Below are positions 1 to 64,000 of a stretch of 64,000 nt of DNA, one piece after another. Below the pieces are notes generated by a model that was not told the origin of the DNA, did not search any database, and saw only the letters and a program-made list of their open reading frames with translations. The DNA comes from Pseudo-nitzschia pungens (lineage: Eukaryota > Bacillariophyta > Bacillariophyceae > Bacillariales > Bacillariaceae): positions 2,391,001 through 2,455,000 of the forward strand of contig CM074758.1 of assembly GCA_037355855.1 (NCBI GenBank). The letters run 5' to 3'. How positions within the stretch are numbered: the first letter of the stretch is position 1; each line of letters begins with the position of its first letter. The translations under genes and the position numbers were made by a program.

Positions 1-80
1 AAGAGTCGGGGGATGAGAATGTCAGAAATACATTGAATTTCACCAAAAACTCAAAAACAGAGGATATTTGAGGCAGCACT

Positions 81-1895
81 TCAGTACTTACATGTGTTAA
101 ACGCACTATGAGGCGTCTCTGTGCTGACACCGTAGCGCACCCACTGGGTAATGATTTTCTTTTCACCCTCGTACACAGGACATCCTGAGTGTTGCGTGAA
201 TCCATTGTCCGTCAGGTTTGTTTGGGGATCCATGTAGCTGAAAAAAACAGCACTTCCACTGTTTGGCTTCACGTGAACATTGGCATTCTGAAAGTTTGTA
301 AATCCGCCCTTTTCTGGAATTGTACTACATTTTTTCCAGAAAGGAGATCGCACAGCAGAAAAGAACGAGTGTGGTGTTAACAAATGTGGCATGCGAAAAA
401 AAGCAATAAAATATTTTTGTCACCGCAACTTCTTACCAATAGATTACCATGGTTGCCATTCTGCCACCGATCAAATGCTTTTCCCCGTTGCAGCGACCAT
501 CGCAGTGTGGGGTGTACCTATCGGGTTCGAAGTCGTGTTTTCCTCTTCCAAAGTACTGAATTGACATGAGCTTGAATGCAGGGAGAGTGGAAAAAACAGA
601 AATGGAGAGAATCAGTAAATTTTTCGGCGTTGTATTATTTCCTAAATTCCTTCTGTTACAAAATCGAAACAGAAAGCTTACCGGTTCTTGCCCGTGATGC
701 GTGATGTTTAAATCGAGAACGTGGTTGGTATATTCGTATACCCGTCCACTCAGGACCGAGATCAAATTGTCATTCAGGGGTAACCCATCGTCTGTGAATT
801 TTGGTCTGATACCTGCTTGCATGGCTTTGCGATTTACGGAAATTCTTGTTCCACCCTTGCCATCAGCAGTTGACGCAATGTGTAAGTCTTCCTCTGCCTC
901 AACTTCCATAGCGTTGCACTCCTCGGGGCTTGCAAAGTTTTCGACGACGTGAATTTTACTGGCAGCACGATGCAGCTTTTTATGCACAGTTCTTGTGACA
1001 CCATCTACCGGCGACGTCCATTCCTCAGTCTCAACATCAGGACTGGATTCCAAACCAACATCTACACAGGTAAAGTTTTCAGCGATATTCGAAGCCTCCA
1101 ATCGCAGACTTCGCTGAAACTCTACTTCATTCATTGACGCGTGGATACTAGGGGCCAACCCAACGGTCATACAATCGTGGAGTTCCGAGTGAATTTGTTT
1201 GATAGCGTCTTCATCATCGTTGTCATCCAATTCGCTCAATCTACGAGTGGCTTGTTCTTTACAGTTAGCTAAGGTATCAGTTGGATCCTTCACATCATTC
1301 AAATCGATTTGACCAATGAGCCTCTCCACTTGACGAGTCTTTGTCTCTTCTGCTTCTTCGATCACCAGACCACTCTTAATAAAAAATTCTATTGATGAAA
1401 ACATTGATTGCGAGCGTTGCAGATTGCAATCGAATTTCTACGTTAGCTCGACAAGGACGACTTCGTCAAGAAACAAAATTAAGTCTTCACACGGTGTTCC
1501 GCCCTGCGTTGTTGACGTATTTGCGAAATTTCGGACCAAATTTCGGACCAACTACAAACCTCTGTTGACTCACCTTGATCGGGACTTTTTGTAACTGCAA
1601 AGTAGGCAACTTTGCATTCCTTGTCATCTTCGCTGCCGCAAAAACCCGTTTTGGGATTCTGCTCCTGCCTGACTTCAAATCGGTGCAGGAGAAAAGAGTT
1701 CACAGTGAATTCTGACCGTGGTTTGATGTTGGTTTTGATGGGGCTTGTTTTTTTCGTTTCTGGATGGACCCAATGAATCGACAAGTAATCATCGCTTTCG
1801 TTGGTAAATAGGAGGAGCGATGGCGTTGCCGACGCAGCCGTCGCCACTGTGAACGAGAACGCAAATAATGATACCAGTGTGTTGATGATTTTCAT
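81..1895 (-). CDS. prolyl 4-hydroxylase (2OG-Fe(II) oxygenase), four exons
   Basis: Exons read 1895-1574, 1388-682, 570-437 and 324-81. The three introns are GT..AG with matching phase, giving about 468 aa. An N-terminal signal peptide (residues 1-23) is followed by a VHL-beta-like stretch (IHWVHPETKK, then NSFLLHRFEVR). Then comes a helical linker and a C-terminal 2-oxoglutarate/iron oxygenase domain. The iron ligands are visible as HCD in YTPHCDG and the distal His in FTQHSGCPV. The 2OG-binding Lys lies in GEKKIITQW. The family hydroxylates prolines of secreted or ER-resident proteins, so a secretory-pathway role is inferred. The last codons overlap a GTAAGT that could be another donor, so the extreme C-terminus is uncertain. 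Splicing between exons 1 and 2 joins SPDQ to EFFIKSG in frame. Confidence 0.85.
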
Positions 1896-4359
1896 GGTGT
1901 TGTATTTAAATCAATGGTATCAACTTGTCCTTGCTAACCGTTTTCGGATGACCTCTTCAACTCTCTGATTGTAAAGGGTTGTCGAGTTGCGTTGCCGTGA
2001 CAGTAGTTGATAGTGAAAGGTATCTGGTAGAGTTTGGCGACAGTGGTGTTCCGCTCGAGTCCTTCGCATTGAAAAAGGAATGAGGATAGTTGTTCCGGCA
2101 AGAAAGGAACTGACAATCATCGTACGAATAGTACGAGTACGTACGTACCCGTGGGACATAGGACTCGTGAAAATACCGTGCTTCTCCATGCTTGTAGCCG
2201 TTGATAGTGAAAAATGTTGTATGGGGAGGGTTTCTGAATGACCGTACCTTTGAAAAAGCAAGACCCTTTTTGATCGCGTTTTCACACATTCAACTAAGCT
2301 TAACTTACAGTACCCATTATTTATCCCAGTTCAAAGCCAAACAATGATAATGCTGATGGTGAGACTCCGGAAATGTGATGCCATTGGCAATCGAGTCTAC
2401 GACCGAAATTTTGAAATAATAATAACAATGGTACAATCATGCTAGTACTAGCACTAGGTAACGGTACGTGAAACAAAAAATAATAATACTAATGAGGGAA
2501 TCAATATTTTGAGCTTCCAACAACTCTATCAACAATTCAATATGTGAATTACTGCCATTTTTTTATGCAATGCTACTGGTAGGTGAGTGATACTAGACCA
2601 TCGCTGCTGTGTTTGTGGAAGCAAGAAATCAAAAAAATGTGCCAGAGGAATCTGCACATGAAACAATACAATCTTGGATTGCATCCTCTTGAATATTCAG
2701 AGGATCAAGTTCTAATCAAAAGGAACACACTGCAACCAAACAAACTAACTGGGATAACAAAATTACATGTGGTTTCTATCAGAGTTCAATCTGACTGAGA
2801 TAACTCAACATATTGTTATTTCTCTTGTTCGAAAAATCTTATCACTTACGTTGAAATATGAGATCCTGGATAGACTTTTGGTTTTTTTCTCCCTGTGTAT
2901 GCCACCATGATGTCAAGAACAAAGAAATATGAATAGTCGCCTATTTCTCTTTGTTTCATAATCCATTAACAAAAAAACCTTATTCCAACAAAATCCACAC
3001 CATATTCTTATTGAAAAGACTATTATTCCTTCATACCAACAAAATAAGCAAAGCCTATTGAGATGAACACCATTTTTCAGACATTCCCTGTCATGATGTC
3101 CTGCTTTCAATTGATGGCATGTATAGTAAATCTATTCAAATGGGTCGAACTTTGACCTGAACAAGATGAATTCTCTACGATATTCTGTACGACTCATTCA
3201 TTTCGTATTTACGAAGTGGCATTCATTTCGTTACACATAACCTTAGGGCAAGGCAAGTGCGAAAGGCAATGTAGGATCGTATGATCCATACCATTGACCC
3301 AAGCCTACCATTGTCCAGTGCCGTAGTGAACAGAGCTGAACAGCGAGGAATGAGCAGGTACAGTAGAATGTAGAGCAGTAGGCAGAGTTGCTGAGCAAGG
3401 GTCTTTGGTACGGATATTATTCTCATTGTCTTCATAAAGAGCTAAGCCTTAAAGCTGTCTTCATGAAGGACCGACAATGGCGGTCTGAGAAAAAGTTCCC
3501 ACCCATTCCCACCCTTGCGATGCACCTTTGCAACTGCTTCTAGCATGGGACTTAAGCCCTGCTACGTGCAGTCGCATATGCGATCACACTTTCTCTCTAG
3601 CAGCTTTGTTAGCCCGCCAAACCTATGTATTATAGTTAGTATATCTATACATAGGACCGCAGGTCCCATAGCTCCTAGGAGGGTTGGTCAACTAGCAACA
3701 CGACACCTTCAGACCTGGTAGTTGCTGGCCAGACGAGACGGCGCCCGGGAATTGGGCGTAGCAGATTCAGTAATACGAGTAAGGTACAAGGTACACTGGG
3801 ACCAATTTTCCTGTTTCATGATTCATCTACTATTTCGAGTAAGTAAGGTTATTGTACTTTCAAACTTCGAAGTAAGGTTTACATACTGAATACTGTAAAG
3901 TCTTAGTAAGTCTTACTCAGTTGCTTCTTGTATTGTTGCTGTACTACTTCAGCAAGGTTTACTACTGCAGTAACCTTCGTACTGTATTACCGGTAATTAC
4001 TTCTATTATTTTTTTTGCAAGGAAAAAGAATTTCTATCGGAATCCATACCGTAGTTTCAAAATTACGATCGAAGAATGATGTTTGGTATCTTCTTCGATC
4101 GAATGACACGTCGGGAGCAAAAATTAGTTCGTTCGAAGCACGAACTTCGGTATTTCTTTGAAGTACAGAACAAACCAGTTAGATCACTTCTACTTCGTAT
4201 CTCAATTTTCATGCCGCGGTATTCTGGGTTGTCGCCTCCTACTCACCTCGTGATGAGCAGAGTAAGAATTTTGCATACGCGTCTGACGGCAAATGTCAAC
4301 ACAAGATCTACTGTTACGATAACATACAATTGGATCAGTTGAATAAGTAAACAAAAGTG
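1896..4359. other. intergenic, no supported gene
   Basis: Nothing recognisable is coded here. Two overlapping open frames near 1957-2289 (minus) have no family resemblance. From about 3770 to 4010 there are repeats of the AGTAAGGTT / TACCGGTAATTAC intergenic words seen throughout the window. The stretch 3230-3760 is more GC-rich but matches no RNA I can name. Confidence 0.5.
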
Positions 4360-5990
4360 ATGAACGATCTTGAGAAACGAAAGAATAGCCATTTGCGTTT
4401 TGCTGGTAGATTTCCTGCCGGTGTTGACCAACCCGTGGTGTTGAAGAAAGATGGAGTAAAGCACTTCCGCAGACTACCGAACGGTGAAGGAGAAGAAATA
4501 TTATCTGTCGGACTGGCTTGTTCGGAATGTTTCTCTGGCCGAAGACTTGGCAAACTGCTGCAACCCGGACTCGAATACGAGCAAAAGGTTATGGAGAATC
4601 TCATGTCAGGAAAGCCCGCACCCCCTCTTTCTATTCATACATCTGGTGGTGTACCCGAACAACTTTCTGATTTCATCGAAGCCCTCGAGCCCCATCTTCC
4701 CTGGGACGAGACGAAAGACCTTGATTGGTGTGTTTCGTTGCAATTGGAAGGAGCGTCGGCAGTCTGGGCTGCGATTGACATGGTTTTACAAATAGAAAAT
4801 AATGATCGGAAAATTGTCGCGGTTGCGAACACATCTTATCATGGTCCACCCTCAACGTCTTTCGGCTCAAAGTGTCCGCTATGGGAGAAAACCTACCAAG
4901 TCATTTACCCCGTGCCCGTTGCAGGAGAAGATGTTGACGAATCATCATACATTGACAAGTTTCAATGTTTTCTTGACCAACAAGGGAACAGAGTGGGAGT
5001 GCTTCTGATTGAACCGGTACGAAGACTTTTGATTTATATACTCTGTTAGACATGCTGTTGTTCCAACATAGGGACTTTGCAAACTAACTTTTCCGAAATC
5101 TTTGCGATCGTTGTCGATGTACATACCAGCAATGGGGATCATCTCAGGCAGCCTTCCCGTGGCCGGACAAACTTCTCAAAAAGTATGTTACAATGGCCAA
5201 AGCCAGGGGGATTCGTATTGTTTGTGATGAAATCATGTGTGGCCTTGGTCGGCACGGCAAGGGATCCTTATTTGCATCTCGCGATCTTGAACTGGATCCC
5301 GACGCCATAACGTTCGGAAAAGCTATTGGAGGTGGAGTTTACCCTATTTCTGGGGCTGTACTGAAGAAGGGACGTGATGCACTTTGCATTGCTGGTCGTA
5401 CTGTAATGCAGTCACATACGTACGCTGGATCTTCTGTTCGTGCACTCATGACAGCTACTGAAGTGCTGAAAGAAATCCCCAAGTGGATCCCGTCAATTGT
5501 TAAGGTGGGTGAAGAAATGGCACACATATTTCAATACATTGCAACAATATCAGATGGTATGCTAATTACTCATGGCCAAGGCCTTATGTGGGGAGCGATG
5601 TTTAGTAGGGAAGGAAAACTAAGCGATGGAAAAGACAGAAGTCAAGCGAACGCTATTTTACGAAAAAATTGCGAAGAAGTCGGCGTTGTGCCCTACATTG
5701 TTCCATGTGGCGGATTTATGGTTACCCCGGTCCTTGACATCGATGTCGAGATGATTTACGAGATTGGTCAAAAACTGGAGCAAGTAGTGCTTAATACCAT
5801 GAAAGATGTTGAATGGGTTTCGCCCTGCCAAAAAGTCCCTCGAAAGTTGGAAGTCGACGCGGCGCTGCGCAAAGAGATTCCGTCCTCAGAAAAATGCCAG
5901 GAATGTCTCCATTCTACCAAGTCGTGTACATCCTGTTCACAGTTTGTATCTTCTCCGACAAGGATTCGGTTGATTGATCCTATTAGTTGA
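4360..5990 (+). CDS. class-III PLP-dependent aminotransferase
   Basis: Two exons, 4360-5016 and 5130-5990, with a 113-bp intron, give about 505 aa. The join yields IEPQWGSSQAAFPWPD, a normal class-III stretch. The PLP-phosphate/ring region is CDEIMCGLGRHG, and the Schiff-base Lys is in TFGKAIGGGVYP. SHTYAGSS is the other conserved substrate-side loop. The start is the ATG after an in-frame GTG. The last ~60 residues are a Cys-rich tail (CQECLHSTKSCTSC) not part of the fold. The family includes ornithine, GABA, DAPA and related transaminases, and I cannot assign the substrate. No targeting peptide is obvious, so a cytosolic location is inferred. Confidence 0.82.
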
Positions 5991-6194
5991 ATCATTGATT
6001 TCAGCTCATTCAATATACTCCATCATAGACTTGGTCCTACTAAATACGGTAAAGTTGAGACAACTAACTAATGAACCAATTGCTTTCAAACTTCATATTT
6101 AAGGTTTAATAATGTCACAGATATAAAACGAAGAAGTATTTTTTTTTCCAAAAACGAATTCCTGAAGAATTGGACTCACACGAGGACTTTTTCA

Positions 6195-8256
6195 TTACAT
6201 ACCATTGACAATAGCATTTTGCACATCTTCTACTGTGACAAAGACCTCGTCAGGTGTGGCAGCAGGCATTCTGGAAGCAGCAGTAGGACTCATCATTTTG
6301 ATCGGACTAAATGATACTTTACTCGAGTCGTCACTAAAATGCATTCTCTTTCGTAGCTCTGCCCTTACTCCATTCAGGAGCAAATCAGCTATGCGACCGT
6401 TGCGTTCCAATCTCCATTCTTCATCTGTGTTTGTGGAGATTAACTCGGCAAGATAATCCACTGTGACGCCATCTCCGGGTACCAAACCCTTTTCAGCCAT
6501 TTTGCCCAGGAAAATTCGGGCCACCTGACTAGGAGAAGGATCGGCGAATTCGATACGCGTCAAGAAGTGCGTCTTGAACCCAATTTCGCTAGACAAAATG
6601 CGCTGCAACTCAAGCGCACTTCCCGTCAAGATGACGAGGGGGTTCCCAGATGGTAAGATACGAGCAATTTCACGTAGAGCGGCGCCTCCATGGTCTCGTC
6701 CACGAGGGCGGGCCGTACTTGGTAACAAAGTGTATCCCTCATTCAAAACCAACACACCACCTTTAGCTCGTTCAAGAACTTTCCGCGTCTTTGCTATGGT
6801 TCTTGCCTCACTCTTGCGATCGATCAGCTCATCTCTCCCAACACTCATAAAATTTTGTGTCTTGGTGACACCAATCTCATACAATACATCAGCAAGAATA
6901 GTGGCCACTGAAGTCTTTCCGACTCCAGGATTGCCCTCGAGTACAATATGACTAGGGTGGGCAACCTTTCCATTTTGTTCCGTCTTCACCAATTCCATCG
7001 TTCGACGCATTCCGCGAATTTGGTTTTTCACTGCCTCGAGGCCAACAAGTTTGCTTAGTGCAATTTCAACAGTATCATCGGGAGGACACAAGGCGTCTTC
7101 AATCAGTTGCGCTTCTTCTTCATTCTCGTTGCGACCTCCGTAGGTATCCTCGAGGCCTCCAAGTCCATTAGAGTGCGAATTGTCCGCGGCAGCTGCCTTT
7201 CGAACCTTTTGATCAATTTGTTTCAATGCAAAGAGCGCAAAATGAGGGAATCTGGAAAGGGACTATCGGCACAGTTCAGTCTTACAACGACAACTATGAA
7301 GGGGAAAAACTTACTTCTTCCATCATGGATTCCATCGTTCCAGCACTCTCGGGATTGATTCCAGCTGAATACAGAGCATGTGGATGTCCTTCGTAAATAT
7401 CCAACAACAAGGCCAGCACTTCTTCCATTTCTTCGGTTGTCCCAGTAGTTTCACTCATGTGTCGGGCTAATTCACGTTCTGCGGCCTCGTATCGTCTCTT
7501 GGCCTTTTCCAAAATTTCGTCTTCGGTGGGCGGAACCGTCTTTCCTTGCAACAAGCTCACAACGTTTGGGCTGGCTCCGTCAGCAATGGCCAAGTCGAGT
7601 GGAGTATTGTTGTCGTTGTTCTTTTGGGTTGCGCCTTGTGGGTAAGCATTGTACAACGCCTCCACAACCTCGAGGGGAGCGTTATAATGGGCGGCATAGT
7701 GCAAAGGAAGGTTTCCATGGTTGTTCTTTTGCGCTGCCCCTTCCGGGTAGATTTTGAGCAACAGGCGTTCAACTTCAAGGGGTCCCTTCTTCCACGCGGT
7801 GAAATGAAGAGGGAGATTGCCGTAATTATTTGTAATCGATGCGGCCTCAGGGTATGCCTGAAGAAGCGCCTCTGTGATACGATACAATGCATGTATAGTT
7901 CGAAACGTTGCGATCGTGATCAAGTTTTGGGTTGGAAATCATCGAATAGGAGAAGTTAAACATCATTTGAAGGTAACAGAAAGAGTAATCTAGAAAGTGA
8001 GCGGCGATTCATAGCATTTATTCGAGCGCTCACAGGGTAGCCTACATCACAAGTAACGTGACCATCTACTAGTATCGTACTGACCTGCGACTTCAATGGG
8101 AGCCCGGAAAGAAGTAGCTGAATGCAGAGGCAAGTTTCCCCGGTCGTTACGAATCTGAGCTTCATGCTTGGTGGCAGGATCCATAGACCGGCCGATAGCG
8201 GCCTTCCACCCTTTCGCCAATTCGTGTAAGTCGATATATTCTCCAGATGCTGCCAT
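6195..8256 (-). CDS. ankyrin-repeat AAA+ ATPase, CbbX-like, copy A
   Basis: Exons 8256-8085, 7871-7315 and 7205-6195 give about 579 aa. Ankyrin repeats (units of the form GNLPLH..A, about residues 35-165) precede a linker containing PHALYSAGINP. A single AAA+ module of the CbxX/CfqX type follows, with Walker A GNPGVGKTS. Walker B reads VLVLNEGYTL: the usual Asp of the family's FIDEAY is Asn, while the Glu is kept. The neighbour copy has FIDEAYNL. The third acceptor was chosen because it restores EEVRKAAAA, parallel to EAVRKRSK in the neighbour. It is divergently transcribed from that paralogue. CbbX-type ATPases remodel protein targets. There is no plastid leader, so a Rubisco role is not inferred. 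Confidence 0.8.
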
Positions 8257-8918
8257 TGTTGTTCAGACCTAAGTGTCGTTATTGGAAATTTGACGACGTA
8301 AGTATCTATCTGGCTGAATGCAAAGTTAAGTTCTTTGCAATGCAGTTACGATTGTTGTTGTTGCTGTTGCTGTTGTTGTTGTTGTTGTTGTTGCTGTTGC
8401 TGTTGTCGTTGTTGTCGTTGCTATCGGTGCTGAACTCGGAAAGGCCTGACTGAGCTAACTTACTTGTAATCGAGACGGACAATTCCAAAGATGTTTTGTG
8501 GGTTTATTCAAAAAAATCAAGGCATAACTGATGATTTCGACGTCTAACTTTTCATCCAACTCTGTTATTTACACTTCTTGCGATGCGCACGCGCGATGAG
8601 AACGTTGAACGCCAATAAGAGATAGAATTTAAAAAATCTAAGGCTTGTCTTACTCGCACAAGAACGAATGAATTGGGGCGAATTTGAGCATCCATCAGAG
8701 ATCAATTTTTTGAAACGGTCGATGCACCGTTAAATCCTTCCGTTCGCATTCCCAAGACAAAAAAGGTCGTGTTGGACTTCGACCAAAAACAACACGCTTT
8801 GGACTTCAATGGCAACAAATAATCAACAGCAATATCCCCTCTTTGCCCATGCCGGACGTAGTATCAAGCTGAAAAGTATTGCGGAAGTCAAGAATATTGA
8901 AAAGTAGAATAAAACAGC
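8257..8918. promoter_or_regulatory. shared intergenic region between two divergent ankyrin-AAA genes
   Basis: This 662-bp head-to-head spacer lies between two paralogues and must hold both start regions. Apart from the TTG-rich microsatellite I see no clear TATA box or palindrome. A promoter role is inferred from geometry only. Confidence 0.4.
8352..8422 (+). repeat. (TTG/CTG)n microsatellite
   Basis: About 70 bp of TTG triplets with interspersed CTG and TCG triplets, in the spacer of the divergent ankyrin-AAA pair. It creates a meaningless poly-Leu/poly-Asn open frame on either strand. Confidence 0.95.
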
Positions 8919-10912
8919 ATGTCGGATACGAAATTGCATGACTTTTGCAAGGGTTTTGGTGCTCTATTGAGCCGCAGCAAGGTGAGGATTATCACAGTTC
9001 TGTATTCGGTTTGAAATTTGCTCTTCATTTTTGATCACCGCTAACGCATCGTTTTTCATATTCAGCAACCATCATTTCCCGAAGAGGCAGCTCGTTTGAA
9101 TGACCGCGGAAATCTTCCGCTCCACGCTGCCTGTAGCTTTCAGGCCACGGCCGATGTCGTTGAAGTCTTGTTGCGAGCCTATCCTGGAGGTGCATCTCAA
9201 CCCAACGGCGTTGGAAACCTTCCTATCCACCAGGCGGCTATGTGGCAAGCTCCCGTAGAAACTGTCGAGGTATTGTTGGTGCGCCATCCCGAAGGTGCTA
9301 CCGTACGTAACCAATACGGATCGTTACCGCTGCACATGGCAGCTTCGAACCGCGCACCACCTGAAGTTGTGAAACTTTTGATCGACGCGTATCCGGACGC
9401 ATTGCATTTGCAAAACGATGATGGGATGACGCCCTTGGATTTGGCTATGGCTGACGAAGCCATGGTGAATGATCAGGTTGTGGCGATGCTGGAAGGTCGT
9501 CCATTGCCCCCGGAAATGACTCGTCGACAGAAAGCTGACAAATTTAACGAACAGGCCGATATGCTTGAAAGAAAACTGGCGAGTATGCGTAACAGCGGAG
9601 GCAATGCGATGAGTCCCGGTGGGTCTCGGTCCAATAGCCACTCCGTAAAATTGGCCCTTGCAGCAGTCAGGAAACTCGCAGATCGCTTTCCCCACGCACT
9701 CTACTCGGCTGGTATGGATCCGAACGAATTAGAAATTGCTTTCTCAGATCAATTGGAAAACAAGGATTCGAACAATGGAGGAGCGTTGGATGCTGAAACT
9801 ATCTTGTTGGAAGCTGTTAGGAAGCGAAGCAAACCTCACAGAGATGCTCGCGGTATGACCGTCGGTCCTACGGGGCCGAGAGATCGAGTTGAAGAACTTC
9901 TGTCTTCCATCATCGGATTGGATCATATCAAAAGCCAGGTGAGTAGATGACACGATGGAATGCACCGATGTTCTATCCGCTTGAAATGTCAAACCTTTTC
10001 CAATTTGCTTCACCAAAAAACTCACTCATTTGACTATACGTTCACACACAGCTTCGTGGATTGCGTCGCACGGCTGAAATATGTGATTTGAAAGAATCGC
10101 TAATTCCACCAGGTGGTGCTCGCGGACGCAGTCACCCTCTTAATATGATTCCACCTGCGTTGGCTGAGGACACTGGGCGTCCCAGAGCCGATCACATGGT
10201 CTTTATGGGAAATCCCGGAAGTGGAAAGACCGCGGTGGCGCGTCTGCTGGCAAAGGCCTACCACGAATTGGGAATTTTGCGTAAGCCCAAGTTTTTGGAA
10301 GTGGAACGAATGGATCTTGTAGGAAGAGACAAATCAACAACTGTCATGAAAACCAAGGAGGTCATTGACGAGGCGCGTGGTGGAATCTTGTTCATTGACG
10401 AAGCTTACAATTTGGGGATCGCCTCGAAACGGAATAAACTCGATTCAGGTGTAGACTCGATTAACGAAATTATTCGTTCAATTGACGACTCTTCGAAGAA
10501 ACGGGGCGACGACAATTTTCCGCTTATCATTCTGGCTGGATTCCCTGTAGAGATGAACACATTTATGGTATTCCAGGGAGATCTGCGGAAGAGATTTCCT
10601 ATCACTTTCGAGTTTCCTGACTACTCATGCGTCGAATTGGCACAAATCTTTATGGATCTTGCGAATGCTAAGGGTTTCGACTTAGCAGAAGATTTGAAAG
10701 CAAGTACAATTGCAAGACTTTTGGAGGAGGAGACATCGATGCAATGGCGTGGAGAACGCAACGGACGAATTAGTGAGATGCTTCTGACCGGATGTCGGAC
10801 GGAAGTAAGAAAAAGAATGAGAATCGCCCAAATGGAGGACGACGATACTTTCGATCCTCAACTTATTGTCAGATCTGACGTAGAGACGGTCATTCGATCA
10901 GACTTCAAGTAA
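8919..10912 (+). CDS. ankyrin-repeat AAA+ ATPase, CbbX-like, copy B
   Basis: Exons 8919-8981, 9066-9938 and 10052-10912 give about 598 aa. The short first exon (MSDTKLHDFCKG...) was found by reading back from the splice acceptor at 9065. Ankyrin units GNLPLHAA, GNLPIHQA and GSLPLHMA occupy about residues 35-150. A linker with PHALYSAGMDP follows, then a complete AAA+ module: Walker A GNPGSGKTA, Walker B GILFIDEAYN, and an arginine-finger region DLRKRFPI. The C-terminal lid keeps WRGERNGRISEMLLTG, the counterpart of WRLERNGRIADLLLNG in copy A. It lies head-to-head with copy A and is the canonical member of the pair. Confidence 0.85.
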
Positions 10913-11234
10913 AGATCGATTTTCAGACGGCGACCCAGACCAGAAATTTGTTGAATGTATGAAATGAAAACAGTCGCTGTTTGAGCATGGGTAATACTCA
11001 AACCGTTATATTTGAAAGAATCCGTCACAAGTTTTTCATAATTCAAGTGATCGTATGCGTGGATGTAAACTATTCATAATCAGCTAGTAAAGAGTATAAG
11101 AGAGAACATCTCTTCCATTACGTAGACTCGCTATTCATTCGACCCTTTCACCTAGCGAAGATAGACGTTTTGAAGTAGGAACAGTTGCCACCAGATGATT
11201 CTCTGCAACAAATAGTAATAATAATAATACTTTT
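10913..11234. other. short convergent intergenic spacer
   Basis: The 3' ends of the plus-strand AAA gene and the minus-strand RING gene face each other here. The stretch is AT-rich and has no gene or RNA I can recognise. Confidence 0.5.
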
Positions 11235-13043
11235 CTACAATAATTTATTGAAGGTCGCTAAGACTTCCGTTGAAATATATCTCTCCGCGACTCGCTGAAA
11301 CTCTTCTTTCGTTTGTTCTGTGAGATGCTTAGTGATGTCCGGGACAACCTTTTCTTGTTTGCATTCTTTTGAGACGGGGCGGCAGACAACAATTCCCTGA
11401 CAACAGCACTTTGTGCCGACCTTGTGCCTTTCTGGTTCGCGGAGGACGAGGATACTTGTTGCTTTCATCATTCGGGATGCTTGACTCGAATATTGTCCGC
11501 GGTTGATATTGACGGTGGAATTGTTTTGTTTGGCTGCAAGAGAATTTTGGTTCGTCAACTTTCTCCGCGTCGGACCGCTATCCCTCCTTTGGATTGTCGC
11601 TGTCGCTGTTTTTGGTGCTGTTGTCGTCGGCGACGACGACGAGGATGGCATCGTCTGCGGAAGACCGTTGATTTTTCGATCCATTTCCCGAAGCGCCTTG
11701 TTTCTATCCTTCGAAGCAGATCTGCTGTTGCCGTTGTAGCTGTTGGGAGCGCGACCCCGATCCAGTTTTTGGAGTCGTTGCTTCAGGAGCCTATTTTCCT
11801 CCACCACTTTGGGATGATCGTCCAGAATCTGTTTGACTTCCGACATGGACTTGGCACGCACGCGTTCCAATTCTTTTTCGTAGCGGGACCGGCAGTCTCT
11901 GAGTTGTGCTTCCATTTTGGATGTTTCCTGTTTCGCAATTTTGTAGTCGCTCAAGAGGTCGTCTCGTTCTCTCTGGATCCGAAGATGTATCAACTGGCTT
12001 TCGTTCAATTCCAGGATTGTCGCTTCCCGTTCGCGTTCCAGGTAATCCCGTTGCGCCCTGATCGTCTTCAACTCGTCTTCCAAGCACCGGACGCGGTCGG
12101 ATATTTTTCGTTTTTCGGCATATTGTTCCTTGTACTGGGCATTCTTTTGCAGGCATTGCCGCTTGAATTTCTTGGCGAGTCGGGTCAATTTCTGTATTTG
12201 TTCATCATCCTCCGGATGGTTCGTCGTTGGTGGAGAAGGCCGTTTCCCGCTGCGACAAGAAGCAGAACGAGATTGTTTGCGATGCGCAGTGTGCTGTCCA
12301 CGGTGCACTTGGCATTCTTCCGTGACGCTGTGTGATCCTTCACCGTGAGGACTGACCGGCGCAGATTCTGTGAGATCTACGATACTGTCATCGGCCGCTT
12401 TTGTCGCTCTTTGTGCAACGCTCTCATCAGGTTTGTCGCCATCGTTGTCCAAAGGCGTTGTCGTTTCGGCGCCATCCTCATCCTCGCTGCCAATGTCATC
12501 ATCTTCAATGGAGGACAGACTGATATCGTCCCCTCCCGCAAGACCACAATGTGCTCCACCCAACGCAGCTACATCCAGATACAGCCGAACGAAATTCTGT
12601 GTTTGGACACTGATCGTGCGAATGTCACAGCAGCCAGGAACGAGGCGAATGAACGATGTGAGTGAGTACGGACTTGAATCCCGAATCGCATCGCATCGCA
12701 TTGCATCGCATCGCACACACCAAACACGAGCGGAATCGTCGCGCTTCCAAATAAATACTAATAATAAGCGAGAAGCAAAACGTCGAACGAAAACGAATCC
12801 GACTCACTTGCACGTTGGGCATTTCACGGAACCGTACACCCGCGAGGCCTGCCACATACTAAAACATTCATAGTGGAAGAGATGCCCGCAAGGAACGGCC
12901 GCCCCAATATAGTGTGGATTCTTTCCACCCCCGCTGCTCCCGGTGGCATCATTATCATTATTGCCATCCGACGATGACGATGGATCCCGATAGATGGATT
13001 CGAGGCAGATCGGGCAATTCTGAGCATCCTCCTCCGAGTCCAT
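11235..13043 (-). CDS. RING-finger coiled-coil protein with SUMO-interacting motif (E3 ubiquitin ligase candidate)
   Basis: Exons 13043-12808 and 12609-11235 (intron 198 bp) give about 536 aa. The N-terminal RING (residues 11-77) shows CPICLE, then CGHLFHYEC and CPTC, a C3HC4 pattern. The splice joins CPTC to NVQTQNFVRLYLDV, like the residues after the RING in TRAIP-type ligases. An acidic region then holds SIVDLTES, a classic hydrophobic SUMO-interacting core. A long coiled coil follows (about residues 180-330), then a Ser/Thr-rich basic tail and a Cys cluster. The start ATG 13043 is chosen because the frame upstream is a GCACGA repeat opening only with GTG. RING plus SIM suggests a SUMO-targeted or TRAIP-like nuclear ligase; this is inference. 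Confidence 0.75.
12683..12714. repeat. (CATCG)n tandem repeat inside an intron
   Basis: About six imperfect 5-bp units within the single intron of the RING gene. Confidence 0.85.
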
Positions 13044-14470
13044 TGGTTTGGAATCGAAGCACGAGTGCGAGCACGAGCACGAGCACGAGCAGCACGTCGG
13101 CTCGCACACGCGGACTCAATCTTCGGGGAACGGCACAGCACGGATACGTTTGCGTTGTACCGTACCTCCGATGCTACGAGCGATCCTGGATGGCGTGGGA
13201 TCCTCGGTTTGATTGCGACCGACTCCCGACTTCGAATCAAAGAACAATCACCCGCATCAACGATCGGTTGATTGATAGATAGATAGATTGATTGATTAGT
13301 GTAGGCAGCGCGTTTCACCGTGCCATTGGAATTCTGTTGGAGGAGTCGAGCACATAATTGATACAGTAATCCGTGTCTGAAGGAAAGGTCGGAACTCGGA
13401 ACAAACAGTATCTCGTAATCTTACCGTTTGCCGCGGTGTCTCGTACCGTTTGCCACATGTCCGATATGTAACGTACGTGGGATAAGTAGTGGAAAAAATA
13501 ATTCTTTCCCATTGCAGTTCGCGCCAAAATTTAAATACAATATTTTTCTTAACCGAGTAAACGTACACGCACGGTACGGTAAGATTACGTACCAACGTAA
13601 AAATTACTGAATGTAGGGTGCCTCATTTCTCATTAGAGTTCCACCCAACTCCATAGAGAGTACGGTAGTAGTATTTCCGGCAGGTCAAGCAATCAAGATC
13701 GTATGTGTTGATATAGTTACCAGACGCCTGCCTTCGATGTTTGACTGTGGGTTCTTGCTAGAAGTTCGCAATTTGTCCATCGGTTGATATGCAACATTTG
13801 GAAACTTTTCCAAGAAGTCTATGTTGTGCGCTGCTGAATTTGTGGTTTCTAGTACTACTACTACTACTAGTAGTAGTAGTAGTACCGGCGGTAGTAGGAT
13901 TCCCTCTTGTCCTTGCCACCAGCGCTGTATTGTTTGTTGTTTGGTACTCTCGAGGGCTGCGGAGGGCCACTTCCGCGATTATGAAGTGTTTGTTTTATCT
14001 ACTTGCAATGGTTGGCCTCCCTGACCTATGGATAGCAATCGAACTCAAAGTGTTGACCTAGTACAACGGTCAAAACGAAACAGAGGTCACATTTTGGACG
14101 TCGCATTTGATGCAACGGATCAACTTGCAATTTGGTCAAAGGACCAACTTGCCTTTTTTTTCGATGTCTAACGCAACGCTTGCCTTCGTCGGAAAATTAA
14201 AGTAAAATAGTCTTATATGTTGTTGTTGGTTGCAGCCATCATGATGCAAGTCACCTCAAGCAATTGAGTTCAGGAATATTTGCTATTGTTTGATGTACGG
14301 TATAAATGGTTTAGCACACGCACTGCTTGTTGTTTTCAAACACAGTTATGGATTGGGTGGGTTAGTCGGAGGCACCCGTTCTTGGCTGTTTGTTGTGGGT
14401 CTATTTTAAAAAGCGAAAATACGTATACTATGTTGTAAGTATGAACTACACGAGTTTACCGAACGTTGTG
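13044..14470. other. intergenic with short repeats, no gene seen
   Basis: It contains a GCACGA repeat at 13059-13095 just 5' of the RING start, a GATT/GATA run at 13267-13298, and a perfect palindrome at 13852-13885. Open frames here are low-complexity translations of those repeats. Confidence 0.55.
13852..13885. repeat. 34-bp perfect palindrome of TAC/GTA triplets
   Basis: ACT triplets run into AGT triplets around a central CTAG, giving two 17-bp self-complementary arms. Such DNA can extrude as a hairpin. It lies in a gene-free region and nothing nearby suggests a terminator function. Confidence 0.9.
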
Positions 14471-15229
14471 CTACAGTATCTGTTTTAAGGCGTCGCTATC
14501 GAGATCCATCAAATAAGGGACCGATTCAATCCCTCTCTTCGGTACTCGGTTTGTTTTCTTTATGAAGAATATGAAAGGGTCCAAATTGTCGTACTTATCC
14601 AAAACTTCAACTACAGCCTGCAAATGCATTAGGTAGTCGAGTTCACTCTCATGCCGACACTTGCTCGAACCAAAGGCAACGGGCAGTACGGTGCAGTAGA
14701 CAGAACTCCCACCATATCCTCGTTGGAAGTCAACATCCAATGGAACGCCCCATTTCTCAACGATCAAGTCTCTCAGTTTGTATCCGTCGAAATCGATTTC
14801 TTCCTTTTCTGCTTTAACCTTCGAAGCAACAGCCGATCGGAACGACTCGAGCGACAGCGAATCTTCCGTGCCTATCGATGCAGATGTTGATTCCCTGTCG
14901 TCTTCACCAGAACTCCCCGACTCGTATTTCTGTTGGGCTCGTCGAAAGGAATCCATCGATACGTCATCGGCATTGTTATCGCTGCGATTTTCTTTCAGCG
15001 CCGCCGCTCTCTCTCTCCGTTCTTTCAACATTTTGCGTTCGGAGGGCCCGTACGTGCTGAACTCGATCACTTCCTCCCACAGGTCACCCAGCCAATTCTG
15101 ACACGTCGTGATCGACGGCGTTCGAAAGCGTGGGAGCAAGTGACATCTTGATGAGAACCCCGACACGAGTCCCGTCGAAAGGATGTTCCCGATGATGAAA
15201 CGCAGAATCAAGGACCGAATCAGGCTCAT
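14471..15229 (-). CDS. plastid-targeted DUF3067-family protein
   Basis: A single exon of 252 aa. The first ~26 residues are hydrophobic and end in LVSGFSS, resembling the diatom ASAFAP-type signal/transit junction with Phe at +1, so plastid import is inferred. After a charged disordered stretch, residues 145-240 contain LRDLIVEKWGVPLDVDF, HESELDYLMHLQAVVE and KYDNLDPFIFFI. These are the hallmark of DUF3067, a small family shared by cyanobacteria and plastid-bearing eukaryotes. Its biochemical role is not known to me. Confidence 0.75.
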   Translation of the reverse strand: MSLIRSLILRFIIGNILSTGLVSGFSSRCHLLPRFRTPSITTCQNWLGDLWEEVIEFSTYGPSERKMLKERRERAAALKENRSDNNADDVSMDSFRRAQQKYESGSSGEDDRESTSASIGTEDSLSLESFRSAVASKVKAEKEEIDFDGYKLRDLIVEKWGVPLDVDFQRGYGGSSVYCTVLPVAFGSSKCRHESELDYLMHLQAVVEVLDKYDNLDPFIFFIKKTNRVPKRGIESVPYLMDLDSDALKQIL

Positions 15230-15804
15230 GTTTGGTCTAAAATCTGAATATTCAGTCTCATTGCCGATACTGTATGTTGCCGATCACAACATCAATTTCG
15301 TGTTTGTACCGGTAATTACGTCACAGAAGATCTGGTGTCTTGTGTGTTTCTGAAGCTCTCTCAAAATTTCGATCAAATTCCAAACGCAGAGCGTTTCTGT
15401 TCCCGCCGAAGCATGACGACAGTTGCAATCTTGGTGTAACAGAGTGCACGTAGTAAACTACCTATCGTAGGTATCTATAGGTACGTACACGTAGTACTAA
15501 CCATCTGCATTATGGTGTCAACCGTGACGCGCAAAGCATAACACTACAGATAGACCTCCAAAGAGTTGAGATGATTTGCGATACTCCTAGTTTATTACTG
15601 TATGATTAGTTTGCTCCTCCATTCACCATTGATATTTACAGCACTCAAAAGGTCGGTCCAAGCAACCTCCACAAATCAGAAGTACAAGTTCCCGTCTTGA
15701 GGGATTCTGGAAAGAGAAGAACAACTCAGGGGTGCTGCTGTTCGCACTGCGATATCGATCGCATTTTTGTGTGTGTGACTCGCAAGCCCTACTTTTCTGG
15801 GTTG
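15230..15804. other. intergenic, no gene seen
   Basis: It has one TACCGGTAATTACGTC word near 15307 and a patch of GTAC-rich sequence near 15470-15500. Nothing else stands out. Confidence 0.5.
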
Positions 15805-17685
15805 TTATTCAACTGGAGTGGCATACCAATTCAACCATTCATAATCCTGAAGAGCGCGATGAGCTCGATCACACCAGGTGGAAATAGTTCCCAAATCCAT
15901 CCAGTCGTGTTGTTGCCCGGAACATTTTTGTCGAAGTTCTTCCAGAAGAAGATCTGGAATGGATTTCCAGCCAGACAAATCTTTCGGAGTACCGCTTCGC
16001 GCGTTTTCGGTCAGTATCTCCACCGCTTTGATATTGCTGTCACAAATCTCGACCATAATCTCCGAGACGGATTCATTTTGGGCGTTGTCAATCCATGATC
16101 GCAAGTTCAACTCAGGAACTCCTAACTTACTGACAATAATTCCAAACTTTTCGTCTGACACATTTGCGAGTTCTCTCCAATTATGAATTCTATGCTCTTT
16201 CATAAGTTGCGAAATCCACTTCGAGATATTCACCCTCGTGTTTGAGCCGCTAGTTGGTACCGACGTTTCTATGCATTCCCGAAGCTCATCCCTGTCAGGT
16301 TCTGATGGAGTCGATAATACCCAAGCTGCATCATTTGCTCCGTCGCCCGCTCCACTATTTTGCTGCTGCAGCCTTCGAAGCCTAGCTTCTGCCGCCTGTG
16401 CCTGTCTTGCTTTGCGTTCCTCCGCATGAAAGTCTTGAAGATGTTCCATTGCGTGCTCCACAGCTGCCACCACATTGGAAGCTCGTTCCAAGTCTACATC
16501 GTCTTCTTCCATAGCTTGTCGCTTGTTTTCCAATGCCTTTTCGGATAGTTGCTCCGCCCGGCGGCGCAAAAAGCTCCAATCCAAAGCTGGCAAAAGTTGA
16601 CGATACATATCGGGGATACTACTTAGATCAGGAAAACATTTGACGCACGACCAAAGAACTCGTGGCGACAAACGAGACAAATTTTCAGGTCGGAGAGCTT
16701 CCTTGTTCGAAGCATGAATACCTTCCAAAACCGCCTGCAAGACATCTTGAGGAATACAATCTACCGTTTCGTCCACTTTTGTTTTATCCACACTTCCCTT
16801 ATAAGTCACCCTTAAAAGGTCGCCTCCTCCACCACTACCGTTGCCGTCGCCCGTGAGATCGGTCATCTGGTAGGAACGAGCCTGAATGGCTGCCAAGCGA
16901 GAAAATGAGCGGGTTGTTTCATAGCTTGTTAGAACAGCATTCTTCATACCTTTTCTAAGTATAATCCCCATTTGACCTCTATCGTGTAGCGCACCCATCA
17001 AAGCCGTGGACATGTCGGTAGATTCTCCACTGCCGCCGATGTCTCCTCGACGTCGACGCATGGCTGCCTGACGACCAGTCCGGCTTGGATTGGCGACCGT
17101 AGCTCCATCGGCTAAACGACGACCGGTCCCGGCAGAAGCCGACAATCGCACAGATTTCAATTGATTCGATCGTTGCTGCGGGTTGTTGCCAGAGGAACCT
17201 GCGCCCGTCCTCGCAGCGGAACTCTTTGTGCTGCGCGCTCGTTTTTTCCCGCTTGGTGAGGTGTTATTGAGATACTCCTCTTGCGCCTTGATCATCGCAG
17301 GCATCGATTCTGTTGCTGCTTTAGATGCCGCACGTTTCGATCTGCGATTGCCACTACTGCTGCTGGTATTATTTTGATCATTGGTTACGGATTCAGTCCC
17401 ACTGCGGATTTTTTTCTCGTCTCCTTTGTTATTCTTCGAGCTTTTCTTCTTGCTGGAAGAAAGTTCGACTTGAACGCGTTCCTGATTCGAGACATAGTTT
17501 GAAATTGGAGTAGAATCGTTTGATGGAATGGGTCTTGGTGGAAAGCCGCCCTTGAGACTTTCGACGGGGACACCAAATTCTTCGGAAGCTGTTTCATATA
17601 ACTCCTTCGTAGATGCCGTAGAAGCAAGCGTAATCACCTTTCTTCCTTGCCTGGATTGAAGACAAATGCTTACTCTTGACGCCAT
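15805..17685 (-). CDS. protein with N-terminal ubiquitin-like domain, long disordered middle
   Basis: A single exon of 626 aa. Residues 1-75 resemble the ubiquitin-like/UBX-like fold at the start of OTU1/YOD1 proteins: the KGGFPPRPI loop, then ERVQVEL. No OTU catalytic Cys/His region follows. Residues 80-230 are Ser/Lys/Arg-rich and likely disordered. The second half is helical and acidic (DCIPQDVLQAVLEGIHASN, SRLSPRVLWSCVKCFPDL), followed by a coiled coil around 395-445 and a Trp-rich end. A role in ubiquitin or Cdc48 pathways is possible but unproven. Confidence 0.65.
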   Translation of the reverse strand: MASRVSICLQSRQGRKVITLASTASTKELYETASEEFGVPVESLKGGFPPRPIPSNDSTPISNYVSNQERVQVELSSSKKKSSKNNKGDEKKIRSGTESVTNDQNNTSSSSGNRRSKRAASKAATESMPAMIKAQEEYLNNTSPSGKKRARSTKSSAARTGAGSSGNNPQQRSNQLKSVRLSASAGTGRRLADGATVANPSRTGRQAAMRRRRGDIGGSGESTDMSTALMGALHDRGQMGIILRKGMKNAVLTSYETTRSFSRLAAIQARSYQMTDLTGDGNGSGGGGDLLRVTYKGSVDKTKVDETVDCIPQDVLQAVLEGIHASNKEALRPENLSRLSPRVLWSCVKCFPDLSSIPDMYRQLLPALDWSFLRRRAEQLSEKALENKRQAMEEDDVDLERASNVVAAVEHAMEHLQDFHAEERKARQAQAAEARLRRLQQQNSGAGDGANDAAWVLSTPSEPDRDELRECIETSVPTSGSNTRVNISKWISQLMKEHRIHNWRELANVSDEKFGIIVSKLGVPELNLRSWIDNAQNESVSEIMVEICDSNIKAVEILTENARSGTPKDLSGWKSIPDLLLEELRQKCSGQQHDWMDLGTISTWCDRAHRALQDYEWLNWYATPVE

Positions 17686-18173
17686 TTGATTGAGTCACTG
17701 CTTTGCCAGCTTTTCTTGGTTTGAGAGTATATCTAGACCGAAGAGCTGTAGCAACTTCTGACGTGAAAGAATACGAAGTGAGAGCGATCGTTTGGATCAT
17801 GGATGATGGGCCATGTTGTTCACTTCTCATTTCTCATTCGGTGCGCTCCTCAAACAGGACAAAATCATCATCTCGAGAAGTTTGAATTTTAGGAAGTCTT
17901 GATTTGAAAGAGAGAAAAAAAATAGTATACGTATCGTAAACCTTACCGGTACCGGTACAGTTTCTGCCCTACAGGAAAATGCAGTGGGGGGTGCTATGAT
18001 TATTTTTTGACACATTCATCCAATATTTTTCAAAATTTGTTGGTGTCAACAGAAAAATGTTATCCTGTACTCTACTTGTTGATTCCTAATATTATCAAAG
18101 GACTTCCATCGTAGCATAGCATAGTTATGCGATTGATTGCATCTTGCTTTGCACCTCGATGCAATGGCGATGA
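17686..18173. other. intergenic, no gene seen
   Basis: This holds the upstream region of the UBL gene and the 3' end region of nothing else recognisable. A TACCGGTACCGGTAC double palindrome lies near 17946. Confidence 0.5.
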
Positions 18174-20030
18174 TTACTTTTTGTGAAAAAAGAAGTCTGA
18201 AATTTTCCTCTTTTTCACACCAGAAGAAGGATGCGACTGCGCCTTTGGTTGGTTGAGATCGTCACCGTGGCTTCTGGTAGGCTTTGTTTCTGATGATAAA
18301 ATATGATCCATGGCATCTTGAAGATTACCATTGCACTTCTCGATAACGGTCTTTGCCCGCTGCCTGTCAAAACCCATGCTTGTGATCAAATTGATTTCAT
18401 CGTTGTAGGAAGGCTGATTGAGATCCAGTGGATCATGCAAGCAACTCGAGTACTTTGAACTCTGTGGTTGAACAACACCCACTACTTCGATTTCATCGCA
18501 ATCGTCTTCTTGCACTTCGATGTTCTTCAGTGCCTTGGGTTGCGTTTTAACTTCGCCAAGAAAACGAGCCTTTATCTCAGCGGGCGGTGCCCCCGACGCC
18601 AGTTTTTCATCTGCATTAGACCCTGAAATCTTATTTGTCGATACAGAACCAATCGCAGCAGAAGATTTGCAGTTTTGCTCGTTGGTAATGTTCGTGGTGA
18701 TTGGTGCAGCCACACTCTTTTTTGTCATGCAGCGAAAAAATGCCTGCTTAGCTCGCGTGGAGTCCAACAAATTGCGAAAGCGGCCTTCGATCTTGCGTTT
18801 GTCGTTTTCATCCGAGTAGACGGTAGGAATGATCTTGCGAGGTTTCAAATATTGTACAAACGAGACTAATTCGGGATAGGTGGAGTGCTCCGAGTAACTA
18901 ACTAGTCGCACTTCCACATGCAATATTTTCGATGAGGAAAGCATAACTTTCTTCGTGCTGATGGCGTTTTTCTTGTTCCAATTACTTGAATTAGCCCAAC
19001 CCGTGGGAATGAAAGCTACCACCCTGTCATAGTCCGTACGCAAATTGGTCGAGCTCGTCGATTCTTCTTCACTCTTATCGTTACACGTACTTTTGGACTC
19101 CAAGAATGGAATGTTTTCCACGTACTTTGCAATCTTTTGAAATTCCGGCTGAAAATATGGAAACATTTCTCCTGCCAAACCCATTGGAATAACGTGGAGA
19201 TCGCTTGACGACGGATCGCGAGTGCATCTTTCCAAGATCTTTGTATGTTGCTCGTGTACAAACGACGAATTTTCTTGAATACATTGCAGCATCCTCCATT
19301 TCTTCTCACTAACATATATTTGTTGTTTACTTCTTTTTGAAGCTTCGTAAAGGACTTTTTCTTTCCCGATCGAATAGCATGAAAGTAGCACCAAGGATTT
19401 CTCAGAATTCCTTTCTGACAGCAACTCTTGTGCCTGGTGTGCAATTGAATCGACGGCCTCTTCTTGAGTGATGAAATCGTGCTTTGGGTGGCAGTAAGTC
19501 GTGTCCAGATAGATTAAATCAAGCTTTCGTTCCTTGATGGATTTGGTCAACAAAGGATACGATTGGAATTTTGTGCTACAGTAGCGCATGTCTCCGGTGT
19601 GAAGGTGCGTCGTCTTACCGTCTGGCAACTCAATCAAAACGATGCAAGCACCAGGGCAGTGATTTGCGTCGTAAAAAGTTATATTCGCGTACTCTTGAGG
19701 CTCATCATGCATGTCGTTTTGGTCCGATGGCTGGTTTCGAATAATTGGGTGTCGAAAGGTGGTACCATATTCATGTTCTACCACAAACTTTCCAGGAACA
19801 TCGTGCACGTTGACGAGTAATCTGGCAGTGACGGGAGTGCAATGAATTTTCGCCGGCCCTCTATATTTGCCCTCTCTTGGCAACTGCTGATAATGGTCAC
19901 CGTGATAGTGCGACAAGACAAACGTTGCATTTGGATTTCTGGTGTGATCGCGAAGAAAATGGCCTCGGAATGCATCCACAAAGAGTCCTGGGCAATCTGA
20001 CACTTGATGACAGCAATCGGCCGAATTCAT
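18174..20030 (-). CDS. SNM1/PSO2-type DNA cross-link repair nuclease with C-terminal UBA domain
   Basis: A single exon of 618 aa. The metallo-beta-lactamase core has LSHYHGDHYQ (HxHxDH), then DANHCPGA and HTGDMRY. The beta-CASP region reads LDTTYCHP, SCYSIGKEKV and SYSEHSTYPEL, with the C-terminal His at SEHS. This is the SNM1/DCLRE1 family, 5'-3' exonucleases acting on cross-links, telomeres or breaks. After a linker with an EIEVVGVV SUMO-motif-like core, residues 545-585 form a UBA domain (LITSMGFDRQRAKTVIEKC). The protein ends in KRKISDFF, which fits the loose PCNA-binding pattern K/Q..I..FF. Nuclear repair at stalled forks is inferred. Human SNM1A uses a UBZ finger instead, so UBA is a different ubiquitin reader. 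Confidence 0.85.
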   Translation of the reverse strand: MNSADCCHQVSDCPGLFVDAFRGHFLRDHTRNPNATFVLSHYHGDHYQQLPREGKYRGPAKIHCTPVTARLLVNVHDVPGKFVVEHEYGTTFRHPIIRNQPSDQNDMHDEPQEYANITFYDANHCPGACIVLIELPDGKTTHLHTGDMRYCSTKFQSYPLLTKSIKERKLDLIYLDTTYCHPKHDFITQEEAVDSIAHQAQELLSERNSEKSLVLLSCYSIGKEKVLYEASKRSKQQIYVSEKKWRMLQCIQENSSFVHEQHTKILERCTRDPSSSDLHVIPMGLAGEMFPYFQPEFQKIAKYVENIPFLESKSTCNDKSEEESTSSTNLRTDYDRVVAFIPTGWANSSNWNKKNAISTKKVMLSSSKILHVEVRLVSYSEHSTYPELVSFVQYLKPRKIIPTVYSDENDKRKIEGRFRNLLDSTRAKQAFFRCMTKKSVAAPITTNITNEQNCKSSAAIGSVSTNKISGSNADEKLASGAPPAEIKARFLGEVKTQPKALKNIEVQEDDCDEIEVVGVVQPQSSKYSSCLHDPLDLNQPSYNDEINLITSMGFDRQRAKTVIEKCNGNLQDAMDHILSSETKPTRSHGDDLNQPKAQSHPSSGVKKRKISDFFFHKK

Positions 20031-21134
20031 TGTGTGTCACGACAACAATTCATCGATGGTCTCCAGTGGAGAGGTATCGACTTCGGATTGATGCGTGCGT
20101 AAGTGATGCTCCTTGATCTTTTCCCCAAAAAATCTGCCTGATCTACGAAAGCACGGTCCACATTTCCCGTACATCACTAGTTTTTGAGAAAAGATGTCGA
20201 CAGCTGATCAAATGCGTTTTCAAATTATCAGCAGCGATTTCTCATATCCCATCGTCGTGTAGTCCGATACTGTCATCAAGAATGCGAGGATGCTCGATTG
20301 GTTCTGGTACGTATCATTGTCGGTTGTCGGTTCGTATGAAAGTTTGGATTTCATTTTCGATGAATCATCAACTCGACGCGCCCCCTAACTTGCGCCTTCC
20401 CTTCCCCCACGTAAATACCGTAGTGCTTCCACATCTTATCGAATGCACGACTGGTTGCGAATTCAGTTTCTCGCCACAAATTCATGACAGAAAAAAAAAT
20501 GATCACAATTCGTTCATATTCTTCTTGCTGAACAAAGGAAACACACGAATATGGCAGTGTGGAATACAGAACAGTAACCTTACACAACGCTCGCGACAGA
20601 ATTGAGCCATCTGCATAGCTTTGCTCCCTAGTATGGCTTACGTTGGTCGCACAACAATGGAAAAACTGGAAAAACTGTTGTCTATATTTTGTCTTTTGTA
20701 CCCATCATATATATCTTTGTTGGCACTTTTGATTTTTGAATTACCTCATCAGTGCTCATTAAAACAAGTAGAGATAGTGGTGCCATGGAGATAGATTTTT
20801 CAACTTCATCTCCTAGGTAGGCATAGCACATGCACACTAATCTGCACACTTTTCTCATTGCCATTTAGTGCAATTTATCTGGATTCTTCCTATCGTGCTA
20901 TGTTTTGGATTAGGAGCATCATACATGTGACTTGGATTTCTGCAGAGGCTACAGTTGTAGACTCAAGTGGGACGAAACTAGTAATCAATAGCTATGGCAC
21001 TTCATGCCAACGAATAAAACAAGAACATCTCATAGAGACGAAAATTTAATCTAAATGGAATGATGTTTCAGACCTAGACAGATACTTGGATCAAATGGCT
21101 TGGAATGAATACCTTTGTCAATAGGTTTACATCA
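20031..21134. other. intergenic, no supported gene
   Basis: About 1.1 kb between two minus-strand genes. The longest open frame (20282-20605, plus) has no signal, domain or codon support. I see no RNA gene. Confidence 0.5.
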
Positions 21135-22890
21135 TTAAACGCCTGTTATCCGCACCACTGCCTGCTTCGACGACAAGGAAAATCCAAGATATTCGTACTT
21201 CCACCCAAAGCGTTTACAGCACTCCCTCCAAGCCCTAAATTCATCCTGCCTCCAAGTGGGGTGACAAATATATTCGTCAAAGACAAGGATAGTGCCAACA
21301 ACAATTCTACCATGCAATGCTTCAAGAACATCAAGGGTACTTGTGTACAAGTCACAATCAACATTGGCATAAGCAACGTATGCATCGTCACCAAGATTTT
21401 TTAGAAACGGAGCGAGAGTCTCACTGAAGAGCCCTTTGTAGAAATACACATTTTCTGCAATCGATGGCATGATACCCCCGGTAGAATAAGATCCTGCTGG
21501 CTCTGATCCCCATGCTTGCGGAAGCCCAGTACTTTAATTTCACGAAAACAAAAAGAAATTGACAAGAATGAGAGGAAAAGGTGGGATGCATATGGAGCAT
21601 TTTGGCAACAATACACGGACAGCCAAAGTACTTGAAACTTACAAGGTATCAAACCCATGCATTTCAATGTCGAGGGGTAGAATCTCCTGGGTCATTCTCA
21701 TGGACTTTCCCGATCCGACACCAAATTCGAGGACCAGTCCATGCGCCTTGTTCTTGCGTTGGTGTTCGATGAGAGGCATGGCGGCACCAAGTGCAAGTTT
21801 CAGCATGTCACGGGTTCCTCGATGCAGATTTAGTAGAACTGGGTCAGTGTTCCGAGTGTGCCACCTGAAAATATCGTTAGATACAACGTCTACAAATGCA
21901 TGGTTTTTTCTTGGGAAAAACTCTGATGACGAACACCGTTTGAGTTTCCATCTTTTCTGGTAGCTGGATCTAAGTTACACTTACCTAACGTATCCCCACG
22001 AATCACTCAAACACGACGTAACTGCTTCAGACCGTTGTATCGACTCCAAGATCTGTTCAGCTTCTTCCGTTTTGCCCAATCGTTCCAACGCCACACCCAT
22101 ATAGAACAAAACCAATGTTTTATTGGATTCCCTCAATGTTGCTCGGTAGGCCTCTACGGCCTGTTCAAGGTGGTCTAAATTCTTGCCGTTGCCTCCTGTT
22201 GCTTCAAGGGACGTCCCAATGCCCTTGAAAGACTCTGGCGACGGAAAAGGATCGATTTCCACAGCCATTCTGCAATGTGGACGTTTGGCGAGTATTGCCA
22301 AAAAAAAGGTCAAGAAAGTCAATACGGATGACAGGATATTTCTACGTTAGTATCCATCTCTGGCTCACTTTTATAAGCGTTCCGTTCGGTTCCTGCGGTC
22401 AGAACTGGGTTTCAAATCGTTCTCGCTCATTTTCGAACCCCAACTTACGTGTACAGTCGAACTGCAGCATTTGCATCACTCAGTGCGTCCGCATTCAAAA
22501 ATCCCAACCTTACAAGAGTATACGAAAGAACCGCTTGGCAATCCTCCTTTGAGAGATCTGTGACGTGTTCAAAATTTTCAGGCAGCTCAAGAAAACACTG
22601 AAAAAGTGTTGCTGCCTCATGAAACTGCACCACTTGCTAGTCTGGGTTGACCAGACTTCTCGAGCTGCGTTCCTCTTCGAAACGCTCGATCAGCCTCTCC
22701 AATGACTGCATTCCAGGCAACGGGTTCATCAACCAGTTGAGCCAGTGAAGATAACGACAGTGGTGGACGCCGATCATTTCTTCGAAAAAAAGTTGTTGCT
22801 TCTTCTATCCGTCCTTGTATCATCAATCGTAAAGGCGTTTATTGACAAAGCGGCGAACAGACTCCACACAAAAGCCAAGTGGTACTTCAT
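21135..22890 (-). CDS. TPR + TylF-family O-methyltransferase fusion, with two apparent +1 frameshifts
   Basis: Exons 22890-22449, 22269-21985, 21864-21643 and 21531-21135, all GT..AG with matching phases. The N-terminus MKYHLAFVWSLFAALSINA is a signal peptide. TPR-like helices follow (EEATTFFRRND, QFHEAATLFQCF, EAYRATLRESNK). The C-terminal half is a TylF/macrocin-type SAM methyltransferase: LVLEFGVGSGKS (SAM loop), GFDTFTGLPQAWG, then DCDLYTST and VFDEYICHPTW. Exon 1 is readable only if one base is skipped near the seven-T run (22785-22791) and another near 22622-22640. Its length leaves exactly that remainder. With both corrections the protein would be about 447 aa. Substrate unknown; a secretory location is inferred. 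Confidence 0.72.
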
Positions 22891-23641
22891 TGTTTTCATT
22901 GTCATCATCTGCCAAGAATATTCTACCACCGTTTGATCAACTTCAATTTGTTAAAAAAAAAGCATACACCAAGACGAGAACGCGGATGCAACTTCGATGG
23001 TTTCTCGTCTATTCATACCGACTGACCCTGTCCGGATGAAACGAACCAAGTACGAAGTAGATCGAACGGTTGATTGAATGAACAATTCACAGCTCTTGAG
23101 AGATTGAGTGAGGAGCAAGATCATGCTCTTACTTCTACTCGTACGGTACACGTGCCGGTAAACCTTACCGTTCGAAAGACGTGCGAGTGATTGGGGCCTG
23201 ATGGCATCCTTTTATTTTTTTAGATGGTTGTTGAATTGAATATTCCATCGTTTTACGTTGATGCCATCAAAAAGTGACGTACCAGTACCAGGTACTAGAC
23301 GTACTCACTTCTTATATTATGAGTATCTATAAATCATATATTCAAACTCAATCATCATTGGCGGGAAGCGGGAACGAAAACTTGTTTGACCGATACGGTA
23401 TTATTTATCCAGGGCAAAACCCATACGAGTTTCGTCCGTTGCCTCTAAAATTCGAAGTAGAATTCGTAATGCGTGATGGTCGGCCAACATTCCTCTCACG
23501 TTTCGACTCAACAAGGCACCATCAGTAATAAATGAAAGCATAAACGTAACCGAGAAGAAGAAAAAACAGCGAAGAGCAACAGGCTGGAGAATGCACGACT
23601 AATAGCCGTTGTCAGCAAGGGCGTTATCTTTCTGGTTCATC
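22891..23641. other. intergenic between divergent genes
   Basis: The TPR-methyltransferase gene starts leftward and the Na+/H+ exchanger rightward. A 69-codon ATG frame at 23319-23528 could be a 5' exon of the exchanger but I cannot join it convincingly. Confidence 0.4.
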
Positions 23642-25685
23642 ATGTCCGTCATCTTCAGGTGCGCCGACAGGGTTTCCATCGTTAGCACCGAACATTACAG
23701 AATCCTTTATTGAGGCTGAGAAGGCAGAGTTGGAACATGAATTTGACGCCGAAGCAGCATTCACCCTCAATTTGACCATTATTGCATGCCTCTTGCTGGC
23801 ATATGTCATCAAGAGGTTCAGAATCTACAGTCTCCCCGAATCCGCAGGAGCGCTACTTGTGGGTGTAATCGTAGGCGGCATGGCTCGTTTGGCGGTCGGC
23901 GTTCAGAGACTCGATTTATTTGAATTCCAGCCCGAGGTATTCTTTTTCGTCTTGTTACCTCCAATTATATTCGAGGCTGGCTATTCGTTGGATCGCAAGG
24001 GATTCTTTGAAAATATCGGTGCCATCACCCTCTTTGCTATGTTTGGGACATTCATCAGCACATTTGTGGTTGGATATTTGTGTTTCTATGCCGCTCAGCT
24101 TGGATTGGTCAACATTGATGATGAGAGTCCCATGGAAGCCCTGATCTTTGGAGCGTTGATATCTTCCGTCGATCCCGTTGCAACCTTGTCCATTATGGGC
24201 AACGAAGAACTCAACGTTGATCCTCTATTGTATTCGCTGGTATTTGGAGAGTCGGTTTTGAACGATGCAGTAGCCATCAGCTTGTTCAAGACATTTTTCC
24301 GCTTCTACAATCCAGAAATCCCTGATACGGACGTATCTTACGTCGCGATCATTCTTTCATTCATCTTTGTCAGTGGTTGCAGTATACTTGTGGGCGTGGG
24401 GATTGGTCTGTGTGCGAGTTGGTTGTTCAGACACACCGATCTGAAGCTCTATCCAAATCTAGAGACGAGTTTGCTTATGTGTTTTTGTTACCTATGTTAT
24501 GCTGTTGCCGAAGCAGTTGGAATGAGCGGCATCATGGCATTGTTTTCTCAGGGGGTTTGTCTCAGTCATTACAACGCTTACAATCTTAGTATGGTTGCTC
24601 ATGTTGCGAGTGAACAGATCTTCTCTACTTTTGCCACGTAAGATTGTGCAATCGATTCGGGTATGGTTCGTCAGTTATCAAGTCTCTTACGTGTAAATTT
24701 TCAACCTTTTGACTTCATTTCATCTGCAACCCAACAGCCTCACGGAAACAATTGTCTTCATTTACATGGGAATGGGAGTATTTACCGGAGGACTCAAGAA
24801 TTTTTCGCTGTCTTTAACAATAGTTGCCTTTGTCAGCTGCTTGATCGCACGCGCTATTAACATCTTTCCATTGAGTTTTCTTGCGAATGTGTGTCGCGAA
24901 AGGTCGAATAAAATCACGGGCAAGATGCAAGTTGTTCTGTGGTTTGCCGGACTTCGTGGAGCGGTCGCCTTCGCGTTGTCAGAGAATATGGTACGTACAA
25001 TACAAAATCAATACTTTACCGTTGTGAGAATTCAATACTGTATTTGTGGTGGAGTTCGTGTGAAAGATCGTATTCTCGTAAAACACAAACTCATTTGAAG
25101 TGTGATCTGTGCATTGCCAAGCCTGGACCGCACAAAGACGTCTATCAAACTTCGACCTTGACTATTTGCATCATTACAACTGTGTTCTGTGGAGGATTCA
25201 CAGAGCGTATGTTGACTTTCTTTGGAATGAGAGAAGAGCCCACGCCAATGCTTAGTTGCAGTGGAGATTCCGAAGAGGACAACTTGCATCTCAATTCTTT
25301 GACGTATAAACCACCCGTCGCAAAACCACGCGAAACCCCCTTCTTGGAACGAAGGAGGCGACTAAAGGAGGGAATCAAGGGTGTTTGGTATAGATTTGAT
25401 GAAAGAATCCTGAAACCGCATTTTGGTGGTGAACAAATACTGAAACCTGTCAAAGCCATGCAGGAGAGTCAAAGCCATGATTACTCTCATGATTCTTTCC
25501 CTCACAATGTTGCAAAGAGCAATGGGACTTACTGGTCATCCCAAAATAGAGGGATTTATGAAATGGGGAAAATCAACGGAGAGACTGGACGAACAGAAAG
25601 TCAAATAGAACCTCCTGAGGAAGAAATGATATCGTTGACGGCAGTCCTCGACACGGAACTGGAGGAAGAAGATTTTATTGCCTGA
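23642..25685 (+). CDS. Na+/H+ exchanger, CPA1/NHE family (organellar type)
   Basis: Exons ?-24637, 24738-24990 and 25122-25685, about 600 aa. There are ten or more membrane segments. FVLLPPIIFEAGYSLD corresponds to the NHE drug/cation-site helix, LVFGESVLNDAVAI holds the exchange-critical Glu and Asp, and GLRGAVAFALSENM is the TM11 signature. An AVAFAL-type TM11 is commoner in endosomal/Golgi NHE6-8. The C-terminal tail is acidic. The open frame runs in from the left with no ATG. The given start ATG 23642 works only with one skipped base right after it, and an upstream exon is the alternative. Electroneutral Na+/H+ antiport across an endomembrane is inferred. Confidence 0.85.
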
Positions 25686-27295
25686 ACGGTGAAAAGGTTG
25701 TTGATACTTACAGCATCGATATAAATCGTTTGATCAATGTGCTGTGTGATAGCATCAAGAATTGCATCCACAAAAAATCTCGCTCTTCGGAAACGACAGT
25801 CAGCCCTCCAACGAAACTAAGGAAAGCGCACCAAACGCATCGCTTCAACGGTGTTGCCAAGAGACATTTTTCTTGAGGAAATCATAGGATTTACTTTGTT
25901 TGAGAAAATCTGAATTGCTTTCTGTGTGCCACTGTCCATCTCCCACGTCAGAAACCACGATTATGACAGAGATTCTTCCTGCAGTTGCCCACTATGAACA
26001 CCAATACACATTTTTGGCATTGATGCAATATGATCAGGAGACGGCGTCTCAATGAAACGCACTCGACTTGGAAATGAAGCGGCGAAAGTAATGGAGAAAA
26101 GTAACTTTTGTGTTGGAAACTGTGCCAAAGGACGAGATTTATACATCAAGTTCGGTAGATTTTTGTGGAATCTTATTAAAAGAACCCCAGTGTTGCAGTG
26201 AGAACGAAGCATTTAAATAGGGTACTAATCATCCTTGTTAGTTGCTCCACATCCCTTTGCCCCATACGGTAGGGTCTTGACTACGGAACTGTGCATAGTA
26301 ACTTTGCTCTGTCTCATCACTATAAGTTACGAGTTCGTAGCAGGTTCCATATGAAAGATCTGCATGTTTCTCAAATCAAATACCATGCATTAAAATAGTA
26401 ATGATACTAATGTGCACAGTAAAGTCTGTATGTACTCGTATCATCATGTTTTATCGTCATCAAGTAAAAAAAGAACGGAATCATTGTGATCCGTTCGGAA
26501 TTGCCGTTGTTTGATTGAGAGAATGAAACAATGTGTTGAGAGAATGAAACAATTTGTTGAGAGAATTAAACAATCCGCTAGTCAGTTGCATTCACATACT
26601 GAATACCGTAGGAGACTGTAATGAACAAATAATAATAATAATAGTAAAAACCTTACTATTAGGTTACAATTCCTCATTCAGGGCTATCCTTCTTAGTGTT
26701 AGTATAATCACTGCACGTACAGTCGATACAGGTAATACAGGTAACTTTCGTACCTAGGTCCTATAGATTACTCACCCTTGATATACTAAGCGTACTCGTA
26801 ACTTACTCTCAAACCTTGTCGCAGCACTCATGAGTGGGCTGATCGTTTTGACAATGACACTTGTTGCAGTTGGAATGATTTTTTGATGTGTGCTTCGCAT
26901 CTTATCTTCCATCCGACTTCCATGTACGAATTTTGATGAAACAATCAATATTTGACGTAGTAGCCCCGTTTCATCCGGAGTCGCAAGATTACGCTCTAAC
27001 CAACATCCCAAATCGATCGAGGAGTAATTGTTACAAGCATGTCAACGGTGCGCCCACCATTTATTTCTCTCCTTCTGGTAGTTCTCCTTCTGCTTACCTC
27101 TATACGCGGAATCATGCATATCGTGTTATCACCCCAGAGCGATCGCTCAGAATCATAACAACCACCATAGCCATGCCATTGCTGTAGCCATACCCCAACA
27201 ATTTAGTCCAGTACGACAGCACCGTTGGAAGCAAATGCATCGCTGCCGCCACAGCAGCTGGGCATCAGTTAACGGAAATATTCAAGGAACGGTGG
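25686..27295. other. intergenic, no supported gene
   Basis: 1.6 kb, AT-rich. It holds the 21-bp tandem repeat noted separately. Small open frames near 25961-26212 and 26888-27187 show no domain. Confidence 0.5.
26515..26577 (+). repeat. 21-bp tandem repeat, three copies
   Basis: The unit TTGAGAGAATGAAACAATGTG is followed by two copies differing at one to four bases. Confidence 0.9.
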
Positions 27296-27791
27296 ATGAA
27301 ACTGCACCATTCCATCCTCGCCATTCCAAAATGTAACAAATCCCTCCTCAGAATTTCTGCTTCGGTCGCCCTTGCAGCAGGTGGAATTGGAGTATTATCT
27401 CGCTACCAATTACCGGTATCAACGAGGCAAAGACTGAATAAGGGCATCTGGAAGAACGAAGGTGCCGAAGGTCAACGACGATGCGACACCACAAAACGAT
27501 GGCGAACACAAAAATGTCGACGACAACTCTGAGGTGGAGGAATCTTCGATGTCCTCCGCTATGATTGCGACAATTGGTGTTTACAAGAACTTTATCAGTC
27601 CTCTCCTGCCACCCGCGTGTCGCTTTGTCCCTACTTGCTCTCAATATGGAGTACAGGCAATTAAAGAGTTCGGACCAACCAAAGGTGTCGTATTGACGTC
27701 GTGGAGGCTTTTGAGGTGCAGTCCTTTCGGCGGAAAGGGCTACGATCCACCGAAATGGCCACCAGTCTCATATACATATTCTTCATACTGA
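27296..27791 (+). CDS. yidD: YidD-family membrane protein insertion factor, apparent +1 frameshift in leader
   Basis: The C-terminal ~75 residues are a full YidD (DUF37) domain: IGVYKNFISPLLPPACRF, PTCSQYGVQAIKEFG and WRLLRCSPFGGKGYDPP. Bacterial YidD sits near the YidC insertase, and eukaryotic copies are usually plastid or mitochondrial. The frame carrying the domain has no ATG. The ATG at 27296 opens a plausible hydrophobic/basic leader (LLRISASVALAAGGIG) in another frame. The span leaves remainder 1, so one extra base around 27440-27450 would join them into about 164 aa. A ~70-bp intron with donor near 27392 is an alternative. Confidence 0.75.
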
Positions 27792-28164
27792 TAATTTCTC
27801 GATTACGAGAACAAAGTGCAGAAAGCATGTCATTCCAAGATCACGCTAATATTTCGAAGTAAAAGGAAAAAGGAATAATGACAAAATAAAAGCTCCTTAA
27901 AAGAATTCTTAATTCTTCTGGTATTTTGGAAGAACCTGTCTTCAAGACGTGCTTGTAAATGCAACGTGGTTCAAATACGTTGTAACGACCATAACACCGC
28001 GATGTGAGTTGAGCGCGAAAACAAAACAGCATTCTGTATTCATTGCATATCCATCATGTTTGGTTCGTATCTCCGTCGTAGCAGATTCGAAAAGTGCGGT
28101 CAGACAGAAAAAAAGGGCATAGAGCGTTTCCGGTGTCACATAAGAAAGTTCAGGGAGGGAATCC
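27792..28164. other. convergent intergenic spacer
   Basis: 3' regions of yidD (plus) and gpsA (minus). No gene or RNA seen. Confidence 0.5.
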
Positions 28165-29707
28165 TTATTCTTCCACTCGGCTTCTCCTTCGTGCCTTTCG
28201 CCGTATTGAGCTAAATCTTCTTGGCTTTTCTTCATCAAAATTTTCCATCTGCATCGGCATGTTCATTAGAAGTTCCAAACCTTCTAATGGAGTACTCTTG
28301 CCTTCCAGAATTCTTGCAATACCAAACAGAATAGGATATTTCAAGTCCAAACGATATCCCCTGCATTCTTTCTCGATCAACCGGACAACGGCTAGGGCAG
28401 TATCTACACCTTCTGCAACTTCACTTGTTGACGCCAAGATTTCTTCCATTGTTTCACCTTTTCCAAGACGATACCCAAATTTCCGGTTCCTGGACAGAGG
28501 TCCGAAACACGTACCAAATGTGTCCCCCACGCCTGAAAACAAAATCAATACAACACAGTTTAGTTCTGAACTATCTTCCGACATGGCACCGTAAAAAAGG
28601 CAATGACAGCACAAATATGCAGAATAGATTTGCCACCGAAATCCACAAAGCATATTTTTGCTGTTTTCTTTTTCATCATTATTTCTTACCGGACAAACCA
28701 GCTATTGTACTCGATTTTGCTCCAAAGGTAATACCCAAACGTCTCATTTCATTGCAACCCCTTGTCACCAATCCACTCATGGCATTAGTCCCAAGTCCAA
28801 GTCCCTCACACATGCCGGCACCAAGAGCAATGACATTTTTCACCGCTCCTCCAATTTCTACACCAATCACATCCGTGCTTGTAAAACATTTGAATCGACC
28901 ATCACTAATCAGGGCTGCGAGATCCCGCGCCAAATCCAAATCTTCGGACGCAATTACTACGGCTGTGGCGCCAACACCTTCCACAATCTCACGTGCAAAC
29001 GATGGGCCGCTTAGAAACGCCAAGGGTCGATCCTCTCCTAGTACGTCCCGGATGACGTCAGCCATGAAACCCATGCTGGTAGTTTCGATCCCTTTGCTGA
29101 CACTCAAAATAGGAGTATGAACAGGAATGAATTCTTTTACGCTTTCCAAAAATTTCCGCGAGTATTGACAGGGGACAGCGTGTATTATGTAAGTTGCATC
29201 GGGGAGGCACTCGTTCGGATCTGCTGTCGCTCGAAGCCGAGAGGGAAGTTCGATGTCCTTCATGTAGCGCGGATGGCGGTGATCCCGATTGATAGCATTG
29301 GCGATTTCTTCGTCACGCACTAGAATCGTCGTGGGAAGTCCTTGCCGAGCACAAATCGTTCCCATGGCTAATCCGAAGTTGCCGCCTCCCATGACAGCAA
29401 TTCGGACCGGATATGTTGGACTCAGAATAGAGGACGACATAGCTTTCAACGCTACACCACAGCTCTTTCTTCTACCACTGCTGCTCCACATGATGTTACT
29501 CGTCGGTGTTGACTCAATCCGTTCCTGCGAATTTTGAAAGTATGGATGCGATTGGTGTTGTCGCGTTTTGATGCCGTTGTCTATAATTGTGGAACGGGAG
29601 ACATCAAATCCAGACACCAGGACCATTGAAATTGTGAAGAAAAACATGAAAATGGTTCTAGTCTTGGAAATTCTCCTGCGACCGTTCTGTAATGTAGAAC
29701 ATATCAT
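28165..29707 (-). CDS. gpsA: NAD(P)+-dependent glycerol-3-phosphate dehydrogenase, plastid-type leader
   Basis: Exons 29707-28690 and 28532-28165 give about 461 aa. The enzyme interconverts dihydroxyacetone phosphate and sn-glycerol 3-phosphate for glycerolipid synthesis. The dinucleotide loop is MGGGNFGLAMG. LSVSKGIE and SGPSFAREI follow, and the catalytic-Lys region is EIGGAVKNVIALGAGM. The C-terminal domain holds GDTFGTCFGPLSRN, with the substrate-binding Arg in RNRKFG. The ~95-residue leader has a hydrophobic helix ending LVSGFDVS, the Phe-containing diatom cleavage motif, so plastid import is inferred. The C-terminus is Arg-rich and family-atypical. Confidence 0.9.
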
Positions 29708-31007
29708 TGTGCTTTTCTTTTGTTTGCTTTTCGCAACCTATGAGTTCCAAATAAGTTGGTTTTATATCTCCTTCGTAATGTTTGGATTAATGAGAAGACC
29801 GATCGACTTCAAATCGGAAAATGGAAAGATGATGAAGGCATAGACCTTTTGCCGTCATGCAACATACAGATTCTCAGCCCTCTGCAATAAATCGGTATGA
29901 GAAACTACCTTAAAGCTGAACAACAAGCAGAGGGTTCCTACGGAGAGAGCTGACTCTGACCACCCCAACATGTATATGTTTGTGCTATTGAAGCCATCAA
30001 CACTTGCTGGCATGCACTGAATTCATAGACTTCACAGACGGAACGCTGCTCATTTACCGTATCCATGGTGCGGTGTTATTCATCGACAAATAAATGACGT
30101 AGGCGTGCACGTGGAGGCCATTACTATCTTGACAATCTTTCCTTCTCATGATAAGGACTGAAAAAAGTCAGTCACGAACAAAAGCTAGAGAGCTTCTGTG
30201 ATTGTCTGCGAAAGAACAACACCGACCTCAGAACTGCTACCGGTAATTACGTTCTCGTGCGTACTGAGGCTCGAATTTTCCTACGAAGTACAGTAACTTA
30301 CTTTTTCTTCTACTTCGTAATTGCTGTACGAGCATTCAGTACGTACGACGTACGGGTATCGGATATGACGGCACACGTACTGGACTAAGGTTTATCTCTA
30401 TTCTCCACTGTATGCCATGTGATAGGTACAGAACGAGTTCCAAACTTTAGAAAAGAACAATTCACCGCACGAACCAAAAAATACGAACTAAGCCTTAAGA
30501 TTACGGTATTACTGTAAATAATACAGAAATTGGATACGAACTCTACAAGAAAAACTTCGTAATACGTACGTAAGGTTACTACGTACACTCGTACGACCTT
30601 TTTTATGGTGCGAACAGAAATCTCTCTCAATCATGAACAATCTCATCACTAATGAATGAATGCATATCAAGCAGAAATAAATAATAATGATACGATCGGA
30701 ACAGTCCATCTTTTGAGACCCAATAGAATTTGACTGTGCTTTCACGATAACGGTACGGTACCGGTAAGCATGGGAAAAAAATTCTTTTGTTGATTTGTTG
30801 AGAGTAACATTACCAGATTACAAGTAAGATCTTACTTGTGCTTTGTTTTCTACTAGTAGGAAAGGTGGCCTTTCTCGCATCGGATACAACCATCAGCCAC
30901 TGAGGTAGGACATATCAAGACTCGACCGATATCACAAAAAAGTTTTTCCAATAACAGAAACGATTTGAAACTAAATGCTGGTGGAAAAGATAGCTCAACA
31001 CATCAAA
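29708..31007. other. intergenic rich in recurrent palindromic words
   Basis: No gene seen. Between about 30240 and 30780 there are CGGTAATTACG, TACGAAGTACAGTAACTTAC, repeated ACGTAC and TACGGTACCGGTAAG words. Confidence 0.55.
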
Positions 31008-32074
31008 ATGACAAAGCCAATAATTCTCGGAATCGCCGGTGGCACCGGAGCTGGGAAGGTAATCATCAACAACGGGGGGTGTCTTCATTTCAAAGATATG
31101 CTGATGCGCTGGTTGGCTCAGATTGCATCGCCACTTTTCAATTCGCTCACTTGATAACATGGATATTTTTTATAGACAACGTTGTCGAGGGCAGTTTACA
31201 ATGCTCTGGGAGGCGAAGCAAACTGCGTGTATTTGACGCACGACCACTACTACAGAGACCAGTCTCACAAAACGTTAGAGGAGCGGTCGAAGACCAACTT
31301 TGATCACCCAGATAGCCTCGAGACGGAACTGCTCGTCAAAAATTTGCGGGAACTCAAGGACGGGAAGATCGCAGTTCTTCCGACATATGATTTCAAAACC
31401 CACTCTCGCACACCCGTTACTACAATGGTGAGAATCAATGCAACCACTAACGTAATGAGTGCATCGAATCCGATGATGAACTTCGTTTGCAAGTTTCTTT
31501 AAGGAAATAACTGATTGCACTCACAAAATTTCCTGTCTGTCAATTAACAAAGGTCCACCCAAAGAAAGTCATCATCGTGGAAGGAATATTGATTTTTACC
31601 AACCAAGAGCTTTGCAAGGAAATTGATATGAAAGTGTTTGTGGTACGTTTTGGTGTAGAAACATCTAAACTGGTGTGAGTCACTTGTAAAACCAATATCT
31701 CTAACTGTTTTCGCTGATGTAAATTTACACCAGGATGCGGATAGTGACACGAGAGTTCTCAGACGAATACGGAGAGATACTGTCGAACGCGGAAGGACAA
31801 CAGAGTCGTAAGTAAATACAGCTTTTTTGAGAGCCATAGGTGCGCACGACAGTCGGTCTTAGTTCTCATCTCTCTCGTTTGGTTTTCTTGTTGCTGATCA
31901 AAAAGAATCATCAAGCAATACGAATTACACGTGAAACCCATGCACTCTGAATGGGTGGAGCCGTCAAAGTCCAAGGCAGATGTGATTATCAATTCGGAGA
32001 CGGGGACAAGCCAAAAGATTGCGATCGATATGCTTAGCAACCATCTTCGAGTTGCGGCCAATCTCGAAGTGTGA
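31008..32074 (+). CDS. udk: uridine/cytidine kinase, five exons
   Basis: Exons 31008-31058, 31176-31427, 31553-31642, 31734-31807 and 31906-32074 give 211 aa, the usual length. Walker A GIAGGTGAGK ends exon 1 and continues TTLSRA in exon 2. HDHYYRD, NFDHPDS and PTYDFKTHSRT are the nucleoside-site motifs. VIIVEGILIFTN is Walker B. The lid is RVLRRIRRDTVERGR and the tail HVKPMHSEWVEPSK. It phosphorylates uridine/cytidine in pyrimidine salvage, presumably in the cytosol. All five exons join in phase, so the model is firm although no single open frame shows it. Confidence 0.92.
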
Positions 32075-32507
32075 TTGGATGAAAAACAGACTTGCTATAA
32101 TTTCGCTACTTTCATTTTTGACTTTTGTGATCACCCAAATAAAAAAGCAAGTTATGTTGCAAATCAATCGACCGAGAAAGAAAGCTACAAAAATATAAAT
32201 GCATTATGCTTATTGTTTCTGTTATAGTTTGAACTGTTCATTTCTTACAAATATTTTTTACAATATTTCTTGATGCTTTTCCCTTCTGGGTTGTTGGTGC
32301 ATCTAAACATACGGCTGAAAAAAAGATGATATCTTCAATTCATGAAAGTCTGTTTCTCGTCGTCTCGTTTTGGAATTTCGCATTTGGACTTTGTTGAATT
32401 TGATAGTAATTACAGATAAAGCTGAAACCGATGCTTCGTTCGATATTAATGAAGCGCCTGAGATAATGCTTTCGGCAATCAATCCACATGAATTCATTTT
32501 CTCTTTT
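32075..32507. other. convergent intergenic spacer
   Basis: AT-rich 3' regions of the uridine kinase and TLC genes. No gene seen. Confidence 0.5.
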
Positions 32508-33446
32508 TCACAGACCTTTATCCACATATTCTACTGTTTTCCCCATGCCCTTGTTCGCTCTCTTCCGTCTAAAATATCGCATTTTTGACATGACTAAGTC
32601 AATGGTCCATTTTAGATTTAATACGCAGAAGATGGACTGCAGAACTGGCGGAAGTAAATCAATATTCCACAAAGTACCGAGCCGTTTTGACTCTTTCATG
32701 TATTGCTTGGTGAGGTGTAACAGCAGCAACGGATATAGGAAGACTCGGATGGAAAACCATGTAATATAAAAGCAGAGGCTGATGAGTTTGAGTCTGATCG
32801 AAACAAAACTCAGATCAATTATCCACGGTGGAAAGCCCTGCTTATTGAAGACTCTTCGGGCAATCAAGAACCAAGTGTTGATTTCCACACTCAAACACGC
32901 ACCCATGCACCAACGACTTTGCGGGCGGTAGAAAGGAACCAACAAATAGATTAATGTGACAATGTGATGCTGAATTATCACAGCTGGAGACTTGACGCAT
33001 TTTGGAACTATCAAGACCCAAAAAAAGTCGGTAACAAAGTAGGATACGGTGGCCCAAAAAAACAGATCGAACCATTCACCAGTCCATGCGTCGGCTAGGC
33101 GCTGTTTCTTTCCCAAGTTGAACAAGCGATCCCAGTTCCAATTCATCACATTCAAGACAACGATCGGAATCAATACAATCAGGTTGAAGAAATCGTGGGA
33201 ATCTCTTGCCCAGTCATCTTCATAATTTGGAACACCGGGGAGTGCCAATCGTTTACCGACAATATTCTTCTCGACGTTGAAATGGTCTTCGATCAGGGAC
33301 TTCCTCAATTTGGGTGGGGCCGAACGCGACCGCCGTTTCAGTGTCTTTCGAATGACCGCTATTGGACTCATCGGAAGACCCTTGTCTCGACGGGAAGGTG
33401 GCGTCGGCGACGATGGAGATGAAATGTTCTCATTGTCAGGATTCAT
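32508..33446 (-). CDS. TLC-domain membrane protein, paralogue 1
   Basis: A single exon of about 312 aa. The start is the ATG at 33446, since the longer frame opens with GTG. After a Ser/Arg-rich cytosolic N-terminus there are five to six membrane segments. The TLC core reads YFVTDFFWVLIVPKCV, IIQHHIVTLIYL and LSVEINTWFLIARRVF (HH and the NTWFL motif). The C-terminus is basic. TLC proteins include ceramide synthases and lipid regulators of the TLCD/TMEM136 type. The acyl-CoA synthase motif is not evident, so a lipid-handling role is only inferred. A second member lies at 53060-54211. Confidence 0.8.
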   Translation of the reverse strand: MNPDNENISSPSSPTPPSRRDKGLPMSPIAVIRKTLKRRSRSAPPKLRKSLIEDHFNVEKNIVGKRLALPGVPNYEDDWARDSHDFFNLIVLIPIVVLNVMNWNWDRLFNLGKKQRLADAWTGEWFDLFFWATVSYFVTDFFWVLIVPKCVKSPAVIIQHHIVTLIYLLVPFYRPQSRWCMGACLSVEINTWFLIARRVFNKQGFPPWIIDLSFVSIRLKLISLCFYITWFSIRVFLYPLLLLHLTKQYMKESKRLGTLWNIDLLPPVLQSIFCVLNLKWTIDLVMSKMRYFRRKRANKGMGKTVEYVDKGL

Positions 33447-34383
33447 TGTGAGATACACGTAGATTCCTTTCGAGCATCAATGTGTATTTCGCGAGTTTGG
33501 GCTGTCCTTTTTGGTCTAATATTCAGTCATAGAACACCATTGGTCGATAACTGCGCGGTCGTGATGTTTGATGTTTGTTTGTGTTCCGAGATTCGATTTT
33601 CGAGATTCTAAGCCTCTAGCATGCATCGCGTGAACAAAATACAGTATTCCGCAATTACGAAGTACTAAGTATTTCGTTAGATAAGGTTACCGGCAAGGTT
33701 CGTTCAAGTTGCAGTTCTCTAAGAAGGCATTCGGGCGACAAAAAATAAATCACATTTCAAATTTTCAAAAAAACAACTGATCCTTCTTTCGTTCTCAATG
33801 GTGCGCGTAAGGTGCGTGCATGCAGCAGGCAGGGTTTTTTTTTCGGTGACGGATTTTTTTTCTCTCGGAAGCCGATCGTGTTCCGTTGAACAACCGTGAG
33901 TGAAGTGTTAGTATTATTATTACTGTATTTTGAAAGAGTATGGAATTCAGATGCATTATCATTATTATTTTGAATACAGGTAGTTGCAGAGAATTGAATG
34001 CTTAAGACATGATCATCTTTTGACGGGATGTTATCGCTGAAACTAGACACTAGTACATTAGGGAAATTAAGACTCCAATAGACACGTAATGAAACGCTAC
34101 CTTTGCAACAAAATGAATTCGTCACTATGAAAGCACATCTCTCTTTGTCAGACAGTGATTTGAAGTAAATACTATTGAATGAATGCGTTGGTGCAACAGA
34201 GGGTGCTTGTAGCATGTGGGTATTCAATTCAAGGAAAAAACATGCAAAATGATAGTGAAGTCTTACTTCTCTTACTATCTACAAGTATAGTTGTTGAAAC
34301 GCGAGACTCGAAGAGATATAGAGGAATGAACGTTACCAAACTCACCAACTTCCAATATTTGTGCATCATCAACACCATCGCAA
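33447..34383. other. intergenic, no supported gene
   Basis: A 156-codon open frame at 33757-34227 (minus) has no domain, and its composition looks random. Short GTAAGGTTACCGGCAAGG-type words occur near 33680. Confidence 0.45.
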
Positions 34384-37300
34384 CTAAGATTTGATGACTT
34401 CTACCGTTAAAACCCAAAACTTTGTACCGACATGGAGACCATATGGGTTTGCTGCAGTGCCTGTTTGACCAGCAACGAGTTCTTCCTGGTAAATTATTCG
34501 ACCTAACACAAAGTCCGGACCTCCATTGATATTATCTGTATTTAGATATCGATGCGGACAGTTCGTGTGAAAAGCAAGATACGTTCTCTTACCACCAGAT
34601 CCTCTTCCGGTTGGCATGAAAAGACCAACATCACCAACCTCAAAACTAGAATGACTAATCTTATCGCATTCCTTCTTCGGAATCTTTGCTTCCTCCTCTG
34701 CTTTTCGTTTCGTTTCAGCTAGCGCTTCGGCTACAGCTTCTTCGGCGGCAGCTGCCTTTGCCTTCGCGGTTTCTAACTCTTTCCTCAGAGCTTCTATTTC
34801 AACGTTTGCTGCATCCTTTGCCCGAGCTTCTTCAATATAAGCTTTCGGTGCTTTTCCACCCATCCTTTCCAGTGTTTGTCGAAGAATGGCATTTTCATAT
34901 GCTAGAGTCTTCCGTTCTGCTTCTCCCTTTCCACCTACATGATCCATAATAGTATCCTCATTCCCCGAATTTTCGTCTGCGCTAACAATCAGCTGATCTC
35001 CTTGTTGGTTATTACCATGAGCAGGTCCACCTGCCGGATCGTTTGTCTCTACCACTGTATCCGTCGCTCCGCTGGATGATATCTTCTCATCCTGAACAAT
35101 ATTGTTGGTTTCGGCAGTCAGAGATGAAGCGCTGCTTACACCACCACCCCCAGCATCTGTAACTCCTCCCTGCATTGACACATCGGTATCTGTATCTTCT
35201 ATGGCAAGGCCAATATCAGGTAGTGTGTCCAACTCCGCCAGTGCGGGCATTTGGGGCGTAAAAAGTGGTGGGGGTGTTGCAAGCGTAGGTACAAATATCT
35301 CGAAAAAGGGAGGCATTAAGTGTCGACCGGGTCCTCGGAGAAACTTTTCCCTCGCCTTGACTTCGTCAGCTCTCATGACGGCAAGTCGTTCCATCATTGC
35401 AGTGGAATTAGATGTTACAGCTTCACCATAGGCTCGTCGACGACGCAGCTCAGACAAGAAATCCCGGTAGGATGCAGTAAGTTCCGCCACGTGTTCCAGG
35501 TGAATCATGTTGTCGCATTGTTGGTTCAGTGCAGCCTTCAAGACATTGACGCTAGAAAGAAAACGCTGTATTGATGATTGCGCAACACTGACTTCTCGCA
35601 GTCGCACCTTCATACGCTTCATTGCTTCGGTTTTCGCACCTGATACCTTCGCCATCAGTTCTTGCATAGTTCTGTCGACTGCCTCCATATCCGGAACGAT
35701 ATCCTTGGCATCATTTGAAATTTGTCTGAGCGGCGTGAACGCCAATTGCACCTCCTCTTCCTTCCCCTCTTCCACCTCTGATCTAATCGCGTCCATAATA
35801 ATCTTCAATACTTTGCCATGGTCGGCGGTTAACCTTTCAACCCGCTGTGCTTGTTGATCTCGTATGTCTTGGACAGCCCCCTGCACCTCGTCCGATAATT
35901 GTTGAATATGTTCTTCAGCCAACAAATCTCGCCGTGTGTCTTCTTCTCTGGAAGAATGTGTTCCCATCTTTCCAAATTCGGCATCAACTTCGGCAAAGAG
36001 CGTCAGCAATCGATCGTGCGAGGTTTTGCATTGTTGTGCCCAGGCACGTTCCCGTTCCACCGGGACCGTGTCTAGAAGTGATTCCATGATACGACCCGAC
36101 CCACGTGCGATGGCTACAAGTGCAGGATGGAGGCGAATGTTCCCAAGGTTGGCCATTGTCGATTCAAATCGTTGCAGCAAGGATGCATGTGCAGCTGTTT
36201 TGGATTGAAACAACGAAGTGAATTCTGATCGTGTTCGAGCAGCTCCGTTGAAATGATCCGACAGATTCGACACAGCAGCGCGCAGTGCCCGGGCTATCAC
36301 AGCCTGCTCTTGAACACATTGTTTGCAGGCTTGCAATCGTAAATCGGCAGCATCAGCCAACACTCGACCCTGGCAAAGGTAAAGCATAAATTGTCGCTCG
36401 TACGCAGATAATGCTTGGTGAAGTGGTTGCGACGCTATTGCGGACTGCGTCATGTCGAGAGGTGAGGAACCGTGAGGTTCCATCGGAACAATCACTTCCA
36501 TTGGTTTGAGGATACATGGCGGTGGATCCGGTGCGTTTTCGGATAGTGCTCGTTTGGAAAAGAGGAACAATCGACGAGCACCGCTGCGTTCAGTTGTAGA
36601 TAGAATATGTTGTTGTCGAGGAAAACCTTGCTGCTGCTGTCGTGTCTGGGATGTACTATCGCCAACGTCGTCTCTCGCATTCACTGCTGAAGTATTCCTT
36701 ACTCTACCGTTCATGGCGTCCTCATCTTCCCTATCTCCAAGCCGCAACGAGTTCAGTATTTCCAAGGATTGCAAGGTGCTATCTCTGGGTACCTTGTAAG
36801 GCGGACCCAATAGAAGAATTTGATCAGAAGCTGGAACGGCCGCCGCCAAATGGTTTCTTATATTTGCAACTCTGCATCAAAGTTATTACCAAACAGTATT
36901 GTCGAAGACGCAAAAACAATACAGAATGAAAATAGTTGACAATTCGAGAGGTAGAAGAACAACAACATATTGCAGTGAGTGGTTCTGCTGTCATGTTTTT
37001 TTTCCTTTTCTGTATGGATTCAATCTGGCGAGCTTTTGCGCAGCTTAAAATGCTGAAACAAAACACAAATCAATTATTCCCCAGGTCGATGTAATAAAGT
37101 CAAACTCTGTTTCGCTTGACGTTGAGGCGCTGCTTGCAGTTATGAATTGACGATCTCTGAATCCATCGCAATGAATACAACAACGGTAGTCGTAGTAGTA
37201 AAACAGGTTTGACATGAACCAACCGAACAGGAAACAAAAATTTCAACAAACGACTTGCAGGAAGCACTTTACATTCTTCGACTGGGTCACGACAAACGGA

Positions 37301-37449
37301 GTGTAGCAATCAACGACTCAAACTCACGTTAATTCTGATGGGTGAAGAGCAATCCTATACGTGACACCTGTGCTTGCGGCAAGGACCCTGATTGTAATCG
37401 GTGTCGTTGTGGTAGAAGACGGTGTGGATTTGAGCGGAAAGGATGCCAT
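34384..37449 (-). CDS. ATG11: ATG11/FIP200 (RB1CC1)-like autophagy scaffold
   Basis: Exons 37449-37328 and 36871-34384, intron 456 bp, about 869 aa. Exon 1 (ITIRVLAASTGVTYRI) joins exon 2 (VANIRNHLAAAVPASDQ, ILLLGPPYKV) to form the N-terminal ubiquitin-like fold of ATG11/FIP200. The centre is helical with coiled coils near 360-420 and 690-770. The last ~90 residues are the Claw domain: FVLGRIIYQEE and NPYGLHVGTKFWVLTVEV, like the plant ATG11 NPYGLPVG end. The family scaffolds the ATG1/ULK1 kinase complex and binds cargo receptors through the Claw. The protein is shorter than plant or human members (roughly 1150-1600 aa). Exon 1 was found by phase and fold rather than by length. Confidence 0.82.
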
Positions 37450-38457
37450 CTTTGTCTATCCCATTGTTTGTTTCGTCGCCACGGTAAGGGTGTGATGAAT
37501 AGTTACAAATATGAACTTTGCACCGGAATAACCGGCACTTCCTCTGCTTAGAATCTTGCTGTATCGTGATTGATATCTGTGTCCTGTGTCCCAGAAAAGT
37601 ATTGATTCGGTGTTGTTCCTCCCTCGAAACATGGAGACAAAAACTCTACATACAGAATTGTACTAATAATAGGGTACGTTCAACGGTATCGTAAAGCGGA
37701 ACAACCCGGAACAAGAACTCCGAAGGGCGTGTTTCAGTTGCAGTTTCTGTCTTGCGCTTGGTCGGTAAGATTACTGCTCGAGGATGCGTGCTTCGTGCTT
37801 TGACTTTCACTTTCGGAAAGGAATTTCCATTCAAAATTCACGATGTAAACAAGACTCATAAAATTTTGCAGTCACGAAACATATCCAATGTGCTGTAACT
37901 CAGGGGTCTCTATTATCACCCCTGCTGTAACGTCCCGTAACGCTCAGTAGCAGCTAAAAGCTGAAGGACGTACGTACGTACGCGTAACTAACGGTACGGT
38001 ACAGACAACGACCCTTCACACTTAACGAAGGGGTCATTGTCTACACCAACGTACAGCAGGTACATTACTTACTAGAAAATGATATGTAAGGTTACCGTAA
38101 GGTAACCTTACTTACGATACTATGAAAACTATGAACATAGCGACTGACGATGGAACACTCTCTTCTCGTCGTAAACCGGCGATTTTTCAAGATTAGTTTG
38201 TACCAACACCGTAACTAATTTACGAAGTAACCTTACTTCGTACTCGTTACGCAAGACCAAGGACCAAGACTGGATTGACTGTTGACTAAGTTACAGAATA
38301 CAGTAAGGTTATTGACCAATGGTAGTTGGTAAAGCTTATCCAATCATCCCCATGCAAGAGCGGTTTTCGGGTTTCGGACGGAGGCAACAAAAAGCGGTGG
38401 GGAATTGAAACCTATCGCTGTATTCGAAATACCTGAGGAGTGCACAATACAACAAAG
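37450..38457. other. intergenic rich in recurrent palindromic words
   Basis: No gene seen. 37965-38300 carries ACGTACGTACG, CGGTACGGTAC, GTAAGGTTACCGTAAGGT and TACGAAGTAACCTTACTTCG words, forming imperfect inverted repeats. Confidence 0.55.
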
Positions 38458-39326
38458 ATGAATGATCAGGAGCTGCAATCCCTTCCGGCCGCAAAATCTG
38501 CAATTGCCGCACCTCCTGACGATAGATTTCTGCGAGTTCCTTGCTATTGCGAAGAAAACGTCTGGCGTCTTGCATACCGAAAACTTGGTGGGCGGCACCA
38601 GCCTGATCCTCAAACAACAAATGAATTGTTCCTATTTTGTGGCATTTGTTTCGAATCCGAGAAAATGCGTTCCCATGTTTGAACAGCTCGGAGCGAAAAA
38701 CAGAGAGACCCCGGTCTTTTGGGACTATCACGTCATATTGATCATGTGCCGAGTAGAAGATTCGGGAAAGCCGAGTGCATTTGTTCTCGACATCGATAGC
38801 CACCTACCCTACCCTTGTTGTTTGGAGAATTATATGGATGTTGTATTTCCTAACCACACAGAGTGGAAGGAAGAATATCAACCATATTTCCGGTAAGTCG
38901 ATGTCGTACATATCGCGATTGAAAGTTAAGGGAATCAAAAAAGTTGGTCTAGTCGTGAAAACTCTAAAAGATGTGGTTTCGTCCCGTATTCAAAGTGTGA
39001 TCGATGCCGCAGTGTATTTACGCAATTTTTCGAGCGATCGATCACATATGTTCAATCGCGAAACGAACACTTGGAATGCTAGACCACCACAGTATGATTG
39101 CATCTTACCGTCCGGAGTGAAAGATGAGATCAGGTCGAACAGCAGCAAAGACCCATGTACCATCACCACACTGCAAAGGTACATGACAATCGCCGCAGAA
39201 GATACCGATGACCCTCTGCTACAACAGAAAAGTGAGCATGATCCATTCGGTCGCGTGTATTCATTAACACAACTTTTACAACGATTTCGGAATCAACAAC
39301 TGATACGAAGTTGCCGCAGTAAATGA
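38458..39326 (+). CDS. NTAQ1: N-terminal glutamine amidohydrolase (NTAQ1), one apparent +1 frameshift
   Basis: Exons 38458-38892 and 38996-39326 give about 254 aa after one frame correction. NTAQ1 deamidates N-terminal Gln to Glu in the Arg/N-degron pathway. The catalytic triad is visible: Cys in PCYCEENVW, His in WDYHVIL, Asp in VLDIDSHLPYPC. The join at the intron gives YFRVIDAAVYLRNFSSDRSHM, matching the family's ADSYLKNFASDRSHM region. The end keeps FGRVYSLTQLLQRF. The frame must advance one base near 38629-38634, and exon 1 length confirms an extra base. Both flanks are conserved, so I read it as a functional gene with a sequencing or real frameshift. Confidence 0.85.
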
Positions 39327-39964
39327 ACACAACAAAGGGATATCAAACGCCGAAAACCATTCCCCTTTTAAGGATTAAGGACGTGCGAAACGAGAAGTAT
39401 CGATGTCAGGCCTTGCAGATCCATATGACAGAATCGGATAAAAGTGTGGTGAAGACTTTCTGGACATTAGAGCGGAACCGTATTCACTTTTCGTTGATTG
39501 ATTTGAAAGACGAGGCATAGTGAGACAGCTGATGGGGATTGAAGCTATCCACTTCTCTTCAATGCCGAGATGATGACAGAATTCGAATTGCGGCCTCGTT
39601 GATATACAGCAAATCTGGCTTTGGAAACGGTGATGATGACACGACGTTTCGATGACATTGGGCGACATTAAATTATACCACAATTTTTTGTTTCATGTTC
39701 ACACCATAACTATTAGGTACTTCGTACACTATTGATAATAGAATAAGGATAGCATAATTAGTGTTCTTGTCATACACGTAGAATACGATTTATCCGATGA
39801 TTGTATTGTAGCGCTGATGCAAACGAAGCGATTTCAACGCTATTCGGGGTTTGATTCTGCACGTGAGGTAATAAGGTGTTTAAGGTATGATCCAAGCTTC
39901 CAAAATTAGGTAATACGACCTATGATATCTGAAACTAATGCAATTCAGGAACAGGGCGAACACA
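39327..39964. other. intergenic spacer
   Basis: A 65-codon frame starts at an ATG overlapping the NTAQ1 stop but has no recognisable content. No other feature is seen. Confidence 0.45.
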
Positions 39965-41647
39965 TTACTTTGCTTGCAGTTTCGACATGAGTTTGTTGTT
40001 GACAGTTTGCCACCTTTTAACCTCTGAATCTTTTGTTTGGAGCTGATTTTGTAGCTGTTTGATTTCTTCCCGCAAGGATGCAATTGTTTTGGTATCGTCT
40101 AACTGATCTTCTGTGATCAACTGATTCTTATTTGTCCTAGCTCGTAGTAAAGGACGGGCTTCCCAGTACGACAGGTTTTCTCTTGTTCGATTCCGTTTAA
40201 GAAATGGAACGCGGATTGTACCAGCGGCTATCGATGGAACGGTGGCATTAGAGTTGATTGTGTCGTTTGCATCAATCGAATATTTTTGAAGAGGAGTCAC
40301 AAGAGCTGAGAGATTCGCTGAATTCTTGCTGTTTCCAGTGGGTGATTGAAACATTCCCGAAGATTGCGATATACGAGGTTGTGGGATGACCCGTATTGAA
40401 GTTACGGGGTGGATAATTGACGTGTTTTTTCCATCAGCGTTATTGGCGTTAGCGCTCGCGAAGGACCAAGGCTGAATGACACTCAAGCAAGTTCGAGATT
40501 CCATTTCCCATATTCGGATCTGCCCAAAACTATCCCCACTGATCATTTTTTGTGGCTCCGAATCCGTCAACAATGCGATTGACGTAACAGCGTGGTCGTG
40601 TCCAATCCAATCTGTTTGATATCCTTGTCCCTGGTTACTATCACCATTCGACTTGTTGTTTTCGGGATTTTTCTTACCGAACACTTTTTCTTGTATTGTC
40701 CAATTTTGACTGGATACTGCATTCAATTGCTCTTGACGCCTTCTTTTGTTCGCAAAAATGGCACCCAGCTTTTCTGTTTGGTGCATGGCATAAGCATTTA
40801 AATCGACTGAAAATATTGTCCCTTGCGTCGAACCTGCAAAGAGCCTACCATCATAATGTTCCAAACACCGGATACCATGAGGAAACTGTATGTTGACTAG
40901 AACTTGCTCTGAAAATAATTCCACAACCACGACTTGTCCGTCCTCTGCTGAGGAGGCGATCCTTCCTCCAGAAACTTGGATCACGCTTGTGACGGGAAAA
41001 TGATGTACGGAGAACGTATGGATTGGTGGAACATTGCGTTGCTTTGAGTTCTTCGTAGAATTTGAAGCAACGTCTACAAGATTCATCAATGAAAAAACGT
41101 GTACCATACCATCAGCACCACCCGTCACCAAATAACGGCCGCAATCGCTCCAAGCGAGACTCGTACAAGATCTGTAGTGCGCCTTCACCGTTCTCAGAAG
41201 TTCACCTCCCATCGAAGACCATACATAACAGAATCCTGAAGAACCACCCCCTGCAATATAGTATCCGCATGGCGAAATTGACAATCCTGCACTCATATCC
41301 GTTTCGGGAAGACGACATTTCCAGTGCATGATTGGTGGTGATGAAGATGATCGAATCGATACCAGCATTGCGTAGTTATCACCTTTCTTGACGGAATTAC
41401 CCCCATACACAATAACAGGTTGCGTATTGTCCCTGCCACTTCCAAGATCGTTCGCCTTGGTAAAATCTGGTGGGAAAGATGATAAGGAAGATATTCCCAT
41501 TCCAGCCCTACCCGATAGATCGGCGCTCGATCGCAGGGATGACAAGATGTTTCCGTTGGGGTCGAAGAGCGTTAAGGAGCCGCCGCCGCCACCTGGCGTA
41601 ACGCTTGACGACGGTTTCATTGTTGTTGCACTTACAATGTATCTCAT
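39965..41647 (-). CDS. IPI3: WD40 protein, WDR18/IPI3-like ribosome-assembly factor
   Basis: A single exon of 560 aa. WD-like blades are visible as LSISPCGYYIAGGGSSG, SLAWSDCGRYLVTGGADG, IRCLEHYDGRLFAGSTQG and SIALLTDSEPQKMISGDS. SCTSLAWSDCGRYLVTGG and HHFPVTSV match the IPI3/WDR18 pattern. The last 45 residues are a coiled coil (IASLREEIKQLQNQLQ), as in WDR18. In yeast and man this protein works with RIX1/PELP1 and TEX10 in pre-60S rRNA processing, so a nuclear role is inferred. A generic WD40 scaffold is the alternative. Confidence 0.72.
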   Translation of the reverse strand: MRYIVSATTMKPSSSVTPGGGGGSLTLFDPNGNILSSLRSSADLSGRAGMGISSLSSFPPDFTKANDLGSGRDNTQPVIVYGGNSVKKGDNYAMLVSIRSSSSPPIMHWKCRLPETDMSAGLSISPCGYYIAGGGSSGFCYVWSSMGGELLRTVKAHYRSCTSLAWSDCGRYLVTGGADGMVHVFSLMNLVDVASNSTKNSKQRNVPPIHTFSVHHFPVTSVIQVSGGRIASSAEDGQVVVVELFSEQVLVNIQFPHGIRCLEHYDGRLFAGSTQGTIFSVDLNAYAMHQTEKLGAIFANKRRRQEQLNAVSSQNWTIQEKVFGKKNPENNKSNGDSNQGQGYQTDWIGHDHAVTSIALLTDSEPQKMISGDSFGQIRIWEMESRTCLSVIQPWSFASANANNADGKNTSIIHPVTSIRVIPQPRISQSSGMFQSPTGNSKNSANLSALVTPLQKYSIDANDTINSNATVPSIAAGTIRVPFLKRNRTRENLSYWEARPLLRARTNKNQLITEDQLDDTKTIASLREEIKQLQNQLQTKDSEVKRWQTVNNKLMSKLQAK

Positions 41648-42881
41648 TGTAGATCAGCAGAATTTTGATTAAGTTGTCGCAGAGCAGTGAGTTCACATAA
41701 AGATCAATCGTCAATATGGCTAATAATTATCAATCACCATGCATAGCAACTTTGTGGTTTACTATCAATAAGTTCTCTACTTTCTAGCTTCTACCCTCCA
41801 ATGGGGCCCAGGAAAGGCAAAAGCGATTTGTCGACTGCTTTCAGATTTTCAATCAAATGCAGAAAATGGAAAACCCAAAAATATTTTTTTTTTTCGTGGT
41901 TGTCAATCAAAAACGGGATGGCATTATTATTTGATTCGTTCGACTGATGATCACACATCATGTGTTGGTTGTAATGGTAATCTTACGTACTTGTACGAGC
42001 ACTGTACTCGTACGTACGGGTCGGCAATTTGCTGATAGCACGTACGTTCGTACCGTACATTTGTACGTACCGTAATATCAAAATTGAAGCTGAAGCACAC
42101 TCAACACCTAAAAAATTCAAAAAATTACTACGTAGTACGAAGTAGTTACTTCGTTAGATCTTACCTTACTTCATAATGAACTACGAAGTTCGTACGAAGT
42201 AAGATTACGTGAGATCTTACTTCGTAACCTTACTTCGTAATACCTCACGAATAACAACGGTAAGGTTACAGTAAGTTATTTTCGTACTTCGTAGGAAGGA
42301 CGACGCTGTTGCGACGTGAAGTTACAAATACAGTAAGATTACAAAATGTCGTAAGATCTTCTATCGTAACTTACGTACTTATTGCAACGAAGTTTTTTCA
42401 CGTAAACTGCAGTGCCATCTTTCGGGAGGTCTGCACGTGCGAGCACGCAGAAAAGAAATGATACACACCATCCACTTACTTAGCAAGAAAAATGTTGAAG
42501 GAGGTTATTGTTTGATAGTCCGTTGAAATAATTAACATATTCAACGGAAAACGGATCTCTGTAACAGTAGCAACCATTTTGAGATACTTCCACTATCTTC
42601 AATTTAAGAACAACTCGTTTTTTTCAACCGTCTCATGTTGCCCACATGAAGACACCTAAATCTGTTTAGTTTCAGAATAACGGTCGGTTTTGGTGCGCTC
42701 TTTCAGATTTTGTATCGGGAGGGTACGAACCGGTAGAAGATCTTCTCTTCTCAATCAAAAGTTTTGGGCCTGTTCTTCAAAACAAGCAGCACGCCATCAT
42801 TTTATTATTTCTGGTAAGGATGGGCGACTCTCGGGATGAAGAATAACAACATCCAAGAAAGGAAGAAAAGTTATCGAGAAG
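41648..42881. other. intergenic, densest cluster of recurrent palindromic words
   Basis: Between about 41980 and 42400 there are more than ten copies of TACGAAGTAAG, TTACTTCGTA, GTAAGGTTAC and GTACGTAC words on both strands. They form many small stem-loops. A run of 13 T lies near 41885. No gene seen. Confidence 0.6.
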
Positions 42882-45455
42882 ATGAATGGTTGCAATGACA
42901 CATCCTACGTAGGCGGGGGATCTTCGGTTCAAGACAGGAAAAACTTCTTTGAAAATCGTATCAACGAACAGAAGCAACGAGAGAATTCTGTGCAATCACC
43001 GTCGATGTCAAGTTGCACACCTCCGACCGCGTTTTCAACTGTTGTAGCATCGAAAGGCCAAGGTTTCCTCGAAGAAAGAACAGATTCCGAAAGTTTGTTT
43101 CATAACATCAGTGACAGGACAGAACCCGATCCATCCTTTGGAACTTTCGGCACTTTCATTACCAAGTCTGGCTCTGATTCGGAGTCAGATATAGATCCTT
43201 CTGTTTTATTGGAGCAAGAGTCTTTATATTATGCATCGAAAGAAAATGCAGAGAACCGAGCGACTAACATTTGGGATTGGAATGAAAAAGGTAGTAATAT
43301 CCCCGTAGTGAGGAACACCGTTTGCGAAAGCGACTCGTACATAGAGAAATCCAGAAGTCTCGACGACAAGCTTGTTCCATTCCTCGATGACGAGAAGCAA
43401 GATGAGCAAAAACTCTTGCAAGCTTTCAAAAGAATGGATCCGAAAGATGCTTTCGACGATATGAACGATTTCAACCATATGGATGATTTCGACATTATGA
43501 ACGATTTTGAGAAATTCGACGACTGGCCAGCTTCTAATGAAATGTTCGCTGACTCCGAGGAGAACCAGGAGAAGGCGGAACCAGAAAATGGAATACAAAG
43601 CGAAGTTGAAGAGAACTCCGAAGATACCCTCAAAAGTGACGGCGACACTGTGAAAAGTATTGCAGATCGAACAAAAATCAAAATTTTTGTAACTAGAAAA
43701 GGAACTGAAGACGCATATTCAGCTGAAATCGCGCCTGCGCTCAACAACGATGAAGCTGAGGTAGTTGATCCATTTGTGTCGACAGAAAATGTGAGCATTG
43801 ATGAAATGATTACAGAATTTCAACAGGCGTCTTCGCAACTGTCTGAAGAATTTTACAATGATTCTGGTGTCATAAATTCACTTTCGGATGGACATCTAGA
43901 TACCAGCTCGAACCGAGTCAATAACCGTGTCCATGTTGTTCCCATCAACGACGACCCCTGCCAAGACAAAGACGAAATAGTCCCATGTGACTCGCTTCTG
44001 GCTCTAGATACGCTTACAAGTAATGATTTTGATGAATTGGCGGAGAGGCATGAAAAACCACTTTCGAAGGACGTCTTTATCAGGAGTGATTATATTTGCC
44101 CATCTGAGAGTACAGATTATTCAGTTGATAGCAAGGGTAATTCGAAAGGGACAAAGTCGACATCATCACGATCGGGGTTGTCTGTGAAAAATACCAGACG
44201 AAGAGGAAGTGGGATGGGCAAAATTTTGAAGAAAGCAACGAAGGGAATGGGAAAGTCCGTCAAAAACTTGAAATATAAGAGCGTGTCCCAGATCACGCAG
44301 ATCAAATCAGTCGTGAAGAATTCAATGAAAACAAAGACAGTGAAAGAGCATTCTAGTTTGAAGGTTGATGAAAATCCAGACAAAGATAGTTGCAAACAGA
44401 AAATCGAATTCTTCGATGAGCAATTAGTGAAAGAGCTACTAAAAGAGCAGAAGGGCATATCGAGAGCAAGCCGTTGCCTTGTGGATGGCAGAAAACTATT
44501 GAGTGAAGCAGCAGAGTTGAAAAAAAGTAATGACCTTGACAGATCCAGAGAACTTGTTCGGAAAGGGCACACTTACGCTTATGTCGGAAGGCAATTGGCG
44601 AAGCAATATCTAGTGGAACGAAGTAGTGACGACATTTACGAAGGCACTGTGATGACATCAAGTGATCTTGCCTCGGCAGTAAACAACGACGGTATATCTG
44701 CTTTTGAAGACTTCTTTCTTTCATTTCTCCAATGTGTCGGTCCTTGTGACGGAGATGAAAATCAACTCATGTCGATCCAAGTTGACGAAACACTTAATAT
44801 CCTGAGCAAACTTTCCACAGAAGAGACAAATAGACTTGATGGCATGCAGACAAAAAATATTGAGAAGGGTGCCGATGACTACGGCAAAGAAAAGATTCGA
44901 GTTGCAATCAAAGATGATTATGAGAAGAACACCACCAACGATGGAAGAAAAGACCGTGGCACTCCGCAAAGTCGAAATTTAGCCATTCGCCGTTTCCTCT
45001 ATGACTTGCAATTGTTCTACGAAACAGACACTTATCTGAACTTGTCTACAACCGTGTTTAATGAAAAAGAGAATTCTGGAAAAACTAGAAGGAAAAGTTC
45101 CATACGAGACGATGACCAACGACGAAGAACGAACCATAGTGTACCGGAGAAAGAAAGTGGCCCACTTGACGAGTTTTCACACGCTACCAATGGGAGTTAT
45201 TTGAGTCAATACAGCGAATCACTCAACGATGGTAGAAACAGTTTGCATACACGCTCCTATAGCACCGCTGGATCCGTTGGAAAAGAACGATCACCATCTA
45301 CGAAAAACCAACGAGATCAAAAACCAAAAGAAGAATCTCTCGAGGATGGCATCCGTGTTGGAACAGTGCTATCAATTTCGGTCGAACAGAACGATTCGAA
45401 GAAGAAGAAAACGAGGAAATGGTTCGCCGCTGGTGGAAGGAAGCAGAAAGCGTGA
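42882..45455 (+). CDS. large disordered acidic protein of unknown function
   Basis: A single exon of 857 aa with no family I recognise. It starts with polar residues and QDRKNFFENRINEQ. Around 190-215 is an Asp/Phe/Met-rich run (MNDFNHMDDFDIMNDFEKF). A strongly basic amphipathic block lies at about 435-485 (GKILKKATKGMGKSVKNLK), a likely membrane or nucleic-acid contact. Next comes a helical segment (RASRCLVDGRKLLSEA, HTYAYVGRQLAKQYL) that is the best candidate for a folded microtubule-interacting-type hairpin. The Ser-rich tail ends in a Lys/Arg cluster. The long intact frame supports reality. Confidence 0.75.
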   Translation: MNGCNDTSYVGGGSSVQDRKNFFENRINEQKQRENSVQSPSMSSCTPPTAFSTVVASKGQGFLEERTDSESLFHNISDRTEPDPSFGTFGTFITKSGSDSESDIDPSVLLEQESLYYASKENAENRATNIWDWNEKGSNIPVVRNTVCESDSYIEKSRSLDDKLVPFLDDEKQDEQKLLQAFKRMDPKDAFDDMNDFNHMDDFDIMNDFEKFDDWPASNEMFADSEENQEKAEPENGIQSEVEENSEDTLKSDGDTVKSIADRTKIKIFVTRKGTEDAYSAEIAPALNNDEAEVVDPFVSTENVSIDEMITEFQQASSQLSEEFYNDSGVINSLSDGHLDTSSNRVNNRVHVVPINDDPCQDKDEIVPCDSLLALDTLTSNDFDELAERHEKPLSKDVFIRSDYICPSESTDYSVDSKGNSKGTKSTSSRSGLSVKNTRRRGSGMGKILKKATKGMGKSVKNLKYKSVSQITQIKSVVKNSMKTKTVKEHSSLKVDENPDKDSCKQKIEFFDEQLVKELLKEQKGISRASRCLVDGRKLLSEAAELKKSNDLDRSRELVRKGHTYAYVGRQLAKQYLVERSSDDIYEGTVMTSSDLASAVNNDGISAFEDFFLSFLQCVGPCDGDENQLMSIQVDETLNILSKLSTEETNRLDGMQTKNIEKGADDYGKEKIRVAIKDDYEKNTTNDGRKDRGTPQSRNLAIRRFLYDLQLFYETDTYLNLSTTVFNEKENSGKTRRKSSIRDDDQRRRTNHSVPEKESGPLDEFSHATNGSYLSQYSESLNDGRNSLHTRSYSTAGSVGKERSPSTKNQRDQKPKEESLEDGIRVGTVLSISVEQNDSKKKKTRKWFAAGGRKQKA

Positions 45456-45643
45456 ATGATGAATATTGCTTTTGAATGTATGGATGAATCGCTGGAAATA
45501 TCTTGTTTTCTGTTCGGTCATCTTTTGAACTTGGAAACTTACAACAATCTGTATGTCCCATACGTAATTTATGAGTAACTCTTGTGTTGCAATTTTCAAA
45601 CATAGTTTAAACTACAACTTTTTGCTGTTATGACTAATCACCG

Positions 45644-47530
45644 CTATGACCGTTTGATGGGGGATGCAAAATCAGGTTGCCCGCCACCAGCACTACCCAT
45701 TCCAAAATTGACGTAATCCGGCCTTTCACAGGCGCGGTACTCGTCCATGAGTGATTGGACGACCTCCCTCGAGTGGTCGAATTCTTCCAGCATGGATCCC
45801 TGAAAGCATTCCTCCTTTCGGAAATTGTCCAAAAAGGCATTTCGAGACTTGATTCGGTCGTATTGCTTGAGCAATCGTTCGAAGAGTTCTGCCATAGATG
45901 TGTGATTAGCCAGCATGAATCCACTCACCTTGTGGCGGTGCTGCAAGTATGGGGATTTGCGTGCCAGGGCCACCTGAATACTAGCGGGTCCCCAAGGGAT
46001 GAAGGGAATATCACCGTGGGCGTGGCTATAGTGACGTTTTTCCCGTATCCTTTGGAGAGCCTTGTGAATTTGGGTCGGGTCAATGTCGTTGCCCTGAATA
46101 ATGTTCAAGATGGAAATGTAACAACCGTTGCCCTTCCCTCTCATGTTGGCCGAGACCATAATGTTTTTGGGTTGTGTGAGGCGTCTCATGACATCCAATA
46201 CGGTTGTTTTCCGGATTCCCGTTTGGTTGAAATCCGAGCTTTGTTGGTGTTGTTTGATTTGGTTTTGGTTGACAGATAAACCACTAACAGTGGAAGACGC
46301 CGCTGTCCCGGAAACATTGTCACTCGTTGTTGACCCCGTTGTAGTGTCGGGTAAAACGAGAGGCGTGTACCCTGTCATCAAGAAGTGGCACCTGTAAAAG
46401 CGCGCGCGCGATATGAGTGGGTGCAGAACAAGAAACACCATGCACACGGTGACTCGAGACAAGGAAATATGCTGCTCTCTCTGCAACGGCCCTCTTCCGT
46501 CACACAAAGTTCTATGAAAAGGGCTTGAGCGAGAAGACAAAACCTACCTTGGCGTTGGAATCAACGATGCAAGCAATCCGATCCAATCATTGTTCATGTA
46601 TCCCGGATACCGGAGAGTTGTTGTCGAAGCAGCCATAATGGTCGCTACCAAACTGTTGATGTGATCCACGGACGGATTGGCTATCCTCAATCGATCGACG
46701 GCAATCCGATTCAGGGCCGAATTGTCCAATACAACGACCGCATCGGCATTTAGCGTGAGTCGTTTCATGGTAAGCAAAGAGTTGTATGGTTCAACAACAA
46801 CATCACTCTCTTTCCAACTCGGAAAGACCGAATAGGTTTGTACCAGTTTTTTTGGAAAATGATCGTTCAATCGTTCTAGCAGGAAGGATCCCATTCCGCT
46901 TCCTGTTCCCCCGGCGATGGAATGCGTCAGTACGAATCCTTCCAAAGAGTCCGAGTTGTCGCTTTCCCGATCGATCATGTCCAGTATTGTCTCAATGTGC
47001 TCGGCCCCCTGCCGGTAACCCGAAGCCCAGTTGTTTCCAGCGCCTCCTCCGTCCTGGGCCACGAACAAGTTCTCGGGGTTGAACAACCGGCGGTAGGCCC
47101 CGGTGTGTGCCACTTTGTTGATCACACGGGGTTCCAGATCCATCAAAAGTGCGCGGGGAATGTACCTATCTTCGTCCCCCTGGTAAAAGAAGACATCTTT
47201 CCGATCGTCCGCTTGCAAGCTCCCCCCGGGAGATTTGTTGTGCGGTTGCCCCCATGCCGACGAAGTGTGCGAGTTTCCACCATGGCTCACACCCGACGAA
47301 AAATGCGGCGGCCCGGGTGTTTGCGCTTGCGCTATTGGATTGGCACTGTAGTGATTGTGGGTTTGCGCGTTGTTCCCCACAATATGGCTGGCGCCAGAAG
47401 GATTGTCCCACGAATTCTTGAGGGTGCCATCCGGTGCGATCCCGTGCTCGGCGCAAAGCTGCTTCCAGAATTCCCCGCCGATCTGATTTCCGCATTGCCC
47501 CACCTGCAATGTAATTATTTCCCGTGGCAT
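45644..47530 (-). CDS. TUBG: gamma-tubulin with two large insertions
   Basis: Exons 47530-46548 and 46391-45644 give about 576 aa, against roughly 450-475 for the family. It starts [18 protein letters not shown], the gamma-tubulin signature, and keeps [33 protein letters not shown] and [14 protein letters not shown] ~60-residue His/Gly/Pro/Ser-rich insertion sits at about 39-107, before DRKDVFFYQ (the H1-S2 region). A second one of ~35 Ser/Thr/Gln-rich residues follows MTGYTPL. The rest is standard, so nucleation of microtubules at MTOCs is inferred. Both insertions fall at surface loops. Confidence 0.93.
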
Positions 47531-49298
47531 TCTGTTTGATGCATGTAGTGCGTCCTGTTGTCAACAAAGACGATATTGCGTTCTGGTTAAAACAGGTGGA
47601 CCGGTGACTGGTACCAGCATCTTTCGCATGGATGCATTGGTCTTTTGACCTACAGATAAGATCTTACCGCTACCGGTACGGACCTGCCACAAACCAAAGT
47701 TGCACCAATGATACCACTAAAGTACGAGGAAGTTACCGGTAACTTACGTGTAGGTAACCTTACTAGTACAAGTACGAAACTTAGTTCTATCATCATTTTT
47801 GTTTGTTTTGATTTTGAGATCATTCTCGGATGTTAATCTTCGTTCACGCGTGTCCCGTCTACCGGTATGAATAATGAATGAATCAATCAATCGATCGTGT
47901 TCTACAGTTTAGTTTAGAGTTAAGGTTATAAGTGGGACGGTCAACTCCATGAACATATGAACATACCCTAGTACCGTATGGTCCATCACAATCCAGGTTA
48001 GTCTACGACACATTTACTACGATATGCTACGAGTGCCGTATGAACCGTAACTTACTTACCACATGATGCAGCATAATCTTTTATTTATGAATTCTTACAG
48101 TCCAGCTCTTGCGATAGATTAACTTGCTGTATCTGAATCAAAAGTGTGTCAACCACCAAACATTGCAGTTTTGAAACGGATGAAGAATATAGCACCGGGT
48201 ATTGCACAAAAGGTACTGGTAATTACGTGTTGTGACTACGAAGTAAGGTTACTTCAATACAACATTTCCTTCATACTTTTTGTAACCTTACTATGTAATT
48301 ACCTCAGAACAAGTAAACCTTAGGGACCAATCATCGAATCATCATCAACAATCCATGTTTCTTTCGCAACAATTTTGAACGAATGAATCATCACCAAGCA
48401 AGCGGTCGAAACAAAATACTCGTAATAATGAATAAGGCTTACGTAGTTAATTCAGTAATCTCTAATTAAGATTTTTTACTGTATTTCGTAGAACAGATGG
48501 CGGCGGCGCGCAAAGAATTCGAACCAATAGTTTCTTTCTTTCTCCCTGACTAGTCGGACGACTGCAGACGGCTTTCGATTCTGCTTAGGGACGGAACACG
48601 CGTTCTTTTCGAAGTTTGTGTCACCATTTTTTGTTTTTTAATAAAATACTTTCTAGTTGCAGTAGATTATTGATTTTGTTGGTAATTGTACGAGTAACCG
48701 TACAAGTCAGGACCCCACGAACGAACTTGCAGCGATGTAACGGTAGGATAATGTGAGGTAAGGTTACCAGCATTTACCAGTACTGGTATGCTATGTTGAG
48801 GTTACAGGCGTCGATCGCTTGCAACAAGGGCATTACGTGCACTGCCGACACGGTATTCTGTTGTACGGTATCGACACGTGGGATACAACGCAGAACATAG
48901 TCTCTCACGAAAACATCAAAAAAAACGCATCAATTGCGTTGTTCTGATTTGATGCGTCATGCCGAAGATTGGAGACTAAGCTTCGAGTTGTTCCATGCAG
49001 AACCCGCAATACAAGGTTTCGCCTTCCTGGAAAGTAACCTCAGTGTAACTTATTCATTCATCACCTGAAATCCATTTTCCTACCACTGCATACGTTACAC
49101 AGCCGATTTACGCTCGCCATTCAAAAGGAAATAGACGCTTTTCCAACTGCTGTTGTGATTAGTGAGATAGTTTTCGCAGACCGTCTCGCTTTATTATTTT
49201 TATCCTTTATTTACGAAGGGCAGGGACTCCTGGAGCTGTTATTTCGGGACACATTTTAAACATAAAGTCGCTTACGATCTCTTCACACGGATTGGGAA
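47531..49298. other. intergenic with recurrent palindromic words
   Basis: 1.8 kb. Clusters of GTTACCGGTAACTTAC, TACCGCTACCGGTACGG and TACGAAGTAAGGTTAC words lie at 47640-47775, 48210-48310 and 48750-48790. No gene or RNA seen. Confidence 0.55.
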
Positions 49299-51915
49299 AT
49301 GAGGTCGGACAAACGAAGGAGATTCAGCAACCTTCTGCAAGCTGTTCGAATTGAATCCATATCTACAACTCCAACTCCAACTCTGTCTAGGAAGAGACGA
49401 GCTGCGACATCCGCTGCTGCGAGAAAAACGATAACACAATCGAGCTTGATAGGAATGATCCAAATTATGGTCATCGCACTGGCGTTGCCATCATTCGTTT
49501 CGAAACGAATCCATTTCGCAAAGGGATTGGTAACGACGCAGTCGACACGAATCGGTAGAACATCCAAATTCTTGCAGATGGCTGTTGACTCGCGGGAACT
49601 TCGATTTTTTAGTAGTAGCAGCAAGAACAATAGCAACAATGTACTCGGGGATTATGTCAACCAGGAATGGATGGTAGCAACGGCGACTTCGGGAAGAACT
49701 TCACAGGAGAAAAGTGTTTTGGCGCTTGCGGGAACAGGATTTGACGATGTTGTGAGCATGCAAACCCAGTTCAACAGCAACGAGGACGGCAATTTCAATC
49801 TAGAGAAAATGGATAGCAATGGCAACAAGAATGGGAAAAATTCAGATGTTGAACCTGCTGTCACCGCGAAGTCGGAAGAAGAACTACCCCCTTTCTATTT
49901 CCAACACAAGATTAATCCACCTAAAAGAGGATACGGGCCTTACATCAATCTTTCTCCCGAGGAACGAGAACTATTCAGGTTGCTACGCAAGGCCAAAGAT
50001 GATGGGAAAATTACCACAACGCTTCGAGTTGCTGGCGGATGGGTGCGTGACAAGCTCTTGGCCACACCCGAGTTCAGTCGGTCTGGTCCAGACCGTGTCA
50101 AACGACCCACAAGACGAACTCCCCAAAGATTGACCTCGAAGTACAAAGCACCATCGTCGCTATCGGTTTCGTCCTCGTCGTTAACAACAAGCGTACCTTC
50201 GGCTGGCCGTCAGGGATCGAAGGTCATTGGAGGTGCAAAATCCAAAAAGAATGGCATGAAGAACGATCCATCCTTACTCCGGTTTCAACAGCAGGCCCCC
50301 GTGGACATTGATATAGCGCTCGACGACATGCTAGGACGGGAATTCGCCGAACTTCTCAACAAATACCTAACCGAAATGGGCGAGAAAACCCATGGCGTTG
50401 GCGTCGTTCTGAAGAACCCCGAAAAAAGCAAGCATCTTGAAACTGCCACCATGAAGGTAGGGACGTTTTGGATTGATTTTGTCAACCTGCGAGCCGAAGA
50501 GTACACCGAAGACAGTCGCATACCCGATTTGATGAGGATTGGAACCCCGGCGGAAGACTGCGTTTCGAAGAGACCTTACAATCAACAGTCTTTTTTACAA
50601 TGTAAACAACGGACAAGTTGAGGATTGGACCGGACGAGGTTTCAACGACCTCAGGCGTTGCGTCATCGCAACCCCCCTCGCTCCCCTCACGACGCTCCTT
50701 GACGACCCCCTCCGCACGCTTCGGTCGGTGCGTTTCGCCGCACGGCTACATTTTACCATGGATGGGTCTCTGAAGGAGGCAGCCATGGACGACCGAGTCC
50801 GCAAGGCACTGGCTGAGAAGGTCTCGCGAGAAAGAATCGGATGCGAAGTTGACTTAATGTTACGATCGCCCGATCCGGTGGGAGCAATGCGCCTCTTGAT
50901 CAATCTAAAACTTGCCAAAACCGTCTTTCCCATTGAAAAATTCGTTACCAATGGTGGCGAACACCGGGGTGCCGAGAAGACGGACTTGTTGGAAAAAGGT
51001 TTGCGTCTGCTTTCTGTCACTTACGATCAACTAGAAGAAAGCAAAATGTATACACCAGTGTGGTGTGACAAATCCTATCGGGGTTCGTACACGACCCATG
51101 GTGTTGAGGATATTGCTCTCGTCGACGATGGTGACGCCCTCCGATACATGTGGTACGCAGCTTTTCTCAAACCTTTTTACGACAACTCGGGAGCATCAGA
51201 ATCGAAGAAGAAGAAGACCAGAAAGTTGAATCGCTCTGTAGTCTCCAAACTTTTGGTCGACGAATTAAAACGACCCACTCGAGAAGCAGAAGCCGTCGAA
51301 AAGATTATGAAGGGTGCCAACGGCTTCAAAAAATTGATGAATAGTGGCAGTGACTATTCGGCGATGTCTGTACTGCTAAGCGACATAAGAATTTGCAGCG
51401 AACAGAGCATCAGCGGTAGCAAGGACGGTGCGAAAATGATATGTTCTATGAATGGCAAGCAAGTATTTACCGCAACAGAGAACGACCCTGTCTGGCAGCA
51501 TGCGATGGAGTTCCGTCTGTCCTGTTCAAAGGTAATTCGAAAAGTTGGACCATTATGGAGAGCTGCTCTATTCCTTGCTATGTCGGAGCATATCACTGAG
51601 GCGCTAGAGGGTGATCCAGAGTTTGTGATCGAAGGTGATTTCGTGGATGAATCGCAGGAAGATTTGAGACAAAGAGAAATCGAACGGTACGATAGTTTTG
51701 CCACGGCAATGCAGCGAATAGGTCTGGTTGGGATCTGGGGTCAAAAGCCACTGTTGGATGGGGGACAGGTAAAGAAAGTATTGTCCAACGTGCCCCACGG
51801 ACCTGTTTTTCGTGACATCATGGAAGAACAGGAGAAATGGTCCACCCTACACCCCTGTGCCAGTGCTGACATTCTAGCTAGGCATCTAGCAAAGACTTTT
51901 CCAGATTACTTATGA
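49299..51915 (+). CDS. CCA tRNA nucleotidyltransferase, one apparent +1 frameshift
   Basis: Without introns, the 2617-bp span has remainder 1; with one base skipped at 50559 it gives about 871 aa. The enzyme adds CCA to tRNA 3' ends. LRVAGGWVRDKLL and DIDIAL form the metal-binding nucleotidyltransferase motif. MRIGTPAED then AFRRDLTINSLFYN is the family's motif B/C, and the extra T falls inside it. EDWTGRGFNDL and DDPLRTLRSVRFAARL follow, with the template region ERIGCEVDLML. The N-terminus has a basic and hydrophobic leader (IMVIALALPSFV). A downstream ATG (MAVDSREL) at about residue 93 could give a cytosolic form. A ~70-residue Ser/Lys insertion separates motif A halves. Confidence 0.85.
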
Positions 51916-53059
51916 GAAAACGAAAGCAAAACGCTATGTTGAAGAGAAATTCTTGCTCTTGCTTTCTTTGATACAGACTTCCAGAGACAGAGATACCATT
52001 TGGAAAGAACAGCATGAGAAGTATGTTTAAAATCCGACCAGTTTTTCTAACTTCTTGAATTACGAAATCATCCACTCTGTGTTGAGTCTAGATCCTTCGC
52101 TGGCTTCTGTTCTGTATGCTTTACAATCGTACAACCCATACTATCAGTCCACCACTAATGAGAGAATAATCATGAAAAATAATAATAATAATCACGTTAC
52201 GGTTCACGTACGTAACTTACTTTTCACTCGAACAAGAAAATGTGGTTCGGATAATATTCTCACGTGTGGATTCTACGAGTAATCTTATGCTGTTCATTCA
52301 GTCTTTTTTTTTTTTTAAATTGAAATTCGTCGGGTTATTCTACTTCTATCATTTCTTCCGTAGCTGGTAGACGTGTCCGACAGAAACCTACGTAAGAATA
52401 TGTTGTGTCTCATACATCATTATTACTGTGAAGACACGGTCAAGGCTTCTCTTAAGCCCTAAACGTTCACTCAAAAGCACATGACTGGGATAGTCGTTAC
52501 ACACACCATACTGAACTGAAGTAAGTTACGTAAGCCTTACCGGTAGCACGAAATAATTACCTTGTAAAGTAAAGTAAGTTACTGGTAATTTAACAGTGGA
52601 GCATTGAAATTCGGTATTTGAATTTGAGAAAGTAATGAATGAATGAATCATGCATTATTGCGGTGTTGTTTGGTATTTTCGGTAAGTGTAAAGATTCATG
52701 TTCCTTCCGTACCGTACGCTATTGTTATTCCCCCGAAAATAATGTGTGAACGTATGCGACGTGCCCAATAGGCACAAAATAAACGTCTTGGCGGCATTTT
52801 CGAATTTACAGTAAGCTTCTTACAACACAAAAAAATACTTCGTACAAAAATTGAACAACGGTCGAACTGCAGGAAAGCCGTACGAGTAAGTTACCGGTAG
52901 TTTCGAAAAACGAACGATACAAAATCTCTACATCACATTTTTTACGTCGCTAGAAGCAAAGCGACCATCAGAAAAGCTTAAATATCAATCTGAAGTTAGG
53001 TTGATCATCGTGACAACTATATCAGCATCTCAAGTGGGGGACCCACGCAGCGTTTGAAC
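51916..53059. other. intergenic, no supported gene
   Basis: A T12 run near 52303 and several TTACCGGTA/GTAAGTTAC words at 52520-52590 and 52880-52910 are the only visible structure. Confidence 0.5.
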
Positions 53060-54211
53060 ATGGCGCCAAGGCAACGAAATGTATCTACAGCTCCTACGAG
53101 AGCCACGTCGGAAGACGAAGATTCATCCTCATTGGACGAAGGATCCGACAATTCATTGGTGGAGGAAGAAAAGTCTTCACCGAACATGACATCAAAAAGT
53201 TCAAATGCGGTAACAAAAGCGCCGAAGACGTTGCATCTTACGGAAGCCGACATTGCTCGAGACAATCATGATATCTTCAACATTGTGGCATTACCGGTCG
53301 TGGTGATTGCGTGTGCTCTGAACTATGAATATCCATCTTTTCATTACACGGGAGATCATTTCTCAACCATGTGGGCGGTAAGTCTGTAGAAGATGAATAT
53401 CAGAATCAGATGGTTGATGAAGGTTAGCTATTCCTCCTGGAAATCGAAGGTGATGATGGTGGAATGGACATAGCCAACTTAGTTCTAATCTTTCTGGTTG
53501 TTTCTACAATTGCGTTTACGAAACGTGAACAATTCGGTAGGCCACGTTGATATATTTTTTCCTCGACCTTTCTTGGGTGAGCTTAGTCCCCCATTTGCGT
53601 GAAGAGTCCTGGTGTAATAGTGAAGGTGGGTCGTCGAAACAAAATGAATCTTGTCGTTTGGTTCTGAATTGCTTTGTAATTTACTTATGCATTTTTGGCT
53701 AAGTCGATTCCTCAGTTGTTTCTTTCAAACGACCTGTATGATTGATTGCAACGTTTCTTTCAATTTCAGCATCACATTGTTGCCATGATCTATCTCACAG
53801 CACCAATCTACTACCCAGAATATCGATGGCTGATGGGAGCCATTTTGTCGGTGGAAATTAACACCTGGTTCTTGATTTGTCGACGATTGGTGTATCGAAG
53901 CAACTACTGTCCAAGCGGTTACGCAAAAGTGTCGCCGGTCATCACTACAACTGTATCCGCTTTCTTTTACTTTACCTGGATCGCAATACGGTGCTACTTG
54001 TATCCGCATGTTCTCTTCCTTTTTCTATCTATGTGGAAAGATGAAATTGAGAAGACAGGGCAATACTTTTTTTGGGAACTGCTTTTCATTCCTGTCCATG
54101 CTGTTCCTTTGTGTTCTCAATTTGAAGTGGACCTACGACTTGTTCAAACCTATTGTCAAGCGTTGGTTGGGAACAGGTCCGAAAGCAGTGGCCGTTCAAA
54201 ATGGTCTTTAG
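53060..54211 (+). CDS. TLC-domain membrane protein, paralogue 2, two apparent +1 frameshifts
   Basis: Exons 53060-53377, 53541-53625 and 53770-54211. The core HHIVAMIYL and LSVEINTWFLICRRLV matches the paralogue at 32508-33446 closely. Exon 2 enters and leaves in phase 0 but is 85 nt. Skipping one T at 53594-53596 restores VPHCVKSPGVIVK, parallel to VPKCVKSPAVIIQ. A second skip near 54097 restores FIPVMLFLCVLNLKWTYDL, parallel to FCVLNLKWTIDL, with exactly equal spacing. Corrected length is about 280 aa with five to six membrane segments. The lipid-related role is inferred from the TLC family. Loss of function in this copy is possible. Confidence 0.75.
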
Positions 54212-55328
54212 TTCACCCAAGTCAAAAAATCACCTCGAATTCAAAATAGAACGAAAAGCAAGCACAACCGATGAAAAAAAACGAATAGAAATAAATCTTA
54301 TCCGGCAGGGTTCTCGATGCGAACTTGTCTGTCGCAGCGAATGCCTTGCATACACTATAGCTACCTTGACAGACTCCATGAATTAGATGTGCTGCAGTCA
54401 TGATAACATGCATTTTACGAATAATAGAAGTACAATTGATCCGTCTGCAAGAGACATGAAGCTGAGAACAGCCACTTGAATCCAGCTGTAGCTAGTCTTC
54501 TTCAATGAATAGTTCATGAGGGGACAACTGCTGCAATCTATGTTGAGCTCAGATATTGAACATGTGTGGAATCCACAAGAGAGAGACGCTTCTACTTGAG
54601 ATTGGAGCATGCCATGGTATATAATGACCAGGCAGTTGCAGTAGTCAAGTTGCTAGAAATTGTTTTGAGTGTAACAATATGACTGCTGCAAAAGAGGAAA
54701 CAGATAAGAGTGACTCTGTAGTCAGAAAATGATTTTGGTTAGGTTCACAGATGAATTTCTATGCAGTCAGAGGGTCTTGTCTCTTGAAACATGATTTGAT
54801 TGGCTTAACTAGATCTATATCTGTCAACAGTAGTGCAGACCTACTGCTCCTTTTCAGATCTTTGCCTGAATCTGACAAAGCAGAGACAATCTTCAGTCAT
54901 ACAAAGAGTGAGATGAAAGCTTACAGGAGCAGTGAGATGGAACCCACCATCCAAATACTGCAGAATGATGAAATGATGTTGGACAGGCCTTTCTCAATTA
55001 AGCAACATGACTGTTCTCTTTTTGAGAACTTTGACTTCTATCGTATTGGTTCAAAGGAGTGCAGTGAATCTGGTGGAAGAATCAGAGGACCGTGTCCCTA
55101 ACTGTAAATAGTGGTCTGCTGATCAGATTGCAACGTAGTAGTGGAGAGTTTAGTCACAGAAAGGAGCTACTGTCATGGTCTAGAACTGATCCAGTTTACG
55201 AAAAAAGTAGACAGGTATGCTCTACAGTATCTTATTTTGTTTGACAGATATCTTGGTAACTTTTTTACCCTTGACCACATCGCATTTGCGCGAGATAAAA
55301 ATTCGCTGCGGAAAGTGATGTTTATTAC
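54212..55328. other. intergenic of distinct texture
   Basis: From about 54390 to 55250 the sequence lacks the GTAC/CCGG words common in other gaps. It has a 116-codon frame (54751-55101) with no family match. It may be a decayed insertion, but no terminal repeats were found. Confidence 0.35.
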
Positions 55329-55335
55329 AAAAAAA
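55329..55335 (-). terminator. T7 RNA polymerase III terminator of the permuted tRNA
   Basis: Seven consecutive T on the minus strand, ten bases after the last base of the tRNA 5' half. A T-run is the standard Pol III stop. Its place after the 5' half, not after the 3' half, fits a permuted gene. Confidence 0.75.
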
Positions 55336-55345
55336 CTCCCCTATC

Positions 55346-55425
55346 ATAAGACCCCCACTCTGACCACTGAGTTACACGTGCTTTAACTTGCACGAGACGG
55401 GGTTTGAACCCGCGACCAAGGGCTT
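55346..55425 (-). tRNA. circularly permuted tRNA gene, probable tRNA-Ile(UAU)
   Basis: In transcription order the 3' half comes first (55425-55389), then a spacer, then the 5' half (55381-55346). The 3' half has AAGCCCT (loop end and anticodon stem), variable loop TGGTC, T arm GCGGG-TTCAAAC-CCCGT, acceptor strand CTCGTGC and discriminator A. The 5' half has acceptor strand GCACGTG, TA, D arm ACTC-AGTGGTCA-GAGT, then G and GGGGT-CTTAT. Rejoined: acceptor stem six of seven pairs (T6-T67 mismatch), D stem 4/4, T stem with one G-T, anticodon stem five with two wobbles. The loop CTTATAA has anticodon UAU. G15-C48 and GG18-19 are present. The B box precedes the A box. The leader CTTCCTA can pair with the trailer TAGGGGAG. 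No normal-order partner exists for either half. Confidence 0.8.
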
Positions 55426-55706
55426 GCTTTAGGAAGTGTACTTATCGGGCAGAAATTTAGTTTATAAATGTCTTTAAACAAATCTCAGAGTTACAACAAA
55501 GTTTGAACGTCGTCGTGCGCTCATGGAGGATGATTGTGGTTGCACCAATAATTCAGCAGCCGAGGTAGGACGGAAATCAAGCGACGACGACAGGAACCAA
55601 AGTGTGAGAAGAGGAGACCCGAGTTGTAGTGACGACATCTCGAAACATAGCTCTGACCGCATTCACTGTCCTCAAGGGATACAATTGAAAGAGCACCAAT
55701 TTTGTC

Positions 55707-56132
55707 ATGGTGAGAACTTATGTTGTAGATGTTTAGGAACCTATGTTGCAACGGTTTCTGTTGTCACGGCTGTACCTCACTTTCTTTGTCTCGTCTTCTC
55801 ATTCGAATCTGACTTGTGAAATCAACGTCCTCCGCCGATGTTTCAATTAGATATTTGTATCTTTTTTCAAAACATTGGTCGGTAAGGAAATTGCTGTGGA
55901 ACTCAAGAATGACGTTGTAATGACTGGTACCCTTCACAGTGTCGACCAATACTTAAACGTGAAGCTCCTCAACGTCAAGGTCATCAATCCTGAAAAATAC
56001 CCGCAACTAGTTGCACTAAAAAACTGCTTTATTAGGGGGAGTGTCGTTCGTTACATTCAGATTCCACCTGAACACGTCGATACTGAACTTTTACAAGATG
56101 CGGCCCGAAGAGAAAATGCCCCAGCAAAATAA
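55707..56132 (+). CDS. LSM2: U6 snRNA-associated Sm-like protein LSm2
   Basis: Two exons: the bare ATG at 55707-55709, followed at once by a GTGAGA donor, then 55851-56132 after TTTCAATTAG. The product is 94 aa, the length of LSm2 elsewhere. It reads IFVSFFKTLVGKEIAVELK, then GTLHSVDQYLNVKL, KNCFIRGSVVRYIQIPP and DTELLQDAARRE. These are the Sm1 and Sm2 motifs and the LSm2-specific C-terminus. LSm2 belongs to the LSm1-7 (mRNA decay) and LSm2-8 (U6 snRNA) rings. The start exon was chosen because no ATG precedes IFVSFF in frame and phase 0 fits exactly. Confidence 0.88.
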
Positions 56133-56265
56133 AACGATAAATAATGATGGCGAGTACAACCGGGGAGGTACAAAACAAATATTGCCAAAAGATTGTGACA
56201 AATCTGCGTATATCGAAGAGAAATCTATTTGGACATTGTGTCATAGAAGGCGGGGCTTGAGCATT

Positions 56266-56490
56266 ATGTCCAACACCAGCGGTCTCCGGAGGCTAGAACA
56301 ATTAGGAAATGCTATATGGATCGACGGATTGATTTACCAGGAGCCTTGGCAAGACTACAATTACCACCATTGGGAGGAAACAAGAAGGGAAATTACGAAT
56401 TTCGCAACGGGAATATTGTTCCTCTTGGTCGTCCGCAGGATTCTTTTTCGTGTCCTACGCACAAGATATAGGAGCCATGCAATGAACTAA
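56266..56490 (+). CDS. small single-pass membrane protein, hypothetical
   Basis: 74 codons from an ATG with no family match. It has a polar N-terminus, WIDGLIYQEPWQDYNYHHW, one hydrophobic helix (FATGILFLLVVRRILF) and a basic tail, resembling small mitochondrial or ER tail-anchored proteins. It lies 130 bp after LSM2 on the same strand. The frame also stays open upstream to an ATG inside LSM2. Confidence 0.35.
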   Translation: MSNTSGLRRLEQLGNAIWIDGLIYQEPWQDYNYHHWEETRREITNFATGILFLLVVRRILFRVLRTRYRSHAMN

Positions 56491-56709
56491 TACCTATTGG
56501 ATTGCTTCACTTCAATTGTTGTTCCGACAGTACAATGCTTCTATGGTTAGGGACGTCTAGGTTCAAAATCTAAATAATGATTTGATCATAAATTTTCAGA
56601 GTAATATTTTCGTCGAATCAAAATGAAAGGCGGCGGCAACACTCTTGCACCAATCAGTTGTAGTCGATTCCCCGCAAAAATTGATGCAATGAGATGTTCT
56701 CTCGACAAG

Positions 56710-58054
56710 CTATTTGCACTCGCCGTCACCATTCGCTTCGCACTTGTCTTTTTTGACGAAACAAGAGGTATACGGAGCTGTGCAGTTAGGACTCATTGCC
56801 TTCGCTATGCTACGAATGACAGGACTCAGCTCCAACCGATTCTCAGGTTCACCGACAGTCCAGAAAGATTCGCAAGGCCAATTGGTGAGATTGTTCGAAA
56901 GTTTCATTTCATCCAACAGCACGTCGTCGAGCATCTTCAATATGTCGTTAGCTTTTTTTGACTTTGCTCTTCGTTTTTTGGGTTTCGATTTCTTCTGAAC
57001 AAGATACATTAGTCTTGATCCATCTCTATACATGCCATTAAGTCTCGCCAAGGAATTGTCATCGTCTTCTTCTTCCGTATTACCATGGTTGGAATTCGTC
57101 ACCATCGTCGAGTTTGTTATACTCAGCGATAACTTGATTGACAAGGTTTTCCTGATCCAGATCCAAACCAAAGAATTCCTGAGCCTTTTCGATCAAGAAG
57201 TCCGTTTCCCATTCTGCAAAATCTTCGAATCCGATCGTCCACATGGCTGTATGAGCAGCAATATGATTCAATCGACAGTGGTAACGTATTTGTTGCCGTA
57301 GTGCGGCTTTGAGATCGTTCAATGTAACGTCATTCAAAGACGTCGACGTCGATCGGATTGCCGCTTTCAACGTGTCCGTCGCTCCCAAAAGCAACGGCTG
57401 AGGTACTACACGAACAATTCTCGTGTAACCATGAGTTTTACCATAGCCGTAAGGCGCCTGAACGATCGATATGTTCCATTGTTTGTTGAATTGCAATCCA
57501 AGAATAAAACGCACGGCCATACGATGGAAGAAACAAGTGTTGAGAGCTGGATCTCCTCGTTTATCCAATTTTTATTCTCTACGGTAAAGGAATTCAAATC
57601 TCACCATGTGCGTCTCGGGGACGATTTCGATCCCTTCCATCGCAACTTTGTCACTTCCCGCTTTTTTCCCTTTTGCCAAGACGAAACGAATGAATTTGCT
57701 CAAGCTGGGACTCATCTTTCCGGGTGGTGCTAAAACGGCTATCCTCTCTTTCGATCCTTCCGGGACAAAAGTTTTACATTCTTTCTTTTTATTGTTCTTC
57801 TTCTTCCCCCCACCCTCTGCTTCATCACTTGTAGGAATGCATTCTTTCAGCGTATTAACGAACATGTCCTCATGCTGCAACCGTTCCGCAGAGATACTAA
57901 CCATGGCATTTATGGGAATATTTCCAATGCTGTCTTCCGAAAGAACGTGATTTTCGTGGTGATCCATCAATTCGATGGCTTTCATAAATGTTGTCACCAT
58001 ACATATCACAACAGAGCAGAAGAATACACCGAATATAAGTGTTAACCGATTCAT
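56710..58054 (-). CDS. secretory type-II membrane protein of unknown function, one apparent +1 frameshift
   Basis: Exons 58054-57605 and 57457-56710. The 147-bp intron is a multiple of three and carries the in-frame TAA, so the stop is not in the mRNA. The N-terminal anchor is LIFGVFFCSVVICMVTTF. A globular part holds ERIAVLAPPGKMSPSLSKF and, across the splice, ETHMAPYGYGKTHGYTRIV. LLLGATDTLKAAI, LRQQIRYHCRLNHIAAHTA and a Cys-rich end (WPCESFW, NCTAPYTSCFVKKDKCE) follow. Exon 2 has remainder 1. A skipped base at about 57080-57110 joins YNKLDD to the EEEDDDNSL frame. I do not recognise the family. The Cys pattern suggests a lumenal domain. Confidence 0.6.
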
Positions 58055-59090
58055 GACCGATGGAGATTCTTATTTATTGGTCCTGCGAGATATTCGAGCA
58101 AAATCTTCTTTCCGGTAATTGCGACCGCGATTCTCTAGATTAGCCAGATGCAACTTGCTGTGCGTTTGATATACTCTTTCTCTGAACCTTGATCGTTGTT
58201 CATTGCGTTCTATCACTAAGATTGATATTGCCTCGCCTACAACCCGTCCGCCGTATGGTATATCATAAGGGAGGATTGTTAGTCTTAGTGCTTAGTGGTA
58301 ATCTCGTTGCGTTCCAATCGGAAAAAATCTTGTGAACAGAGTTGTCAGTCGCAACACGAAGGAGTTGGGTGTCGCTGTAATTTTGAAAGATGCAAGGGGT
58401 CATCAAGTTTTTGATTTTCGGAGACCGGAGACCGAACTTGTAAGGAGGTGGTTTTCCGCCGTCTCTGTAACTCCGAATAATCGTACAAACCTAAGCCTTA
58501 CGTGTACCGGTACAAGAGAGTAAGATTTTTCATTGCACCCCATCAATTTTTGTGTGCGGTATGTTCGTAAGGTTACCGGTACATATATAAACCTTACTGT
58601 ACCTTTCAAATTTTACTGTCGAACGAGTCATTAGACTAATCCCTTGGTGTCAGTTTCACAGAAGATCATAACTTACCGGTAACCTTACGACAAACTGAGC
58701 ACCCAAAACTATCTGCGATGATTCTCGGTTCTCATCGCAGAAAGAACATACAATCCTTTACTGAAACGGCTAAGTTTTACCTCCTATCAGTAATGTAAAC
58801 TGAACAAACAGTCAGAACATCAGCACTCGACAATGGTAATGGACCAGTAAAAAGTTACCGCAACGAGATACCGCACGGATATTGATTTAACTCTATAGGA
58901 TCATTCACTCTAACATAGTCTTGTTCGCAATACGCTTTTGATAGAGAAACTTTTGATTGAAACAACGAACCAAACTGGAAAATCTTCTATCGTACAACCA
59001 CTCTAGCAAGATTTGTTCAAGTTCGCAAAGCAAAAGATTTGTCGCAAGATCAGTTGGTGAAACAACACCAAACATACGATTTCACCCGCC
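58055..59090. other. divergent intergenic region with palindromic words
   Basis: TACCGGTA palindromes occur near 58504, 58573 and 58675, with GTAAGGTT and AACCTTACG alongside. No gene seen. Confidence 0.5.
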
Positions 59091-59956
59091 ATGACACGAG
59101 GCTTGAATCCACCAGACACACTCTCGGCGGAAGATGTTCACACTCTTCGGAGCGTCCGAAGAGACATTTACTACCAAGGAATCATTGGGGGTGGTAAGCT
59201 GAAGGGAATGATACATATTCTTGTGGGTCCGAAAATGACTACTATTTGAACGCGGTATTTTTTAGGAGCTCACATTTTCGCTTCTTTGTTGCTCTCTTTT
59301 ATCAACATTCTCAATACCATCCAAAATGGTTTCCGTCATGGTCACTGTTTATTGTTGCTGCAACGACCCGTGAAGGTCTTGGACTTTGCAGTGGGATAGT
59401 TATGTATACGGGAGCTCAATGGGCGAAAAAGCTTGGAATGATCAAAGGTACCTCTTTAAATCGTAACACGGGAATGCTTGTCGTGTTGTCGTCCTTTGCC
59501 TTTGGACAATTCTTCATGGCGTCTACCACCGGAAAAGAATTGGTTCATTTGCTTCACCCTGTGTTTCAGGCCGGATCAATGGGAGATCTTTCCGGTCGGG
59601 AAGAGCAAAATACTAGTTACCACGAATCCTCGGGATCGGTGAATCCACAGCGTTTGCGGGAAATGCGCGCCGCTCGACGAAAGAGTCTTATGGAAACATT
59701 ACACCACCAAAAAGGTGGCATCAGCGACTCTCACTCCGGTCACTGGGTCGAAGAAGCGTCAAGCTTGGGTGAACAAAATGATAATCACAGTGAGTCCCCG
59801 ATACCGGTGGATCCACAGCGGTTGCGTGACATGCGTCTCGTTCGACGGAAGAGTCTCATGGAGCAACTGTATCGCCAAAAGGGTGGTATTAGCGACTCGC
59901 ATGCCGGGCGTTGGGTACAAGAAAACAGTGAAACCAAATTCGAGAAGGAATACTAA
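59091..59956 (+). CDS. membrane protein with duplicated RRKSLME repeat, frame unresolved
   Basis: Exon 1 59091-59193 (MTRGLNPPDTLSAEDVHTLR...) joins exon 2 at 59266, giving GGGAHIFASLLLSFINIL, a membrane helix. The remainder (VMYTGAQWAKKLGM, LVVLSSFAFGQFFMA and the tail) is two frames further on. Total length leaves remainder 2, so either two extra bases or one missing base lie between about 59330 and 59370. The tail holds a ~39-residue repeat twice: PQRLREMRAARRKSLMETL and PQRLRDMRLVRRKSLMEQL, each ending GGISDSH. No family is recognised. Confidence 0.5.
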
Positions 59957-60618
59957 CGTTGCAAGGGAATCAAAAAGAGCGACAATAACGTGTCGAAGCG
60001 CATGAGCAGAATACTGCGGTGTGGATCCAATTGAGTCATAAATTGATGAAGCAACCCGAAAGATACCAACCCCGTATGTCGAATGTTGAAAAGAATGGAT
60101 GATGTTTGCTGGAGGCATAAAATTCCGTGGTGATCTTCGATGCGCACAACAAAAAGACCCATAAATACGGAACACCCTAAGGTAGATATTGTTTACTACT
60201 GAAATCATAAAGAACGTCACACCTTTCGGTGTTAGCTCTCAAGCCATTTTCAAAAATAAAGTGGACAGACTTTCATCATGCGGAAGAGAAAAAAATATTA
60301 TTTTTACTGACAAGAGTAACAAGTACGTGTAATCACAGTTTGTAGGTCTTGAAGAATGACATAATTATTTTATATCTTTGTCATTTATTTTGAAGAATAA
60401 TGAAATTATTTTATTTCCTTGTCATTGGATTGCGACGGAAGGATGCGAAAGTAATGTCTATCCAACATAAATAATGAGCATGGAATTGAATCCATTGCAG
60501 TCTTTTTCATCCCTGCACAATGGCTTTTGATAATGAGGATAATGCTCAACCGGATACTTCAATCCGTCCAAATACGAAACGAACGCACCACCGGCGTGTC
60601 GATGAAATCATATCCTAG
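59957..60618. other. convergent intergenic spacer
   Basis: AT-rich, with a near-repeat of ATGACATAATTATTTTAT and AATGAAATTATTTTATTTC around 60356-60416. No gene seen. Confidence 0.5.
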
Positions 60619-61815
60619 CTAATGGAAACCTCCGTACACGACATCTACACTTTGTGGATCAATCATATATGTATGTTGCCCCGACTCTCGTACGACTTTC
60701 ATCAATGTAAAACCAACGATACCGCAGTTCACCACTTTTTTAAGCTTGCCTATGTGATCCTCCTTAAAAGGCAAAAATGTTCGAAAGAAGCACCGAAACC
60801 AAATTGAATGCCCACCAACAATAACACATTCTTCCTTTGTTGACGAGGAAAATACAAACTCGCAAAATTCCCGCATACGTCTCAAACCGTTGGTCCCAAC
60901 CGGTTTGTTTCCCACGTGGAGACTCATGTCGACCTGCTTCATAAAGGCTGATTGAAAGTCGCAGAGACTCGATCCCTTATCTATCCATGAGGCTTGGATT
61001 TGTGTCTGAGAAGGTGTGATCGATAGTGTATCGGGATTGCGACTGATTTCCTGCAGGCATGGCAGGACTAGAATCTTTTCTTGAGGCCTTCGACGAAGTC
61101 GTTCTTTGAACCCAGCGACCACAGTTGTTACAGCACGTCTTAGGCTCGAGGACACCAGTTTGGAAGGTGGAGCACCAGGCTTTGCCATCAGCACATTGAC
61201 ATGTTTGGCTATGGGATCAGCATCATCGAAGTCCTTGGCTGCTTCAAAAAATTGTGATAGTTCCTCAACTTGATGAAGTCCCAGAATGGAAGTCGGAGAG
61301 TCGTAGAACCAACTGCATTGTTTTGATTTTCAACGAGCGATAATTAGCACTTTAGTCAAGGATAATTTTCAATCTGTCGCAAAATTAAATCCAACACTTT
61401 TCCATCAAACTCACCTATCCATTTTCCCCGATAGGATCAAGTAAAGTTCAAAACAGATCGATTTGATCAAACCAGGAACAAAGCCGATGGCGAATGCAGC
61501 CGTTGATCTATGGCTTCCCTTGTTGAAAGTGTCATTCCATGTTGATTCCCCATGCCTCACAAAGTAAATAGTTTTTCGTTCGACGACTCGCCCGCTGAGA
61601 GATCCCTCTTTTTCTCTTTTCAGTATTGGATCAAAGACAAGGCTTGGACACTGGGGCAACTTCCAGGATTTGTCATTGCAAAAGAGTAAATACAGTACGC
61701 CTCGGAAAAACATGCCGATCTTGTACATCAACGTAGGCAAATTGAACAACAACATAGCGCACAGAAGGATGAGCGCCGGCCGAACGAACGCTGTCATTTC
61801 TGATGGCAACTCCAT
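60619..61815 (-). CDS. membrane-anchored histidine phosphatase (phosphoglycerate-mutase-like)
   Basis: Exons 61815-61415 and 61312-60619 give 364 aa. An N-terminal membrane helix (ALILLCAMLLFNLPTLMY) precedes the catalytic motif YFVRHGESTWN, with the phosphorylated His in RHG. The splice gives KMDSWFYDSPTSILGLHQV. Later, SSLRRAVTTVV carries the second Arg and IVGGHSIWFRCFF the second catalytic His. The superfamily dephosphorylates diverse small molecules or proteins. With a membrane anchor it is not glycolytic PGM. Substrate unknown. Confidence 0.8.
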
Positions 61816-62485
61816 TTTCAGTCAGGATTTTTTTCGCTTGGAATGCGGATTTTGGAGCAGTAAATGAATTCGTCCTTCTACTACCGGTACAATTCGACTG
61901 ATTAGAGAGGACTGTCCCCTTTTTGAAAAACTTCTTCTACGCCACAAGCCACAAACACAATGGAATCAAAATTACCATCGCCAGAGGTGAAGTGTTCATC
62001 GACTGTGTACCGCTAGCCAAAGGACGAAAGTTGTTCACTCTTGTTTCGAAGGATCATGAGGATTATCTCAACCAAGTGATGAATTTTGAATGAATCGTTT
62101 CGCCAAACATTCTCAAAAAATAAACCGGTGCCAGAAATTCATCTCAAAAACCATTTCCGTTTACCGCAAGCCCCTTTTTCAAAATCCAGCGGTCTACGCG
62201 CATGGCATGACCTTACCGTACCGGTACGGGTAGAACTTTTGAGATTACTAGCACATATTACTTGTTCTCGTACAGCTGGTACGAAGTCGTATACTGGTAC
62301 CGGGTACTCGTAGTGGTACAAGCACTTGTACCGATGAATAATTCAAAAATCAAATCGATTGTTTTCTTGAAATCGGAAGAAAAGCTTCTACCAGAAGCAT
62401 TGCTGATAGATTGACTTTAAACAACCATAGTTCGTATTGCATTCCGCAAGCTCTCTTCTCCCTAAACCGCCGAACATACAACACC
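61816..62485. other. divergent intergenic region
   Basis: 5' regions of the histidine phosphatase (minus) and CKS1 (plus). TACCGTACCGGTACGGG and neighbouring GTAC words lie at 62214-62340. Confidence 0.5.
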
Positions 62486-63120
62486 ATGAGCAGCAGTGCA
62501 TCCCGCATCGAATACAGCGAAAAGTATGCTGACGATATAAATGAATATCGGTGAGTATTCCACCTATGAGCACTAGAATGTTGATTCCCTCGTTCGAAAT
62601 TTGCAATGCCCGTGACATCTGTACTATTTTCTACGTTAACGAAATGCAATTTTCGATTTGAATTCTTGGCTTCTCTAAGCATTGGTTCTTTCCATAACTC
62701 TTTCTCAATCCACTTTATTCAATAATTCAATATTTTCGCAGTCATGTCATTCTTCCTAAGGAGCTTGCGAAGACACTACCCAAGAGCCGTCTCCTGTCCG
62801 AGTCTGAGTGGCGGGGAATTGGTGTGCAACAGAGTCGAGGGTGGCAACATTATGCCATTCACCGGTAAGTAATATTGAATTGTTGCCACATCACGATTCC
62901 ATCAGCTGCAAAGCGCACAGAGCACTAAGGTAATGAAGAAGATGACTCTTCCTAACAAACACCGTCTCCTTCATTCGGTCTCTCATATGTTGTTCGCAGT
63001 CCCGAACCCCACATTCTTCTTTTTCGTCGACCCCTTGGTACTGACCCTCAAAGCGGACGAGTTGATCCCGAAATGGAACGTAAGGCCCGAGAGGAATACC
63101 GTGCCCAATATCAACGCTAA
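62486..63120 (+). CDS. CKS1: cyclin-dependent kinase regulatory subunit CKS1
   Basis: Exons 62486-62550, 62742-62864 and 63000-63120 give 102 aa. All exons are too short to stand out, but the phases join perfectly. The protein reads [64 protein letters not shown] in pieces. It keeps the phosphate-binding Arg/Ser/Trp/Arg site and the [13 protein letters not shown] hinge of beta-strand exchange. CKS proteins bind CDKs and adapt them to phosphorylated substrates in the cell cycle. Confidence 0.94.
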
Positions 63121-64000
63121 TCAAAACTAACGGAAAACAACAATGGGGCAATAAATGACTACGACTGCAGCTATGTTTTACTGCTTCAATTGCTGTCATC
63201 TACACAGGATTTTTCTAAACACGAAAATACCGAACAAACTGGAACAAAAAAGTAATTTAGATACATTTCAACAAAGAATCTTTGCATCTATACAAAGTGA
63301 GATCAGCTGCTGTTTGGGTGTTGATAATTTTGAGATACATTAATTCGACATCGATACAGAAATAAAGGGAATCAATGACCAAATGCAACAAAAGGAATGT
63401 TTCTTTCAGTGGTTCACGGTTGTACCATGCTGTATTTTGGCTTCAAGTACTTCTTATGCTTTCGGAAATACTTTTGCTTGGTGCGTCAGATTGATTCGGC
63501 GATGTGAGGCCATTTTTTATGCGTTGTGTTGATTCATCGCACCTTTTTAAAAGCCAGATCTCCGAACAGAACTGAGCAAAATGATAATAGTAATGGCGTA
63601 CAGAATGGTGTTACCCGTTTCTGCTTTGCACGATTTCCCGGCTGACAAAACCGATGTCGATCAAAACGGCTGACAGCACCAGCTTCAATCATCACCAGAA
63701 AGTTACTCGCTTCATTGTAGTGAATGCTCTGACATCGTCACACATCACTAGTGAAACATCTACAAGATCTAGGAATCCGCAATTAGAATTCTAATGCTAA
63801 GTGATCCAGTCCAGTCCAGTCCAATCCAATCCTTCTTAATTGCGAAAGAATGGATATCTAACAATCCCTCTAAAGTGGAAGCTGAGCATGATGAAATGGA
63901 TGATTATTAAGAAAGCACAAATCCCTCTTATATGGAGAACATACTGTACCACTTTCCGGTAGTTCACTCTCAGGCATTTCGTCTCGCTTTCATTTCTATA
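63121..64000. other. terminal intergenic stretch
   Basis: No gene seen. A short (CCAGT/CCAAT)n run lies at 63808-63833. A gene may begin beyond the window. Confidence 0.45.

What the first reader, a model, noticed from the sequence alone, without database searches (positions are those of the whole stretch)
55329..55425. Circularly permuted tRNA-Ile(UAU) gene in a diatom
Seen: the T arm and 3' acceptor strand precede the 5' acceptor strand and D arm. The strands GCACGTG and CTCGTGC pair across an 8-nt spacer, and the B box lies upstream of the A box. A T7 stop follows the 5' half, and leader and trailer can pair. Known: such genes were described in Cyanidioschyzon, prasinophyte algae, a nucleomorph and an archaeon; I do not recall one from diatoms. 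Rejoining in the anticodon loop gives CTTATAA, the usual Ile-UAU loop.
Basis: partly seen in the sequence, partly recalled or inferred. Interest (0 to 1): 0.93.

Follow-up and report, generated by a model that had tools for sequence, protein, structure and literature searches.

The report
Permuted tRNA genes in a diatom
A marine diatom keeps some transfer-RNA genes, for isoleucine and for cysteine, with their two halves in swapped order, so the RNA most likely has to be cut and rejoined through a circle before it can work; this rearrangement was known from a few other algae and one archaeon.

Summary
On the minus strand at 55345-55424 the 3' half of a tRNA-Ile(UAU) precedes its 5' half, with a 7-nt spacer. 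ARAGORN and Rfam (at its thresholds) find nothing in the window, but the rejoined halves are called tRNA-Ile(tat); ten random 64-kb sequences gave no such locus. The genome, probably a Pseudo-nitzschia, holds a second permuted Ile(UAU) copy: the mature sequences differ at 2 of 73 positions, one compensatory pair, 3:70. Searching the genome with Rfam's YrlA revealed seven permuted tRNA-Cys(GCA) genes; a pattern search added one degenerate copy. No ordinary nuclear gene for either tRNA was found. In each of nine intact genes the leader can pair with anticodon-loop positions 32-35 in the register of a bulge-helix-bulge splice site (31 of 36 pairs; 0 of 20,000 shuffles as good), and T5-T7 follows. 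Expression was not tested. The papers searched listed no diatom case.

The parts
55389..55424 (-). 3' half of tRNA-Ile(UAU): A38, 3' anticodon strand, variable loop, T arm (B box), 3' acceptor strand, discriminator A73; lies first in the transcript
   Evidence: R3 match 55346-55424, 61.7 bits
55382..55388 (-). 7-nt spacer (AGTTAAA) joining the 3' and 5' ends of the mature tRNA; expected to be cut out by tRNase Z and RNase P (inferred)
   Evidence: unlike the 9-nt spacer of the second copy (CACACCCAT)
55345..55381 (-). 5' half of tRNA-Ile(UAU): 5' acceptor strand, D arm (A box), 5' anticodon strand, C32 to U36 and G37 (G37 only if the joint is at 37/38)
55427..55430 (-). Leader tetramer AAAG (i-6 to i-3) that can pair with C32-U33-U34 (3 of 4 positions) as the central helix of a bulge-helix-bulge motif
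   Evidence: 31 of 36 pairs over nine genes at this register against 8-20 at 26 other shifts
55431..55436 (-). Leader CTTCCT, complementary (one bulge, G-U allowed) to trailer AGGGGAG at 55336-55342
   Evidence: fold of the strand; the second copy has an unrelated but also complementary leader and trailer
55336..55344 (-). Trailer (ATAGGGGAG) between G37 and the T run
55329..55335 (-). T7 run, RNA polymerase III terminator-like
   Evidence: runs of 5-7 T in 9 of 9 permuted genes
55463..55467 (-). TATA-like TTATA starting 43 nt before the 3' half

Best explanation
The locus is a working circularly permuted tRNA-Ile(UAU) gene of the nuclear genome of a pennate diatom, one of nine intact permuted genes found (two Ile(UAU), seven Cys(GCA)). 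Shown in sequence: half order, cloverleaf after rejoining, compensatory change, splice-site-like pairing, T run, and no ordinary gene found for either tRNA. Inferred: RNA polymerase III reads leader, 3' half, spacer, 5' half and trailer. It starts from an upstream TATA-like element, or in three cases possibly by read-through from an ordinary tRNA gene 20-29 nt upstream. The leader folds back on the anticodon loop and makes a bulge-helix-bulge motif. The tRNA splicing endonuclease cuts at 37/38, a ligase joins the ends into a circle, RNase P and tRNase Z remove the spacer, and CCA is added.
For: Cloverleaf and chance control. The second Ile copy differs at 2 of 73 mature positions, both in pair 3:70 (A-U to U-A), while spacer, leader and trailer are unrelated in sequence. 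Seven permuted Cys(GCA) genes on five contigs score 65.0-70.3 bits with model R3, which contains no Cys tRNA. No ordinary nuclear Cys or Ile(UAU) gene: joined queries return only the halves at permuted loci, and patterns with up to 3 mismatches return no other match with the right anticodon in a tRNA-like context. Leader pairing with positions 32-35: 31 of 36; 24 of 28 after collapsing near-duplicate leaders; 0 of 20,000 shuffles as good in either test. T runs in 9 of 9, none of four or more T inside halves or spacers. TATA-like element near -42 in 4 of 9 permuted genes against 3 of 45 ordinary ones at -42 to -38. A splicing endonuclease domain is encoded (PF01974, 57 bits, cut-off 27), and an ordinary elongator Met gene has a 25-nt intron, placed by ARAGORN at 37/38, whose 3' end (GCA before A38) matches the Ile leaders. 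The pathway is as reviewed in PMC3978253 (sections 5, 6 and 8).
Against: No RNA data. U6-U67 is unpaired in both Ile copies. The 37/38 joint gives Ile G37, whereas yeast tRNA carries t6A37 and tRNA-Ile(UAU) of C. merolae may do so (PMC9602550, passages). No ligase was found: RtcB gave no match; the T4-type ligase search was uninformative, since nothing rang in its controls either. R3 also gives 52.6 bits to one pair of adjacent ordinary tRNAs and 45-57 bits to phage modules, so the score alone does not prove a permuted gene. A T4 lies between the ordinary Gly gene and the second Ile copy, which speaks somewhat against read-through there. Four of nine genes have neither strict TATA-like match nor any other promoter shown.
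Confidence: 0.91

Rival explanations
1. It is a dead remnant: two tandem ordinary tRNA genes lost their outer halves and left a 3' half next to a 5' half, without function.
For: Such a deletion would make exactly this layout; one clearly degenerate permuted Cys copy exists (C11:2342873). tRNA-Ile(AAU), present as an ordinary gene, can in principle also read AUA by inosine (general knowledge), so Ile(UAU) may be dispensable.
Against: Compensatory 3:70 change, 71 of 73 identical mature positions against unrelated flanks, leader pairing kept across different leaders, and a parallel Cys family without any ordinary gene found.
Confidence: 0.05
2. It is a Y RNA-like (YrlA) noncoding RNA, which also has T arm, acceptor-like stem and D arm in this order, and is not turned into a tRNA.
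For: YrlA is the only Rfam family that matches the two Ile loci up to E = 1: 28.0 and 27.2 bits; the Cys genes score 31.7-39.3 bits with it.
Against: All are far below the gathering score of 69. The anticodon loops are conserved and encode Ile and Cys, the flanking stems are not conserved, and the only nuclear Cys tRNA genes found are these.
Confidence: 0.02
3. The permuted Ile genes are real, but the cut lies at 36/37, giving the usual loop CTTATAA. This is a variant of the best explanation, not an alternative to it, so its confidence is counted apart.
For: A37 (t6A) is usual in Ile tRNAs (general knowledge; yeast and probably C. merolae in PMC9602550, passages); both copies have A just before A38. 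ARAGORN accepts both joints.
Against: At that register 2 of 4 central-helix pairs form in each copy, against 3 and 4 at 37/38. The Cys genes show their conserved edges at G37 and position 38, and the Met intron is placed at 37/38.
Confidence: 0.35

Closest known systems
Circularly permuted tRNA genes, type II (joint 37/38), of Ostreococcus, Micromonas and the Bigelowiella nucleomorph; also Cyanidioschyzon merolae
   Same: 3' half before 5' half, spacer (5-74 nt in those algae; 6-9 nt here), joint in the anticodon loop with a bulge-helix-bulge-like motif; T run and TATA-like element as in C. merolae. tRNA-Cys(GCA) is permuted in three of the prasinophytes too (Table 1 of PMC3978253).
   Different: A diatom nuclear genome. 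Ile(UAU) is not among the 34 genes of that table. Here Cys is a family of seven intact copies, and three genes lie 20-29 nt behind an ordinary tRNA gene.
Permuted tRNA genes of Thermofilum pendens (archaeon)
   Same: Swapped halves, short spacer
   Different: Joint in the T loop (59/60) and CCA encoded there (PMC3978253)
Permuted tRNA genes of Auxenochlorella (green alga)
   Same: Also found because an ordinary tRNA scan gave an incomplete set (PMC12633428, passages)
   Different: Green alga; isotypes not given in the passages seen
Permuted tRNA-Ser genes of chlorarachniophyte nucleomorphs (B. natans, Amorphochlora amoebiformis)
   Same: Swapped halves in an alga with a secondary plastid (PMC4494063, passages)
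   Different: In the relict endosymbiont nucleus and Ser only; not found in two Lotharella species there
YrlA, bacterial Y RNA-like RNA (Rfam RF02553)
   Same: Order T arm, acceptor-like stem, D arm
   Different: Scores 27-39 bits against a gathering score of 69; no conserved anticodon in the family as I recall it

Membership tests
Circularly permuted tRNA gene | 3' half upstream of 5' half, halves joined by a spacer at the acceptor end | tested here: met
   (9 genes, spacers 6-9 nt)
Circularly permuted tRNA gene | Rejoined halves form a complete tRNA | tested here: met
   ARAGORN calls Ile(tat) or Cys(gca) in 9 of 9 joined genes and nothing in 9 of 9 unjoined ones; U6-U67 mismatch in both Ile copies and a 5:68 mismatch in one Cys copy (C11:320305)
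Circularly permuted tRNA gene | Bulge-helix-bulge motif at the joint | tested here: met
   3 or 4 of 4 central-helix pairs in each of 9 genes (G-U allowed); the outer helix was seen only in the two Ile genes
Circularly permuted tRNA gene | No terminator between the halves, T run after the 5' half | tested here: met
Circularly permuted tRNA gene | Circular RNA intermediate and mature charged tRNA | not testable with these tools
   No RNA data available
YrlA (RF02553) | Score at or above the Rfam gathering threshold (69 bits) | tested here: not met
   27.2-39.3 bits
Ordinary tRNA gene with or without intron | 5' half before 3' half in the transcript | tested here: not met
   ARAGORN calls no gene at the nine permuted loci as they stand

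The most novel reading that the evidence does not exclude
In this diatom the whole cytosolic supply of tRNA-Cys comes from permuted genes, so every cysteine codon of the nucleus depends on RNA circularisation, and the same route makes a tRNA-Ile(UAU) with G instead of A at position 37. Some permuted genes are co-transcribed behind ordinary tRNA genes, which would get round the inverted A and B boxes.
Probability: 0.3. Interest if true: 0.85.

Novelty: new member of a known kind. Interest (0 to 1): 0.74.

Why it matters
A 2014 review counted permuted tRNA genes in six unicellular algae and one archaeon (PMC3978253, abstract); since then further chlorarachniophyte nucleomorph and Auxenochlorella cases were reported (PMC4494063 and PMC12633428, passages). 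A set in a diatom nucleus widens their range to a large group of marine producers, and suggests that an essential tRNA, Cys, can depend on them as a multicopy gene family. Nine genes in one genome with variable leaders give a natural data set for how the splicing endonuclease recognises such precursors. Diatom tRNA annotations made with ordinary scanners may lack Cys and Ile(UAU) for this reason.

Tried and rejected
Canonical Ile(UAU) by A box plus CTTATA patterns: 5 places in each, 8 distinct, none with a D stem on reading the printed matches (fewer than the reversed-pattern controls). Permuted Ile pattern in viral contigs: 46 loci; 34 overlap one or two ordinary phage tRNA genes, and 12 carry a permuted-like phage module; none resembles the diatom gene in the printed stretch. 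Diatom-specific permuted patterns in genome contigs and viral contigs: 0 each. So no related diatom sequence was found and conservation across species is untested. RtcB: no match. T4-type RNA ligase family: uninformative. Model R1 (joined Ile) was built but never used, since the genome cannot be searched with it. Alignment A1 was replaced by A3 because four tRNAs with a 4-nt variable loop were misaligned; Gly, Gln, Asp and Glu were dropped, leaving 13 of 17. Model R2 contains the Ile genes, so R3 without them was built as the fair test. Of the 31 places, two 3-mismatch matches holding TGCA (C3:4402496, C5:4356248) lack conserved A-box letters and were not read further. The RF00005 search scored only 63 of 4671 candidates and the RF02553 search 46 of 2066, so neither is a full list, and more permuted genes may exist. 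Organellar tRNA-Cys and tRNA-Ile genes were not searched. In one search genes with identical upstream 40 nt, or too near a stretch end, were dropped before the count of 45.

Papers: PMC3978253 was read in outline and sections 4 (part 1 of 2), 5, 6 and 8, plus a word search. PMC8450103, PMC12633428, PMC4090602, PMC13353863, PMC4929541, PMC9602550, PMC11528492 and PMC4494063 were seen in passages only. All others were seen in listings only.

Full report
WHAT IS THERE. The minus strand of 55329-55467 reads, in order: TATA-like TTATA, leader ending in AAAGCA, 3' tRNA half (AGCCC to GTGCA), 7-nt spacer AGTTAAA, 5' tRNA half (GCACGTG to CTTATG), trailer, T7. ARAGORN, and Rfam at its thresholds, find no gene in the window. 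With the halves rejoined, ARAGORN calls tRNA-Ile(tat), with either possible joint.

CHANCE. Pieces around B-box-like motifs of the window were rotated and tested (30,800 pieces). One locus gives a junction-spanning tRNA, this one; ten first-order Markov sequences of the same size give none. Model R3, made only from 11 ordinary tRNAs of this genome artificially permuted, finds one match in the window up to E = 10: this locus, 61.7 bits, E 4.7e-16. As a caution, R3 gives 52.6 bits to the adjacent ordinary Ile(AAU) and Met genes of L068 and 45-57 bits to permuted modules in 12 phage contig stretches.

SECOND ILE COPY. A search of the 66.9-Mb genome returned one further copy, C1:997546-997635. Over the 73 mature positions it differs only at 3 (A to T) and 70 (T to A), a compensatory pair. 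Spacer (9 nt), leader and trailer are unrelated to those of the first copy, but leader and trailer pair with each other in both predicted folds. It lies 20 nt behind an ordinary tRNA-Gly(GCC) gene, with a T4 between them.

SEVEN CYS GENES. Because YrlA (RF02553) has the same permuted core, I searched the genome with it (46 of 2066 candidates scored, so a lower bound). Of 11 matches, none over the family's cut-off, seven are permuted tRNA-Cys(GCA) genes (C7, C12 twice, C10 twice, C1, C11), two are the Ile genes, and two (20.3 and 19.1 bits) overlap ordinary tRNA genes, which ARAGORN calls unassigned and Ser(aga) and which by eye look like tRNA-Tyr with an intron. The Cys genes score 65.0-70.3 bits with R3, and 7 of 7 are called tRNA-Cys(gca) when joined, 0 of 7 as they stand. 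Five of seven 3' halves are identical, and there are three versions of the 5' half. Two follow ordinary tRNA-Leu(CAA) genes by 25 and 29 nt. An eighth, degenerate copy lies at C11:2342873. In the C11:320305 copy one acceptor pair (5:68) is lost (read).

NO ORDINARY GENE. Joined Ile and Cys queries return only halves at the permuted loci: 4 and 14 matches. A 5'-half Cys pattern with up to 3 mismatches returns 31 places: the 7 permuted genes with none, the degenerate copy with 1, and 23 others, none a tRNA-Cys as far as the printed letters show. The Ile pattern returns 61 places, and only the two permuted genes have anticodon TAT. A gene more diverged than 3 mismatches, or missing from the assembly, would escape. 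tRNA-Cys(GCA) reads both Cys codons and has no substitute (general knowledge), so if the assembly is complete the permuted genes must work. This is an inference. Cys codons (25 TGT, 31 TGC) and ATA (31) are used in seven window ORFs.

SPLICE-SITE PAIRING. In the register of an intron at 37/38, leader bases i-6 to i-3 should pair with 32-35. They do so at 3 or 4 of 4 positions in each of nine genes: 31 of 36 in total, against 8-20 at the 26 other shifts tested. After collapsing near-duplicate leaders it is 24 of 28. In both tests 0 of 20,000 leader shuffles did as well. The leaders differ, so the pairing, not the sequence, is kept. An ordinary elongator Met gene has a 25-nt intron, which ARAGORN places at 37/38, ending in GCA before A38, like the Ile leaders. 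Against 37/38 stands that it puts G at 37 of tRNA-Ile(UAU), where yeast tRNA has t6A and C. merolae may have it (PMC9602550, passages). I leave this open and give 36/37 about one chance in three.

TRANSCRIPTION. Runs of 5-7 T follow in 9 of 9. A TTATA element starts 41-43 nt before the 3' half in 4 of 9 (a fifth has AATAAA at -42). Among 45 ordinary nuclear tRNA genes, 3 have a TTATA, TATAA or TATAT at -42 to -38 from position 1 and a fourth at -7. The comparison was chosen after seeing the data and the two reference points differ. Of the four permuted genes with neither element, three follow an ordinary tRNA gene closely and the fourth is a tandem copy 178 nt behind another, start to start. 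PMC3978253 (section 5) argues that inverted A and B boxes make an upstream TATA element important.

MACHINERY. A tRNA splicing endonuclease domain is encoded at C2:1561023 (57 bits, cut-off 27), with a weaker candidate below the cut-off at C3:1930714. RtcB gave no match; a T4-type ligase search could not decide.

ORGANISM. The named best matches of window proteins are diatoms: glycerol-3-phosphate dehydrogenase 81% to Pseudo-nitzschia australis; a WD40 protein 95% to an MMETSP transcript of unshown organism, 86% to a Psemu1 model, 75% to P. multistriata and to P. australis. Genus Pseudo-nitzschia is likely; the species is unknown.

LITERATURE. The 2014 review lists 34 permuted genes, none Ile and none from diatoms (PMC3978253, section 4 part 1; word search for diatom and five related terms 0). 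Searches for permuted tRNA with diatom and related words listed no diatom case; I saw 40 of 45 entries and the top 10 of 2,714. The five listed papers were checked in passages, as was an ochrophyte paper that names a permuted 5S rRNA, not a tRNA (PMC11528492). The library lacks most subscription papers, so this is not proof that none is in print. tRNA databases such as PlantRNA were not available here.

VERDICT. A real, very probably functional set of permuted tRNA genes in a diatom nucleus. The kind is known; the lineage, the Ile isotype and the multicopy Cys family are new as far as I could search.

Noticed in passing
L021, L022, L025, L027, L032, L035, L038, L045, L050, L051, L057, L058 (viral contigs; some are near-duplicates): Phage contigs, several with tRNA arrays, carry a permuted T arm - acceptor - D arm module (6-7 of 7 acceptor pairs; 45-57 bits with R3). 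In the 9 of 12 loci scanned no Rfam family reaches its threshold at the module. They could be Y RNA-like RNAs or permuted phage tRNAs.
   Followed up: partly
L071:4875-4952 (minus), C11:2342873: Degenerate eighth permuted tRNA-Cys copy with a damaged T arm, about 30 nt behind what looks like the remains of a tRNA 3' end, with a T7 run between.
   Followed up: partly
C5:5.86-5.98 Mb, C7:4.80-5.22 Mb, C2:7.12-7.16 Mb: Many repeated organelle-type tRNA copies, with a tmRNA call at C5 and C7, lie on long contigs, on C5 and C7 near the contig ends: organelle concatemers joined in assembly, or real insertions.
   Followed up: no
window 49299-51915 (+): A tRNA CCA-adding enzyme-like gene (PF01743, PF12627), split over two frames, lies 3.4 kb from the permuted tRNA; probably coincidence.
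   Followed up: no
L068:5990-6088 (minus): Ordinary elongator tRNA-Met gene with a 25-nt intron placed at 37/38, used here as a yardstick for the splice site.
   Followed up: yes
window 55346-55424 and L010: Both Ile(UAU) copies keep a U6-U67 mismatch in the acceptor stem although pair 3:70 is exchanged; I recall a similar mismatch in yeast tRNA-Ile(UAU), from no call.
   Followed up: no
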